Shown here piece by piece: positions 1 through 44,908 of a DNA stretch of 44,908 nucleotides. Within the stretch, counting starts at the first letter, position 1; each line of letters starts with the position of its first letter. The notes beneath the pieces are model-generated. The model made no database searches and had not been told where the DNA came from. It was given only the letters and a program-made list of their open reading frames with translations. Made by a program: the position numbers and the translations under genes. The DNA is from Mesorhizobium sp. (lineage in GTDB: Bacteria; Pseudomonadota; Alphaproteobacteria; Rhizobiales; Rhizobiaceae): positions 1-44,908 of the forward strand of contig NZ_JAFKIC010000135.1 in the NCBI RefSeq assembly GCF_017306585.1. Reading direction: 5' to 3'.

Positions 1-67
1 TGGAGTGCGTTCAGCCAAGAATTGGTGCGAGAAAGCAATCGCTATGAGTTGAGATGCTGGCGGGACA

Positions 68-120
68 GCGCCCCCCTCTGTCCTGCCGGACATCTCCCCC
101 ATATGGGGGGAGATCGGCAG
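68..120. repeat. Dispersed palindromic repeat, copy 1
   Basis: The segment has outer arms CTGCCG/CGGCAG and inner arms ATCTCCCCC/GGGGGGAGAT, so it would fold into one long hairpin. A near-identical copy lies at 5074-5124. The element abuts the 3' end of the tail gene at 136. Elements of this look are common between genes in Mesorhizobium (recollection, not searched). Confidence 0.75.
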
Positions 121-135
121 CCTCGGCGCCCCATC

Positions 136-2604
136 TTACGGCTCGGCGTCGAACACCGGGGTGAACGCCCGGATCGTGCAGGGCGTCGGGTTGACGTGAC
201 GGATGCGCACCCGCCCCTGCCCTTCCCAGCTGTCGTCGATCGGCACCTCGACATTGCCGGTGAACAGCGTTGCCCCGCCGTCGGGCGTCACGATCGAGGG
301 CATGCGCACGGGTTCCCAGCGCCCGCGCATCAGGGACTGCACTTCCAGCCCCGTTGTGTCGGTCTCGAACAGCGACAGGATCACCTTCGCCACTTTCTTG
401 CGGCGGCCGATGAGGGAGCCGTCGCGGCCGCCGACATCGAGCTCCAGCGTGTCGGCGCTTGCCGCATAGGGCAGGCCGAGCTGCCATCGGGCGGCGCTCG
501 CTCCGCCCGGCAAAGTCACCGTGCCACCGCCGCTGACGGTCAGGCCGCGATAGACCTTGCCGTCGGCCAGCACGTCGACGAACTGGCCGGCCAGATGCGC
601 GGCGCCTCCGACTGATGTGACCGCCGCCCCGATATAGGTCAGGCCGCAATCGACCTCGAAGGCATCGGCGACGGCGTCATATTCGAACGGCGCGGTCTTG
701 ATCTCGATATAGCGCTTCGTCACACCGCCGATGGTGCGCTTGACGACGAGCCAGAGGTCGTCGTTGCCGGCCTGGCCTGGAGTGACCGCGGCGCTCTCGA
801 CCACCGCCCAGCCCGTGCCGTCGAAGCCGCCGCCCAGACGGTGCCGGTGCATGCCGCGCACCTCCTGGCTCGGCTGATGGGTGTAGCCGCCGAGCTCGCC
901 GTTCTCGAGCGGAAACCACAGCAGCGGGTCGGGATCAGTCTGGAAGGCCAGTTCGATCACACCCTGCTTGGGGATATGCTCCGAGACCTGGCCCACGTCA
1001 TCCGAGGAGAAACGGCTCTGCGCCGTCTGCGTCAGCTCGGCGATCGATCGGCGCGAGCGCGTCACATAGAGGAACGACTGGCCGGCATCGACCGGCCGGA
1101 TGCGCGCGCAGCCGAAGGTGCGCGAGCGGCGGTTCTTGAAGGAGGACGGCGTCAGAGCCTCGTCTATGCCCGAGCCCGAAAGCGCGCGCACGCCGCCGGA
1201 CGTGCCGATCAGCAGCGCGCCGTCGGAATCGGCGATCCAAACGATGTCGTTGGCCTGGCCGCCGCCGGCCTGAAGGAATTCGATGGCGTCATCGTCCTTT
1301 TCACCCAGGGCGAAATTGTCGAAATCGCCCGTCCTCGACGCATAGACCGAGAAACGGCGGCTGAAGGCCAGGCGTTCCTCATACAGCGAACCGCTTTCGA
1401 CATACTTGCCGGGGACGAACGTGCCGAGCCGCCAGCGGGTGATTGGCGACAGGTCAGGCAGGGCATGCCCGTACATCGTGACCTGAACGAGGGTTGTGCT
1501 GGTTCGCCCGGTGATCTTCGCCCAGCGCCAGATGTTGTCGCCGCCGAGAAGCCGAATGGCTCGGCCGATATCCGAGGTCTGGAACCCCGTGCCGCCATTG
1601 ATGCCGACGACGGATGAAGCCGTGAGATTGAAAGGCGTCATCAGGGCGCCATCTTCGTTGGGAGCCCATTCGGCCAGCTGCGTGTTTGCGCTGTCAGGGC
1701 CACCACCACCCTCCATATCCAGCCGCAGATACTCGAACGGGGTCTTGTTGAAGAAATCGAAATATCGGCGTTCGTAGGGAGACCATCCGATCTGGGCGAC
1801 TTGCGAATCGATCGTCGTCCAGTTGGTTCCGTTGTTAGACCCCTGAACCACCCACTGTGTCGGCATGTCTTCTGCATTTGCCGCGCCGCCGGATGCCTGC
1901 ACCCAATAGGCGTTGCAGACCTTTTGCGCGCCGCCGGGTTGCTGGTACTGGACCCAGGCTGTTGTTCCGGAGGACAGGAAAGACAGCGTGCGGCCGTTCT
2001 TGTCGAACAATTGCCACGCATTGCCCGTCGCATTCTGGCTGGAGACCGTGCCTGTTGGCGTGGTCAACCCGGTCATCTTCGGGACGAACGAACCGTACGA
2101 TGCCGGCGTCAGTGTCGTGGAAGTGTCGTTGATGTCGTCATACGGGCCGTCGAGGAACTGGAAGTCGTCGAGCGTCCAGGCGGTGTGCGCCGTGCGCGTC
2201 AGCACCTTCGGCGGATAGTTGCGATGGGTGATCCACATCTGGTCGGCCGACTGCACATAGGCGAGCTCGAACAGGTCCGCTTCGAGATAGGGCGACGCCA
2301 CTTCCACCGTGCCGACGCGGGCGCCATAGGCATAGACGCGGATATACTGGTCGCCGAATTCGAGCGCATAGGCCTGGTCGGCCGAGAAGATGAACGGGAT
2401 CAGCCGTGTCTTTTTCGCCGAAAGCTTGACCTCGCCGGCGAAATAGGTGCCGCCGCGCTTGCGGATGCCGCCATGCGGCAGCGTCACGAAGTTCTCGCAC
2501 CGGGCGAGTGCCGCCCGATAGAAATCGAGCGACGCGCGAGCGTGCAAACGCGGACTGATCTCGCCGCGGGTGAAGACGTCCTGAACCGGATAGAGCGACG
2601 TCAT
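136..2604 (-). CDS. Prophage tail tubular protein B-like structural protein with a discoidin-like insert
   Basis: This 822-residue protein resembles the large structural proteins encoded next to tail tubular protein A in podovirus-like prophages. The N-terminus has the typical opening: an early GEISPRLHARASLDFY stretch, then RCENFVTLPHGGIRKRGGT. At about residues 170-310 there is an apparent F5/8 type C (discoidin) fold, with WVVQGSNNGTNWTTID and a later FEYLRLDM strand; such domains bind sugars, so host-surface contact is a reasonable inference. The ATG overlaps the stop of the upstream gene by one base (TGATG), indicating translational coupling. The reading frame is intact although the rest of the phage is decayed. 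Family placement is fairly sure; exact virion position is not. Confidence 0.72.
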   Translation of the reverse strand: MTSLYPVQDVFTRGEISPRLHARASLDFYRAALARCENFVTLPHGGIRKRGGTYFAGEVKLSAKKTRLIPFIFSADQAYALEFGDQYIRVYAYGARVGTVEVASPYLEADLFELAYVQSADQMWITHRNYPPKVLTRTAHTAWTLDDFQFLDGPYDDINDTSTTLTPASYGSFVPKMTGLTTPTGTVSSQNATGNAWQLFDKNGRTLSFLSSGTTAWVQYQQPGGAQKVCNAYWVQASGGAANAEDMPTQWVVQGSNNGTNWTTIDSQVAQIGWSPYERRYFDFFNKTPFEYLRLDMEGGGGPDSANTQLAEWAPNEDGALMTPFNLTASSVVGINGGTGFQTSDIGRAIRLLGGDNIWRWAKITGRTSTTLVQVTMYGHALPDLSPITRWRLGTFVPGKYVESGSLYEERLAFSRRFSVYASRTGDFDNFALGEKDDDAIEFLQAGGGQANDIVWIADSDGALLIGTSGGVRALSGSGIDEALTPSSFKNRRSRTFGCARIRPVDAGQSFLYVTRSRRSIAELTQTAQSRFSSDDVGQVSEHIPKQGVIELAFQTDPDPLLWFPLENGELGGYTHQPSQEVRGMHRHRLGGGFDGTGWAVVESAAVTPGQAGNDDLWLVVKRTIGGVTKRYIEIKTAPFEYDAVADAFEVDCGLTYIGAAVTSVGGAAHLAGQFVDVLADGKVYRGLTVSGGGTVTLPGGASAARWQLGLPYAASADTLELDVGGRDGSLIGRRKKVAKVILSLFETDTTGLEVQSLMRGRWEPVRMPSIVTPDGGATLFTGNVEVPIDDSWEGQGRVRIRHVNPTPCTIRAFTPVFDAEP

Positions 2605-3203
2605 CAGCGCACACCCCTGCCGTCGCCGCGCTGAAAGGACCAGGAAGCGGTGTAAAGCCGCCCGCCCCGCTGGATCGCATTGGCATTGAAGGCGGCGTCC
2701 AGCGCCCGGTCATAGGCCGCGCGGGCGATGTCGATCATCCCTGACTTGTAGGTCAGCGGATGCGCGACCTTGACGGCGAGCGCGGCCACCACCACCTCGG
2801 TGAAAAGCGCGTCCCAGTCGTTGGGGTCGGTCAGGTTGGCGACGTAGCGGATGACAAGCGGCCCGGGCTGGTCCGAATAGATCAATCCCGCCTCCTGCCG
2901 CCACGAGACCGGCACCCCGTCCGCCTCGCCATTGTGGGTCATCGGCAGCGGGCGCAGGCAGTCGGCCGGCAGTTCATAGGCGAAGTTCAACGTGCAGGCG
3001 CTGTTGCCTGTATCCGATGCCGTCACCGTGGCGCGCAGGATCGCGAACACCCAGGCGCATTTGGTCAGCTCGGCCTCGCGCGTCAGGTCGAAATGCAGGT
3101 TGAGCAGACGCGCCGCCTTGACGTCCTGGTCGAGACTGTCGATCGGCGCCTCGTCGAGCACGGCGAGCGCCATATTGGCGATGTCGAGTGGTGTGATGGC
3201 CAT
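2604..3203 (-). CDS. Prophage tail tubular protein A-like (gp11-like) protein
   Basis: The 199-residue protein starts with a helical segment of the form ITPLDIANMALAVLDEAPI followed by the ARLLNLHFDLTREAELTKCAWVFA stretch, split here as ARLLNLHFDLTRE and AELTKCAWVFA. This is characteristic of the short proteins that form the tail adaptor ring in T7-like and related phages. Length is normal for the family. The start is ATG with GAGG upstream. It is the first gene of a two-gene unit with the tail B-like gene. Both are intact, whereas capsid, terminase and the opposite-strand virion gene are broken, so this is a remnant rather than a functional phage. Confidence 0.7.
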   Translation of the reverse strand: MAITPLDIANMALAVLDEAPIDSLDQDVKAARLLNLHFDLTREAELTKCAWVFAILRATVTASDTGNSACTLNFAYELPADCLRPLPMTHNGEADGVPVSWRQEAGLIYSDQPGPLVIRYVANLTDPNDWDALFTEVVVAALAVKVAHPLTYKSGMIDIARAAYDRALDAAFNANAIQRGGRLYTASWSFQRGDGRGVR

Positions 3204-3232
3204 GGGTCGCCTCGTGGTGAATGATTAGGGAA

Positions 3233-3375
3233 AGAGCTTCTTTCTCCCCGCTCACAGGGAGAAATGCCGGCAGGGCTGAGGGCGGCGCCGGCATCGAAAG
3301 CTGGCGCCAATTTCCAAGCGCTGGCGCTGCCCTCACCTGCCTGCCGACATCTGTCAGCGTAGACGGGGCGAGGAG
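3233..3375. repeat. Degenerate intergenic palindromic element
   Basis: The stretch begins with a CTTTCTCCCCGCTCACAGGG-type hairpin and continues into GCCGGCAGGGCTGAGGG. It then shows a diverged inverted counterpart (CTGCCCTCACCTGCCTGCCGAC) near 3330-3351, given here in two parts: CTGCCCTCACCTG and CCTGCCGAC. It looks like an eroded copy of a rhizobial intergenic repeat. Together with the next repeat it fills the 486-base gap between 3203 and 3690; no gene is seen there. Confidence 0.45.
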
Positions 3376-3451
3376 TTCTGCGCGGCCGTAAATCTCAATT
3401 TCGGAGAAACGATATTTCTGACCGACGCCAGCCTGGCTGTCTGGGCTGTCT

Positions 3452-3553
3452 AGAGCCGTTCAGCGTTTCATAGAATCGCTGAAAGGCTCTAACTCTTTGT
3501 TTTTACGCAATTCCCTAGGGGAAACCGTTTCATACCTTTCCTGGAATTGCTTT
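3452..3553. repeat. Composite intergenic repeat with two inverted-repeat pairs
   Basis: The first dyad pairs AGAGCC.TTCAGCG with CGCTGAA.GGCTCT (3452-3490). The second pairs GCAATTCC with GGAATTGC (about 3507-3550), with ACCGTTTCA in its loop. This layout is that of a very common Rhizobiales intergenic repeat (recollection). The function is unknown. It has no coding capacity. Confidence 0.65.
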
Positions 3554-3689
3554 AGTATCCGTCCTCGCTGGCGCAGTAGGTCAGCGTCACGACCTGAGAC
3601 GGCGCTTCCTGCGCCGCAGCCCCCGCCAGCTTACTTTTGAGATCGAGTCACGCGGGTCGCAACAGACCACAGTGCCTCTGAACCGCTGG

Positions 3690-4208
3690 CTACTTCTCAG
3701 GAAGCGCAATACCTTTCGCCAACTTCAACCATGTTTTTCTGGCGATTTCATAAGTGTCCTCGGTTGTATAACAGATCAACGTAACAACCCCGAAGGGAGC
3801 CTCCGAGACGGCCGTCCAGTTCCGGATCAGGCCAGGTTTCCTGAGGCGGACAGAAGATAACGAAACATCCCGGCCATCGATCTTGACGAGCGACGGCTTG
3901 TCGATCGCTATGGGATCGAAGCCATAAGTAACACCCCTGGCAATTGTTTCATCGTTGATCTCGTTTCGGTACCGTTCGAAGAACTCATGCGAGTCCAAGC
4001 CTGTCGGAGTCGTTGTCGAAACCACGCTGCAATCGCCACCACACGCGTCGGCCATGCATGACAGGAAGATCTTTTGATCCTGAAACTCCGCCTGCCACAA
4101 ATCATCGCTGTATGTCAGTTTCACGCCCGTGGTGGGTTCGGAGATTTCTCCCGCGAAGACTGACGAGACGACGGAAAGAACGAAAAGGATTGTCGTTGCG
4201 GAGCGCAT
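3690..4208 (-). CDS. Secreted protein of unknown function
   Basis: The 172-residue product has a clear Sec signal peptide (SATTILFVLSVVSSVFAGE, cleavage near residue 19-20) and no further membrane segment. Cysteines occur in pairs (CMADACGGDC), suggesting disulfides in the periplasm. I do not recognise a family. The gene stands alone between repeats and a small membrane protein gene, within the degraded prophage region. Its G+C is visibly lower than that of the flanking phage genes, so it may be morphon-like cargo or an independent insertion. Confidence 0.6.
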   Translation of the reverse strand: MRSATTILFVLSVVSSVFAGEISEPTTGVKLTYSDDLWQAEFQDQKIFLSCMADACGGDCSVVSTTTPTGLDSHEFFERYRNEINDETIARGVTYGFDPIAIDKPSLVKIDGRDVSLSSVRLRKPGLIRNWTAVSEAPFGVVTLICYTTEDTYEIARKTWLKLAKGIALPEK

Positions 4209-4331
4209 GGAGCTGATTATTTCCTCTGATCTTGAGCTTGAGGCTCTCTTCGAGCAACCTGCCCCAGATCAACCATCCGCGCTAAGCCAAATCAATGTCT
4301 CGGGAGGCAAATTTCCGGCTGCGTGCGCGCC

Positions 4332-4634
4332 TTACCCGACCAGCCATTGCCGCCATATCGGCATGGATAATATCGATAGGACGATGAGAGCACACCAAAC
4401 CCACCCTAGCCACACCAAGAGCAAACACCACCAGGCAAATCGATCGCCTCGTGCAGCCGCTCGTTTGACGGCGGCATACTTGGCCCAACTCGAAATGGAG
4501 TAGAGCGTTGAATACACGGAACCGCCCTTTGGAGGGGCCGCCTCGATTTCCTCGCCGAGAAGATGGCCTCCGTACAATTGGAACGGCGCCGAGAGGACAA
4601 GGCTTATCGTGATGGCAAAAAGGAACCAGTTCAA
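4332..4634 (-). CDS. Small membrane protein of unknown function
   Basis: The 100-residue protein has an N-terminal hydrophobic segment (about residues 2-20, FLFAITISLVLSAPF) and a C-terminal one (about 70-92, CLLLVWLGWVWCALIVLSIL) with a short Arg/Lys-rich loop before it. It is probably an inner-membrane protein with two passes. No family was recognised. It lies 123 bases upstream of the secreted-protein gene on the same strand, so the two may be co-transcribed. Confidence 0.5.
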   Translation of the reverse strand: MNWFLFAITISLVLSAPFQLYGGHLLGEEIEAAPPKGGSVYSTLYSISSWAKYAAVKRAAARGDRFAWWCLLLVWLGWVWCALIVLSILSMPIWRQWLVG

Positions 4635-4731
4635 ACCAATATTCTCTCGCTGCCGTAAACCCCTATTCTAGCTGCCTTCGAGAATGAAATAGTAACGTCA
4701 CCCATTACAATTAGACCATTTTATTCAAGAA

Positions 4732-4758
4732 GCGGGGGCACATTGCCCCCGCCTTTTT
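4732..4758. terminator. Bidirectional rho-independent terminator
   Basis: A 9-bp perfect stem, GCGGGGGCA/TGCCCCCGC, with a 3-nt loop is followed on the plus strand by CTTTTT. It sits just past the stop codon of the minus-strand capsid-like fragment. Confidence 0.7.
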
Positions 4759-4765
4759 GGCCCGG

Positions 4766-5065
4766 TCAGGCCTCGGTCGTCTTCAGCGCGATGAAGGTCA
4801 TGTTCTTCACGCTCGATGCCGTGCGGTCCCAGTTCGCCGCCAGCGCCAGCTCCGCGTCGGTGGCGAACTCGCCGGCGGTGGAGGCGTCGAGGAAGCGGGT
4901 GCCGGGCACATGCGGCACGAAATGCCGGCGGCCCACCATCTCGGTGACGCCGCCGCCATGGCCCTGGCGCGGCTTGCGGTCGAACTCCAGCGGGCCGCCC
5001 TCGGTGTTGACGGGCAGCTCGTTCCACAGGATCGCCTTGTCCTTGAACATGAACGCCGTGTAGGC
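4766..5065 (-). pseudogene. 3' remnant of a phage structural (probably capsid) gene
   Basis: The open stretch encodes about 100 residues ending in ANWDRTASSVKNMTF...TTEA. It includes a Gly-rich PRQGHGGGVTE loop and the RRHFVPHVPGTRF segment, which I associate with coat proteins of rhizobial prophages (moderate certainty). Going upstream, an in-frame TAG appears right where the dispersed repeat begins (about 5074). The only internal ATG is at 5050, giving 94 residues. The gene has therefore lost its 5' part at the repeat boundary. A terminator follows the stop codon. It is unlikely to be functional. Confidence 0.5.
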
Positions 5066-5073
5066 GCCCTACG

Positions 5074-5124
5074 GCGCCCCCCTCTGTCCTGCCGGACATC
5101 TCCTCCTCAAGGGGGGAGATTGGC
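5074..5124. repeat. Dispersed palindromic repeat, copy 2
   Basis: Starting GCGCCCCCCTCTGTCCTGCC, the first 30 bases are identical to copy 1 at 68-120; only the loop and last arm differ. It marks the point where the capsid-like gene is cut, so it may have been a recombination site during prophage decay. Confidence 0.75.
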
Positions 5125-5255
5125 TGTCGCGGGCGCCGCGTTCCGGCATGCCCCCCTAGCGCGCTCAGCCCGAAAACCCACCGCAACCGAACCGGCCGCC
5201 ATCCCCGGCGGCCCATCGCCGCGCGCCCTTCAAACCGCCAGGCAGGAGACAGCCA

Positions 5256-6771
5256 ATGGTCCATGTCATTCCCCTGTCCATCGCCCAGCGCCGGCGTGAT
5301 CCCGACAAGACGCAGCAAGCTCCTGAGATAACGCCCATAGCCGGCCCTACGCGGGGCTATGCGGGCGATGTCGGGGAACTGACCGCGCATTACCAGCAGC
5401 GCATGGCGCAGCAGGAGGCTTTCGACACCGACTTCATCCGCCGCCATTTCGACGGCCAGCTGGCAAAGGCCGAGGACGAGGCGGCGGCGAAGGCGCCGGC
5501 CGACGGGCGCGGCCTGCATGACGCCATCTATGGCGAGCTCGACCCCTATACCGGGCAGGTGGCCAAGCCCGGCCTGTTCGACGCCCTGTTCCAGGACATT
5601 CTGCGGCAAGTGCCCGAGGGCCAGCGGGCGGATTTCATCCGGCAAGGCTCTGCAACGCGCGAGGCCCGCTCGCTGCGCCTGGCGGCGAGGCAGATCCAAC
5701 TGCGTGACGCTTACGAGCAGGCCCGGCTCGACACGGTGCTGAACGACAATGCCGCGGCGATCGGCAAGGGTGGAGGCGCAGATCGCCAGGGATCCACAGC
5801 GGGCGCTGGATATGCTGACGACCGGAGCGATTACAGACGCTGCCGGCGACGATGCCGCCGGCGACGCGGCCATGGGCTGGATGCTCGCGCCGAGCAGCCT
5901 GAAGGCGGCGAAAGGCGACCGTGTCGGGAGACTGACGCCGGATGAAAGGGTGGCGCAGGCGTTTGGCGACACTGCTCCGCCGGATCAGGCCATTCCCCTC
6001 GAGGCGATAACCTATCTGAAGCCGGACGATCTCGCGGCGCTGAAGGCTCAGGCCAACAACGCCACAGTGGCTCGGATGATCGGTGCGCATGCGAGAGTCA
6101 TGCTTGCCGAGCAGAACGCGCCGGCTGTCATCGCCACCACGGGAAAATACCCCGAAGAGGAACCGACGGCGCAGGATTTCGTCAACATCTACGGCTCCGA
6201 TGAGGGCCCGAGGCGCTTCGATGACTTCCGCATAACGACCGGCGTCGCCAAGGCGTACTCCGACATGTATCCGGCGACGAACCAGGCGATCCATGCCGAT
6301 CTCCGTGACGCCGAACCCGCGCCCGGCGGTTCGCCGGAAGCGGTTGAACGCTACGAGGTAAAGGCGGCGGCCGCCCGCCTGATCATGCTCGCTCGCGATG
6401 CCGATCCCGCCGCCTATGTCAGCCAGCTGTATCGCGGCGATGCTCCGGACTGGAGCAAGCTTGAAACGCCCGAGGATTTCCAGGCCGCCGTCAACTGGGC
6501 CCGGGCCGCTCAGCAGCAAATGGGGTTCAGGACGGTGTTGTCCGTCCCGCAGGAATTCTCGGACAGGATGGGCGCCAGATATGTCGATGAAAGCGTGCCG
6601 CCGCAGCAGCGCATCATCGAACTGAGCGAGAAATTCAAGGCACTGCGCAACCCTGAAGAGCGCTTCACTTTCGCTTGGCAGATGCTGCCGTCCGCCCTGG
6701 CCGGCCTGCGCCGGAACGCGGCAGGCAAACCGAGCCGTCGGGAAACTGCGCATGGCGCGACAGCATGTTGA
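5256..6771 (+). pseudogene. Frameshifted and 3'-truncated prophage virion-type protein
   Basis: Translation starts at an ATG with AGGAGA upstream and runs to about residue 168 (…LNDNAAAIGK). There the frame must change to continue as VEAQIARDPQRALDMLTTGA, near 5765-5775 in the run GGCAAGGGTGG. The second frame then stays open to 6771. The joined product is hydrophilic, helical and rich in Ala/Asp/Glu/Arg, like the large internal or injection-associated proteins of rhizobial prophages, which is only a weak assignment. The last 15-20 residues are read from sequence that on the other strand encodes the terminase, so the true 3' end is lost at a junction near 6700-6730. Confidence 0.55.
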
Positions 6772-7221
6772 GCCCATGCGCGGCATATTGCCGGGAAAGC
6801 GCGGTGCCCGCCCCTTCCAGCGTTTCGCGGCGGCCGTCGCGCGGCCACGCGAAGGGCAGCCAGTCGCCCCAGGGTTTCAGGGTCAGCGCCTGCATCGCCG
6901 GGGTCTGCTGCGAGGCCCTGACGGCTTTTGTGACGTAGACGACGTCCGTTTCGGTGTCCCAGGCGAGTTCGACGGCGGCGGAAGGATGGTCCCAGCCGAA
7001 ATCGAGCGCGCCGAGCCTCGGCCAGTAGCGCGGCAGCCGGAACGGCTCGCAGGCGATCAACTCCTCGGCCACCGGAAAGATGCGGCCCGAGCCCAGCACC
7101 GGAATGCCTTTCGCGCGGGCCTCGCGCTCATGCGCGGGATAGGCGGCCACGATCGCGGCACGTTCCCCCGGCGAATAATGCTCCGCCTCGTCGATGGTCA
7201 TGAAGGTGACGTGTCGGGACA
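6665..7221 (-). pseudogene. Terminase large subunit, C-terminal piece
   Basis: From SRHVTFMTIDEAEHYSP onward the frame encodes the connection to, and first half of, the terminase nuclease domain. GALDFGWDHPSAA holds the first RuvC-type nuclease Asp; then come the TDVVYVTKAVR strand and the RQYAAHGLNMLS segment. Recognisable homology ends at about QFPDGS (near 6730), after which the frame reads into rearranged DNA and stops at 6665. The matching N-terminal piece lies about 2 kb upstream on the same strand (9214-10014), with a two-gene cassette between them. No good start codon precedes the segment. Confidence 0.75.
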
Positions 7222-7328
7222 TGGCGGTTTCCTGATTCAGCGTCTGCGCAAATTGGCGTATCGCCTTGTCCACGCACGGTTTTTTCCCGCCACCTGCCGC
7301 TGGCCGAACGATAGAAGAGCCATTCCGC

Positions 7329-8489
7329 TCAGCCGTGAGCGGCAGCTTCCCGCATTTGCGCATGCCGGCGCACATGCTCCAGCGTCAGTTCGGGGCCGAT
7401 ATGCGAAAGCTCGGTCGCGGCCGCTTCGGCCGCATCGGCCGCGGGTTCGATGACGCGCTCGAACATATCGCGCTCGTAGAGCCTGACCGCCTCGCGCCAG
7501 TCGCCGGCCTCGACGAGATGGCGCGCAAGCTCGGCGGCGTCGAGCATGGCGGCATTGACGCCCTCGCCGCCGAAGGGCGACATAAGATGGGCGGCATCGC
7601 CCAGCAGCGTCACACCGACCCGGTTTTGCCAATGATGGCCGACCGGCAGCGCATGGATGGGGCGCGCCACGATCTGGTCGTTGCTGGCCGCGATCAGCGC
7701 CAGGATCTCGGGCGACCAGCCTTCGAACTCCGCCATCAGCCGTGCCCGCGCTGCCGCCGGCGTGGAAAAATCGAAGGTCCGGGCCGCCCAGTCGGCCGGC
7801 ACGCGGAAGATGGCGTAGCCGCGCAGATGGGCATTGGCGTTGCGCTGGACGATCATGTTCCTGCCATCGCCTTCGACGCCGATCTTGCCGCGACCGACCA
7901 GCTTCGAGATCGCCGGGTGTCTGGCGTCGACATCGTCGATGCCGAACTCGATGAAGGTCAGTCCCGAATACTGAGGGCGATAGCGCGACACCAGCGGGCG
8001 CACGCGCGACCAGGCGCCATCGGCGCCGACGACCAGATCGAACGGCCCCAGCAGATCAGGGCCGAAGGCAAGGTCATAGGCGCCGTCCGGGCGCGCATAG
8101 ACTTCACGCAGGTCCCTGCCCCATTGCACGGTGCCTTCGGGCAGCGAGGCAAGCAGGATCTCGCGCAGCGCCGAGCGGTCCACCTCGGGGCGATCTCCGC
8201 TGTCGTCGTCATCGGCCACTATCAGCTGACCGTTCTTGTCGTAGAGCCGGCTGCCCTGGTCCTCGTAGCGCGCGATGCGCAGGAATTCCTGTTCCAGCCC
8301 GGCGCGCCGCAGCGCCAGCTGGCCGGACTCGACATGCAGGTCGAGCGTGCCGCCCTGCGGGCGGAACAGCGCATGCTCCTCGCGCTCGAAGACGGTCGCG
8401 GCGATGCCGTTGATATGGAGAATGCGGGCCAGCGTCAGCCCGGCCGGGCCGGCGCCGATGATGGCGATGCGTGGGGTCGTTGCGGTCAT
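7329..8489 (-). CDS. Tet(X)-like FAD-dependent monooxygenase
   Basis: The 386-residue protein has the length and layout of Tet(X)-type class A flavin monooxygenases. The N-terminal dinucleotide motif is IAIIGAGPAGLTLARIL, followed by GGTLDLHVESGQLALRRAGL, close to the corresponding Tet(X) stretch. It also has VDRSALREILLASL, the LVVGADGAWSRVR motif, and GDAAHLMSPFGGEGVN for FAD binding. The family hydroxylates aromatic or polyketide-like substrates using NADPH and O2; this substrate is unknown, and resistance activity cannot be claimed from sequence. It is divergent from a MarR gene across a 56-bp operator region and is therefore probably repressed by it. The pair sits inside a split phage terminase gene. 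Confidence 0.85.
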   Translation of the reverse strand: MTATTPRIAIIGAGPAGLTLARILHINGIAATVFEREEHALFRPQGGTLDLHVESGQLALRRAGLEQEFLRIARYEDQGSRLYDKNGQLIVADDDDSGDRPEVDRSALREILLASLPEGTVQWGRDLREVYARPDGAYDLAFGPDLLGPFDLVVGADGAWSRVRPLVSRYRPQYSGLTFIEFGIDDVDARHPAISKLVGRGKIGVEGDGRNMIVQRNANAHLRGYAIFRVPADWAARTFDFSTPAAARARLMAEFEGWSPEILALIAASNDQIVARPIHALPVGHHWQNRVGVTLLGDAAHLMSPFGGEGVNAAMLDAAELARHLVEAGDWREAVRLYERDMFERVIEPAADAAEAAATELSHIGPELTLEHVRRHAQMREAAAHG

Positions 8490-8509
8490 GGACAGAGGTC
8501 TCGCAGTGA

Positions 8510-8531
8510 ATTATATAGGAGCCTATATAAT
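8510..8531. promoter_or_regulatory. Palindromic operator between monooxygenase and MarR genes
   Basis: A perfect 10-bp inverted repeat, ATTATATAGG and CCTATATAAT, is separated by AG. It lies 21 bases upstream of the monooxygenase ATG and 14 bases upstream of the MarR ATG. Size and symmetry suit a MarR-family dimer, and it covers the likely promoters of both genes. Confidence 0.75.
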
Positions 8532-8534
8532 ATC

Positions 8535-8548
8535 CATAGGTACCTATG
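8535..8548. promoter_or_regulatory. Second MarR-type palindrome overlapping the marR start codon
   Basis: CATAGGTACCTATG is a perfect 14-bp palindrome sharing the core TAGG/CCTA with the operator at 8510-8531. Its last three bases are the first possible ATG of the MarR gene, so binding there would also block marR expression (autoregulation, inferred). Confidence 0.6.
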
Positions 8549-9007
8549 CAACCCATGATCGACTGGAATCTGTTCTCGGACCCCGCCCCGCTCGTCAACA
8601 TGGCCTCGCGCAGCTTCGCCCGCCTGGGCGAACGTCGCGTCAAGCCGTTCGGTTTCTCCATCGGCCAGTTGCCGGTCGTCTATCTGCTGCGCCATGGCGG
8701 CGCGATGTCGCAAAGAGATCTCGCGCGCCTCGCCAAGATCGAGCAGCCCTCCATGGCGCAAGTGTTGTCGCGCATGGAGCGCGACGGGCGCGTGCGCCGA
8801 TCGCCCGATCCCGCCGACGGCCGCAGCCAGTTGATCTCGCTCACCGAAGCGGCGCTTGAGAAACTGCCCGCAACGCGCACGGCCCTGGAGCAAGGCAAGG
8901 AGCGCGCCTTGGCCGGCTTCAGCGAAGACGAGGTTCGGATGCTGGTCGGCCTGCTGAGGCGGCTGAACGAGAACCTCGATCAAATGGTGGCGCGGGAAGT
9001 GGAGTGA
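8546..9007 (+). CDS. MarR-family transcriptional regulator
   Basis: The 153-residue protein shows the MarR winged helix. FSIGQLPVVYLLRHGGAMSQ leads into the helix-turn-helix QRDLARLAKIEQPSMAQVLSRME, split here as QRDLARLAKIE and QPSMAQVLSRME. The wing is DGRVRRSPDPADGRSQLISLT, i.e. RRSPDPADGRSQ. A second start ATG at 8555 is possible. Divergent orientation with the monooxygenase and two palindromes between them indicate ligand-responsive repression of that gene and of itself. The enzyme substrate or a related phenolic compound is the probable inducer (inference). Confidence 0.88.
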   Translation: MQPMIDWNLFSDPAPLVNMASRSFARLGERRVKPFGFSIGQLPVVYLLRHGGAMSQRDLARLAKIEQPSMAQVLSRMERDGRVRRSPDPADGRSQLISLTEAALEKLPATRTALEQGKERALAGFSEDEVRMLVGLLRRLNENLDQMVAREVE

Positions 9008-9020
9008 GTGCTCGCAAGAC

Positions 9021-9204
9021 TTGGGTTCCTCGCCCCCATCGCAGATGGGGGAGAGGTGGCGCGGCGAAGCCGCGACGGAGAGGGGGAATCGCGCGAACCA
9101 GGCAAGCAGGGCTTCACCTTGTCGACCCGGCGCCTTACGAAGCCCCCGCTCCGTCCGCTTCGCGGCCACCTCTCCCCCGCTCTGCGGGGGCGAGGAACCC
9201 AAAT
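9021..9204. repeat. Inverted pair of dispersed GC-rich repeats
   Basis: The left copy (9021-9087) opens TTGGGTTCCTCGCCCCCATC. The right copy (9141-9204) is the same element in opposite orientation, ending GGGGGCGAGGAACCCAA. Each copy also contains its own hairpin (CCCCCATC..GATGGGGG on the left). The pair fills the gap between the MarR gene and the truncated terminase N-terminal piece; the terminase stop codon at 9214-9216 lies only 10 bases past the right copy. Confidence 0.8.
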
Positions 9205-9213
9205 CCTGCAACC

Positions 9214-10014
9214 TCACCCCTTGCCCATCCCCTCCACATCCGCCGCGCTCAAGAACAGCAGCACCACATCGCTCATCCCGAGCAGCGGCGTGAAGGTCAC
9301 GATCGTGATCCCGCCTGTGGCGTTGGTGCGGGTCAGGCCTTCGGAATAGATGTCGATCGGCGGCTCCTCGTCGAACCACACGCCGTGCAGGGTCTCGCCC
9401 TGCCATTTCTCGCGGCCCTTCTCGAAACTCTTGAATGACAGCACGCTCTCGCCGGCCTGCACGTCGCCGCCGCCGCCATGGCGCACCACCACGCTGTCGA
9501 GCGCGCCGGGCGCGCCGCGGCCCATGATGGTGTCCGAAATGGCATCGGCCGGGATCATGCCGGTGCCCCAGGCGGATTGCTGCTGCGGCGGGCCGACCAG
9601 CACGCGCTGCGGATTGTCGCGCGTGCCCTCGCCGGTCACGCCGGCGGCCCACAGCCTGACCGCGTTGTCGAACACCTTGCCTTGCCACCACGCGGGATAG
9701 CGGCCGGTGAGATGCATGGCCCACTCCGCGCCGCCCGCCCTCGTCTTGCCGAGCTGGTTGCCGGCCATGAACAGGCGCTCGCGGTTTTTTGCGCCCGCCG
9801 CGTGAAATTCGGCCTGGCGTTGGTACGGCTTGTAAGCGGCCAATTGATTGCGGCTGCGCCGGCGCTCAAGCTCCGTCAGCAGCGCCAGATATTCCGCCCT
9901 GGCCGGAATGATCGACGGGTCCGTCGAGGAACGGCCGGAGGATGGCTTCGAGGGCCCGGATGCGGCTGCGGATCTCCTCATCGCTGAGCGTGTCCATTTG
10001 GTTGATGGCGGCAT
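9214..10014 (-). pseudogene. Terminase large subunit, N-terminal ATPase piece
   Basis: The frame encodes about 250 residues of the packaging ATPase. Seen in order are an adenine-binding YKPYQRQAEFH segment, the Walker A-type loop GNQLGKTRAG, VLVGPPQQQSAWG, and the Walker B-type strand LHGVWFDEEPP. The coupling strand GGITIVTFTPLLG follows. After DVEGMGKG a TGA occurs directly beside the inverted repeat. The nuclease half continues 2 kb downstream at 6665-7221. The start is uncertain: ATG at 10014 or 9981 both overlap the small-subunit gene, as is usual for these phages. It cannot make a working terminase as it stands. Confidence 0.78.
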
Positions 10015-10264
10015 CTATGTCCTTGGGCAGCACCGAGAGCACGATCTTGAGATACTGGTCCGGCTTGTCGGCCCGCACCTCGGCGATGACGCCGGCGCCA
10101 TGGGCGCGGAAATCGGCGCAAACGACGGCGAGAAAATCATCACCCAGCGTCTTTTTCGCGCGTTTGGGGCGAGGTTTGGTCGCGGCGGCCGGCGGCCTGT
10201 CGACTGGCTTGCGCCGCACGGCCCGTGCCTTGCGGGGCGGCCCGGCATCGGTTTGGTCAGTCAT
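9866..10264 (-). CDS. Terminase small subunit-like prophage protein
   Basis: From the ATG at 10264 the product is 132 residues. It has a basic, Pro/Lys/Arg-rich N-terminus, then a helical core with DDFLAVVCADFRAHGAGVI, LKIVLSVLPKDID and DEEIRSRIRALEAIL. Proteins of this form precede the large subunit in rhizobial prophages and serve as DNA-recognition subunits (assignment by context and pattern). It overlaps the upstream gene's stop by several bases and the large-subunit start by up to 149 bases. It remains intact while its partner is split. Confidence 0.6.
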   Translation of the reverse strand: MTDQTDAGPPRKARAVRRKPVDRPPAAATKPRPKRAKKTLGDDFLAVVCADFRAHGAGVIAEVRADKPDQYLKIVLSVLPKDIDAAINQMDTLSDEEIRSRIRALEAILRPFLDGPVDHSGQGGISGAADGA

Positions 10265-10634
10265 GGACCGGCGCCACGCTATCGGCCTCGCCGGCACCAA
10301 TCGCCGGCTTCTGCCTTGGCGGCTTTTTCGGCCCGGCGGGCTTCTTGCGCCTCTTGGCGGCTTTCTTCTTCGCGGGCTCCACGGGCCTTGCCGTTCCGGC
10401 AGGCTTCGTGGCCTTGAGCCGCGCCATGGCGAGGCCGACGAGCTGCCCGCCGATCGCGGCCTGCGGAAAGCCGAAGCCGCCGGCGACATTCCGCACCATG
10501 CCGATGAGCACACCGGGCATGACCGGCTCGATACGCCCCAGCCGCGCTTGCGGTGCCGCGCCCTCGAATTCGCCGATGGCGCTGACGATCTCGAGGCCGT
10601 CGTCATTGGTGATGATGGTGGCATAACGGGGCAT
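10257..10634 (-). CDS. Prophage-associated protein of unknown function with basic tail
   Basis: The ATG at 10634 is chosen because GAGGAGAG precedes it. It gives 125 residues, starting MPRYATIITNDDGLEIVSAIG. The second half (about 70-115) is a Lys/Arg/Pro/Ala-rich, low-complexity tail (KPAKKKAAKRRKK-like), suggesting nucleic-acid contact. It overlaps the start of the terminase small-subunit-like gene, so all three belong to one packaging-end operon. I do not recognise the N-terminal domain. Confidence 0.55.
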   Translation of the reverse strand: MPRYATIITNDDGLEIVSAIGEFEGAAPQARLGRIEPVMPGVLIGMVRNVAGGFGFPQAAIGGQLVGLAMARLKATKPAGTARPVEPAKKKAAKRRKKPAGPKKPPRQKPAIGAGEADSVAPVHD

Positions 10635-10753
10635 GGGATCTCTCCTCACGGCGACGGCCTTCAATGTCGATACCGGGATCCAGAACCGGACTTGCCGAGA
10701 TATCCCGGCCTTGAGTACCTTGGCTGTCTGAGAATTCGCGAGGGGGGAGTTCC

Positions 10754-11623
10754 GTGGGACCATCGTCGACTCCAGCAAGGCTTGGCACGCCTCGAGCGCT
10801 CGTCGGCCTGATCGTGCTGTCGGCCCTCGTCGTCCCCTTATCTGCCTCCGGGACAAGGGCGCAGGCCAGCTCCGCCCAGCCAGGCTCGGACTGTACGGTA
10901 AGCCAAGCCGGATCAGTCTGCTTCGGAGAACAGCATTCCATCGCCCTGGATGCGAAGGGAGAGATCGATCTCCTGAACCAGATGTGGCAGCAAGGCTGGC
11001 GCGGAGTGAACCCTCTGCGCAATCTGCACCACGGCGTGATCGACGGGAATGTCTGGGAATATGTCGGCTTCACCTGGAAGAACACCGTGGAGTACGAGGC
11101 CAACCCGATCGAGAAAGCGGATCATATTTCAACGCCGGAAGGATTTACCTTCTGCGGTTACAGGATAGTCGAAATCAGCATGAACAATGGCGACCTGATC
11201 ATCGTACCCAGGGACGAAGACATCCTGGTCAATTTCGATGTAAAGCCGCATGGTGACACATTCAACCAGACCAGGGCCTGGCTGAATTTTGGTGTTCAGG
11301 CTCGATACTACAAGAAACTTCGGGCAGACGCGCAGCCGCCCACCGACTGCCAGGACGCATATTGGCGCACGATTCCCTACGTAAGCTCCAACATAACGTC
11401 GCCGCCCAGCGGCCGCCTTCCGGCTCAAAACGAGCCGCTGACAATGGCGATCCTGGGCGAAGGCGCCACGCAAGGATCCGCATGCGGCCATGCCGAGCAG
11501 AATGCCCGCATCGATGCGGCCAAGACGAACCAGACCGTCACCGGTATCGGAGCCTGCCAATGCACGCAGGACGACTCCAGGCAGCTTTGGGTCTGCAAGC
11601 TCCCCTACGCGGTTTCGCGATGA
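10754..11623 (+). CDS. Secreted protein of unknown function
   Basis: The 289-residue product starts at a GTG preceded by GAGGGGGGAG. A signal peptide is clear (RALVGLIVLSALVVPLSASG, cleavage about residue 37). The mature part has about eight cysteines, likely forming disulfides, and no further hydrophobic segment; CGYRIVEISMNNGDLIIVPRDE is typical of a beta-rich fold. No family was recognised. It is the first plus-strand gene beyond the prophage remnant and converges with the small RNA at 11672-11721. Confidence 0.6.
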   Translation: MGPSSTPARLGTPRALVGLIVLSALVVPLSASGTRAQASSAQPGSDCTVSQAGSVCFGEQHSIALDAKGEIDLLNQMWQQGWRGVNPLRNLHHGVIDGNVWEYVGFTWKNTVEYEANPIEKADHISTPEGFTFCGYRIVEISMNNGDLIIVPRDEDILVNFDVKPHGDTFNQTRAWLNFGVQARYYKKLRADAQPPTDCQDAYWRTIPYVSSNITSPPSGRLPAQNEPLTMAILGEGATQGSACGHAEQNARIDAAKTNQTVTGIGACQCTQDDSRQLWVCKLPYAVSR

Positions 11624-11671
11624 TTTCGACCGGTCGCCTGCCCCCGGCACGGCCGATACCGGCATCCATTC

Positions 11672-11721
11672 AAGACAAAACCCGCCACGGCGGCGGGTCA
11701 CTGGCGCAAATCAGCACCGTG
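11672..11721 (-). ncRNA. Candidate short RNA, copy 2 (downstream of crcB)
   Basis: Read on the minus strand, a start near 11721 gives an RNA of about 50 nt. It has a first hairpin in GGTGCTGATTTGCGCC (GGUGC pairs with GCGCC), a 5-nt linker, and a second hairpin CCCGCC-GCCGT-GGCGGG followed by TTTTGTCTT. The 16-nt first hairpin and the terminator stem are identical to those of the copy at 12413-12463. It has its own promoter at 11728-11756. It also lies just after crcB on the same strand and can serve as its terminator. No coding potential is seen. Confidence 0.62.
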
Positions 11722-11727
11722 GCTCTA

Positions 11728-11756
11728 AATGTACCATGGCTGCCCTCAGCGGTCAA
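11728..11756 (-). promoter_or_regulatory. Sigma-70-type promoter of short RNA copy 2
   Basis: On the minus strand TTGACC and TACATT are separated by exactly 17 bases. Spacer positions 3-10 read TGAGGGCA, the same octamer at the same place as in the promoter at 12470-12498. This argues for conserved promoter architecture or a regulator site. Confidence 0.6.
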
Positions 11757-11788
11757 CAAAAAAAGGAACAAATTCCTATCAACCACCC

Positions 11789-12220
11789 CTAAGCCTCCTC
11801 CTCGATCACGCTCTGCGCGATCTGGGCCGCGCCGCCATTGATGCGGGCGGCGATGACATGGCCGAGCGCCACCGCCCCCACGCACAGCACCACCGACAGG
11901 CCGACGTTCAGCGCCGCCCGACCAAACCCGCCGGCGCGCAGCAGGTCCAGCGTCTGCAGGCTGAAGGAGGAGAAAGTGGTATAGCCGCCACACAGCCCGA
12001 TCATCACGAACAGGCGCAGGCTGTCGGAAGCCGGATAACGCCCGCCGGCGAGCGTCAGCGTGCCGAAGAAGCCGATCAGCAGCGAGCCGCTGATGTTGAT
12101 GATGATGGTGCCCCAGGGCAGCTGGCTGCTCACCGGCAGCGCCCAGGTGGAGACGAGATAGCGCGCCAGCGTACCGAGCGCACCGCCGGCCATGACGATA
12201 AGACAGTTCGAAAAAGACAT
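11789..12220 (-). CDS. crcB: Fluoride channel CrcB (Fluc)
   Basis: The 143-residue membrane protein forms dual-topology dimers that export fluoride. Hallmarks are [13 protein letters not shown] near the N-terminus, [19 protein letters not shown] with the conserved Asn in the pore region, and [16 protein letters not shown] carrying the phenylalanine-box and Na+ site residues. Four hydrophobic helices are evident. The ATG at 12220 is chosen for its AGAGGA and the normal family length. The gene follows a fluoride riboswitch on the same strand, so expression should rise with fluoride. The short RNA copy 2 terminates the unit. Confidence 0.93.
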
Positions 12221-12239
12221 GCTCGATCCTCTGTTGAGG

Positions 12240-12344
12240 CGAGCATGAAGCCCGCCATGGCGGCGGGATCGACAGACTCCCACCGCGGTTTTCGCGGCAG
12301 GAGTCATCAGCCATCACTGGCGGTTTCGGGAGAACTCCATTCCC
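12240..12344 (-). promoter_or_regulatory. Fluoride riboswitch (crcB motif) with expression platform
   Basis: The minus strand of 12296-12344 reads GGGAATGGAGTTCTCCC, GAAACCGCC, a short loop, then GGCTGATGACTCCTGCC. This matches the fluoride aptamer layout: first stem GGGA/UCUCCC, pseudoknot strand, GGC closing stem, and the GGAGU/ACUCC long-range pairing. Downstream (about 12249-12265) a CCCGCC-GCCAT-GGCGGG hairpin lies between aptamer and crcB start and could control ribosome access or termination; it lacks a T-run. The family and its link to crcB are well established; the switching mechanism here is inferred. Confidence 0.9.
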
Positions 12345-12412
12345 ATCACTGGCAAGATGCCAGAGCTCCGGGCATCCGGCAAGGTGGCGCAGGCAAGCTT
12401 GGCGGGAGGCTG

Positions 12413-12463
12413 AAAACAAAAAACCCGCCTCGGCGGCGGGCCGTCGGCGCAAATCAGCACCAT
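12413..12463 (-). ncRNA. Candidate short RNA, copy 1 (upstream of crcB riboswitch)
   Basis: On the minus strand a start near 12463 gives about 50 nt. GGTGCTGATTTGCGCC forms the first hairpin, then GACGG, then CCCGCC-GCCGA-GGCGGG followed by TTTTTTGTTTT, a textbook intrinsic terminator. No gene upstream on this strand needs a terminator, since the neighbour at 12626 points the other way. The element is therefore best read as an autonomous small transcript. Its promoter is at 12470-12498. It may belong to a known rhizobial sRNA family, but I cannot name one with confidence. Confidence 0.68.
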
Positions 12464-12469
12464 GAAGAA

Positions 12470-12498
12470 ATCATAGCACAAATGCCCTCACCCGGCAA
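12470..12498 (-). promoter_or_regulatory. Sigma-70-type promoter of short RNA copy 1
   Basis: TTGCCG and TATGAT are separated by 17 bases on the minus strand. Spacer positions 3-10 are TGAGGGCA, exactly as in the copy-2 promoter. The -10 element lies 8 bases before the first conserved hairpin. Confidence 0.65.
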
Positions 12499-12625
12499 TC
12501 GAACGGGCCGCTGGGCAACCGAACAACCCCTCCTTCGCTAGCCGGCTTTTCAGGAACCGGCAGCTGTGAGACCATCGGACAAGCTCATGGAATGATTCCC
12601 GTCACGGCCTTTATGGGAGAGGACG

Positions 12626-12895
12626 ATGGACAGACCAGCCATGGCATCCGTGTATCGGATGCGGCATGCTCCAGCCACGGTCTCCGGTGTGCGCAGCACC
12701 GGCCAGGGCCAGGCCGATCCGGTGATCCGGGTCAACTCGCTGGGCGAAGCGGTGCACTTCCTCGCCAACGCCTACCCCAACTATGACATCAGCGGCGCGA
12801 CGGTCACCTGCGGCGATCCATCGATCCCGCGCCTCGACAGCCTCGAGGTCAAGGCGGTCTGGCGCGAATATGGCGAGCGGCTGACCCGGGAATAG
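12626..12895 (+). CDS. Small protein of unknown function
   Basis: The 89-residue product begins MDRPAMASVYRM. It has a helical segment SLGEAVHFLANAYPNYD and a charged end WREYGERLTRE. The start has GGAGAGGACG upstream; a second in-frame ATG is at 12641. Composition resembles the small DUF982-type proteins elsewhere in the window, but the terminal AREA motif is absent, so I leave it unassigned. No neighbour on its strand is close enough to imply an operon. Confidence 0.55.
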   Translation: MDRPAMASVYRMRHAPATVSGVRSTGQGQADPVIRVNSLGEAVHFLANAYPNYDISGATVTCGDPSIPRLDSLEVKAVWREYGERLTRE

Positions 12896-13053
12896 TCTTC
12901 TCCATCCGCATCCAGTTCCTGGCGCCTTCACCATCACCGTCATACTGGTCCTGCTGTTCGCCGACAGGATCTGACGCGGCGCGCTTTGCCCCGGCTTCGG
13001 ATCGGAAACGGCGCTGACGCGTTTCTTCTGCGATCAATGAGGGAGAACCACCC

Positions 13054-13359
13054 ATGAACGTCGCCAATCTGCAACTCGAAGGCCTGCTGATGGCCGTCGC
13101 CTCGATCAACCATGTCCTGGTGCGCAAGGGCGTGCTGACGACGGAGGAGATCGACATCGCACTGCGCAAGGCGGAAGCCTCGGAAACCGGCGAGGAGCGA
13201 TCCGGCGGCATGTCGGCATCGAGCCGCGACGCCGTCAACTTCCCGATACGGCTGCTGGAACTCGCCAACCAGTGCCAGCCGGAAGCGGACATGCCTTCCT
13301 TTTCGAAGCTGGCCCGCATGGTCGGCCAGATGAAGGAACCCTACAACGACCAGATGTGA
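13054..13359 (+). CDS. Small cytosolic protein of unknown function
   Basis: The 101-residue product (MNVANLQLEGLLMAVASINH…) has GGGAGAA before its ATG. It is helical, with a charged middle (TTEEIDIALRKAEASETGEE) and a PSFSKLARMVGQ end. No signal peptide or membrane helix is seen. Similar short proteins occur in rhizobial genomes, but I know no function. Confidence 0.6.
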   Translation: MNVANLQLEGLLMAVASINHVLVRKGVLTTEEIDIALRKAEASETGEERSGGMSASSRDAVNFPIRLLELANQCQPEADMPSFSKLARMVGQMKEPYNDQM

Positions 13360-13463
13360 GGGGATACCGACTTAGGCCCGGAGGTCCCTGGATGGCCCCG
13401 TTCGCCATCGCCGTTTCGGCCCTCACGCTCGGGTCGAACACGCAGCAGTTATCCCGTTCGAAC

Positions 13464-13892
13464 TCACGCTCGACCTGGCCATCCCAGGTTCAGCGCCAGC
13501 GCCCTTCCCGGTCCATGGACGGCGGCAAACAGCAGTCCGGCCAGGAACGAGAAATGGTCGACGAAGAACCCGAACTCGGCCTGGTTGCCGGCCCAGTGGC
13601 TGGGCCCGTGGAAGGCGAAGGCCAGGAACAGCACATAGGCCGCCGCGACGAGAGCCGCCTGCGTGAAGAAGGCGCCGCTCAGGAAGCACAGCACCAGCGC
13701 CACCTCCAGGATTGCCGCGCACCAGGCAAGAAACAGCGGGAACGGAAAGCCGGCGGCGGCGATGAAGCCGGCGGTAGCCTCCATGCCCAGGAATTTGAAG
13801 GTCACCGCCATCAGGAAGACAGCAGCGAAGATCAGGCGGGCGACGAGAAGAGCCGTGGTCTGCCACGGCGATTGAGCGATTTGCGACGACAT
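13464..13892 (-). CDS. DoxX-family membrane protein
   Basis: From the ATG at 13892 (GGAGAA upstream) the protein has 142 residues and four hydrophobic helices. It carries the DoxX pattern: ALLVARLIFAAVFLMAVTFK, then a Gly/Phe-rich FIAAAGFPFPLFLAWCAAILEV, given as AAAGFPFPLFLAW, and a final HFSFLAGLLFAAVHG. DoxX proteins are small inner-membrane proteins linked to redox or thiosulfate metabolism in some bacteria; the role here is unknown. The gene is a single unit on its strand. Confidence 0.75.
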   Translation of the reverse strand: MSSQIAQSPWQTTALLVARLIFAAVFLMAVTFKFLGMEATAGFIAAAGFPFPLFLAWCAAILEVALVLCFLSGAFFTQAALVAAAYVLFLAFAFHGPSHWAGNQAEFGFFVDHFSFLAGLLFAAVHGPGRALALNLGWPGRA

Positions 13893-14021
13893 CGGGGGTT
13901 CTCCGGTTTCATATGCCCCAAGGACGTGTCGCCCGACGCGCATCCGACATGCCGGTGAAGTTTTTCGTCGTTTGCCGGCTGATGGTATAGTGTTGCGACT
14001 TCCAGGAGGGGGGAATCAGGC

Positions 14022-14213
14022 ATGGCCAAGAGCTTGAGCATCGGCGCGCCGCAACATCCGGTGACTGGCGCCGCCTATGAGCAGGATTGCCGGGACATGC
14101 TCTTGCCTCATCTCGAGGCCCTGCTCGACAAGGTCGAGGCCGCGGGCTGGGACCGCGTGCAAGCGGCGACGGCCCTCATGTATCTGTCGGCCAAAAGGCT
14201 GAAGCCGGCCTGA
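14022..14213 (+). CDS. Small protein of unknown function
   Basis: The 63-residue product follows a strong GGAGGGGGGAA site. It is mostly helical (DMLLPHLEALLDKVEAAGWDR, i.e. LEALLDKVEAAGWDR, then VQAATALMYLSAKRL) with no membrane segment. Such short helical proteins are frequent in rhizobia. I do not recognise a named family. Confidence 0.55.
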   Translation: MAKSLSIGAPQHPVTGAAYEQDCRDMLLPHLEALLDKVEAAGWDRVQAATALMYLSAKRLKPA

Positions 14214-14358
14214 GGCGAAGCTCGCTCGGCACGCCTTTCCGACCGTCCTTCTTACGAATCTTTAATGATCGCGAAACTTGTCCGTAACCCTGATCGTGCT
14301 ATTGTTAGCTGGGGCTAATGCACAGCTATGTCTGTGCACGATATGGGTGGGCTAGGAA

Positions 14359-14595
14359 TTGGGCGCGAGCGTCAGATTGGGGACGAAGTCCTATCTGGTC
14401 CGGTCACCGGTGCTGGAGTGCAGCGGTTGCGGCGGCACGGGGCAGGTGTTCCACTGCCCGCGCTGGACAAGCTCCAACGGCCTCTGCTGCCCGGCCGGCA
14501 CGCATCAACGCGGCTGCCCGGGCGCCAGCGCCCCCTGTGCCGAATGCGGCGAAGCCACCAGCCACGACGCCGAACCTCTCCATCCCCAGGCCTGA
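14359..14595 (+). CDS. Possible Cys-rich mini-protein
   Basis: A TTG-started frame of 78 residues contains eight cysteines, including CSGCGGTGQ (a CxxCxGxG zinc-ribbon pattern like one DnaJ zinc-finger repeat) and CAECG. The start is weak (AGGA only 3 bases before TTG), so this may be chance. It is the only coding candidate in the 577-base gap between 14213 and 14791; the rest of the gap shows no other structure that I can support. Confidence 0.3.
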   Translation: MGASVRLGTKSYLVRSPVLECSGCGGTGQVFHCPRWTSSNGLCCPAGTHQRGCPGASAPCAECGEATSHDAEPLHPQA

Positions 14596-14790
14596 CAACC
14601 AGCTTTGCGCCCCTGCCACGGGGGCGCGGCATGTCATTCCCGATTTCGAACCCTGGCCAGCGAAATAGCGGACGAGCATCTGTCCCGCCCGGCCCGTGGC
14701 ATGCCAGACTGACAACCGCCGCCGACATATACTCCCCGCGGAGCGAGGCTACCGGCGAACCAGAATCGGCGACAATGGAGGGCCGCACCC

Positions 14791-15249
14791 ATGTCCGGCA
14801 CCATCATGTCCGACACCAATCGCAGGACCGGCAGTTGCCTGTGCGGCGGCGTGCATTTTGTCGTCACCGGGCAGCCGACGCGGGTCGGTCTCTGCCATTG
14901 CAAGGATTGCCGCAAGGCCGGCGGCTCGGTCTATTCAGCCTTCGCCATGTGGCCGCGCGCCGCGTTCGAGACTTCGGGCGAGGTCGCCAGCTACGGCACG
15001 CGCAGCTTCTGCCCGACCTGCGGCAGCCGCGTCGCCTGGGTCGACGACAAGGAGGCCGAGGTGATGCTCGGCAGCCTCGACGTGGTCCCGACCGACCTCG
15101 TGCCGGACTATGAATTGTGGATCATCCGGCGCGAACCGTGGCTTCATGCCTTGCCCGGCGCCGAACAGTTCGAACGGGACCGTCCGGCGCAGGAAAGTGC
15201 CGACCCGGCCCAGCCAGGGTCTCTTTCGGACGCTGCTCCCGGCGATTGA
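14791..15249 (+). CDS. GFA/CENP-V family zinc protein
   Basis: The 152-residue product shows the GFA fold's zinc ligands in order: GSCLCGGVHF, then CHCKDCRKAGGS, and later FCPTCGSRV. The family includes glutathione-dependent formaldehyde-activating enzyme, but most members have unknown substrates and no glutathione dependence should be assumed. An alternative start at 14806 (MSDTNRRTG) is equally good. The C-terminal 20 residues beyond the fold are Ala/Pro/Asp-rich. It is 72 bases ahead of a DUF982 gene on the same strand. Confidence 0.85.
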   Translation: MSGTIMSDTNRRTGSCLCGGVHFVVTGQPTRVGLCHCKDCRKAGGSVYSAFAMWPRAAFETSGEVASYGTRSFCPTCGSRVAWVDDKEAEVMLGSLDVVPTDLVPDYELWIIRREPWLHALPGAEQFERDRPAQESADPAQPGSLSDAAPGD

Positions 15250-15321
15250 AAATGATCTTTCGGGGGCGGAACCCTGCCCTGCCAACGACGTTATCCGGCG
15301 CCCCCATCATGGAGACGACCG

Positions 15322-15558
15322 TTGAACGACAAGATGTTTCCCCGACCGATCCGGCTGAAATTCGCGCCTGAGCGGGAGCGCATCGTGCGCAGCGCCTGGG
15401 AAGGACTGGAGTGCCTTGATGACTGGCCGGCCGGCCAGGGCCGCGAGTACCGGGCGGCCTTGCGCAGCTGCCGCGACGCCCTGGATGGTTGGGCGCCGCC
15501 GGAAAAAGCCATGCAGGCGATGATCCATGCCGCCCGCGAAGCGCGCATCCTGCAGTAA
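15322..15558 (+). CDS. DUF982 family protein
   Basis: The 78-residue protein has the DUF982 layout: an N-terminal strand (PIRLKF), a helix with ECLDDWPAGQG around the conserved Trp-Pro, a central RAALRSCRDALDGW helix, and a terminal MIHAAREARIL. The family is confined largely to Alphaproteobacteria and has no known function. It is followed after 10 bases by a second member, so the two are a tandem pair in one transcription unit. Confidence 0.8.
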   Translation: MNDKMFPRPIRLKFAPERERIVRSAWEGLECLDDWPAGQGREYRAALRSCRDALDGWAPPEKAMQAMIHAAREARILQ

Positions 15559-15568
15559 CGGAAAGCTG

Positions 15569-15814
15569 ATGACCGCTTCGACGTTATCGGCGCCGATCCG
15601 CATCAGACCGCACGGCTCGGCCGCGATCCGCGACGTGGCCACCCTTGAGGACGCCAACCAGATCCTCATAGACTGGCCGCACGCAAAACGCGGTCCGTTC
15701 TACCAGACCGCCCGCGAAAAGGTCGAAGCGGCGCTGGAGAACAGCCAGGCCGCGGCTCAGGCCCAGGAGGCATTCACAGCGCTCTGCGATCATGCCGGTG
15801 TCCTGGTTCGCTGA
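15569..15814 (+). CDS. DUF982-like protein, second of a tandem pair
   Basis: The ATG at 15569 has GGAAAG upstream and gives 81 residues. DVATLEDANQILIDWPHAKRG carries the family Trp-Pro (seen as LIDWPHAKRG), and the C-terminus FTALCDHAGVLV replaces the usual AAREARI motif. It is diverged from its neighbour but alignable along the whole length, suggesting an old duplication. A rho-independent terminator follows at 15873. Confidence 0.7.
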   Translation: MTASTLSAPIRIRPHGSAAIRDVATLEDANQILIDWPHAKRGPFYQTAREKVEAALENSQAAAQAQEAFTALCDHAGVLVR

Positions 15815-15872
15815 AGCGGAGCGTTCCCGCCCAATTCCAATCAGCCCTGATCCCTGAAATGACCAAAGGAAA

Positions 15873-15903
15873 AGCCAGGCGGCCGGATCGCCTGGCTTTT
15901 TCT
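15873..15903 (+). terminator. Rho-independent terminator of the DUF982 pair
   Basis: AGCCAGGCG and CGCCTGGCT form a 9-bp stem with a 7-nt loop, followed by TTTTTC. It lies 58 bases after the second DUF982 stop codon. Confidence 0.85.
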
Positions 15904-15932
15904 CGTTGGACCTGATTGTGATCCCAGTCCCG

Positions 15933-16067
15933 CTATTTGGCGGGCAGGTCCCCATCCACGATCGGGTGCGAGGCTTCAAACCCGAAGCTCTTCGGCGCCA
16001 TCAACATCAAGGCTATCACGATAGCGATCGAAGCAAGAAAAGTGGCGGTGCTGGCGATGTCTCTCAC
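15933..16067 (-). CDS. Single-pass membrane microprotein
   Basis: A GTG start at 16067 with AAGGACGG 6-8 bases upstream gives 44 residues. One hydrophobic helix (ATFLASIAIVIALMLMAP) is followed by a short polar tail (SHPIVDGDLPAK). It is too short for most gene finders. No family is known to me. The good ribosome-binding site and clean one-helix topology support it. Confidence 0.5.
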   Translation of the reverse strand: MRDIASTATFLASIAIVIALMLMAPKSFGFEASHPIVDGDLPAK

Positions 16068-16156
16068 GGGTCCCGTCCTTGCGAATTCAATTCGTAAACA
16101 AAACGTTTCCCACGATGCCGGGTTCCACGGCCCGGCGATTGGGCTGACAACCGGGC

Positions 16157-16450
16157 CTACTGCTTGGGCGGTTGGGCAGGCACCTGCCCCGGCTTGATGA
16201 CAGGCGTGTTGCCTTGGTCGGGCGCGGGCGCCGCCATGCCCTGGTCGCCGGTCGCCGGCGGCTTCAACACACCGCCGCAATCATTGAGCTTTTCGCTGAG
16301 ATCGCCGCCACCGGGCTGCTGCTTGCCGCCCTGATCGGTCTGGACGCGGCATTTGTCCGCCGGCCGGGCCTCTTGCTGATCCGTCTGGGCCAGCGCCGGC
16401 CCTGTCAGCGACAGGATCAAGGCGCATGATGCAATGGCGAGAGGTTTCAT
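16157..16450 (-). CDS. Secreted Pro/Gln-rich small protein
   Basis: From the ATG at 16450 (GGAAG upstream) the product is 97 residues with a typical signal peptide (KPLAIASCALILSLTGPALA, cleavage at ALA-QT). The mature chain is short, rich in Gln, Pro, Asp and Gly, and has two cysteines (KCRVQTD, NDCGG). It is likely an unstructured periplasmic protein. Comparable proteins are common in rhizobia. No function can be given. Confidence 0.6.
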   Translation of the reverse strand: MKPLAIASCALILSLTGPALAQTDQQEARPADKCRVQTDQGGKQQPGGGDLSEKLNDCGGVLKPPATGDQGMAAPAPDQGNTPVIKPGQVPAQPPKQ

Positions 16451-16567
16451 CTCGGCTTCCTTTCTCGAGCGGCCGCGGTGGCGGCGAATTCCCTTCACAG
16501 GGTCAACGCCAGCGGGCCGAAAAGGTTGTCGGCCAAAACTCTCCGAGCCGAATCGCCGTGACGGAGC

Positions 16568-17095
16568 CTAGCCACGCGGTTTCCTGGCGGAAGCCGGTTT
16601 GGACGCTTTCTGGCCCTCCTCGCCGACCTCGACCGGAAGTTGGAAGCGATGCAGCAATCCGGCCACGGTGAGCACGATCAGCGTGGCAAGACCGGCTACC
16701 TGCCAAAGTCCCAGGCCGCAGGCGACACCGATCGCGCCGGCCAGCCACATGCCCGCGCCGGTCGTCAGCCCCTGGACCTCGCCGCGTGAAAACAGGATCG
16801 AGCCGGCGGCGAGGAAGGCGACACCAGCCGTAACCGCCTCGACCACCCGGATCGGATCGACCTTGACAGACGACTGCGCGAACATCGGCGCGTGGATGAT
16901 CTCGATCGTCAGTATGCCGAAAGTGGCTGCCGCCACGCAGATGAGAATATGGGTGCGCAACCCGGCCGGGCGATTGCGCCACTCGCGTTCGAAACCGATG
17001 ACCGCTCCATAAAGCGTCGCCAGTAACAGCCGCGCCGCGATGACCGGAAACGACGTGTAGGTGGGATGGCCGAATTCCTCGACGAGCTGTTCCAT
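16568..17095 (-). CDS. MgtC/SapB family membrane protein
   Basis: The 175-residue protein starts at the ATG at 17095, preceded by AGGGGAC. It has the MgtC N-terminal domain: AARLLLATLYGAVIGFEREW with the conserved Glu-Arg, then RPAGLRTHILICVAAATFG, seen here as AGLRTHILICVAAATFG. GVAFLAAGSILF and GLTTGAGMWLAGAIGVACG follow; these are the signature segments. Five hydrophobic helices are predicted. The long C-terminal soluble domain of virulence MgtC is missing, so this is the short SapB-like form. Roles proposed for the family include acid or Mg2+ stress and regulation of ATP synthase. Confidence 0.88.
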   Translation of the reverse strand: MEQLVEEFGHPTYTSFPVIAARLLLATLYGAVIGFEREWRNRPAGLRTHILICVAAATFGILTIEIIHAPMFAQSSVKVDPIRVVEAVTAGVAFLAAGSILFSRGEVQGLTTGAGMWLAGAIGVACGLGLWQVAGLATLIVLTVAGLLHRFQLPVEVGEEGQKASKPASARKPRG

Positions 17096-17638
17096 CTTGG
17101 TCCCCTGAGCGCTGACGTTCCCAACGTGGCCGCACCGGGACAGTTCCCGCACGAGGCTTGAAATCGGCGACAGCTGGTCAAATCAGGCCTTGCCGGGCCG
17201 CCCCCACAGCGCCTGAAATCACAAGCCGCGGCCGTGCAAGCAGTGCCTGTCGGGCCGGCGGAACCAGCCGTTTCTCCGCCTCCAGGCATCTGGTTCGCCG
17301 GCAAACCGGCAGGCAGATTTCGACTCGATTTCAATAAGATATGAGAGATTCCTAATTTACAAAAATCTGGTCCAACCAGAATCGCGCCCTGGGCTCGGTT
17401 TGGGGTTGCGCTCACGGAAATTTGAAGCAATAAAAGTCTCGGCCTTTGGGGGTCTTGGTTCGGGGTGCTTAGCTTTTCCGGTGGTTGCCGTTCTTGGCCG
17501 TAAGGCCAGTCGGGACCGCCCGGGCGCATATCGCTTCATCAAGGTACGGCTGCAAATCTTGGGCGCCTGTCGTTGCGGCAGGCTGGTTCGTCGCGTCGAC
17601 CGTGAAGGGTCGTCCGGCAAGAGGGTGGGGTATTTTTC
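17096..17638. other. Gene-free leader region ahead of the autotransporter
   Basis: I find no supported gene in this 543-base gap. An A+T-rich patch at about 17328-17380 (including AATAAGATATGAGAGATTCC) is the most promoter-like part, but no convincing -35/-10 pair stands out. The last 60 bases before the start codon are G/T-rich (GAGGGTGGGGTATTTTTC). The length would allow a long 5' leader. Confidence 0.4.
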
Positions 17639-20600
17639 ATGAATTTTGGCATGAATTTTGTTGGCATGAATTTTCTTGGCAAGACGCGCTCGAAAGGCGA
17701 GCGCAAGATCGTCGCCTTGCTGGCAAGCACCGCTCTGGCGGGCGCAGCGCTCACCATTTCATCTCCTGCCCATGCTGTGGATGCGATCTGGGGTGGTCTT
17801 GGATCCACGCCCACGGACAACGCATACGGCACCGCCAACAACTGGAGCACCCAGTCGGCGCCGACGAGTGCCGGATCCACGGCCGTGTTCGAGGGCCCCG
17901 GCCCCTATACGGTTGTCGTCACGGGAACCGTGACGCCGGACAGCTGGTCCATTTCCGGCCCGAATTCCTACAGCATATCAGGCGGCACGGTGAACTTCAG
18001 TACGACTGCCGGCCTGACCAACACGTCCTCCGCCAACCAGTCCATAAACACCATCCTTGGCGGCGCGGGCGCAACGGTGACGCAGAATGGCGCCGCCACG
18101 CTGACGCTCTCCGGCATCAACACCTACACCGGCGCCACCACCATCAGCGCCGGCAAGCTGGCGCTTTCGGGCTCCGGCAGCATTGCGAGCTCCAGCGGCG
18201 TTTCCGTCACCGGTATTTTCGATATCTCCGCCACCACCACCGGCGCCTCGGTGCAGACGCTGACCGGGACAGGCGATGTGGTGCTGGGATCCAAGACGCT
18301 GACGATCACCGCCGCCTCGGGCGACTATGCCGGCGTCATGAGCGGCACCGGCGGCGGCCTTTCGATCAATGGCGGCTCGCAGACGCTCAGCGGATCAAAC
18401 ACTTATACCGGCGCGACCGTGATCGGCGCCGGCACGACGCTGGCCTTGTCGGGTTCCGGCAGCATCGCCGCATCGAGCAGCGTCCAGGCCAGCGGCACGC
18501 TGGACATCTCGGCCACGACCAGCGGCGCCTCGATCAAGACGCTGACCGGCGGCGGCAAGGTCGTGCTGGGATCCAGGACCCTGACCATCACCGCGGCATC
18601 CGGCAATTTCGTCAACATCATCGACGGCGCGGGCAGCCTCACCATCGCCGGCGGCACGCAGAAGCTCGACGGGATGAACACCTTCACGGGCAAGACGACC
18701 ATCGACAGCGGCGCAACGCTGGCCCTGACCGGCAATGGCCGTGTCGACAAGTCGAGCGGCGTCGAGGTGAACGGCACGTTCGACGTCTCCGCCGCGACGG
18801 GCGCGAACATCAAGGCGCTGACCGGCAGCGGCACGGTCGAGCTCGGCGCAACCTCGCTCATGCTCAGCGCAGCATCGGGCACGTTCTCCGGCGCCATTCA
18901 TGGCACAGGCGGCATGAGCGTCAGCACCGGCACGCAGATCCTGACCGGTGAAAACGACTTCACCGGCGGCGTCGGCATTTTCAGCGGCGCCACGCTCCAG
19001 ATCGGCGACGGCGGAACCACCGGCTCCATCGTCGGCAGTGTCACCAACTATGGCACGCTGGCCTTCAACCGGTCGGATGAATTGACCTATGCCGGCAATC
19101 TCACCGGACCGAAAACCGGCCTGGTAACGGTAAGCGGCGGCGGCAAGATCATTCTGACGGGCTCAAACAGCGGCAACGGCGCCGTCATTGCCTCCGGCAG
19201 CACCTTGCAATTCGGCGACGGCGGCACCACCGGCTTGCTCGGCGGGGTCAATCCCGGCGGCATCTCCAATTCAGGCGCGCTCATTTACAACCTCACGGGT
19301 CAGCAGCAATGGCGGGGTGTCCTTAGCGGCTCCGGCACCATCGAGCAGGCCGGCAGCAATTCGCTGACCCTGACCGGCGACAGCTCCGGCTTCACCGGCA
19401 GCACCACCGTTTCGTCCGGCTCGCTGATCGTCGGCGTCAAGGGCGTCGGCAAGCTGGGCGGCGATGTCCAGGTCAAGTCCGGAGCCAGCCTCGGCGGCTC
19501 GGGCACGATCGGCGGCGACGTCACCATCCTGTCGGGCGGCAAGCACGTCATCGGCGACGCCAGCGGCACGCCGATAACGCCCGCCCAGACGGTCAGCGGT
19601 GATTATGCCAACCATGGTATTCTCGAGATCGAAGGTTCGCCCACGGCCAGTGACAAGCTGACCGTCGGCGGCACGGTCGACATTACCGGCGCGACGCTGA
19701 AACTGTCGCTGTCACCCGCCACGGCCGCGAGCTGGAACCCGCTCAGCGGACCGTTCACGATCATCGACAAGCAGAGCGCGGGCACTGTCACCGGCACCTT
19801 CGCCTCGATCCAGAACAATCTCCTGTTCCTCGACGAAACCATCGACTATGCCGGCGGCGACGGCAACGATGTCACCCTCAGCCTGTCGCGGAACGACCTT
19901 TCCGTCGGCGACGTCGCCGACACGGCCAACCAGCGCTCCGTGGGCGAAGCCGTCGACCAGCTCGGCACCGGCAATCCGCTGGGGCTCGCGATCCTGCTGC
20001 TCAGCGACGAGGAACAAGCCCGCCTGGCGCTGGACGCCATCTCCGGTGAGGCGCAGGCCTCGCTGAAGGGCATGTTCGTCCAGGACGCCCACTACATCAT
20101 GGACGCCGCCACCAACCGTGTCCGCTCCGCCATCGACGGTGTCGCCACCGCGTCGATCCCGGTCATGGCCTATGGCGAGGGCGGCCCGGAACTGGTCGCC
20201 GCCAACAGCAGCCGCTTCGTCGTCTGGGGCCAGGCCTTCGGCTCCTGGGCCACCATCAAGGGCGACGGCAATGCCGCCGGCCTCGACCGCTCCACCGGCG
20301 GTTTCATCGCCGGCGGCGACGGCGCCATCGGCGACGCCTGGCGCCTGGGCGTGCTCACCGGCTACAGCCATTCGTCCTTCCACGCCGATGACCGCGCCTC
20401 TTCCGGCTCCAGCGACAACTATCATCTGGGCGTCTATGGCGGCGGCCAGTGGGGCGCCTTCGGCCTGCGCGGCGGCGCCGCATACAGCTGGCACCGCATC
20501 GAGACCGGACGCACCGTCGGCCTGCCCGGCTTTGCCGATGCGCTGACGGCGAACTACGATGCCGGCACCGCGCAGGTCTATGGCGAGGCGGGCTATCGCA

Positions 20601-21034
20601 TCGACACGCAGCAGGCCGCGTTCGAGCCCTTCGCCAATCTCGCCTATGTCAACCTGCACACGGACGGCTTCACCGAAACCGGCGGCGCCGCGGCGCTGAC
20701 GGCATCGGCTTCCAACACCGACACCACCTTCAGCACGCTGGGCATCAGGGCTTCGACCGACTTCTCGTTGAGCGGTGTCCCCGTCACGGCACGCGGCACG
20801 CTTGGCTGGCGTCACGCCTTCGGCGACGTGACCCCGACCTCGACGCTGGCCTTTTCGGGCAGCGACGCGTTCTCGATCGCCGGCACCCCGATCGCCCGCG
20901 ATGCGGCGGTCATCGAGGCCGGCCTCGATTTCGCGGTCACCGGCAAGGCGACGCTTGGCCTGACCTATTCCGGCCAGTTCGGCAACGGCTCCAGCGACAA
21001 CGGCTTCAAGGCCAGGCTCGGCGTGGAGTTCTAA
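17639..21034 (+). CDS. Autotransporter (type Va) with repeated passenger and outer-membrane beta-barrel
   Basis: The 1131-residue protein has a long signal region ending at SSPAHA (cleavage about residue 46). A beta-helical passenger follows, in which a unit of about 93 residues recurs: NTYTGATT at 161, NTYTGATV at 254, NTFTGKTT at 347, and a diverged NDFTGGVG at 439. Passenger-associated transport repeats of GGTTG type come next. From about residue 865 comes a typical autotransporter barrel, with FVVWGQAFGSWATI, GGFIAGGDGAIGD, and a terminal Phe in ARLGVEF for Bam recognition. No protease or cysteine motifs are seen, so adhesion or aggregation is likely. A strong terminator follows. The N-terminus starts with three in-frame ATG codons in a short direct repeat (17639-17682). 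Confidence 0.9.
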   Translation: MNFGMNFVGMNFLGKTRSKGERKIVALLASTALAGAALTISSPAHAVDAIWGGLGSTPTDNAYGTANNWSTQSAPTSAGSTAVFEGPGPYTVVVTGTVTPDSWSISGPNSYSISGGTVNFSTTAGLTNTSSANQSINTILGGAGATVTQNGAATLTLSGINTYTGATTISAGKLALSGSGSIASSSGVSVTGIFDISATTTGASVQTLTGTGDVVLGSKTLTITAASGDYAGVMSGTGGGLSINGGSQTLSGSNTYTGATVIGAGTTLALSGSGSIAASSSVQASGTLDISATTSGASIKTLTGGGKVVLGSRTLTITAASGNFVNIIDGAGSLTIAGGTQKLDGMNTFTGKTTIDSGATLALTGNGRVDKSSGVEVNGTFDVSAATGANIKALTGSGTVELGATSLMLSAASGTFSGAIHGTGGMSVSTGTQILTGENDFTGGVGIFSGATLQIGDGGTTGSIVGSVTNYGTLAFNRSDELTYAGNLTGPKTGLVTVSGGGKIILTGSNSGNGAVIASGSTLQFGDGGTTGLLGGVNPGGISNSGALIYNLTGQQQWRGVLSGSGTIEQAGSNSLTLTGDSSGFTGSTTVSSGSLIVGVKGVGKLGGDVQVKSGASLGGSGTIGGDVTILSGGKHVIGDASGTPITPAQTVSGDYANHGILEIEGSPTASDKLTVGGTVDITGATLKLSLSPATAASWNPLSGPFTIIDKQSAGTVTGTFASIQNNLLFLDETIDYAGGDGNDVTLSLSRNDLSVGDVADTANQRSVGEAVDQLGTGNPLGLAILLLSDEEQARLALDAISGEAQASLKGMFVQDAHYIMDAATNRVRSAIDGVATASIPVMAYGEGGPELVAANSSRFVVWGQAFGSWATIKGDGNAAGLDRSTGGFIAGGDGAIGDAWRLGVLTGYSHSSFHADDRASSGSSDNYHLGVYGGGQWGAFGLRGGAAYSWHRIETGRTVGLPGFADALTANYDAGTAQVYGEAGYRIDTQQAAFEPFANLAYVNLHTDGFTETGGAAALTASASNTDTTFSTLGIRASTDFSLSGVPVTARGTLGWRHAFGDVTPTSTLAFSGSDAFSIAGTPIARDAAVIEAGLDFAVTGKATLGLTYSGQFGNGSSDNGFKARLGVEF

Positions 21035-21046
21035 TCAGCCTCGACG

Positions 21047-21080
21047 ACCGGCGAACGCCAGCGTTCGCCGGTTTCATTTT
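21047..21080 (+). terminator. Rho-independent terminator of the autotransporter gene
   Basis: ACCGGCGAACG and CGTTCGCCGGT make an 11-bp perfect stem with a 4-nt loop followed by TTCATTTTG. It begins 13 bases after the stop codon. Confidence 0.8.
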
Positions 21081-21194
21081 GCGCCCCGATTTTCATCCCG
21101 CCAGATATCCGAACCCCGCGCACCGGCGCCGGAATGCGCGGCCGGAGATCGGCGGGCGGCGGCAAGATGAGGATGTAGCGGCCTGCAATCTGCC

Positions 21195-21728
21195 TCAGCG
21201 GCCGTAGATTCCGATCTCGTCCAGACGCAGCGGACCCGCCGTGCCCTTGCTCGCGTCGCCCGCCTGTTTCCTGAGCGCCGCGTCGAGCTTTTCACTGGCC
21301 CTGCCGTTGGGGTCGACGGCCGCGTCGACCAGGTCGTCGAGCGTAACGCCGAGCTTGTCCAGGCCGAGCTTCTTTTCGATCGCGGTGATGGCCAGCGCCG
21401 AGCCGGGCTTGGCCTTCAGGGCATCGACGGCCCGTTTGATGTCGGCGCTGTACTGCGTCATCGACTTGTAGTCGCTTCGCTTGATGCCGAACTCCTCGCC
21501 CAGGCGCTCGATCAGCCTGACCTTCATTTCCGTCGCATCGACATTGTTGACGCTGAACATGGCATCGGAAATCTTCGCCCGCACCTGGGTGAAGGGAGAA
21601 CCGGCGGAGTTGCCGGCAAAGCCCGTGACGTCTGTTATTCCGGCGGGACCATCGTCCGCCGCTCCGCCCGTGCCGCGGGCTTGTTGCAGGATGAACAGAG
21701 CCGAACTGTTGACTGGCGCTATTGGCAT
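21195..21728 (-). CDS. Protein of unknown function
   Basis: The ATG at 21728 (MPIAPVNSSALFILQQARG) gives 177 residues. After a flexible Gly/Ala/Pro-rich part, a helical core runs from about residue 50: QVRAKISDAMFSVNN, ATEMKVRLIERLGEEFGIKRSDY, seen as EMKVRLIERLGEEFG, and AITAIEKKLGLDKLGV. There is no signal peptide or membrane segment. I do not recognise a family, although the N-terminus resembles flagellar or secreted scaffold-like proteins of rhizobia. It converges with the autotransporter gene and stands alone. Confidence 0.6.
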   Translation of the reverse strand: MPIAPVNSSALFILQQARGTGGAADDGPAGITDVTGFAGNSAGSPFTQVRAKISDAMFSVNNVDATEMKVRLIERLGEEFGIKRSDYKSMTQYSADIKRAVDALKAKPGSALAITAIEKKLGLDKLGVTLDDLVDAAVDPNGRASEKLDAALRKQAGDASKGTAGPLRLDEIGIYGR

Positions 21729-21880
21729 GCCTGGCCTCGCCGGCCGGACGCGTTCCACATCGAACGGCGGCCGGGAACCCGAGCCAGGGCATCATGCCCC
21801 AACAACCTTGTTTGACGCGATATGGTGTATATTTTCCTAACGGCATCCCTGCTCCGAACCGGTGACGGTTCGAAGGCCGG

Positions 21881-22057
21881 TCAGTCCGGCTGAAACTCGA
21901 TGTCACCCGGTTGGTCCGGCCTGGCGACCGCCCCGTCCTTTCGCGGACACTCCTCGTAGCGGTGGTCGCGGCCGCCGCAGAACGAGCAGCACATGGCTTC
22001 GCGGCCCTCGTTTCCGGGCCACCATTGCGGGGTTTCGTAGGGTTTTCTGCCGTCCAT
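21881..22057 (-). CDS. Zinc-knuckle (CCHC) microprotein
   Basis: From the ATG at 22057 the product has 58 residues. The stretch CSFCGGRDHRYEEC fits the zinc-knuckle spacing C-x2-C-x4-H-x4-C exactly, and an aromatic YETPQWWPGNEG segment precedes it. Such knuckles bind single-stranded nucleic acids in retroviral and eukaryotic proteins and are uncommon in bacteria; zinc binding is a good inference, RNA or DNA binding only possible. The ribosome-binding site is weak. Tyr-Glu-Thr-Pro-Gln-Trp-like microproteins occur in other rhizobia by recollection. Confidence 0.55.
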   Translation of the reverse strand: MDGRKPYETPQWWPGNEGREAMCCSFCGGRDHRYEECPRKDGAVARPDQPGDIEFQPD

Positions 22058-22189
22058 GCCCAGCAATGCACGACGCGCGATTTGGTTGCGCGCCCAGCGG
22101 CGCCCCGCGCACGTCGCGGAACCGCGACAGGATGCGGGTTATGTGGGACAATAGATCAGCGCGATTGCGCGCAGACAAGAGAAGCCGCC

Positions 22190-22501
22190 ATGTTCACCAC
22201 CCGAATGTCAAATCGCATACCCACCTTGCTCGTCACCGCCGGCGCCATCCTTGCGGCGACCGTCGTCGCCGACGCACGGCCCGACAGCCGCTCCATGAGC
22301 TGTGCCCAGGTACAAGCCATGATCCAGAGCCATCGCGCCGTGGTGCTGACGACCGGCCCGAACACCTATGACCGTTATGTCAGGCAGTTCGGCCATGAAT
22401 GCGACTGGCCTGAAGTGCCGATGTCGGCCTACATCCCGTCCCGCGACGGGACCTGCCCGGTCTATCGCTGCGAGGAGCCGATCTACAGGTTCCCGGGTTG
22501 A
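22190..22501 (+). CDS. Small secreted protein of unknown function
   Basis: The 103-residue product begins MFTTRMSNRIPTLLVTAGAI; an alternative ATG is at 22205. A signal peptide ends near VVADA-RPDS. The mature part of about 70 residues has four cysteines (MSCAQVQAMI, HECDWP, GTCPVYRC) and is likely disulfide-bonded in the periplasm. Proteins with the start SRSMSCAQVQAMIQ occur widely in rhizobia without known function. The gene stands alone, 91 bases before a tRNA gene. Confidence 0.65.
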   Translation: MFTTRMSNRIPTLLVTAGAILAATVVADARPDSRSMSCAQVQAMIQSHRAVVLTTGPNTYDRYVRQFGHECDWPEVPMSAYIPSRDGTCPVYRCEEPIYRFPG

Positions 22502-22592
22502 GGGCATTTCGCCAATTGACGGCAAGGTTCGGGAATTGACGGCGGTTTGCCGAATTGACGGTCCCGCGCCCCGCCGTCATAACCATCCTGCT

Positions 22593-22666
22593 TCCCGCTT
22601 CGTCTAATGGTAGGACAGCGCCCTTTGAAGGCGTGAATCGTGGTTCGAGCCCATGAGCGGGAACCA
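22593..22666 (+). tRNA. tRNA-Gln (anticodon TTG), atypical
   Basis: The 74-base sequence folds completely. The acceptor stem is TCCCGCT/AGCGGGA and the D-arm is around TCTAATGGTAGGA. The anticodon stem GCGCC/GGCGT has loop CTTTGAA (anticodon TTG), and the T-arm is CGTGG-TTCGAGC-CCATG. The discriminator is A, followed by encoded CCA. The U1-A72 pair fits tRNA-Gln, but A73 replaces the usual G73, and pairs 2 and 3 are C-G instead of G-C. It may be a divergent extra tRNA-Gln. Confidence 0.88.
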
Positions 22667-22771
22667 GCCTCCGGCAAACCATGCCGGTTTTTCGACGCCG
22701 CGCTTCCTGAAACCATTTCGTCGGCCCCGCGTTGACCAACGGGGCATGGCCAGCCAGCAGGGAGAAATCTT

Positions 22772-22978
22772 ATGACCGTCAACTGCCGCGTATCCATCGA
22801 CAACCGGCCGGACGCCACCAATGCCGTGTTTCAGGCGGTGCCCCGGATCGGCGAAAGCGTTTCGCTCGCGGTCGACGGCAGCGCACAGGATCTGCGGGTG
22901 TCGCGCGTCGTCCACGTTCCCAGCGACGGAGTTGAAGGCGCGGCGATCATAGTCGAGGTGACGACCAGCATCCTCTAG
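22772..22978 (+). CDS. Small protein of unknown function
   Basis: The 68-residue product (MTVNCRVSIDNRPD…) follows GGGAGAAATCTT. Its pattern is beta-rich: VFQAVPRIGESVSLAVDG, QDLRVSRVVHVPS and AIIVEVTTSIL could be four or five strands of a small barrel. No signal or membrane helix is seen. No family was recognised. It is 105 bases after the tRNA gene and could be read from the tRNA promoter. Confidence 0.55.
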   Translation: MTVNCRVSIDNRPDATNAVFQAVPRIGESVSLAVDGSAQDLRVSRVVHVPSDGVEGAAIIVEVTTSIL

Positions 22979-23071
22979 CGGCAAAGCTCGCCGGGAAGGA
23001 CCGGAGCCTCACGCTACAGTGATCGGCGCCGGCGAAACCTTGCGCGGCCATATGCGTTTCATGGCTGCAAC

Positions 23072-23332
23072 ATGGTCGAGGTTCCAATGCAGACCGCATG
23101 GTTCTCCAAGCCCGTGGTGGTCTCGGTCGGCGTCTCCGGAGCCACCCGCAACCTGTCCAACACACAGCAGGCCATCGACCTGCTCACCACGCATTGGCGT
23201 GATGCAGGCAGCCCGAAACACCAGTCCGCATTGCGCGCCTGCCGCCGGGCAACGAACGGCGACGTGACCTCCGACATCGCCAGGGAGGCTTTTGTCGAGG
23301 CCGCGCGCGAGGCGCATATACTGGTCGAGTAG
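23072..23332 (+). CDS. DUF982 family protein
   Basis: The product has 86 residues (81 if translation starts at the ATG at 23087). It shows the full DUF982 pattern: PVVVSVGVSGATRNLSN, AIDLLTTHWRDAG with the conserved Trp, the ALRACRRATNGDV helix and the closing AREAFVEAAREAHILV. It is closer to the family consensus than the pair at 15.3-15.8 kb. Function is unknown. It converges with the histidine-kinase gene. Confidence 0.82.
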   Translation: MVEVPMQTAWFSKPVVVSVGVSGATRNLSNTQQAIDLLTTHWRDAGSPKHQSALRACRRATNGDVTSDIAREAFVEAAREAHILVE

Positions 23333-23358
23333 AGTCTGATCGAAAGTCGCCGACAGCA

Positions 23359-23386
23359 ACGCCCGACGCGGGTCGCCGACGGGCGT
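23359..23386. terminator. Possible terminator hairpin between convergent genes
   Basis: ACGCCCG and CGGGCGT pair across 14 bases, which could themselves partly pair. No T-run follows on either strand. It lies between the convergent DUF982 and histidine-kinase genes. Confidence 0.35.
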
Positions 23387-23391
23387 ATCCG

Positions 23392-24456
23392 CTAAATGCC
23401 GAATCCCACCGCCGCATCCTCGTCGGCCTCGGCGCCGGCCTGCGGCACGCTGATCGACGCCAGCGGCGCCACCAGGCGCCAGTTGAGACGGCCGGGCGAC
23501 CGTTCCAGCGTCGCCGACCCGCCGAGCGACTGGGGCGCCACGCGCTGCAGCACGACGGTGCCAAACCCTTTTCGCGCGGTTTCGTCGCGCCGGTCTTCCG
23601 GATAGGGAGCGGATTTTTCCTCCCACGTCAGCTGGAACTCACGCCCGCCGGACGCGTCGGCGCCGATCTTCCAGGTGATCTCGACCCGGCCGCCCTCGCC
23701 GCGCAGCGCGCCATATTTGGACGCGTTGGTGCCCAGTTCATGGAAAGCCATGCCCAGATTCTGCACCGCGTTCGACTGCAGCGTGAGCACCGGCCCCGAC
23801 AGCAGGATCTGCTCTTCACGGCCGAACGGCTTCAGATGCTCCTGGATCAGGTCGAACAGGCTCGCCCCCGCCCATTCCGAGGTGACCAGCAGATCATGCG
23901 AGCGCGACAGCGCCATGATGCGGGCACGGATCAGTTCCTCGAACTCGCGCGGATCGCTGGAGCGCTTGCTCGTCTCCCGGACCATCGACAGGATGACCGC
24001 AAACTGGTTCTTGACGCGATGGTTGACCTCGCGCATCAGCAGCCTGATGCGGCGCTCACTCTCCTTGGCCGCGGAAATGTCGCGGGCGATCTTGGAGGCG
24101 CCGACGATCTCGCCATTGGCGTTCTTGATCGGCGACACCGTCAGCGACACGGCAATCAGCGAGCCGTCCTTGCGCTGCCTTGTGGTCTCATAGCTCGCCA
24201 CCCGCTCGCCATTGCGGATCCGGCCGATGATCCCGACCTCCTCGCCCTTGAGGGGATCGGGGATGAGCATGAGGATCGACTGCCCCACGGCCTCCTCGGC
24301 GCTGTAGCCGAACATGCGCTCGGCCGCCAGGTTCCAGGTGCGGATGATGCTGTTCAGATCCTTGCTGATGATGGCGTCGAAGGAGGAATCCACGATTGCC
24401 GCGAGCCGCCCATCGGCGGACGCATCCAGTCTCTGCTCTTCCCCAGCCACCGTCAT
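23392..24456 (-). CDS. PAS-domain HWE-family sensor histidine kinase
   Basis: The start at ATG 24456 gives 354 residues. A single PAS domain covers about residues 15-125 (AAIVDSSFDAIISKDLNSII, WNLAAERMFGYSAEEAVGQS, and GASKIARDISAAKESE at its end). The HWE dimerisation helix holds the phosphoacceptor in LLMREVNHRVKNQFAVI. The ATP-binding part has the HWE-type N-box MAFHELGTNASKYGAL and LTWEEKSAP, where the family-defining Trp-x-Glu appears. No membrane segment is present, so it senses in the cytosol; no flavin-type LOV cysteine motif is evident. In Alphaproteobacteria such kinases often feed the PhyR general stress response, but no PhyR/NepR/EcfG is in the window. It is co-oriented with the RHH gene 70 bases upstream. 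Confidence 0.88.
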   Translation of the reverse strand: MTVAGEEQRLDASADGRLAAIVDSSFDAIISKDLNSIIRTWNLAAERMFGYSAEEAVGQSILMLIPDPLKGEEVGIIGRIRNGERVASYETTRQRKDGSLIAVSLTVSPIKNANGEIVGASKIARDISAAKESERRIRLLMREVNHRVKNQFAVILSMVRETSKRSSDPREFEELIRARIMALSRSHDLLVTSEWAGASLFDLIQEHLKPFGREEQILLSGPVLTLQSNAVQNLGMAFHELGTNASKYGALRGEGGRVEITWKIGADASGGREFQLTWEEKSAPYPEDRRDETARKGFGTVVLQRVAPQSLGGSATLERSPGRLNWRLVAPLASISVPQAGAEADEDAAVGFGI

Positions 24457-24526
24457 GCCGCCCGAACTAGAGTACGTCCGTCCCAAGGCAATCGCCCCGA
24501 CCGGCAATAAAACAGGACGGAAGCGT

Positions 24527-24793
24527 TCATTCCTCGTCGGACGTCTTGCCGGGCGATCGGTCCGGCGTCAGCATGCCGAAATCCTGCGACTTGATGCCCT
24601 GTTCGGCGGAGAGAAATCCTTCGGCCAGCAGGCCGCGCCGCAGCAACTCGCGAACGGCGGCGGAGCGGCTTGGCATGCGCTTGTCATAACGCCAGTTCTC
24701 GAGCGCCCTCAACTCGTCGGCCGAGAGCATGATCTGCAACCTTTCGGGACGTTCGAGCTCGGCCATCGAGCGATCTCCACGCTTGCGCGCCAT
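24527..24793 (-). CDS. Ribbon-helix-helix-type small DNA-binding protein
   Basis: The 88-residue protein has a core of the RHH form. A strand ERLQIMLS is followed by ADELRALENWRYDKR, then SRSAAVRELLRRGLLAEGF, here SRSAAVRELLRRGL. This is the usual arrangement in small dimeric repressors. The start is the ATG at 24793. An inverted repeat at 24796-24814 lies immediately upstream, a natural autoregulatory site. It precedes the HWE kinase gene by 70 bases on the same strand, so the two are probably an operon. Its C-terminal tail is acidic and flexible. Confidence 0.72.
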   Translation of the reverse strand: MARKRGDRSMAELERPERLQIMLSADELRALENWRYDKRMPSRSAAVRELLRRGLLAEGFLSAEQGIKSQDFGMLTPDRSPGKTSDEE

Positions 24794-24795
24794 CA

Positions 24796-24814
24796 AATTA
24801 GTATTTGTCTAATT
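24796..24814. promoter_or_regulatory. Inverted repeat at the RHH-kinase operon start
   Basis: AATTAG and CTAATT are perfect 6-bp arms around TATTTGT. The site ends two bases from the RHH start codon, in a locally A+T-rich stretch that continues to 24840. It is a candidate operator for the RHH protein itself. Confidence 0.45.
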
Positions 24815-25026
24815 ACTCATAGAGTTAGGAAGAGACCGACAACACGTCAAGGCCTGTTTGTGGGCAAAGGGGGCATCAGGCACACAAGGCGGAGGAAACA
24901 CTGTGTGCGCATGAGCATAACTCTACTAACTTATTGATTTTATTTTAGTTTTTTGAGAAAAACCTTGCCATGCGAGGATTTGTGGCGCATGGTGGGGGAA
25001 AAAAAAATAACCTCCGGGAGGTCGCT

Positions 25027-25335
25027 ATGAGACCTGACTGCTCCAACAAGCTGCGCAACGACGTCGCGGCGCTGACGCTGAAATCCTTTCAGATCAATGG
25101 CATCGTCAAGATCAGCACGGTTGCCGAAGAGGTGCGGCTCGCAAATATCGAGGAAAATGTCGCGCTGGAAGACATCGAATCCCTGGTCATGCAGGCAGCC
25201 CAGCTTGTCGGCGCGGCCATCGAGTTCGATGGCCTTTCCTTGCCGGTCGATGGCCCGGCTTTGCTCGACAATGTCCTGGTAGAGGATACCGCGATCGCCC
25301 TGCCCGACCTTCCGCGGCCTGCCCCGCTCCAGTAG
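25027..25335 (+). CDS. Protein of unknown function
   Basis: The ATG at 25027 follows GGGAGGT and gives 102 residues. The product is largely helical, with NDVAALTLKSFQINGIVKI, VAEEVRLANIEENVALEDIE (seen as AEEVRLANIEENV), and a Leu/Asp-rich end. No signal or membrane segment is seen. No family was recognised. The ribosome-binding site is half of a palindrome, ACCTCC-GGGAGGT (25010-25022), preceded by a run of eight A; this may influence initiation. Confidence 0.6.
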   Translation: MRPDCSNKLRNDVAALTLKSFQINGIVKISTVAEEVRLANIEENVALEDIESLVMQAAQLVGAAIEFDGLSLPVDGPALLDNVLVEDTAIALPDLPRPAPLQ

Positions 25336-25571
25336 GGCAAAGCCCAGCCCGGTAAGGAAGCCATGGTCGCGACCCGGGACACGCGCGCATTGTCATCGTG
25401 GCTTTGCTGAGCGCGACAGCGAAGCGACGATTGCCTTACTTCTTGTACCGCCGATCTCACTTCGCCAGGCGGCTCCATCGGTTAAACGCCTTGCCCGCGG
25501 GTGCGCCGTTTGCAGCGCGGAACGAGTCCGATCCTGGGAAGTTACGGATCGTTTTTGAAAGGGAGGATGCC

Positions 25572-25757
25572 GTGAAAAACCTGCGCAGTCTACTTGCAGA
25601 AATGTCCGCCAGCTGGCTCCGGCGCCGCAAGGCGCAAGCTCCGGCCGCAATACCGACGATCAAGACAGCCCCCGTTCTCTCCCACCGCACGGCAAGACAA
25701 AGGCCGCCACATAAACCAAAGCCGGTATCGGCTCGCGACGTCGCTTCGAACATGTGA
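25572..25757 (+). CDS. Possible small basic protein
   Basis: A GTG start with GGGAGGA seven bases upstream gives 61 residues with many Arg, Lys, Pro and Ala. An amphipathic N-terminal helix (KNLRSLLAEMSASWLRRRK) is the only structured part. It could be a real microprotein or chance. No relation to neighbours is evident. Confidence 0.35.
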   Translation: MKNLRSLLAEMSASWLRRRKAQAPAAIPTIKTAPVLSHRTARQRPPHKPKPVSARDVASNM

Positions 25758-25830
25758 GCGCGGGCTGCTGACATTGCGACGCAAGGACAGTGCCGGGCGG
25801 CTGTGGGAATCGCGAGCGCGCCTTATATAG

Positions 25831-26865
<1,035 letters not shown>

Positions 26866-27110
26866 GGGTTTGGGGTGGGGTGTTCGATCCAGTTGGGCAA
26901 GTAGTACCGGGTAACAATGGGGCCGAAAAATGGACTGGTCCTACTTGAGGACTGGTCAACGTTCGAAGAGCGATTTCGAGGACCAAGGTGAAGGCGAAAG
27001 TAGAAAGGAGTGTTTGCCGTCTGGAAGAAAAAGCAGACAGGACTAACGTAGCAGTTTGAGCTTGGAGGCGGATTCCTATAGAGGCTTTTTCCAAATAAGG
27101 TCGACGAGCG

Positions 27111-28529
27111 ATGGCGATCAAAAAGCGCATCAAAAATCTGAGCAAGCTCACGCGTGAACTTCTTGCCGAAGGCGAAAGCGTGCGGTCGGATTTCAAGCGT
27201 CTACCCGACGGAATTAGTGCAGATGACCTCGTTGCCTTTGCCAACTCGGAGGCCGGTGGACAAATACTAGCAGGCGTTGATGAGCAGGTTGTCGACAAGG
27301 CCCAAATCGGCGTCGTGCGTGGTTGCGATGTCAGCGATGCCACCGTCCTTCAAGTATTGAACAAAGCAGTCAGTTGCATCCCGCCGGTCTCGATTGATGT
27401 CTATATCGAAAACCTAGATGACAAGCCCATTCTCAGGGTGGAGGTTCCACCGAGCCAGACCAAACCGCATTGTACGCCAAAGGGCGTGTACTGCCGCCGA
27501 GACGGTTCCCGAAACCGCCCTTTACATCCGAGCGAGTTGCTTCGGCTTTTCCTGGACAGCGAAGCAAGCGCGTTTGCGGCGCGGTTCGAGGTGGCAGCGG
27601 AGCGCATCACGGACGAACTGAGCAGTCTTGAGTCGTCGCTCGACAGCAGTATCAGGAGTATGTCCGATCAGCTTGGCTGGGCCGACTCTCAGCTAGGTGA
27701 CACGGAAAGCACCTTGGCTCGCATTCAAGGTCTGGTCGGAAAGCTGACCATAGACACTGACAATGCGAACTCTCGCCTGCGCGCACTTTTTCGACAGGAC
27801 AAGCGGGAGGACCCGGTCCGAAAAAGGACCCGCTTGCAATACGTCAACGGGCGCATCAAAGAGATCAGGGACGACGAAGGTCTTTTTGCGCACGTCGTCG
27901 CCGGGGGGCAACTTACGTACAAGGGAGAACACCCCGAAGATAGTGACATCACAGACGAGGATGCCAAGCAGCTCCTACAAATTGCGGTTAGACATGTGCA
28001 TGACACCGAACGAGACAAGAAGTACCAAATTGTCGTCAAGGCCTCCGAGGCTTGCAGCGATGACGAACTTGATCAGTTCGCAGCAAAAGTCGCCGATGGC
28101 GGTGAGGTGGCCGATGGAATTCGTGATCGTGCCAAACGCGCCTTCCGGCTCGGATTCGTAATCTATGACAATGCCTTTGTAGGGACAGCGGCATTAAAGA
28201 AACCAGCAGCGAGCTATCGAGCCAAGGTCTTCAAGAAGGCCAGCAGCCAGCTAGACCCTGCAGCCTATCCTTATGAGCTCGGCTGGATATTTCTCGATGT
28301 CACCCATCGCAAGAAAGGTCAGATGACCCGGCTTATCAATGATCTTCTACCCGCCGCCAAAGACTCCGCCTTGTTTGCCACGACGCGAACCTCCAACGAC
28401 ATCATGCGCGAAATGCTTACTCAGCTGAAATTTTCCGAGCATGGCACCGAATACAGGTCCGAGCAGAATCCCGAAGACACGGTGAGATTGTTTGTTCGCA
28501 ACACACCTCAAACACAGAAAAGCGAATAG
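27111..28529 (+). CDS. AlbA_2 (Schlafen-type) protein with coiled-coil and GNAT-like C-terminus
   Basis: The 472-residue protein opens with an AlbA_2 domain (about 10-150): a GESVRSDFKR motif, DDLVAFANSEAGGQILAGVD (the usual FANT.GG pattern), then KPHCTPKGVYCRRDGS. About 155-235 is a helical or coiled-coil linker (ELSSLESSLDSSIRSMSDQL). The last 160 residues look like a GNAT fold: RLGFVIYDNAFVGTAAL, then ELGWIFLDVTHRKKGQMTRL where the acetyl-CoA loop would lie, FATTRTSNDIMREML, and YRSEQ…RLFVR. Base composition is less G+C-rich than neighbours, suggesting transfer. AlbA_2 domains occur in regulators and in some antiphage proteins; this domain pairing is not one I know. Confidence 0.65.
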   Translation: MAIKKRIKNLSKLTRELLAEGESVRSDFKRLPDGISADDLVAFANSEAGGQILAGVDEQVVDKAQIGVVRGCDVSDATVLQVLNKAVSCIPPVSIDVYIENLDDKPILRVEVPPSQTKPHCTPKGVYCRRDGSRNRPLHPSELLRLFLDSEASAFAARFEVAAERITDELSSLESSLDSSIRSMSDQLGWADSQLGDTESTLARIQGLVGKLTIDTDNANSRLRALFRQDKREDPVRKRTRLQYVNGRIKEIRDDEGLFAHVVAGGQLTYKGEHPEDSDITDEDAKQLLQIAVRHVHDTERDKKYQIVVKASEACSDDELDQFAAKVADGGEVADGIRDRAKRAFRLGFVIYDNAFVGTAALKKPAASYRAKVFKKASSQLDPAAYPYELGWIFLDVTHRKKGQMTRLINDLLPAAKDSALFATTRTSNDIMREMLTQLKFSEHGTEYRSEQNPEDTVRLFVRNTPQTQKSE

Positions 28530-28619
28530 ACAGCCTGACCGTCTGAATGGCTGCTTCTACGAAATCGAAGGTGCCGCTTAAACGGCCGAAACGAGACGCA
28601 AAGCGGTCATCGGAATGCC

Positions 28620-28850
28620 CTACTCCGAAAACGCGACACTCACCCCGCGCTGGCGAAAATACGCCTGCATCAGCTTGCGGCCCTGGCGGTTGCCCTGCGC
28701 CAGCTTGGCCGGGTCGAACACCGCCTGCTTGATCCCCTCCCGCGTCAGCGCTGCCTTCAGCGCCGCTATATGCGCGTCGAGGTCGGCATTGTCGGCGCGC
28801 AGCGATGCATAGATGTTGTCGGTCGCCTCGGCCACGGTCGGTTCGCTCAC
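28620..28850 (-). CDS. Small protein of unknown function
   Basis: A GTG start at 28850 gives 76 residues beginning (M)SEPTVAEATDNIYASL. It is helical (DAHIAALKAALTREG) with a basic second half (KLAQGNRQGRKLMQAYFRQRG). There is no signal or membrane part. Close relatives are frequent in rhizobia by recollection, without a known role. It is oriented towards the AlbA_2 gene and divergent from the LysE gene. Confidence 0.6.
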   Translation of the reverse strand: MSEPTVAEATDNIYASLRADNADLDAHIAALKAALTREGIKQAVFDPAKLAQGNRQGRKLMQAYFRQRGVSVAFSE

Positions 28851-28969
28851 TTTTATCGTCCTCAAATTGATCGTGCGGCGGCTTAGCACAAATTCGTGGC
28901 GACGCAATCATCGGACAGCACGCACAAAATCGACTATAGGGAAGCCAATCCAGACGAAAGCCGCCCGCC

Positions 28970-29620
28970 GTGCCGACACTTGCTACCCTGCTGACGTTCC
29001 TTGCGGCTCTGCTCGTGCTGGAAATCACTCCCGGCCCCGACATGATGCTGGTGATTGCGCGCGGCATTGGTCAGGGCCGACGCATAGCGTTCCTGACTGT
29101 TGTCGGCATGGTCTTTCTTGCCGGCCTCGTTCAGGTCGGCTTGCTGGTGCTGGGCGTCACGTCGCTGCTTCAAGCGTACCCTTCCGGCTTGGTCGCGCTG
29201 CAATGGGCCGGCGCGCTTTACATGCTGTATCTCGGCGCTCGGATGATTTGGGCCAGCTTCGGCAGTCACAAGAGCAAGCGCCTGTCGATAACGCGCATTT
29301 CCGACCGGAAAGCCTTGCGCGACGGCGCGATCAACAGCCTGACCAATCCGAAGTCGCTGTTGTTTATGTTCGCCTTCCTGCCCCAATTCGTTGACCCCAG
29401 CGTTGGCCCCGTCTGGTTGCAGCTTCTTGTTCTGGGATCGATCCAGAAGCTTGCCGGCATCGTGTCCCTTGGGTCTGTCGCAATGGCATCCGGCACGGTC
29501 GGACAGTGGTTGACCCGATGGCCGAGCCTGCTTGCATGGCAGGAACGGTTTACGGGGCTGATCATGGTCGGCCTTGGCATTCGCTTACTGGTTTCGGGCG
29601 GATCAGTTCATCGCCACTAG
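28970..29620 (+). CDS. LysE/RhtB family amino-acid exporter
   Basis: The 216-residue inner-membrane protein has six hydrophobic helices. The LysE signatures are LEITPGPDMMLVIARGIGQG near the N-terminus, seen as ITPGPDMMLVIARG, and LTNPKSLLFMFAFLPQFV in the middle. The start is GTG at 28970. The substrate is probably an amino acid or analogue and cannot be set from sequence. No LysG-type regulator is adjacent. It converges with the flavoprotein gene. Confidence 0.9.
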   Translation: MPTLATLLTFLAALLVLEITPGPDMMLVIARGIGQGRRIAFLTVVGMVFLAGLVQVGLLVLGVTSLLQAYPSGLVALQWAGALYMLYLGARMIWASFGSHKSKRLSITRISDRKALRDGAINSLTNPKSLLFMFAFLPQFVDPSVGPVWLQLLVLGSIQKLAGIVSLGSVAMASGTVGQWLTRWPSLLAWQERFTGLIMVGLGIRLLVSGGSVHRH

Positions 29621-29651
29621 ACCCGGCCATCGCGAGGTAACCCGCCTTGCT

Positions 29652-29673
29652 GTCCGGCACCGCCTTGCCGGAC
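29652..29673. terminator. Hairpin between convergent genes, possible terminator
   Basis: GTCCGGCA and TGCCGGAC form a perfect 8-bp stem with a 6-nt loop. It lies between the convergent lysE-type and flavoprotein genes, 32 bases after one stop and 29 after the other. There is no T-run. Confidence 0.45.
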
Positions 29674-29701
29674 GGTTCGTCATCCGGCCGGAAACCCTGC
29701 C

Positions 29702-31087
29702 TCAGGCGGCGCGGATATGCTCTTGCCCGGACGGGGTCATCATACGCTGGATTTCCGCCTCTAAGGGCAGCGTCCCGGGCATCCTGCCGACATAGTCGGC
29801 GACGTCGGCCATGCGCCGCAGCGTGCGCCAGTAGACGTCTTCCATCAGGCTGTGGGCGAATTCGCCGTTGCGGCCGATGCTGTAGAGGCCGTCAATGCCG
29901 GTGGAAGTGGCGAAGCGCTGGCGCTGCTCCTCGTATTTCAGGAGGTAGACCGGATAGGAGATCGGCGTGCGGATGACGCCGCCGGCGCTGATGAAGCGGC
30001 GGCGCAGCTGCGGGTAAAGCGCGCAGATGCCGTCGAGGCAGGCTTCGGCGAGCTTGTCGTCCGGCATCGCCCAGTTGGCGTCACCGACCTCGCAGCCGAT
30101 GTCGAAAGTGATCAGCGTCTTGCCCTGCGGCGCCAGCCACGGCATCGAGATCGGCGTCTCGGTCAGCCTGAAGAAGGGCAGCGAGCGGTCCGGCACCCAA
30201 AGCATCGTGTCGGGCAGCAGGCCACGGCCGGTGAAGCGCAGATTGACGAAGATCATCGGCCGGTAGCGAAAGGCCGCCATCGGCTCCAGCGCGGCGCTGC
30301 CGCTGACCAGCCGGGGCAGCACATGGACCGGCGCCGTGCTGACCACGGCGGAAACCTCGGTCACCTCGCCATTGACCCGGACCGCCCTGACCTGTTCGCC
30401 CTCGACCAGGATTTTTTCGACCGGCGACTCCAGCCGGATCAGGTGCCGGACCTCGCTGGCCATGGGTTCGAGCAGCTTCGACATGCCGCCTTCGGGATAG
30501 ACGTGATAGACGTCGGCGCTTTCGGGCATTTCGTGCGAATAGCCGTTGCAGACCGCGCGCCTGGTGACGATGGCCGCCGCGTTGAGATAGAGCGACTTCA
30601 GGATGCGCGGCCCGAATTTCTGGCCGATCGCCGGCGACAATTCGTCGGCCGCCGCCCCCGACCAGGCTTCCGCCAGCGGGATGGCGACCTCCTCGGCCAG
30701 CGTCTCGCCATATTTCTTGCGAAACCAGTCGGCGGCGGAAAAGACCGGCCGTTCGCGATAACGCTCGGCGATCGCCGGCGCCGCGAAGCGCGGCGACAGC
30801 ATCAGCCCGAACGGATAGGAGTAGGATTTGCCGCGCAGATGCACCGCCTCGCCATAATGCTTGACAGTGCGGCAGACGCCGCCGGCGCCGAGTTCGTCGG
30901 CCAGCCGGTTGGAGACGAAATGGGCGCCGAAATCATAGGAAAAGCCATCGGCGTCCTTGAAGGACGAGGCCATGCCGCCGATCGACTTGCCGGCCTCGAA
31001 GACGATCACGGGCAGGCCGCGTCTGTTGAGGTCCAGCGCGGCGGTCAGGCCGGCAATGCCGGCGCCAAGCACTGCAATCGGTTTCAT
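29702..31087 (-). CDS. Protoporphyrinogen oxidase/amine oxidase-like flavoprotein
   Basis: The ATG at 31087 (GGGGGGATG upstream) gives 461 residues. The N-terminal FAD motif is IAVLGAGIAGLTAALDL, with the acidic end VIVFEAGKSIGGMASSF, then GFSYDFGAHFVS. It shares this with HemY/HemG-like oxidases, UDP-galactopyranose mutase and carotenoid-type oxidases. A C-terminal FAD loop is GLYSIGRNGEFAHSLMEDVYW, seen as GLYSIGRNGEFAHS. In rhizobia such proteins often lie with glycosyltransferases; none is here. The substrate is unknown, so the call is family-level. Confidence 0.78.
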   Translation of the reverse strand: MKPIAVLGAGIAGLTAALDLNRRGLPVIVFEAGKSIGGMASSFKDADGFSYDFGAHFVSNRLADELGAGGVCRTVKHYGEAVHLRGKSYSYPFGLMLSPRFAAPAIAERYRERPVFSAADWFRKKYGETLAEEVAIPLAEAWSGAAADELSPAIGQKFGPRILKSLYLNAAAIVTRRAVCNGYSHEMPESADVYHVYPEGGMSKLLEPMASEVRHLIRLESPVEKILVEGEQVRAVRVNGEVTEVSAVVSTAPVHVLPRLVSGSAALEPMAAFRYRPMIFVNLRFTGRGLLPDTMLWVPDRSLPFFRLTETPISMPWLAPQGKTLITFDIGCEVGDANWAMPDDKLAEACLDGICALYPQLRRRFISAGGVIRTPISYPVYLLKYEEQRQRFATSTGIDGLYSIGRNGEFAHSLMEDVYWRTLRRMADVADYVGRMPGTLPLEAEIQRMMTPSGQEHIRAA

Positions 31088-31254
31088 CGTGAGCATCCCC
31101 CCGGGCAGATGAACTGCGCCGAGGACTAGGCGGCAAGATTTACGGCCGCTGAAACCGATTTGCTAAAATCCGAGCTTTTGCCGGCAAACAGAGCCGGCCG
31201 GCCGCTCACATTGTCGTGAAGCGAGGGCGGATCGGCCATGCAGGGCAGCGCCGG

Positions 31255-32286
31255 TCAGGCCGAGCTGCGCAGCATCAGCTCCGCGTTGAGCAGGATCCGC
31301 CCGCTTCCCGGAGCCGCCGCCGGGGCGTTGTCGTCGAGCCTCTCCAAGAGAAGTTCGATGGCGAGGCGGCCGATCTCGTTGTAATTCTGCGCCACCGTGG
31401 TGATCGGCGGACAGGCATAGCGCGACAAGGGATGGTCGTCATGCCCGGCGACACGGAGGTCGCAGTCCGCCCCGTGGCCGACCTTCAGGCCCAGCTGATA
31501 GGCCGCGCCCAGCACGCCGAAAGCGACACGGTCGTTGGCGCAAAGCACGGTCCTGGTCGGGAAGCCCTCCCCCTTCAGGATACGAAGCGCTTCGTCATAG
31601 CCGAACTTCTCGAAGTCCCATGACCTGACATCGGTGACGGGCACGATTTCAGGCGTCATCCTGAACTGCCGCATCGCTTCGACATAGGCCTCCTGCCGGG
31701 CCGAGGCATTGTTGTTGACCAGCGGCATGGCGAAATAGCAGGGCGGCCCGCCGGACCTGCAGAGATAGTCGACGATCAGCCTGAAACTCTGCCTGTTGTC
31801 GGTGCCGACGAAGGAGGAGGTCTCGTCGAGCGGTGAATCGACATAGATCAGCGGAATGCTCGACCCCAGCTCCGCCAGGATGCGGTGATGCGACTGCACG
31901 CCGAGCGGCGCGATGATGGCGCCGGCTATGTTCATCGACCGGAAGGTCTGGATCGCCTGGTCTTCCATTTCGGCGCGCCCGTCCGAGGACAGCACGAACG
32001 CCAGGAAGCCGGCCTCGTTGGCGATCAGTTCGATGCGGCGCGTCAGCGCCATGTAGAACGGATCGGCCGAATTCGGGATGATGACGCCCAGTATGTTGCT
32101 GCGGCGGCGGTTGAGATTGACGGCGAACATCGACGGCCGGAAGTCGGACTTCTTCAGCGCCGCCTCGATGGCGCTGCGTGTGTTTCTCCTCACCGAGCCG
32201 GGATCGTTGAAATATTTGGAAACCGTCGTGCGGGACAAGCCGACAAAGGCGGAGAAATCCTCCATCGTCTTGATCGTCTTTGCCAT
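31255..32286 (-). CDS. LacI-family repressor of the polyol locus
   Basis: The 343-residue protein has an N-terminal helix-turn-helix and hinge: FSAFVGLSRTTVSKYFNDPG, then NTRSAIEAALKKSDFRPS, i.e. a variant of the LacI pattern with FRPSMFAVNLNRR as hinge. The sugar-binding core follows (ILGVIIPNSADPFY, CANDRVAFGVLGA, DLRVAGHDDHPLSRY). It is the last gene of the minus-strand polyol unit, 98 bases after the dehydrogenase gene. The ligand is likely a hexitol or ketohexose phosphate (context). Candidate operators lie in the divergent intergenic region at 35680-35981. Confidence 0.9.
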   Translation of the reverse strand: MAKTIKTMEDFSAFVGLSRTTVSKYFNDPGSVRRNTRSAIEAALKKSDFRPSMFAVNLNRRRSNILGVIIPNSADPFYMALTRRIELIANEAGFLAFVLSSDGRAEMEDQAIQTFRSMNIAGAIIAPLGVQSHHRILAELGSSIPLIYVDSPLDETSSFVGTDNRQSFRLIVDYLCRSGGPPCYFAMPLVNNNASARQEAYVEAMRQFRMTPEIVPVTDVRSWDFEKFGYDEALRILKGEGFPTRTVLCANDRVAFGVLGAAYQLGLKVGHGADCDLRVAGHDDHPLSRYACPPITTVAQNYNEIGRLAIELLLERLDDNAPAAAPGSGRILLNAELMLRSSA

Positions 32287-32383
32287 TCATGGGCCCCCTG
32301 ATTTACCCGCCCCCGTCCCTGTCTACTTGAGTCACCTTTTGCCGGGAAGAAGCAGGCCCGCTTCTTTGGCGCATCGTTCGAAA

Positions 32384-33391
32384 TCACGCCTCGGCGGTAA
32401 ACTGCACTTTCATCGTCGCCGGATCGCCGCTGCTCTTGGCGAAGAACGGCAACAGCTCCGCAAGCGGCAGCCGGTGGCTGACCAGTCGCACCATCGTGCC
32501 GTCGTCGCGGCTCAGAATATCGAGCGCCTGCGGGATGTTGCGGTTCAGCGAATGCGACCCGGCCAGCCGGATCTGCCGGCGGAAGATCTCGAACGGGGCG
32601 ACCGAAATCCTGGCCTCGGGCGCGCAGACTCCGAACACCAGCACTGTCCCGCCATCGGCGGCAAAGCCGATCATGCCTTCCACCACCTTGGCGACGCCGG
32701 TGGCGTCGGCGACGAAGTCGAAGCCCCTCGCCCGCGCCGACAGCGCCTGCGAGCCGGAAACGAGCGGCTCCAGCCCGAGCGCCTCGGCGAAGGCCAGGCG
32801 CTGCTCGCTGATGTCGGCGACCGCGACCTTGCCCACGCCCTTGGCCTTCAGCGACAGCGCCAGGAGCAGGCCGATCGGCCCGGCGCCGAACACCAGCGCC
32901 GACTGGGGCCTGCTCGCCTCGACCCCAGCGGCGCCGAGGCCGTTCAGCACGCAGGCGAGCGGCTCGGCAAGTGCGGCGGTGGCGAAATCGAGATCGCCGA
33001 TGGCATGGAGGTGACCGGCCTTGACCAGGCTGTATTCGGCGAAGCCGCCATTTTCCGTAACGCCATAGGCCTTCAGCGTGGCGCAGAGATTGGTGAGGCC
33101 CTTGCGGCAGGCCGCGCAATGGCCGCAGGGAATGTTGGGATCGACCGCGACTCGGTCGCCGGGCTTCACCGTGGTCACGTCGTCGGCGACCGCCTCGACC
33201 GTGCCGGCATATTCATGGCCGGGAACCAGTGGAAAGGCGCCCACGCCGTAGCGGCCGTGCAGGACCTCGATGTCGGTATGGCAAAGGCCGGCCGCGCGAA
33301 CCCGCACCAAAGCATGTCCGGGCCTGATCCCCGGCAGGTCGAGATCGGCCATGCCCGCGACGCCGGCGGCGGCAAATCGGACTGCTTTCAT
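32384..33391 (-). CDS. Zinc-dependent polyol dehydrogenase, D-altritol 5-dehydrogenase-like
   Basis: The ATG at 33391 is favoured over 33397 because GGGAG is six bases before it; the product has 335 residues. The medium-chain zinc dehydrogenase signatures are catalytic-zinc CHTDIE and GHEYAGTVE, the structural zinc loop PCGHCAACRKGLTNLC with four cysteines, and the Rossmann motif VFGAGPIGLLLAL. It oxidises a secondary alcohol of a polyol to a ketose with NAD(P). The presence of a tagatose-type kinase and GatZ-type protein makes D-altritol to D-tagatose a good candidate reaction, by analogy with the Agrobacterium pathway. Sorbitol or arabinitol remain possible. Confidence 0.8.
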   Translation of the reverse strand: MKAVRFAAAGVAGMADLDLPGIRPGHALVRVRAAGLCHTDIEVLHGRYGVGAFPLVPGHEYAGTVEAVADDVTTVKPGDRVAVDPNIPCGHCAACRKGLTNLCATLKAYGVTENGGFAEYSLVKAGHLHAIGDLDFATAALAEPLACVLNGLGAAGVEASRPQSALVFGAGPIGLLLALSLKAKGVGKVAVADISEQRLAFAEALGLEPLVSGSQALSARARGFDFVADATGVAKVVEGMIGFAADGGTVLVFGVCAPEARISVAPFEIFRRQIRLAGSHSLNRNIPQALDILSRDDGTMVRLVSHRLPLAELLPFFAKSSGDPATMKVQFTAEA

Positions 33392-33426
33392 TTTCATCTC
33401 CCTTGATGACGCCGTCTTGCGGGACG

Positions 33427-34197
33427 TCAGCTCATCCAGTTGCCGCCGTCGACATTGTAGGTCTGCGCCAGGATGTAGTCGCTGTCGGACGAGGCCAGGA
33501 ACACGGCAAGCCCGGCAATGTCATCCGGATTGGCGAAACGGCCGATCGGCACCGACTTCGCCACCGCCGCCTTCTTCTCGCCCGGCTTCAGGCCTTCCCA
33601 GCGGGCGAAATGGGCATCGACGATATCCCAATGCTCGCCATCGACGACGCCTGGCGCTATCGCATTGACGTTGATGCCGTGCTTGACCAGCGCCAGCGCC
33701 GCCGACTGCGTCGCCGAGATGATGGCCGCCTTGGAGGCGCAGTAGAGCAGCACCAGCGCCTCGCCGCGCCGGCCGGCCTGGCTCGCCATGTTGATGATCT
33801 TGCCGCCGCGGCCGCGCGCGATCATCACATTGGCCACCGCCTTCATCATGAACAGCGGCCCCTTGAGATTGATGTCGAAAACCCTGTCGTAGCTGGCCTC
33901 GGTGATGTCGGTTACCGGCGCCATGTCGAAGATGGCGGCGTTGTTGACGAGGGTGTCGATGCCGCCGAAATCGTGATCGATCCCAGCCACGACCTTGTCG
34001 ATGGCGTCGAGATCGGTAACGTCGAGTTTCCTGGCGCTGGCCGCCGGGCCGATCGCCTCGGCCGCCCGCGTCGCGCGCTCGATGTCGATATCGGCGATCA
34101 CCACACGGGCGCCTTCGCGGGCAAAGGCCTGCGCGAAGCCGAGGCCGATGCCGCGCGCGCCGCCGGTGATGAGGGCAATCTTGTTGTTCAGTCTCAT
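33427..34197 (-). CDS. Short-chain dehydrogenase, galactitol/sorbitol 2-dehydrogenase-like
   Basis: From the ATG at 34197 the protein has 256 residues, normal for SDR polyol dehydrogenases. It shows the cofactor motif ALITGGARGIGLGFA, an Asp (VVIADIDIERA) favouring NAD, NNAAIFDMAP, and the catalytic YCASK. The ending SDSDYILAQTYNVDGGNWMS resembles SmoS/GatDH enzymes that oxidise sorbitol or galactitol at C2. It sits between the binding-protein and zinc-dehydrogenase genes, 35 bases before the latter. Assignment to galactitol rather than sorbitol rests on the kinase and GatZ-type neighbours. Confidence 0.85.
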   Translation of the reverse strand: MRLNNKIALITGGARGIGLGFAQAFAREGARVVIADIDIERATRAAEAIGPAASARKLDVTDLDAIDKVVAGIDHDFGGIDTLVNNAAIFDMAPVTDITEASYDRVFDINLKGPLFMMKAVANVMIARGRGGKIINMASQAGRRGEALVLLYCASKAAIISATQSAALALVKHGINVNAIAPGVVDGEHWDIVDAHFARWEGLKPGEKKAAVAKSVPIGRFANPDDIAGLAVFLASSDSDYILAQTYNVDGGNWMS

Positions 34198-34314
34198 GGC
34201 GAATTTTCCCGGGTTTTTCGAAAGGTGTAGCGGCAGCGGGAAGGCACGGACCCGTTTCGCGGATCCGTGCATCCTCCGGGCCTGCTGCATTGGGAGGTTT
34301 TTCAGGTCCGGACC

Positions 34315-34343
34315 GCCGGGGACGGCGCACGCTCGCCCCCGGC
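34315..34343 (-). promoter_or_regulatory. Intercistronic stem-loop after the binding-protein gene
   Basis: On the minus strand GCCGGGG and CCCCGGC pair across 15 bases, immediately followed by GGTCCGGACC, itself palindromic. It lies 17 bases after the binding-protein stop. Such hairpins usually protect the binding-protein mRNA or attenuate readthrough, so that binding protein exceeds downstream enzymes (general knowledge; inferred here). Confidence 0.5.
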
Positions 34344-34359
34344 ATCTGGCTCGAACGGG

Positions 34360-35679
34360 CTATTTGATGTAGCCGGCCTCCGTCATCGTCTTCTCCACCG
34401 CGCTCTGGGCGCCGTTCAGCACATCGTCGACCGACTGCTGGCCGGTGACTGCGGCGGCGATCGCCTGGCCGACCTGGGTGCCTATGCCCTGGAATTCGGG
34501 GATGGCGACGAACTGGATGCCGGTATAGGGAACCGGGTCCTTGGTCTGCTTGGTCGGATCGGCGGATTCGATCGCCGAGAGCACCGTCGCGGCGAAAGGC
34601 GCCGCCTTCTGGTAGTCCGCGCTGGCATAGGTGGACTTGCGTGTTCCCGGCGGCGCCGCCACCCAGCCCTCGGTCTCGCCGACGCGCTGGACATAGGCTT
34701 TCGAGGTCGCCCACTTGACGAAGGATTTGGCCGCGTCCGCCTTGGTGGAGGTGGCCGGGATGGCGAGGCTCCATGCCCAGCCCCAGGCCGAGCCATTGGG
34801 GGTGACCGCCACCGGCGCCTTGGTGAAAGCAACCTTGTCTGCGACCTGGCTCTGCTTGGGATCATAGACGCGGCCGGCGGCCGACGTCGCGTCGATCCAC
34901 ATCGCGCAATGGCCGGAGGCGAACAGCGTCTGGTTCTCGTTGAAACCGTTCGAGCTGATGCCCGGAGGCCCATCCTTCTTCATCGTCTCGACATACCAGC
35001 CGACCGCCTTCTTCCACGCGTCGGAATTGATCTGCGGCTTCCAGTCCATGTCGAACCAGCGGCCGCCGAACGTGTTCACCAGCGTGCCGACAAAGGCCAT
35101 GTTCTCGCCCCAGCCCGGCTTGCCGCGCAGGCACAGGCCGTACTGTTCCTTCGACTTGTCGGTGAGCTTGTCGGCGAATTCCGTGATCTGGTCGTAGGTC
35201 GGCTGCTCCGGCATCTTCAGGCCGGCGGCGTCGAACAGGTCCTTGCGGTAGAGCGTGAACGAGCTTTCGGCGTAGAACGGCACGGCATAGAGCTTGCCGT
35301 CGACGGTCAACCCGGCGCGCACCGGTGCGATCAGGTCGTCATAATCATAGTCGTCGCCGAGATCGTTGAGCGATGTCAGCCAGCCATTCTTGCCCCAGAT
35401 CGGCGTCTCGTAGCCGCCGATCGTCAGCACGTCGAACTGGCCGGCCTTGGTCGCGATGTCGGTGGTGACCCGCTCGCGCAGCACATTCTCCTCGAGCACC
35501 ACCCAGTTCACCTTGTTGCCGGTCGCCTTTTCCCATTCCGGCGACAGCTTCTGCATAATGATCATGTCGCCATTGTTGACCGTAGCGACGGTGATTTCGG
35601 TGGCGAGCGCGGCGCCGGTCGCCAGCGCCGAGGCGGCGGCCGACACGGCGAGCATTCCGATAAGCTTACCTGTTTGCAT
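34360..35679 (-). CDS. ABC-type polyol-binding periplasmic protein
   Basis: The 439-residue protein follows AAAGGAGG, the strongest ribosome-binding site in the locus. Its signal peptide ends near GAALA-TEITVATV. The mature part is a family-1 sugar-binding protein like SmoE: ITVATVNNGDMIIMQKLSPEW, AVPFYAESSFTLYRKDLFDAAGL and GENMAFVGTLVNTFGGRW, seen here as PFYAESSFTLYRKDLFD and AFVGTLVNTFGGRW. It delivers a hexitol to an ABC transporter. It leads the minus-strand unit. No permease or ATPase gene is present nearby, which is unusual. Confidence 0.88.
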   Translation of the reverse strand: MQTGKLIGMLAVSAAASALATGAALATEITVATVNNGDMIIMQKLSPEWEKATGNKVNWVVLEENVLRERVTTDIATKAGQFDVLTIGGYETPIWGKNGWLTSLNDLGDDYDYDDLIAPVRAGLTVDGKLYAVPFYAESSFTLYRKDLFDAAGLKMPEQPTYDQITEFADKLTDKSKEQYGLCLRGKPGWGENMAFVGTLVNTFGGRWFDMDWKPQINSDAWKKAVGWYVETMKKDGPPGISSNGFNENQTLFASGHCAMWIDATSAAGRVYDPKQSQVADKVAFTKAPVAVTPNGSAWGWAWSLAIPATSTKADAAKSFVKWATSKAYVQRVGETEGWVAAPPGTRKSTYASADYQKAAPFAATVLSAIESADPTKQTKDPVPYTGIQFVAIPEFQGIGTQVGQAIAAAVTGQQSVDDVLNGAQSAVEKTMTEAGYIK

Positions 35680-35981
35680 TTCGTCTCCTCCTTTACGAAT
35701 GCGCATGCATAAGTGAACATGCGTGCAGATTTTATTGCGCTTAAGTATGCTCAAGTCAAGCTCGGCAAGGCTGGAATTTTCTGGGCTAGTCCCGCGCCGA
35801 ACGCGGCGGAGTGCAGCCTGGCAGAGCACACAAAGCGACGCGCGTAGCAAATTATGTGAACGCGTGACTAGTTTTTGTTGACTTCCCTGTCGCCGCAATT
35901 TACCTCGGCTGGAGCCGAGCCTATCGTGCGGCGTTTCACGCCCGTTCCGGTTCGAGCCGAGGGAGAGAAGGAATTGCAGCA
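35680..35981. promoter_or_regulatory. Divergent regulatory region of the polyol locus
   Basis: The 302 bases separate the binding-protein and kinase genes and must hold both promoters. Two dyads are seen. GCGCATG and CATGCGT (35701-35725, one mismatch) lie in the binding-protein leader. CTTAAG-TATG-CTCAAG (35740-35755, one mismatch) resembles a LacI-family operator. The rest shows no other structure. Confidence 0.45.
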
Positions 35982-36962
35982 ATGAGCCGCCGAGCGGAGC
36001 CCGCCTCCGAAGCCACGGGGCCGACGATCGTCGCCGGCGAAATCCTGGTCGAGATCATGGCGACGCAGCCGGGCCTGGGCTTTCTCGAGCCGCTGGCGCT
36101 GGTCGGGCCGTTTCCCAGTGGCGCGCCGGCCATCTTCATCGACCAGGTCGCGCGGCTGGGCGGCGGCGCCGGCATCATCGCCTGTGTCGGCCGCGACGAT
36201 TTCGGAACCATCAACCTGGAACGGCTGCGGCGCGACGGCGTCGACGTCTCGGCCGTCTCGGTCAGCGACCGCTACCCGACCGGCAGCGCCTTCGTGCGCT
36301 ACAGGCCCGACGGCGGCAGGGACTTCGTCTACAACATCGCCGAATCCGCGGCCGGACGGATCGGCCTCACCGCCGAGGCGCGGCGGCTGGCGGACGGAGC
36401 CGGCCACCTGCATGTCATGGGATCCACCCTGTCGGTGGCCGGGCTGAAGGAAATCGTCGCCTATGCCGCCAAAGCGGTGCGGGCGCGCGGCGGTTCCACC
36501 TCCTTCGATCCGAATGTGCGCAAGGAGCTCATCGAGGGCGCCGACGGTGCGCAGTTCGCCGCTCTGGTCGACGATGCCGACCTGCTGCTGCCCTCGGGCG
36601 ACGAGCTGCTGGCGGCGGCCGGGGTCGATGACGAAGACCAGGCGGTGAAAGCGCTGATCGCCAGGGGCGTCGGTGAGATCGTGCTGAAACGCGGCGCCGC
36701 CGGCTCGACGCGCTTCGCCGCCGACGGCACCCGGATCGATTCTCCCGGCTTCGTGGTGGAGGAAATCGACCCGACTGGCGCCGGCGACTGTTTCGGCGCC
36801 ACCTATCTGACCTGCCGGCGCCGGGGGATGGAGCCGGCGCGGGCGCTGCTCTATGCCAACGCGGCGGGCGCCCTCAACGTCACACGGCGCGGCCCGATGG
36901 AGGGCCTCGCCGGCTTCGATGTACTCGACGGCTTCATGGCCGGCACCGACCGGACGAAATGA
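35982..36962 (+). CDS. PfkB-family ketohexose kinase, probable D-tagatose kinase
   Basis: The 326-residue protein begins at ATG 35982 (AAGGA upstream). It has the ribokinase-fold signatures: [16 protein letters not shown] near the N-terminus, [17 protein letters not shown] before the nucleotide site, and [15 protein letters not shown] with the catalytic Asp of GAGD. It phosphorylates a sugar with ATP. Its tight coupling (1-base gap) to a GatZ-type gene and opposite polyol dehydrogenases point to D-tagatose as substrate, giving D-tagatose-6-phosphate. Fructose or ketodeoxygluconate are alternatives. Confidence 0.82.
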
Positions 36963-36963
36963 C

Positions 36964-38247
36964 ATGACGACCAATCCGCTCACAGGTCTCGCCGCCGCGC
37001 GTGCGAAGGGAAAGCCCTACGGCATCACCTCGGTCTGCTCGGCGCATCCGCTGGTGATCCAGGCCGCCATCAGGCGCGCCGTCAACGACAGGGAAGCCGT
37101 GCTGCTGATCGAGGCGACCTGCAACCAGGTCAACCAGTTCGGCGGCTACACCGGAATGACGCCCGACCTGTTCGTCGCTTTCGTGCTGGAGATTGCCAGC
37201 CGCGAGGGGCTCGATCCCGCGCGCATCATCTTCGGCGGCGACCATCTCGGGCCAAATCCGTGGCGCGGCGAGCCGGCGGCGCAGGCGATGAACAAGGCCG
37301 AGGCCATGGTCACGGCCTATGTCTGGGCAGGTTTCAGCAAGATCCATCTCGATGCCTCGATGGGCTGCGCCGGCGAGCCGGCGGCGCTGGACGACGAGAC
37401 CATCGCGATCCGCGCCGCGCGCCTCGCCAAGGCGGCGGAAAAAGCAGCGCGGGCGCGCGGCGGCGCCATGCCGCTCTATATCGTCGGCACCGAGGTTCCG
37501 GTCCCCGGCGGCGCCGACCACGCGATCTCGGACCTGAAGCCCACCGAAGCAGCGGCGGCGCGGCGCACGATCGAGATCCATCGCGACATCTTTGCCCGTG
37601 AAGGCCTGGCGGAGGCAATCGCCCGCGTCATTGCCGTGGTCGTGCAGCCGGGCGTCGAATTCGGCAGCCAGAATGTCGTCGCCTACGCGCCCGAGGCGTC
37701 GAAGGCGCTGACCGCGGTGCTCGACGAGCAGCCCTCGCTCGTCTACGAGGCGCATTCCACCGATTACCAGAGCCGTGCGGCGCTGACCGCGCTTGTCGCC
37801 AACGGTTTCCCCATCCTCAAGGTCGGCCCCGGCCTGACATTCGCCTTGCGCGAGGCGCTCTACGGGCTCGACCTGATCGCCGGCGAAATGGTCGCCGGCT
37901 ATGGCGACAGGCCGCTCGCCCGCACGATGGAGCGCGTCATGCTGGCCGCGCCCGGCCATTGGCACAGCCATTATCACGGCAATGCGGCGAGCCTCTATCT
38001 GCAGCGGCATTACAGCTACAGCGACCGCATCCGCTACTACTGGAGCAATCCCGCCGCCAGCGTCGCCACGGCCCGGCTGTGCGAGGCGCTCGACGGCATC
38101 GCCATCCCGGAGACGCTGATGCGGCAGTTCCTGCCGACTATACCCGCAGGCCTCGGCGCCGCCGGCGATCCCGAGGCAATCCTCCTCGAAGCGGTCGACC
38201 AGGTGCTGGCCGACTACGACGCCGCCTGCCGCGGCGCTGGCGCCTGA
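36964..38247 (+). CDS. GatZ/KbaZ-family protein, probable D-tagatose-6-phosphate 4-epimerase
   Basis: The 427-residue product has the full GatZ/KbaZ pattern: GITSVCSAHPLVIQAAI, LIEATCNQVNQFGGYTGM, and IIFGGDHLGPNPW. KIHLDASMGCAGE, YIVGTEVPVPGGA and YEAHSTDYQ follow. GatZ is known as a non-catalytic partner of class II tagatose-bisphosphate aldolase, but no GatY/KbaY gene is here. A relative in Agrobacterium was reported to be a D-tagatose-6-phosphate 4-epimerase working after a tagatose kinase; the operon here has the same pairing. The gene starts one base after the kinase stop. Confidence 0.85.
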   Translation: MTTNPLTGLAAARAKGKPYGITSVCSAHPLVIQAAIRRAVNDREAVLLIEATCNQVNQFGGYTGMTPDLFVAFVLEIASREGLDPARIIFGGDHLGPNPWRGEPAAQAMNKAEAMVTAYVWAGFSKIHLDASMGCAGEPAALDDETIAIRAARLAKAAEKAARARGGAMPLYIVGTEVPVPGGADHAISDLKPTEAAAARRTIEIHRDIFAREGLAEAIARVIAVVVQPGVEFGSQNVVAYAPEASKALTAVLDEQPSLVYEAHSTDYQSRAALTALVANGFPILKVGPGLTFALREALYGLDLIAGEMVAGYGDRPLARTMERVMLAAPGHWHSHYHGNAASLYLQRHYSYSDRIRYYWSNPAASVATARLCEALDGIAIPETLMRQFLPTIPAGLGAAGDPEAILLEAVDQVLADYDAACRGAGA

Positions 38248-38298
38248 ACAGCCCCAATTCGAGCGCCGGCGTCGGCCAGCCGATAGGCAACTAGAACA

Positions 38299-39033
38299 TT
38301 ACTCGTCCTCGGCGTGCCTGCGTTTGGCGACGACAGCCTCGTACCGCGCCTTGACGCTTGGGTCTGCTGCGTCGCCAAGCACCGCGTTTGTCGCCACGTT
38401 ACCACCGTCAATTCCAGGAGTTCCCGCAACGCTCTCGGCCAGCTTTTCGTAGGCTACTGGACCACGGACAAAAGGCTTGAGATAGCCGTCCAGGATACCT
38501 TTGCCGGGCGTTTCGATTTCCTGGCTGAGCGCGGCGAGATAGTCGTCCTTGCTGGTTTTTGACCAGTCGAAGCTAAAGCCCGCTCGCTGCGCCATTATCG
38601 CGTGAACCGTCATGATCACGCGGCCGTTCCCGTCGAGGAAGGGATGTCCAAAAGCAAGGTATCCCATCACCTCACCCGGTCTGGCGGTCATGAAAGCCTT
38701 GTCTTGACCATTCAACAGGGCGAAGTCGATTGCGAGGCGAATTTCGGTGGGCGCCGCAAAAATCACGTCGCCCTTTTTGACAATGAGGCCGGGCGCCGTT
38801 TTCAAGCGGTCTTGCCCCGCCCATGGATAGAATGCTTCGAAGAGAATCTGGTGCGCCTTCAGGACATCGCCATATTCAAGCCACTTGCGGCCAGCCAAAT
38901 ACTTGAACGCAGCGTCCAGACCAAGGGTGAAGGCGGTATGTTGAAGCCGCCGGACGATCTCCGGGTCTTTTTCCTTCTCGAAATTGCGCAGATAACCGCG
39001 TGTCTCGAAGTCACCAAATGGATCGAAAGTCAC
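38299..39033 (-). CDS. Fic-domain protein, probable toxin
   Basis: The 244-residue protein begins at a GTG that overlaps the partner gene's stop (GTGA). The N-terminal FETRGYLRNFEKEKDPE part is typical of short Fic proteins. The Fic motif is HPFLDGNGRVIM: catalytic His, Mg-binding Asp and GNGR are present, but the second Arg of the canonical HxFx(D/E)GNGRxxR is Met. The flap precedes it (GDVIFAAPTEI). Fic proteins transfer AMP to targets. The second Arg normally contacts the ATP gamma-phosphate and the inhibitory Glu of antitoxins, so its loss is notable. About 40 C-terminal residues are extra and polar. Confidence 0.85.
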   Translation of the reverse strand: MTFDPFGDFETRGYLRNFEKEKDPEIVRRLQHTAFTLGLDAAFKYLAGRKWLEYGDVLKAHQILFEAFYPWAGQDRLKTAPGLIVKKGDVIFAAPTEIRLAIDFALLNGQDKAFMTARPGEVMGYLAFGHPFLDGNGRVIMTVHAIMAQRAGFSFDWSKTSKDDYLAALSQEIETPGKGILDGYLKPFVRGPVAYEKLAESVAGTPGIDGGNVATNAVLGDAADPSVKARYEAVVAKRRHAEDE

Positions 39034-39275
39034 TGCTTGGCTTCGCGCAAATAGCTCGCCTGCAGCCGTATCACTTCCCTGGTGCTGAGATGCCCTGCCC
39101 TTTGAAGAGCAATGAGCAGACGTTCCACATCATCGGGAACTACATCGTCACCCGAATGGCGCGAGATATTGACCGCGAGAGCATCGCCTTGCGTGAGCAC
39201 GTAGCTGATGTGATGCCGCTCGGCCAACCGGCGGATGGCGTTCGCAGTAGCGGTCTGGGGACGTGCGGGCATCAT
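39030..39275 (-). CDS. Small partner of the Fic protein, putative antitoxin
   Basis: The 81-residue protein is encoded immediately before fic with a 4-base overlap, the order usual for Fic antitoxins. It starts ATG-ATG with AGGA upstream. The sequence is mixed: RRLAERHHISYVLTQGDALAV, seen as RHHISYVLTQGDAL, then a helical DDVERLLIALQRAGHLST and REVIRLQASYLREAK. The class I antitoxin motif (S/T)xxxE(G/N) is absent. It may be a different kind of partner or a DNA-binding autoregulator, given the strong inverted repeats upstream. Function is inferred only from position. Confidence 0.6.
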   Translation of the reverse strand: MMPARPQTATANAIRRLAERHHISYVLTQGDALAVNISRHSGDDVVPDDVERLLIALQRAGHLSTREVIRLQASYLREAKQ

Positions 39276-39293
39276 TTATCCTCGGAAAAAACA

Positions 39294-39345
39294 ATAGCAC
39301 TTTCTGCCCTTGAAATCCACTAAAACGCGGAAAAGAAAGTGCTAT
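39294..39345. promoter_or_regulatory. Perfect 12-bp inverted repeat upstream of the fic operon
   Basis: ATAGCACTTTCT and AGAAAGTGCTAT are separated by 28 bases. The site starts 19 bases before the partner gene's ATG. It is a candidate autoregulatory operator; a GTGCTAT half-site recurs at 39410-39416. Confidence 0.6.
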
Positions 39346-39380
39346 CAGGCAGTTCCGGCCAGAACATGGGGCTGGGCGAT

Positions 39381-39424
39381 AGCCCAATGACACCTCCATA
39401 ATTCGGCCCGTGCTATATTGGGCT
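39381..39424. promoter_or_regulatory. Second inverted repeat upstream of the fic operon
   Basis: AGCCCAAT and ATTGGGCT are separated by 28 bases, the same spacing as the repeat at 39294-39345. It lies between the fic operon and the ddl gene end. Confidence 0.4.
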
Positions 39425-39496
39425 GACCCTTGATAAGTGCAGCCAGTTCAGTTCTTCTTTGTTGCGGCGTCAGCTTTGATGCTCCGAGTGAAACGG

Positions 39497-40573
39497 TCAG
39501 CGCGCGGCGTGCCTTGCCAGCGCGTGCTCGATCAGCACGTCGATGACCTCGCCATAGCCGATGCCGATCGCGGCCAGCGCCTTGGCGTACATGGAAATGT
39601 CGGTGAAGCCGGGCAGCGTGTTGACCTCGTTGACCAGCAGCGAGCCGTCTGCGCGCAGGAAGAAGTCGACGCGCGCCATGGCCTCGCAGCCGAGCGCCCG
39701 GAAAGCCCGCGCGGCCATCTCCCTGGCCTTGTCGGCGACACCGGCCGGCACATCGGCCGGCACTTTCACCACCGCGCCGTCGGCATCGATGTACTTCGCC
39801 TCATAGGTATAGAAACCGTGCTTGCCGGCCGGGATGATCTCGCCGGGCAGCGACACCGTCAGCGACCCATCGGCCCGCTCCAGCACCGAGCACTCGATCT
39901 CGCGGCCCTCGACGAACTCCTCGATCAGCACCTTGCCGTCATAGCGGAACGCGGTTTCGACGGCGCGGTCGAACCCATCCCGGTCATTGACCTTGCTCAC
40001 CCCGAAGGACGAGCCCTGGCGCGCCGGCTTGGCGAAGAAAGGCAGGCCGAGCGCCCCGGCGATCTCCTGGAAGGAGCCGACCTCGTTGCGGTGCGCGGTG
40101 ACGGAACGCGCGACGGCAAGTCCGGCGTCGCGCATCAGCCGCTTGGCGACATCCTTGTCCATGGCGGCGGCGGAAGCGAGGATGCCGCAGCCGACATAGG
40201 CGACATCGGCGACCTCGGCATAGCCCTGCACCGACCCGTCCTCGCCGAACGGCCCATGCAGCACCGGAAAGACGACATCGACAGGCGAAAGGTCGGGCTG
40301 CGCGCCGCCGTTCGGCACAACCACCAGCCGGCCCTTGCCGCCAGGCAGCAGGGCGACCTCCGCGCCGTCCTCGGACAGCGGCGCCCCTGCCCCGTCGGCG
40401 GCTTCGCCCGATCGCTGCGGCAGCCATCTTCCGTCCCTGGAAATGCCGATCGGCACCACCTCGTAGCGCGTCCGGTCGATCGCCTTCAGCACATTGGCGG
40501 CCGAGAGGCGCGACACGTCATGCTCGGCCGAGCGCCCGCCATAGAGGATGGCAACCCTGATCTTGTCCTTCAT
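39497..40573 (-). CDS. ddl: D-alanine--D-alanine ligase-type ATP-grasp enzyme
   Basis: The 358-residue protein has all Ddl landmarks. These are VAILYGGRSAEHDVS at the N-terminus, FPVLHGPFGEDGSVQGY, the ATP-grasp lysine in PFFAKPARQGSSFGVSKV, GREIECSVLE, and the Mg-binding region ARVDFFLRADG…NEVNTLPGFTD. It joins two D-alanines (or D-Ala and another residue) for peptidoglycan. Length and inserts fit the DdlA type. It is outside any mur/fts cluster and follows a C39-like peptidase gene by 14 bases with a good GAGGGA site, so the two form an operon. It may be an accessory ligase rather than the housekeeping one. Confidence 0.92.
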   Translation of the reverse strand: MKDKIRVAILYGGRSAEHDVSRLSAANVLKAIDRTRYEVVPIGISRDGRWLPQRSGEAADGAGAPLSEDGAEVALLPGGKGRLVVVPNGGAQPDLSPVDVVFPVLHGPFGEDGSVQGYAEVADVAYVGCGILASAAAMDKDVAKRLMRDAGLAVARSVTAHRNEVGSFQEIAGALGLPFFAKPARQGSSFGVSKVNDRDGFDRAVETAFRYDGKVLIEEFVEGREIECSVLERADGSLTVSLPGEIIPAGKHGFYTYEAKYIDADGAVVKVPADVPAGVADKAREMAARAFRALGCEAMARVDFFLRADGSLLVNEVNTLPGFTDISMYAKALAAIGIGYGEVIDVLIEHALARHAAR

Positions 40574-40587
40574 CGAAATCCCTCAAA

Positions 40588-41211
40588 TCAGATGGTCACG
40601 GCAATGCCGCGATTGGCAAAGAAACGGTCGAAATCGTATGGCGCCAACACTGCGTTCTCTTGTGTGGCGCGGGTATGGCCGGATGGGTTGTGAAAGCGAA
40701 AACCATCATCGGATGCCGCGGTCACCAGCACCAGATGGCCGCCCTTCGAGGGCGGTTCACGCTCGGGCCAGCGGATCGAACTGCTGACCGAAGCGATGAA
40801 GAAGCGCGACCGGCCGAGGATCGCGGGAATCTCCGCAGTCGCGACATTGGTCATAACCTCGGCATGCAGGCCGAAAGCTTCCCTGACGAAGATGACGAAG
40901 GGCGCGTAGATCAGTCCCTTGATCGACTGGTCGGCTTCGTTGACGACGTAGCCGCCATACCGGGTGCATCGGCGTGCCAGTTCGATCGTCGGCACGATCT
41001 CGCCGCGCGTCGCCAGGATCATCTTCAGGCACGCCATCCCGCAGATGTTGGCGGCCCAAACCGCGTATTCCTCCAGCGTTTCCGCGCCCGATCCCCGCCA
41101 CAGGGGATCGCGCCTCAGCGCCGTATCCGCGCCTTCGGCAAGCACGGCCAGCGTCATGTCTGGCGTTTCCCACTGACTGAAGAATGGAACCTCGTCAGGC
41201 AAAGGCGTCAT
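40588..41211 (-). CDS. C39-like cysteine peptidase
   Basis: The ATG at 41211 gives 207 residues (an upstream start at 41232 is possible). Papain-like landmarks are present: the catalytic Cys in WAANICGMACLKMILA, the His in SKGGHLVLVTAAS and the Asn/Asp position in FRFHNPSGHTR. No signal peptide is seen and no ABC exporter domain, so it is a soluble C39-type enzyme acting on an unknown peptide or amide. It is first in an operon with a Ddl-type ligase, which suggests work on a D-Ala-containing or ligase-made peptide (inference). Confidence 0.72.
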   Translation of the reverse strand: MTPLPDEVPFFSQWETPDMTLAVLAEGADTALRRDPLWRGSGAETLEEYAVWAANICGMACLKMILATRGEIVPTIELARRCTRYGGYVVNEADQSIKGLIYAPFVIFVREAFGLHAEVMTNVATAEIPAILGRSRFFIASVSSSIRWPEREPPSKGGHLVLVTAASDDGFRFHNPSGHTRATQENAVLAPYDFDRFFANRGIAVTI

Positions 41212-41295
41212 GCAAATCTCGGGCGCGGGCAAAGTCTAGGGTAGGTAAACCGAATTTCGTATACAGGAATACACAAGCCACACAAGGAGACGGAA

Positions 41296-41838
41296 TTACG
41301 GCGGCGCGGTCAGCGCATAGAGATTGGTCGGCGCGCCGTGCAGCATCACCTCGCGCTCGAAGCGGAAGCCGCATCGTTCCAGCGCGCGGCTGGAAGCCGT
41401 GTTGACCGGACGCACCAGGCCGATCACCCGCCTGGCGCCGAGATCACCGAAGGCGAAGGCCAGTGCCGCGCGGATGGTTTCGCTGGCATAGCCCTGCCCC
41501 CAGCTTTCCGGCCGCAGGTGATAGGACAGGTTGAGCCCTTCGAATTCCCCGGAAACGGTGACCCCGCCGAAGCCGATCAGCCCATCCTCGGCCTCGATCG
41601 CCCAGCGGCCGAAACCGTGTTCGCGCCAATGGCCGATGTCGCGCAACAACCGGTCGGCGCTTTGCCGTGGCGTGTCCGGCGTCGGATCGGGCCGGTGCGC
41701 CACCAGCTCCGGCCGGGCGAAAAGCCGCGTGACGAAGTCAAGGTCCGCGGCCGCCGGCGGCCTCAGCAACAGTCGGGCGGTGCGCCTGGCCTGCCAGGCA
41801 TCGGCTCGATGTTCGGCCATATCGGGTTTTCGGGCCAT
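41296..41838 (-). CDS. GNAT N-acetyltransferase (RimJ/RimL-like)
   Basis: The 180-residue protein has the RimJ/RimL form: TARLLLRPPAAADLDFV at the N-terminus, GRWAIEAEDGLIGFGGV, the acetyl-CoA loop PESWGQGYASE, and VRPVNTASSRALERCGFRFE. It acetylates an amine, possibly a protein N-terminus, an antibiotic or a small metabolite. It is an independent gene, 85 bases before the start of the C39 peptidase gene on the same strand, so weak readthrough is possible. Confidence 0.88.
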   Translation of the reverse strand: MARKPDMAEHRADAWQARRTARLLLRPPAAADLDFVTRLFARPELVAHRPDPTPDTPRQSADRLLRDIGHWREHGFGRWAIEAEDGLIGFGGVTVSGEFEGLNLSYHLRPESWGQGYASETIRAALAFAFGDLGARRVIGLVRPVNTASSRALERCGFRFEREVMLHGAPTNLYALTAPP

Positions 41839-42020
41839 TTCCGGTCTTCAGGAGGTGTCAACGGCAGGCACTTTGCGCAGTCAATTGCGCTGTGATCATG
41901 GCGCGGACCGCACACTCAACCCCGCGCCTTTCGCCGACCTTACGCAATTGTATAGGGCCGCCGGTTGTCAAACCGCCGGATCGGGACGATCCTTGGCCGA
42001 CAGCCATTGGGTACCGTGCC

Positions 42021-42932
42021 ATGAAGGATCGCCGGATACACATAGCGCTCGAGGCCAGGCGCCTCTCATTGCCCCGCCGCCAGTTCCTGCTCGCCGCCGG
42101 CGCACTGCTCGCCGGCCCGCTGCCCGCGATCGCCGACGTGCCTGTCCCCTACGATCCGAGCGCCATGCCGCCCATGGACAGCCGCGCCGCCTTCATCGAC
42201 TGGATGAAGAAGAACCGCGGTGAGGATGCCGGTTTCCTCGGCCAGCGCTGGGACCGTTTCCAGGCCCTGATCGCCCACAAGGATGTCTGGGACGATCGCG
42301 ACAAGCGCGCCTATCTGATGACGCCGCGCGAGGAGTTCGTCACCAAAGCCAATCTCGGCCGCGCCTATGAATGGCACTATCTCGACATCGGCTATGGCGT
42401 CACCATCACCGGCCCGCACAGCGTCGCGCGCATGACCAATTCGCTGGAGATAAAGCCCGGCGACAAGGTGCTGGAGATCGGTACCGGCTCCGGCTACCAG
42501 TCGGCCTATCTCGCCAACCTCACCGACAAGGTGTTCTCGATCGAGATCATCAAGCCGCTGGCGGCCAGAACGCGCGCGCTCTACGACGCGCTGATTTCCA
42601 GGGGCTATTCCGAATACAAGGCGATTCATACCCGCAACGCCGACGGCTATTATGGCTGGCAGGAGGAAGCGCCGTTCGACAAGGTCATCGTCACATGCGG
42701 CATCGACCACATTCCCCCGCCGCTGCTGCAGCAGTTGAAGCCGAACGGCATGATGGTCATTCCGGTCGGCCCGCCCGGCGCCCAGCATGTGCTGAAGGTC
42801 ACCAAGCACCAGGAAGCCGACGGGACATTCCAGGTCACGCGCGCCGACATCTACAATGGCGGCACGCTGTCCTTCGTGCCGTTCACCAAGCTCGAAGGCG
42901 ATACGATCAAGGGCACGCATAGCGGCCCTTGA
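42021..42932 (+). CDS. pcm: Protein-L-isoaspartate O-methyltransferase with Tat-type signal
   Basis: The ATG at 42021 gives 303 residues. The N-terminus LPRRQFLLAAGALLAGPLPA has a twin-arginine pattern (RRQFLL) and ends near PAIA-DV, so export through Tat is likely. The C-terminal half is a Pcm methyltransferase: GPHSVARMTNSLEI, the SAM motif VLEIGTGSGYQSAYLA, and FDKVIVTCGIDHIPPPLLQQL, seen as VIVTCGIDHIPPPLL. The enzyme repairs isoaspartyl residues using SAM. Most Pcm enzymes are cytosolic; a periplasmic one raises the question of SAM supply. It is a single gene. Confidence 0.82.
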   Translation: MKDRRIHIALEARRLSLPRRQFLLAAGALLAGPLPAIADVPVPYDPSAMPPMDSRAAFIDWMKKNRGEDAGFLGQRWDRFQALIAHKDVWDDRDKRAYLMTPREEFVTKANLGRAYEWHYLDIGYGVTITGPHSVARMTNSLEIKPGDKVLEIGTGSGYQSAYLANLTDKVFSIEIIKPLAARTRALYDALISRGYSEYKAIHTRNADGYYGWQEEAPFDKVIVTCGIDHIPPPLLQQLKPNGMMVIPVGPPGAQHVLKVTKHQEADGTFQVTRADIYNGGTLSFVPFTKLEGDTIKGTHSGP

Positions 42933-42959
42933 GCCACCGGATCGCGTCCCCGGCAGGCG

Positions 42960-44165
42960 CTACTTCAACAGCGCCGCCAGCCTTGGGATGCCCTCGGTCA
43001 CCGCGCGCCGGTCGGCCAGCGTGAACGACAGCCGCAGCGTGTTGCGCCCGGTGCCGTCGGCATAGAAGGCGTTGCCCGGCACGAAGGCGACGCGCGCCTC
43101 CTTCACCGACCGCGCCAGGAGTTCGGTGGCGTCGGTGCCTTCCGGCAGCGTCACCCAGACGAACATGCCGCCTTCCGGACGGCTCCAGGTCACGCCCTTG
43201 GGCATGTTGGCTTCCAGGGCGCCAAGCAGGCCGTCGCGGCGCTCGCGATAGGCGCCGATCAGCTTTTCGACCTGGCCTTCGAACACGGATTCGGCGACGC
43301 GGTGCATCACCATCTGGTTGATCGACGGGCTGTGCAGGTCGGAAGCCTGCTTCATCAGCACCAGCTTCTCGATCACGTGGCGCGGCGCGCAGACCCAGCC
43401 AACGCGCATGCCCGGCGACAGGATTTTCGAGAACGAGCCGCAATAGAGAGTGCGCGCCTTGTCGATACCGCCCGAGCGGGCGCAATCCAGGGCCAGGATC
43501 GGCGGCACGCCCTCGCCGTCATAGCGCAGCGCGCGATAGGCGGCATCCTCGATGACGGCGATGTCGAGCTCGCCGGCGAGGTCGAGCACCGCCTCGCGCT
43601 GCTTCCTGTCCAGCGTGTTGCCGGTCGGGTTGGCGAAATCAGGCACCAGATAGGTGAACTTGACCTTGCCGCCATTCGCGCCGGCCGCCGCGCGATAGGC
43701 CTCCGGCGTCATGTTGCCGCCGGCGGTGTTGAGCCGGTCGTAGCGCGGCTCATAGGCGTTGAAAGCCTGTAGCGCGCCGAGATAGGTCGGCCACGTCACC
43801 AGCGCGGTGTCGCCCGGCGACAAGAACAGCTTGCCGAGATAATCCAGCGCCTGCTGCGAACCCGAGGTGATGAAGATGTTGGCCTCGTCGCAAGCGACGC
43901 CGAGCTTGCCCATCTGGCCGGCGATCCAGCGCCGCAGCGGCAGGTAGCCTTCCGAAACCTGATACTGCAACGCCGCCCCGGCCTCAGCGCCGCCAAGCAC
44001 ATCGGCATAGGCGTCGCGGATGGCGTCGGCCGGAAACAGCGACGGATCGGGAATGCCGCCGGCGAACGAGATGATGTCTGGCTGGTCGAGCAGCTTCAGC
44101 AGCTCGCGGATTTCGGAGGCTTTCATGCGCGAGGAGCGCGAAGCCAGCAGGTTCAAAAGGGTCAA
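42960..44165 (-). CDS. PLP-dependent aminotransferase, class I (LysN/2-aminoadipate-type)
   Basis: The 401-residue protein starts at a TTG with GGGAGG six bases upstream; the next ATG (44126) has no such site. Class I landmarks are present: ISFAGGIPDPSLFP, FITSGSQQALDYLGKL, YLVPDFANPTGNTL with the conserved Asn and Pro, VIEDAAYRAL, and the PLP lysine in YCGSFSKILSPGMRVG. This subgroup acts on 2-aminoadipate, aromatic or branched amino acids and resembles MocR C-domains without the GntR part. A perfect inverted repeat lies 24 bases upstream. Confidence 0.87.
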   Translation of the reverse strand: MTLLNLLASRSSRMKASEIRELLKLLDQPDIISFAGGIPDPSLFPADAIRDAYADVLGGAEAGAALQYQVSEGYLPLRRWIAGQMGKLGVACDEANIFITSGSQQALDYLGKLFLSPGDTALVTWPTYLGALQAFNAYEPRYDRLNTAGGNMTPEAYRAAAGANGGKVKFTYLVPDFANPTGNTLDRKQREAVLDLAGELDIAVIEDAAYRALRYDGEGVPPILALDCARSGGIDKARTLYCGSFSKILSPGMRVGWVCAPRHVIEKLVLMKQASDLHSPSINQMVMHRVAESVFEGQVEKLIGAYRERRDGLLGALEANMPKGVTWSRPEGGMFVWVTLPEGTDATELLARSVKEARVAFVPGNAFYADGTGRNTLRLSFTLADRRAVTEGIPRLAALLK

Positions 44166-44189
44166 GTCACGCCTCCCGCGACGATTTTT

Positions 44190-44216
44190 ATATAGGTCAA
44201 CCTAGCTGACCTATAT
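44190..44216. promoter_or_regulatory. Operator upstream of the aminotransferase gene
   Basis: ATATAGGTCA and TGACCTATAT are perfect 10-bp arms separated by ACCTAGC. The site ends 25 bases before the TTG start and would cover the promoter. The regulator is not encoded in the window; the symmetry fits GntR, LysR or Lrp/AsnC-type dimers equally well. Confidence 0.65.
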
Positions 44217-44295
44217 CCGTTCTCGCCGGCAAATTGAATAGAGCCTGAAAGATTTCGCCGATGCGCCAGTCGCTGGACGGGCAGGAAGGCGAAAC

Positions 44296-44748
44296 CTAAA
44301 GCGTCTTCTTGTAGCCAATATGGCTGGCTGTGAAGCCGAGCCCGTCATAGAAGCGGTGCGCGTCGGCCCGCCCCTTGTCGGTGGTGAGCTGGACGAGAAC
44401 GCAGCCCCGCGCCCGGCATTCTTCGATCGCCCATTCGAACATCTTTCTCCCGATGCCGTCGGAACGCCTGCCGCCTGCGACGCGAACTGCCTCGATCTGC
44501 CCGCGCACTGCGCCCTTGCGCGAGAGGCCGGCAAGGAAGGTGATCTGCAACGTGCCGACCACCTCGGCGCCATCCACGGCAACCGCCAGCAGTTGATTGG
44601 GATCGGCGTCGATGGCCGCGAACGCATCGAGATAGGCTTGTGCCAGCGGCAGGGAGGCATCCTCACGCGTGGCGCCGAGCGGATCGTCGGCGAGCATGGC
44701 GACGATGGCGGGCAGGTCGGCGGCGACAGCCTTGCGGAAAGTGATCAT
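44296..44748 (-). CDS. GNAT N-acetyltransferase
   Basis: The ATG at 44748 gives 150 residues of typical GNAT form. It starts ITFRKAVAADLPAIVAML, then has AVDGAEVVGTLQITFL, VRGQIEAVRVAGGRRSDGIGRKM (core RSDGIGRK, acetyl-CoA loop), and a C-terminal DAHRFYDGLGFTASHIGYKK, seen as AHRFYDGLGFTASH. The family is clear, the substrate is unknown. It is transcribed on its own, upstream of and in line with the aminotransferase gene. Confidence 0.9.
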   Translation of the reverse strand: MITFRKAVAADLPAIVAMLADDPLGATREDASLPLAQAYLDAFAAIDADPNQLLAVAVDGAEVVGTLQITFLAGLSRKGAVRGQIEAVRVAGGRRSDGIGRKMFEWAIEECRARGCVLVQLTTDKGRADAHRFYDGLGFTASHIGYKKTL

Positions 44749-44797
44749 GATGGCGAGACTTACGGCGCGGCGCCGGCGGCGGCAAGTGCGCGCCTTC

Positions 44798-44852
44798 CCT
44801 TCTCCCCCTGTGGGAGAAGGTGGATCGGCGCGCCAGCGCCGAGACAGATGAG
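44798..44852. repeat. Dispersed palindromic repeat
   Basis: CCTTCTCCCCCTGTGGGAGA is a hairpin-forming core followed by a GGATCGGCGCGCCAGCGCCGA second dyad, abbreviated TCGGCGC/GCGCCGA, and GACAGATGAG. This is the layout of a widespread Rhizobiaceae intergenic repeat (recollection). It is unlike the other repeat families in the window. Confidence 0.65.
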
Positions 44853-44908
44853 CAACTGTGTTTGTCAGGATGGTTTTGGATTCCAAGGTTTGTCGTTTCG
44901 GATCATTG

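Follow-up and report, generated by a model that had tools for sequence, protein, structure and literature searches.

A Mesorhizobium family of very short units with conserved promoters and terminators: candidate small-RNA genes found on both sides of a fluoride module

Two minus-strand units, placed on either side of a fluoride riboswitch and the crcB gene in a Mesorhizobium sp. contig (NZ_JAFKIC010000135.1; the whole stretch analysed, 44,908 nucleotides, is called the window below), are members of a multicopy family of very short units, non-coding in appearance, each having by sequence its own promoter and its own terminator. The first-pass annotation had proposed such a family from these two copies, and it proved real: it is found in 130 of 146 Mesorhizobium genomes, with the promoter in place in 194 of 238 distinct copies. 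The units are read here as a new amplified family of very short, co-regulated small-RNA (sRNA) genes that would act in trans. Taken as a whole, this reading is given somewhat better than even chances; that the units are transcribed, considered alone, appears more probable than that.

The two units and the distribution of the family

Unit A, from the -35 box through the end of the T-run, covers positions 12418..12498 on the minus strand, upstream of the fluoride riboswitch, and is scored at 72.3 bits (E 4.5e-24) by the RNA model described below. Its -35 box, TTGCCG (12493..12498), holds a position conserved across the family, and so does its -10 box, TATGAT (12470..12475; extended -10 TGC-TATGAT); a 17-nt spacer, GGTGAGGGCATTTGTGC (12492-12476), separates them. 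Downstream are found the A of ATGG (12463), the 16-mer (12461-12446) and a terminator stem, CCCGCC-GCCGA-GGCGGG (12424..12440, with CCCGCC at 12440-12435 and GGCGGG at 12429-12424), followed by six Ts. The predicted RNA, of about 47 nt, spans 12417..12463 (minus strand), its putative start being placed 7 nt past the -10 box, and has a fold of -24.2 kcal/mol (z -3.3).

Unit B (11677..11756, minus strand, from the -35 box to the T-run; 69 bits, E 8.9e-23) lies directly after crcB. It is composed of a -35 box TTGACC (11751..11756), a 17-nt spacer, GCTGAGGGCAGCCATGG (11750-11734), a -10 box TACATT (11728..11733; TGG-TACATT), the 16-mer (11718-11703) and a terminator formed by CCCGCC (11697-11692) and GGCGGG (11686-11681), with four Ts after it. 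The predicted RNA, terminator included, spans 11674..11721 (minus strand), with a fold of -23.8 kcal/mol (z -3.2). Upstream of the unit, at 11764..11777 on the same strand, lies the palindrome AGGAATTTGTTCCT, of the form AGG-N8-CCT, which is common to many relatives and missing from unit A.

The order common to the two units is: -35 box, 17-nt spacer, extended -10 box, a start at or beside ATGG or ACGG, GGTGCTGATTTGCGCC, a 5-nt linker, CCCGCC-GCCGW-GGCGGG and a T-run. This is the shared layout of 16-mer, linker, terminator and T-run that had been described in the first-pass annotation, and it is seen in the sequence. Including promoter and terminator, the unit measures about 100 bases. When up to three mismatches are allowed, the 16-mer has 2 matches in the window, both exact, against 0.97 expected, a count which, taken alone, says little. 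The sole tRNA found in the window, a tRNA-Gln (TTG), is located at 22593-22666 on the plus strand.

The family was searched by using a covariance model, R1, built on the RNA part alone of 48 copies, the two of the window included; as all 48 carry the 16-mer, its scores are biased toward that sequence, and distant relatives with another sequence could escape it. In the window's own genome, the match following the two units reaches only 24.1 bits and resembles an ordinary terminator. Within the 146 Mesorhizobium genomes, at E<=1e-9, 58 genomes hold one copy, 93 hold 1-3, 12 hold 4-9 and 25 hold at least 10, up to a maximum of 33. Since the remaining 16 genomes are without copies under the same threshold, the family is not essential.

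The exact 16-mer is present in 31 of 61 related genomes, all of them Mesorhizobium, and its reversed control has 0 matches. When named genomes were scanned for the 16-mer together with CCCGCC, at least 120 stretches were returned; 78 of the 80 listed carry the label Mesorhizobium, several of them being copies of M. ciceri WSM1271, and the other two are MAGs of Hyphomicrobiales and Alphaproteobacteria. By using R1 at E<=1e-6, matches were obtained in 24 of 297 family-level genomes, 5 of which belong to Mesorhizobium and show strong scores; the 19 outside the genus do not exceed 35 bits. Fifteen loci outside the genus were inspected: they look like post-gene terminators or chance coding matches, the family spacer is absent from all, and in L263 alone there are separate boxes resembling -35 and -10. 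Among 289 class-level genomes, at E<=1e-8, the only match is the window's own genome. Unit B, used as sole query, found no match in 72,556 plasmid or 50,697 phage records; in IMG/VR, the unit pattern occurs in 24 stretches, many of them on contigs that also carry the terminase of this locus. The family is so far confined to Mesorhizobium, with no convincing member elsewhere. Scanning the units against Rfam 15 gave nothing at or above the gathering score, the weak matches being isrK (18.6 bits, cut-off 50) and P9 (16.4 bits, cut-off 43).

Genomic context of the copies

One copy, called founder-like here, lies upstream of, and points toward, a gene denoted RYAT, a small gene and a terminase large subunit gene (Terminase_6N; phrog_2, phrog_8771), RYAT being its usual downstream neighbour across Mesorhizobium. 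In the window, RYAT (PRYATIIT..., 125 aa) is located at 10257..10634 on the minus strand and has no Pfam or PHROG match; the small gene beside it matches a viral family of unknown function; the N-terminal part of the phage-type terminase large subunit is at 9214..10014, also on the minus strand (Terminase_6N 63.8 bits, cut-off 22; phrog_2). RYAT, the small gene and the truncated terminase make up a prophage remnant (9214-10634, minus strand), at a site common to many Mesorhizobium genomes, and close relatives of this terminase are carried by IMG/VR contigs. A 289-aa ORF (10754-11623, plus strand), which may be an insertion, stands between unit B and RYAT; in relatives, RYAT is nearer the element.

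The units could be viewed as the terminated leader of a phage late operon, similar to the lambda PR'-tR' module, in which a constitutive promoter produces a short dead-end RNA until an antiterminator allows polymerase to enter RYAT and the terminase genes, the dispersed copies being by-products. This explanation is considered unlikely, although the founder locus gives it real support. The -35/-10 spacer, which in lambda is bound by Q, is conserved here. When 30 loci were fetched by RYAT alone, the element was found upstream in 27 of them, element finder and model agreeing, and the model's 40 matches there all share the strand of RYAT. As for the three loci without element, one begins at a contig end, and two have the element 1.5 and 1.8 kb upstream, past the stretch taken. 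The element finder produces some false matches (in L341, for example, one lies within RYAT) and includes units that have decayed, and the RYAT test was rerun with the model. The same arrangement is seen in all 31 copies for which RYAT was called as the next downstream gene, since each of them points into it, and in the element-fetched loci holding RYAT or terminase, where the element precedes RYAT (a biased sample). RYAT is present in 118 of the 146 Mesorhizobium genomes and in none of the 16 element-free ones, a co-absence that shared ancestry could explain.

Other findings argue against a terminated leader. The terminase of the window is a remnant. Among 31 more contigs whose terminases are related (from L413 on, 48-79% identical, unassigned hosts), no match exceeds 17 bits; the upstream sequence is short in some of them, and the search covered 67 of 80 terminase loci. 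Moreover, the dispersed copies do not share the orientation of the founder-like one: when the latter is excluded, the next downstream gene is on the same strand in 99 cases and on the opposite strand in 75, a count that, like the neighbour and intergenic counts that follow, rests on a simple in-house gene caller.

The dispersed copies lie at many unrelated sites, their 509 neighbour genes falling into 189 clusters (duplicates kept). All 28 copies scoring above 30 bits in a one-contig genome are intergenic, one copy (L236) having been assigned the wrong strand in this count, and 14 of 232 copies are inside a called gene. Spread over so many sites, together with a copy number that varies from 0 to 33 among genomes, is what would be expected of a REP- or MITE-like element, selfish or neutral, which is dispersed, carries a promoter and a terminator by chance and makes a functionless RNA. 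A site occupied in one strain but lacking the unit in a relative points the same way, as do the decay of unit A in relatives and the subfamilies with promoter variants of their own, both described below. Against a repeat of this kind, no terminal inverted repeats (arms of at least 8 nt) were detected in the 4 copies tested, one imperfect 9-nt pair being seen in one copy. At the single empty site compared, no target duplication is visible. The pattern of conservation reported in the next section also weighs against it, and we rate this explanation as rather improbable. As a separate observation, made by eye, promoter matches in one genome (G066) are on the minus strand in 10 of 13 cases in the first half of the chromosome and on the plus strand in 5 of 7 in the second; in another (G120), the strands are mixed along the chromosome.

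The fluoride module lies between the two units. The crcB gene (fluoride channel, 143 aa) is at 11789..12220, minus strand, with its start at 12220, and the riboswitch aptamer at 12291..12353, minus strand (RF01734, 53.1 bits, cut-off 34); unit A stops some 65 bases short of the riboswitch. Twin units around the module, as claimed in the first-pass annotation, are confirmed by these positions; a tie between units and module is not supported. The element is often present without crcB, and what lies between two or more direct copies at this locus may be nothing, crcB, a methyltransferase or a 70-aa ORF. Four crcB loci, the window's and those of three relatives, were aligned: unit B is present in all four, and unit A is intact solely in the window, two relatives being without its terminator and -10 box and the third without the 3' arm of its terminator. 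The pair is therefore old in the lineage, with unit A dispensable in the relatives. From the varied content between copies and the decay of unit A, the fluoride module looks like the cargo of a hotspot, and its link to the units looks incidental; we infer recombination between copies at this hotspot. A general fluoride-linked function was rejected, because crcB stands between copies in only part of the compared loci. The founder locus of genome G103 has six units (L292, L294-L297) packed into 1.9 kb on and about a methyltransferase gene, Ns separating them; this cluster may be a local tandem expansion.

Conservation of the promoter and of the RNA

The promoter was evaluated on 238 distinct copies selected by their RNA. 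The extended -10 box is found in 219 of them, the -35 box in 200, and both are in place in the 194 mentioned above; the same test at four shifted positions finds both boxes in only 1-3 copies. When the eighteen copies failing the -10 test were inspected by eye, 13 of them looked like chance coding matches, 3 are decayed (L024, L189, L190), and the spacing is altered in 2 (L007 and L170). In the reverse direction, a promoter-only search of four genomes gave 83 places, 60 of which were taken as loci; the RNA follows in 59, and in the sixtieth the core is shortened and the terminator present. Neither count agrees with a generic terminator repeat lacking a conserved promoter, the case which the first-pass annotation had set against its own proposal.

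When 232 distinct copies that had passed a loose promoter filter were aligned on the 16-mer, information extended from about -53 to +48, and the flanks were not shared. According to their promoter, these copies may be grouped into an AGGAA type (84 copies), a TTGTTCTTGCTTTGTG type (44), a TTTCAACTTGACAGGTGA type (16) and others (88). The exact 17-base spacer that had been noticed in the first-pass annotation holds for units A and B and is not constant in the family, since 18 nt fits some relatives (by eye). Similarly, TGAGGGCA does start at the same place, position 3 of the spacer, in both units, but it is one variant only, a form of TG-N4-CA, and relatives carry TGACGGCA, TGACCTCA, TGCCCTCA or TGCCGGCA instead. 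A TAGGAATTTATTC-like motif is seen in copies of G120 that include L228, L233 and L235: one subfamily has it at the -10 box and start, another upstream of the -35 box, as if an operator had changed place.

Within single genomes, the promoter may be nearly invariant. A search of G103 with its 31-bp promoter, up to 3 mismatches being allowed, gave 38 matches, 37 of them identical and the last with one mismatch; in G120, 9 matches were found, each with 1-3 mismatches. Paralogous copies of the G103 promoter type (58 copies, chosen by the promoter with at most 4 substitutions, a choice that favours the promoter) show a mean pairwise identity that falls from 97% in the promoter to 89% over the first 13 nt of the RNA and 63% over the following 9 nt, and is 27-30% in the flanks. 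Choosing 30 loci from four genomes on their RNA alone gave 25 whose promoter equals the reference and 4 that differ from it at one position; the remaining locus (L215, at a contig end) was mislocated and its promoter not read. With L215 included, the promoter in this set reaches an identity of 94% and the first 13 nt, themselves selected for in this choice, 93%; the values are 61% for the next 9 nt and 29% upstream. Finally, in 38 orthologous pairs defined by their flanks, a few of which are overlapping copies inside one locus, the mean identity is 96.5% for the promoter, 91.7% for the RNA start (first 13 nt) and 91.6% for the flanks.

Constraint is clear on the promoter and modest on the RNA start and, within one clade, the promoter is conserved more than the RNA. 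As the first 13 nt diverge between orthologs about like the flanks, they lend weak support to a conserved pairing function. For the dispersed repeat considered above, a near-invariant promoter next to diverged RNA and flanks is difficult to accommodate, recent spread alone being insufficient to produce it. A further explanation is a DNA sponge or binding array, in which the promoter would titrate a regulator and immediate termination would yield the short RNA as a by-product. In its favour, conservation is highest in the promoter and spacer and, in the four genomes searched, these are almost confined to the units. Such an array has no need of the terminator and of the first 13 nt of the RNA, which are also kept, and we think it quite improbable.

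The two predicted RNAs each fold as two hairpins, better than their shuffles, as indicated by the z scores given above; most of the folding energy should come from the terminator. Covariation was analyzed on 103 distinct rows: none of the 11 pairs of either hairpin is changed on both sides, and pairing does not exceed that of the shuffled control. In the first hairpin, GGTGC on the 5' side hardly varies, and the 3' arm drifts (GCGCC, GCACC, GCCCC, GCTCC). Because of this drift and of the lack of two-sided changes in these rows, the first hairpin is not supported as a conserved structure, and the 16-nt "hairpin" of the first-pass annotation is conserved chiefly as a sequence.

A leaderless micro-ORF starting from the ATG (M-V-L-I-...) is hardly credible: most copies, unit A among them, do have ATG where the RNA is predicted to start, but the triplet is ACG in unit B and ACG or AGG in other copies, codon changes mostly alter amino acids, differences in terminator-loop length break the frame, and the compared copies have no common stop codon. 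With neither start codon nor reading frame conserved, a leaderless peptide was rejected.

Proposed reading and comparison with known systems

A family of co-regulated sRNAs acting in trans is favoured because the unit holds just what an sRNA gene needs and because the promoter is its most strongly kept part. According to this proposal, a sigma70-type extended -10 promoter would start the RNA at or beside the A of AUGGUGCUGAUU, and an RNA of about 47 nt would end at the strong terminator, so that each unit would be a stand-alone sRNA gene. Most genomes carry 1-3 copies, one of which usually lies upstream of, and points into, a terminase remnant; in some clades the family has been amplified and counts 10-33 copies at dispersed sites. 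The promoter, with its spacer and the upstream module, AGG-N8-CCT or TTTTGTTC, is under stronger constraint than the RNA, and the copies are therefore probably one co-regulated set. The RNAs would act in trans, the most likely means being base pairing by the conserved 5' end or the first loop. The twin arrangement at crcB would derive from a cargo hotspot between two direct copies, with no role in fluoride resistance. Sequence anatomy, family, distribution, conservation and genomic context are shown by the analysis; transcription, RNA ends, shared regulation and action in trans are inferred.

A more specific scenario may be put forward, as a speculation which we would not expect to hold in full: a phage-associated promoter-terminator unit would have been domesticated and turned, in some clades, into a genus-specific system of about 30 co-regulated, near-minimal sRNA genes, whose promoter would be kept almost invariant by selection while the RNA bodies diversify, so that one regulatory signal would fire many different 47-nt RNAs simultaneously. 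It is unusual for a promoter to stay constant over dozens of copies while their RNAs drift. If transcribed, the units would be, to our knowledge, among the shortest and most amplified sRNA gene families of bacteria. They occur in nitrogen-fixing legume symbionts for which few sRNAs have been described, and have no Rfam match above cut-off; the analysis also sets a real RNA family apart from an accidental neighbour, the fluoride gene.

No description of the family was found in the titles and abstract openings searched. In a survey of M. huakuii sRNAs, which reports 40 candidates, the shortest prediction being 51 nt, the available part of the text describes no such multicopy family (PMC5596092). 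Br-REP1 and Br-REP2 of Bradyrhizobium are intergenic repeats present in tens to hundreds of copies and partly found in transcripts (PMC5082802); as far as the available part of that report goes, they are palindromes described in 3'-UTRs, whereas the units carry a promoter and, in the 4 copies tested, no terminal inverted repeats.

The alpha-r14 family, or NfeR1 (RF02344; PMC7143759, seen in part), consists of rhizobial sRNA genes that occur in multiple copies and have a sigma70-type promoter motif in common. Found in Sinorhizobium and relatives, they share with the units both the multiple copies and the conserved promoter. According to the same partial description, alpha-r14 is about 123 nt long, with three hairpins and anti-SD motifs; the predicted RNA of the units is about 47 nt, and repeated anti-SD CCTCC loop motifs are absent from them by eye. 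RF02344 does not match the units up to E 10. The window's own genome holds five alpha-r14 copies above cut-off (L334-L338), on other contigs, whose upstream sequence is unrelated to that of the units (by eye); two of these copies are in tandem, 177 bases apart. Lacking an RF02344 match and differing from genuine alpha-r14 copies, the units were rejected as members of that family.

In the lambda PR'-tR' module, with its 6S RNA, a promoter with an immediate terminator lies upstream of the terminase genes. The founder-like copy resembles it, being a promoter plus terminator upstream of a terminase on the same strand; the dispersed units differ in having no fixed lead into genes, and no antiterminator is known in the Mesorhizobium case. 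In the partial accounts consulted, LhrC of Listeria is represented, as the units are, by several near-identical short sRNA genes per genome, in a copy number which we take to be below the 10-33 of the Mesorhizobium units. Unlike the LhrC family, the units have a promoter that is conserved more than the RNA.
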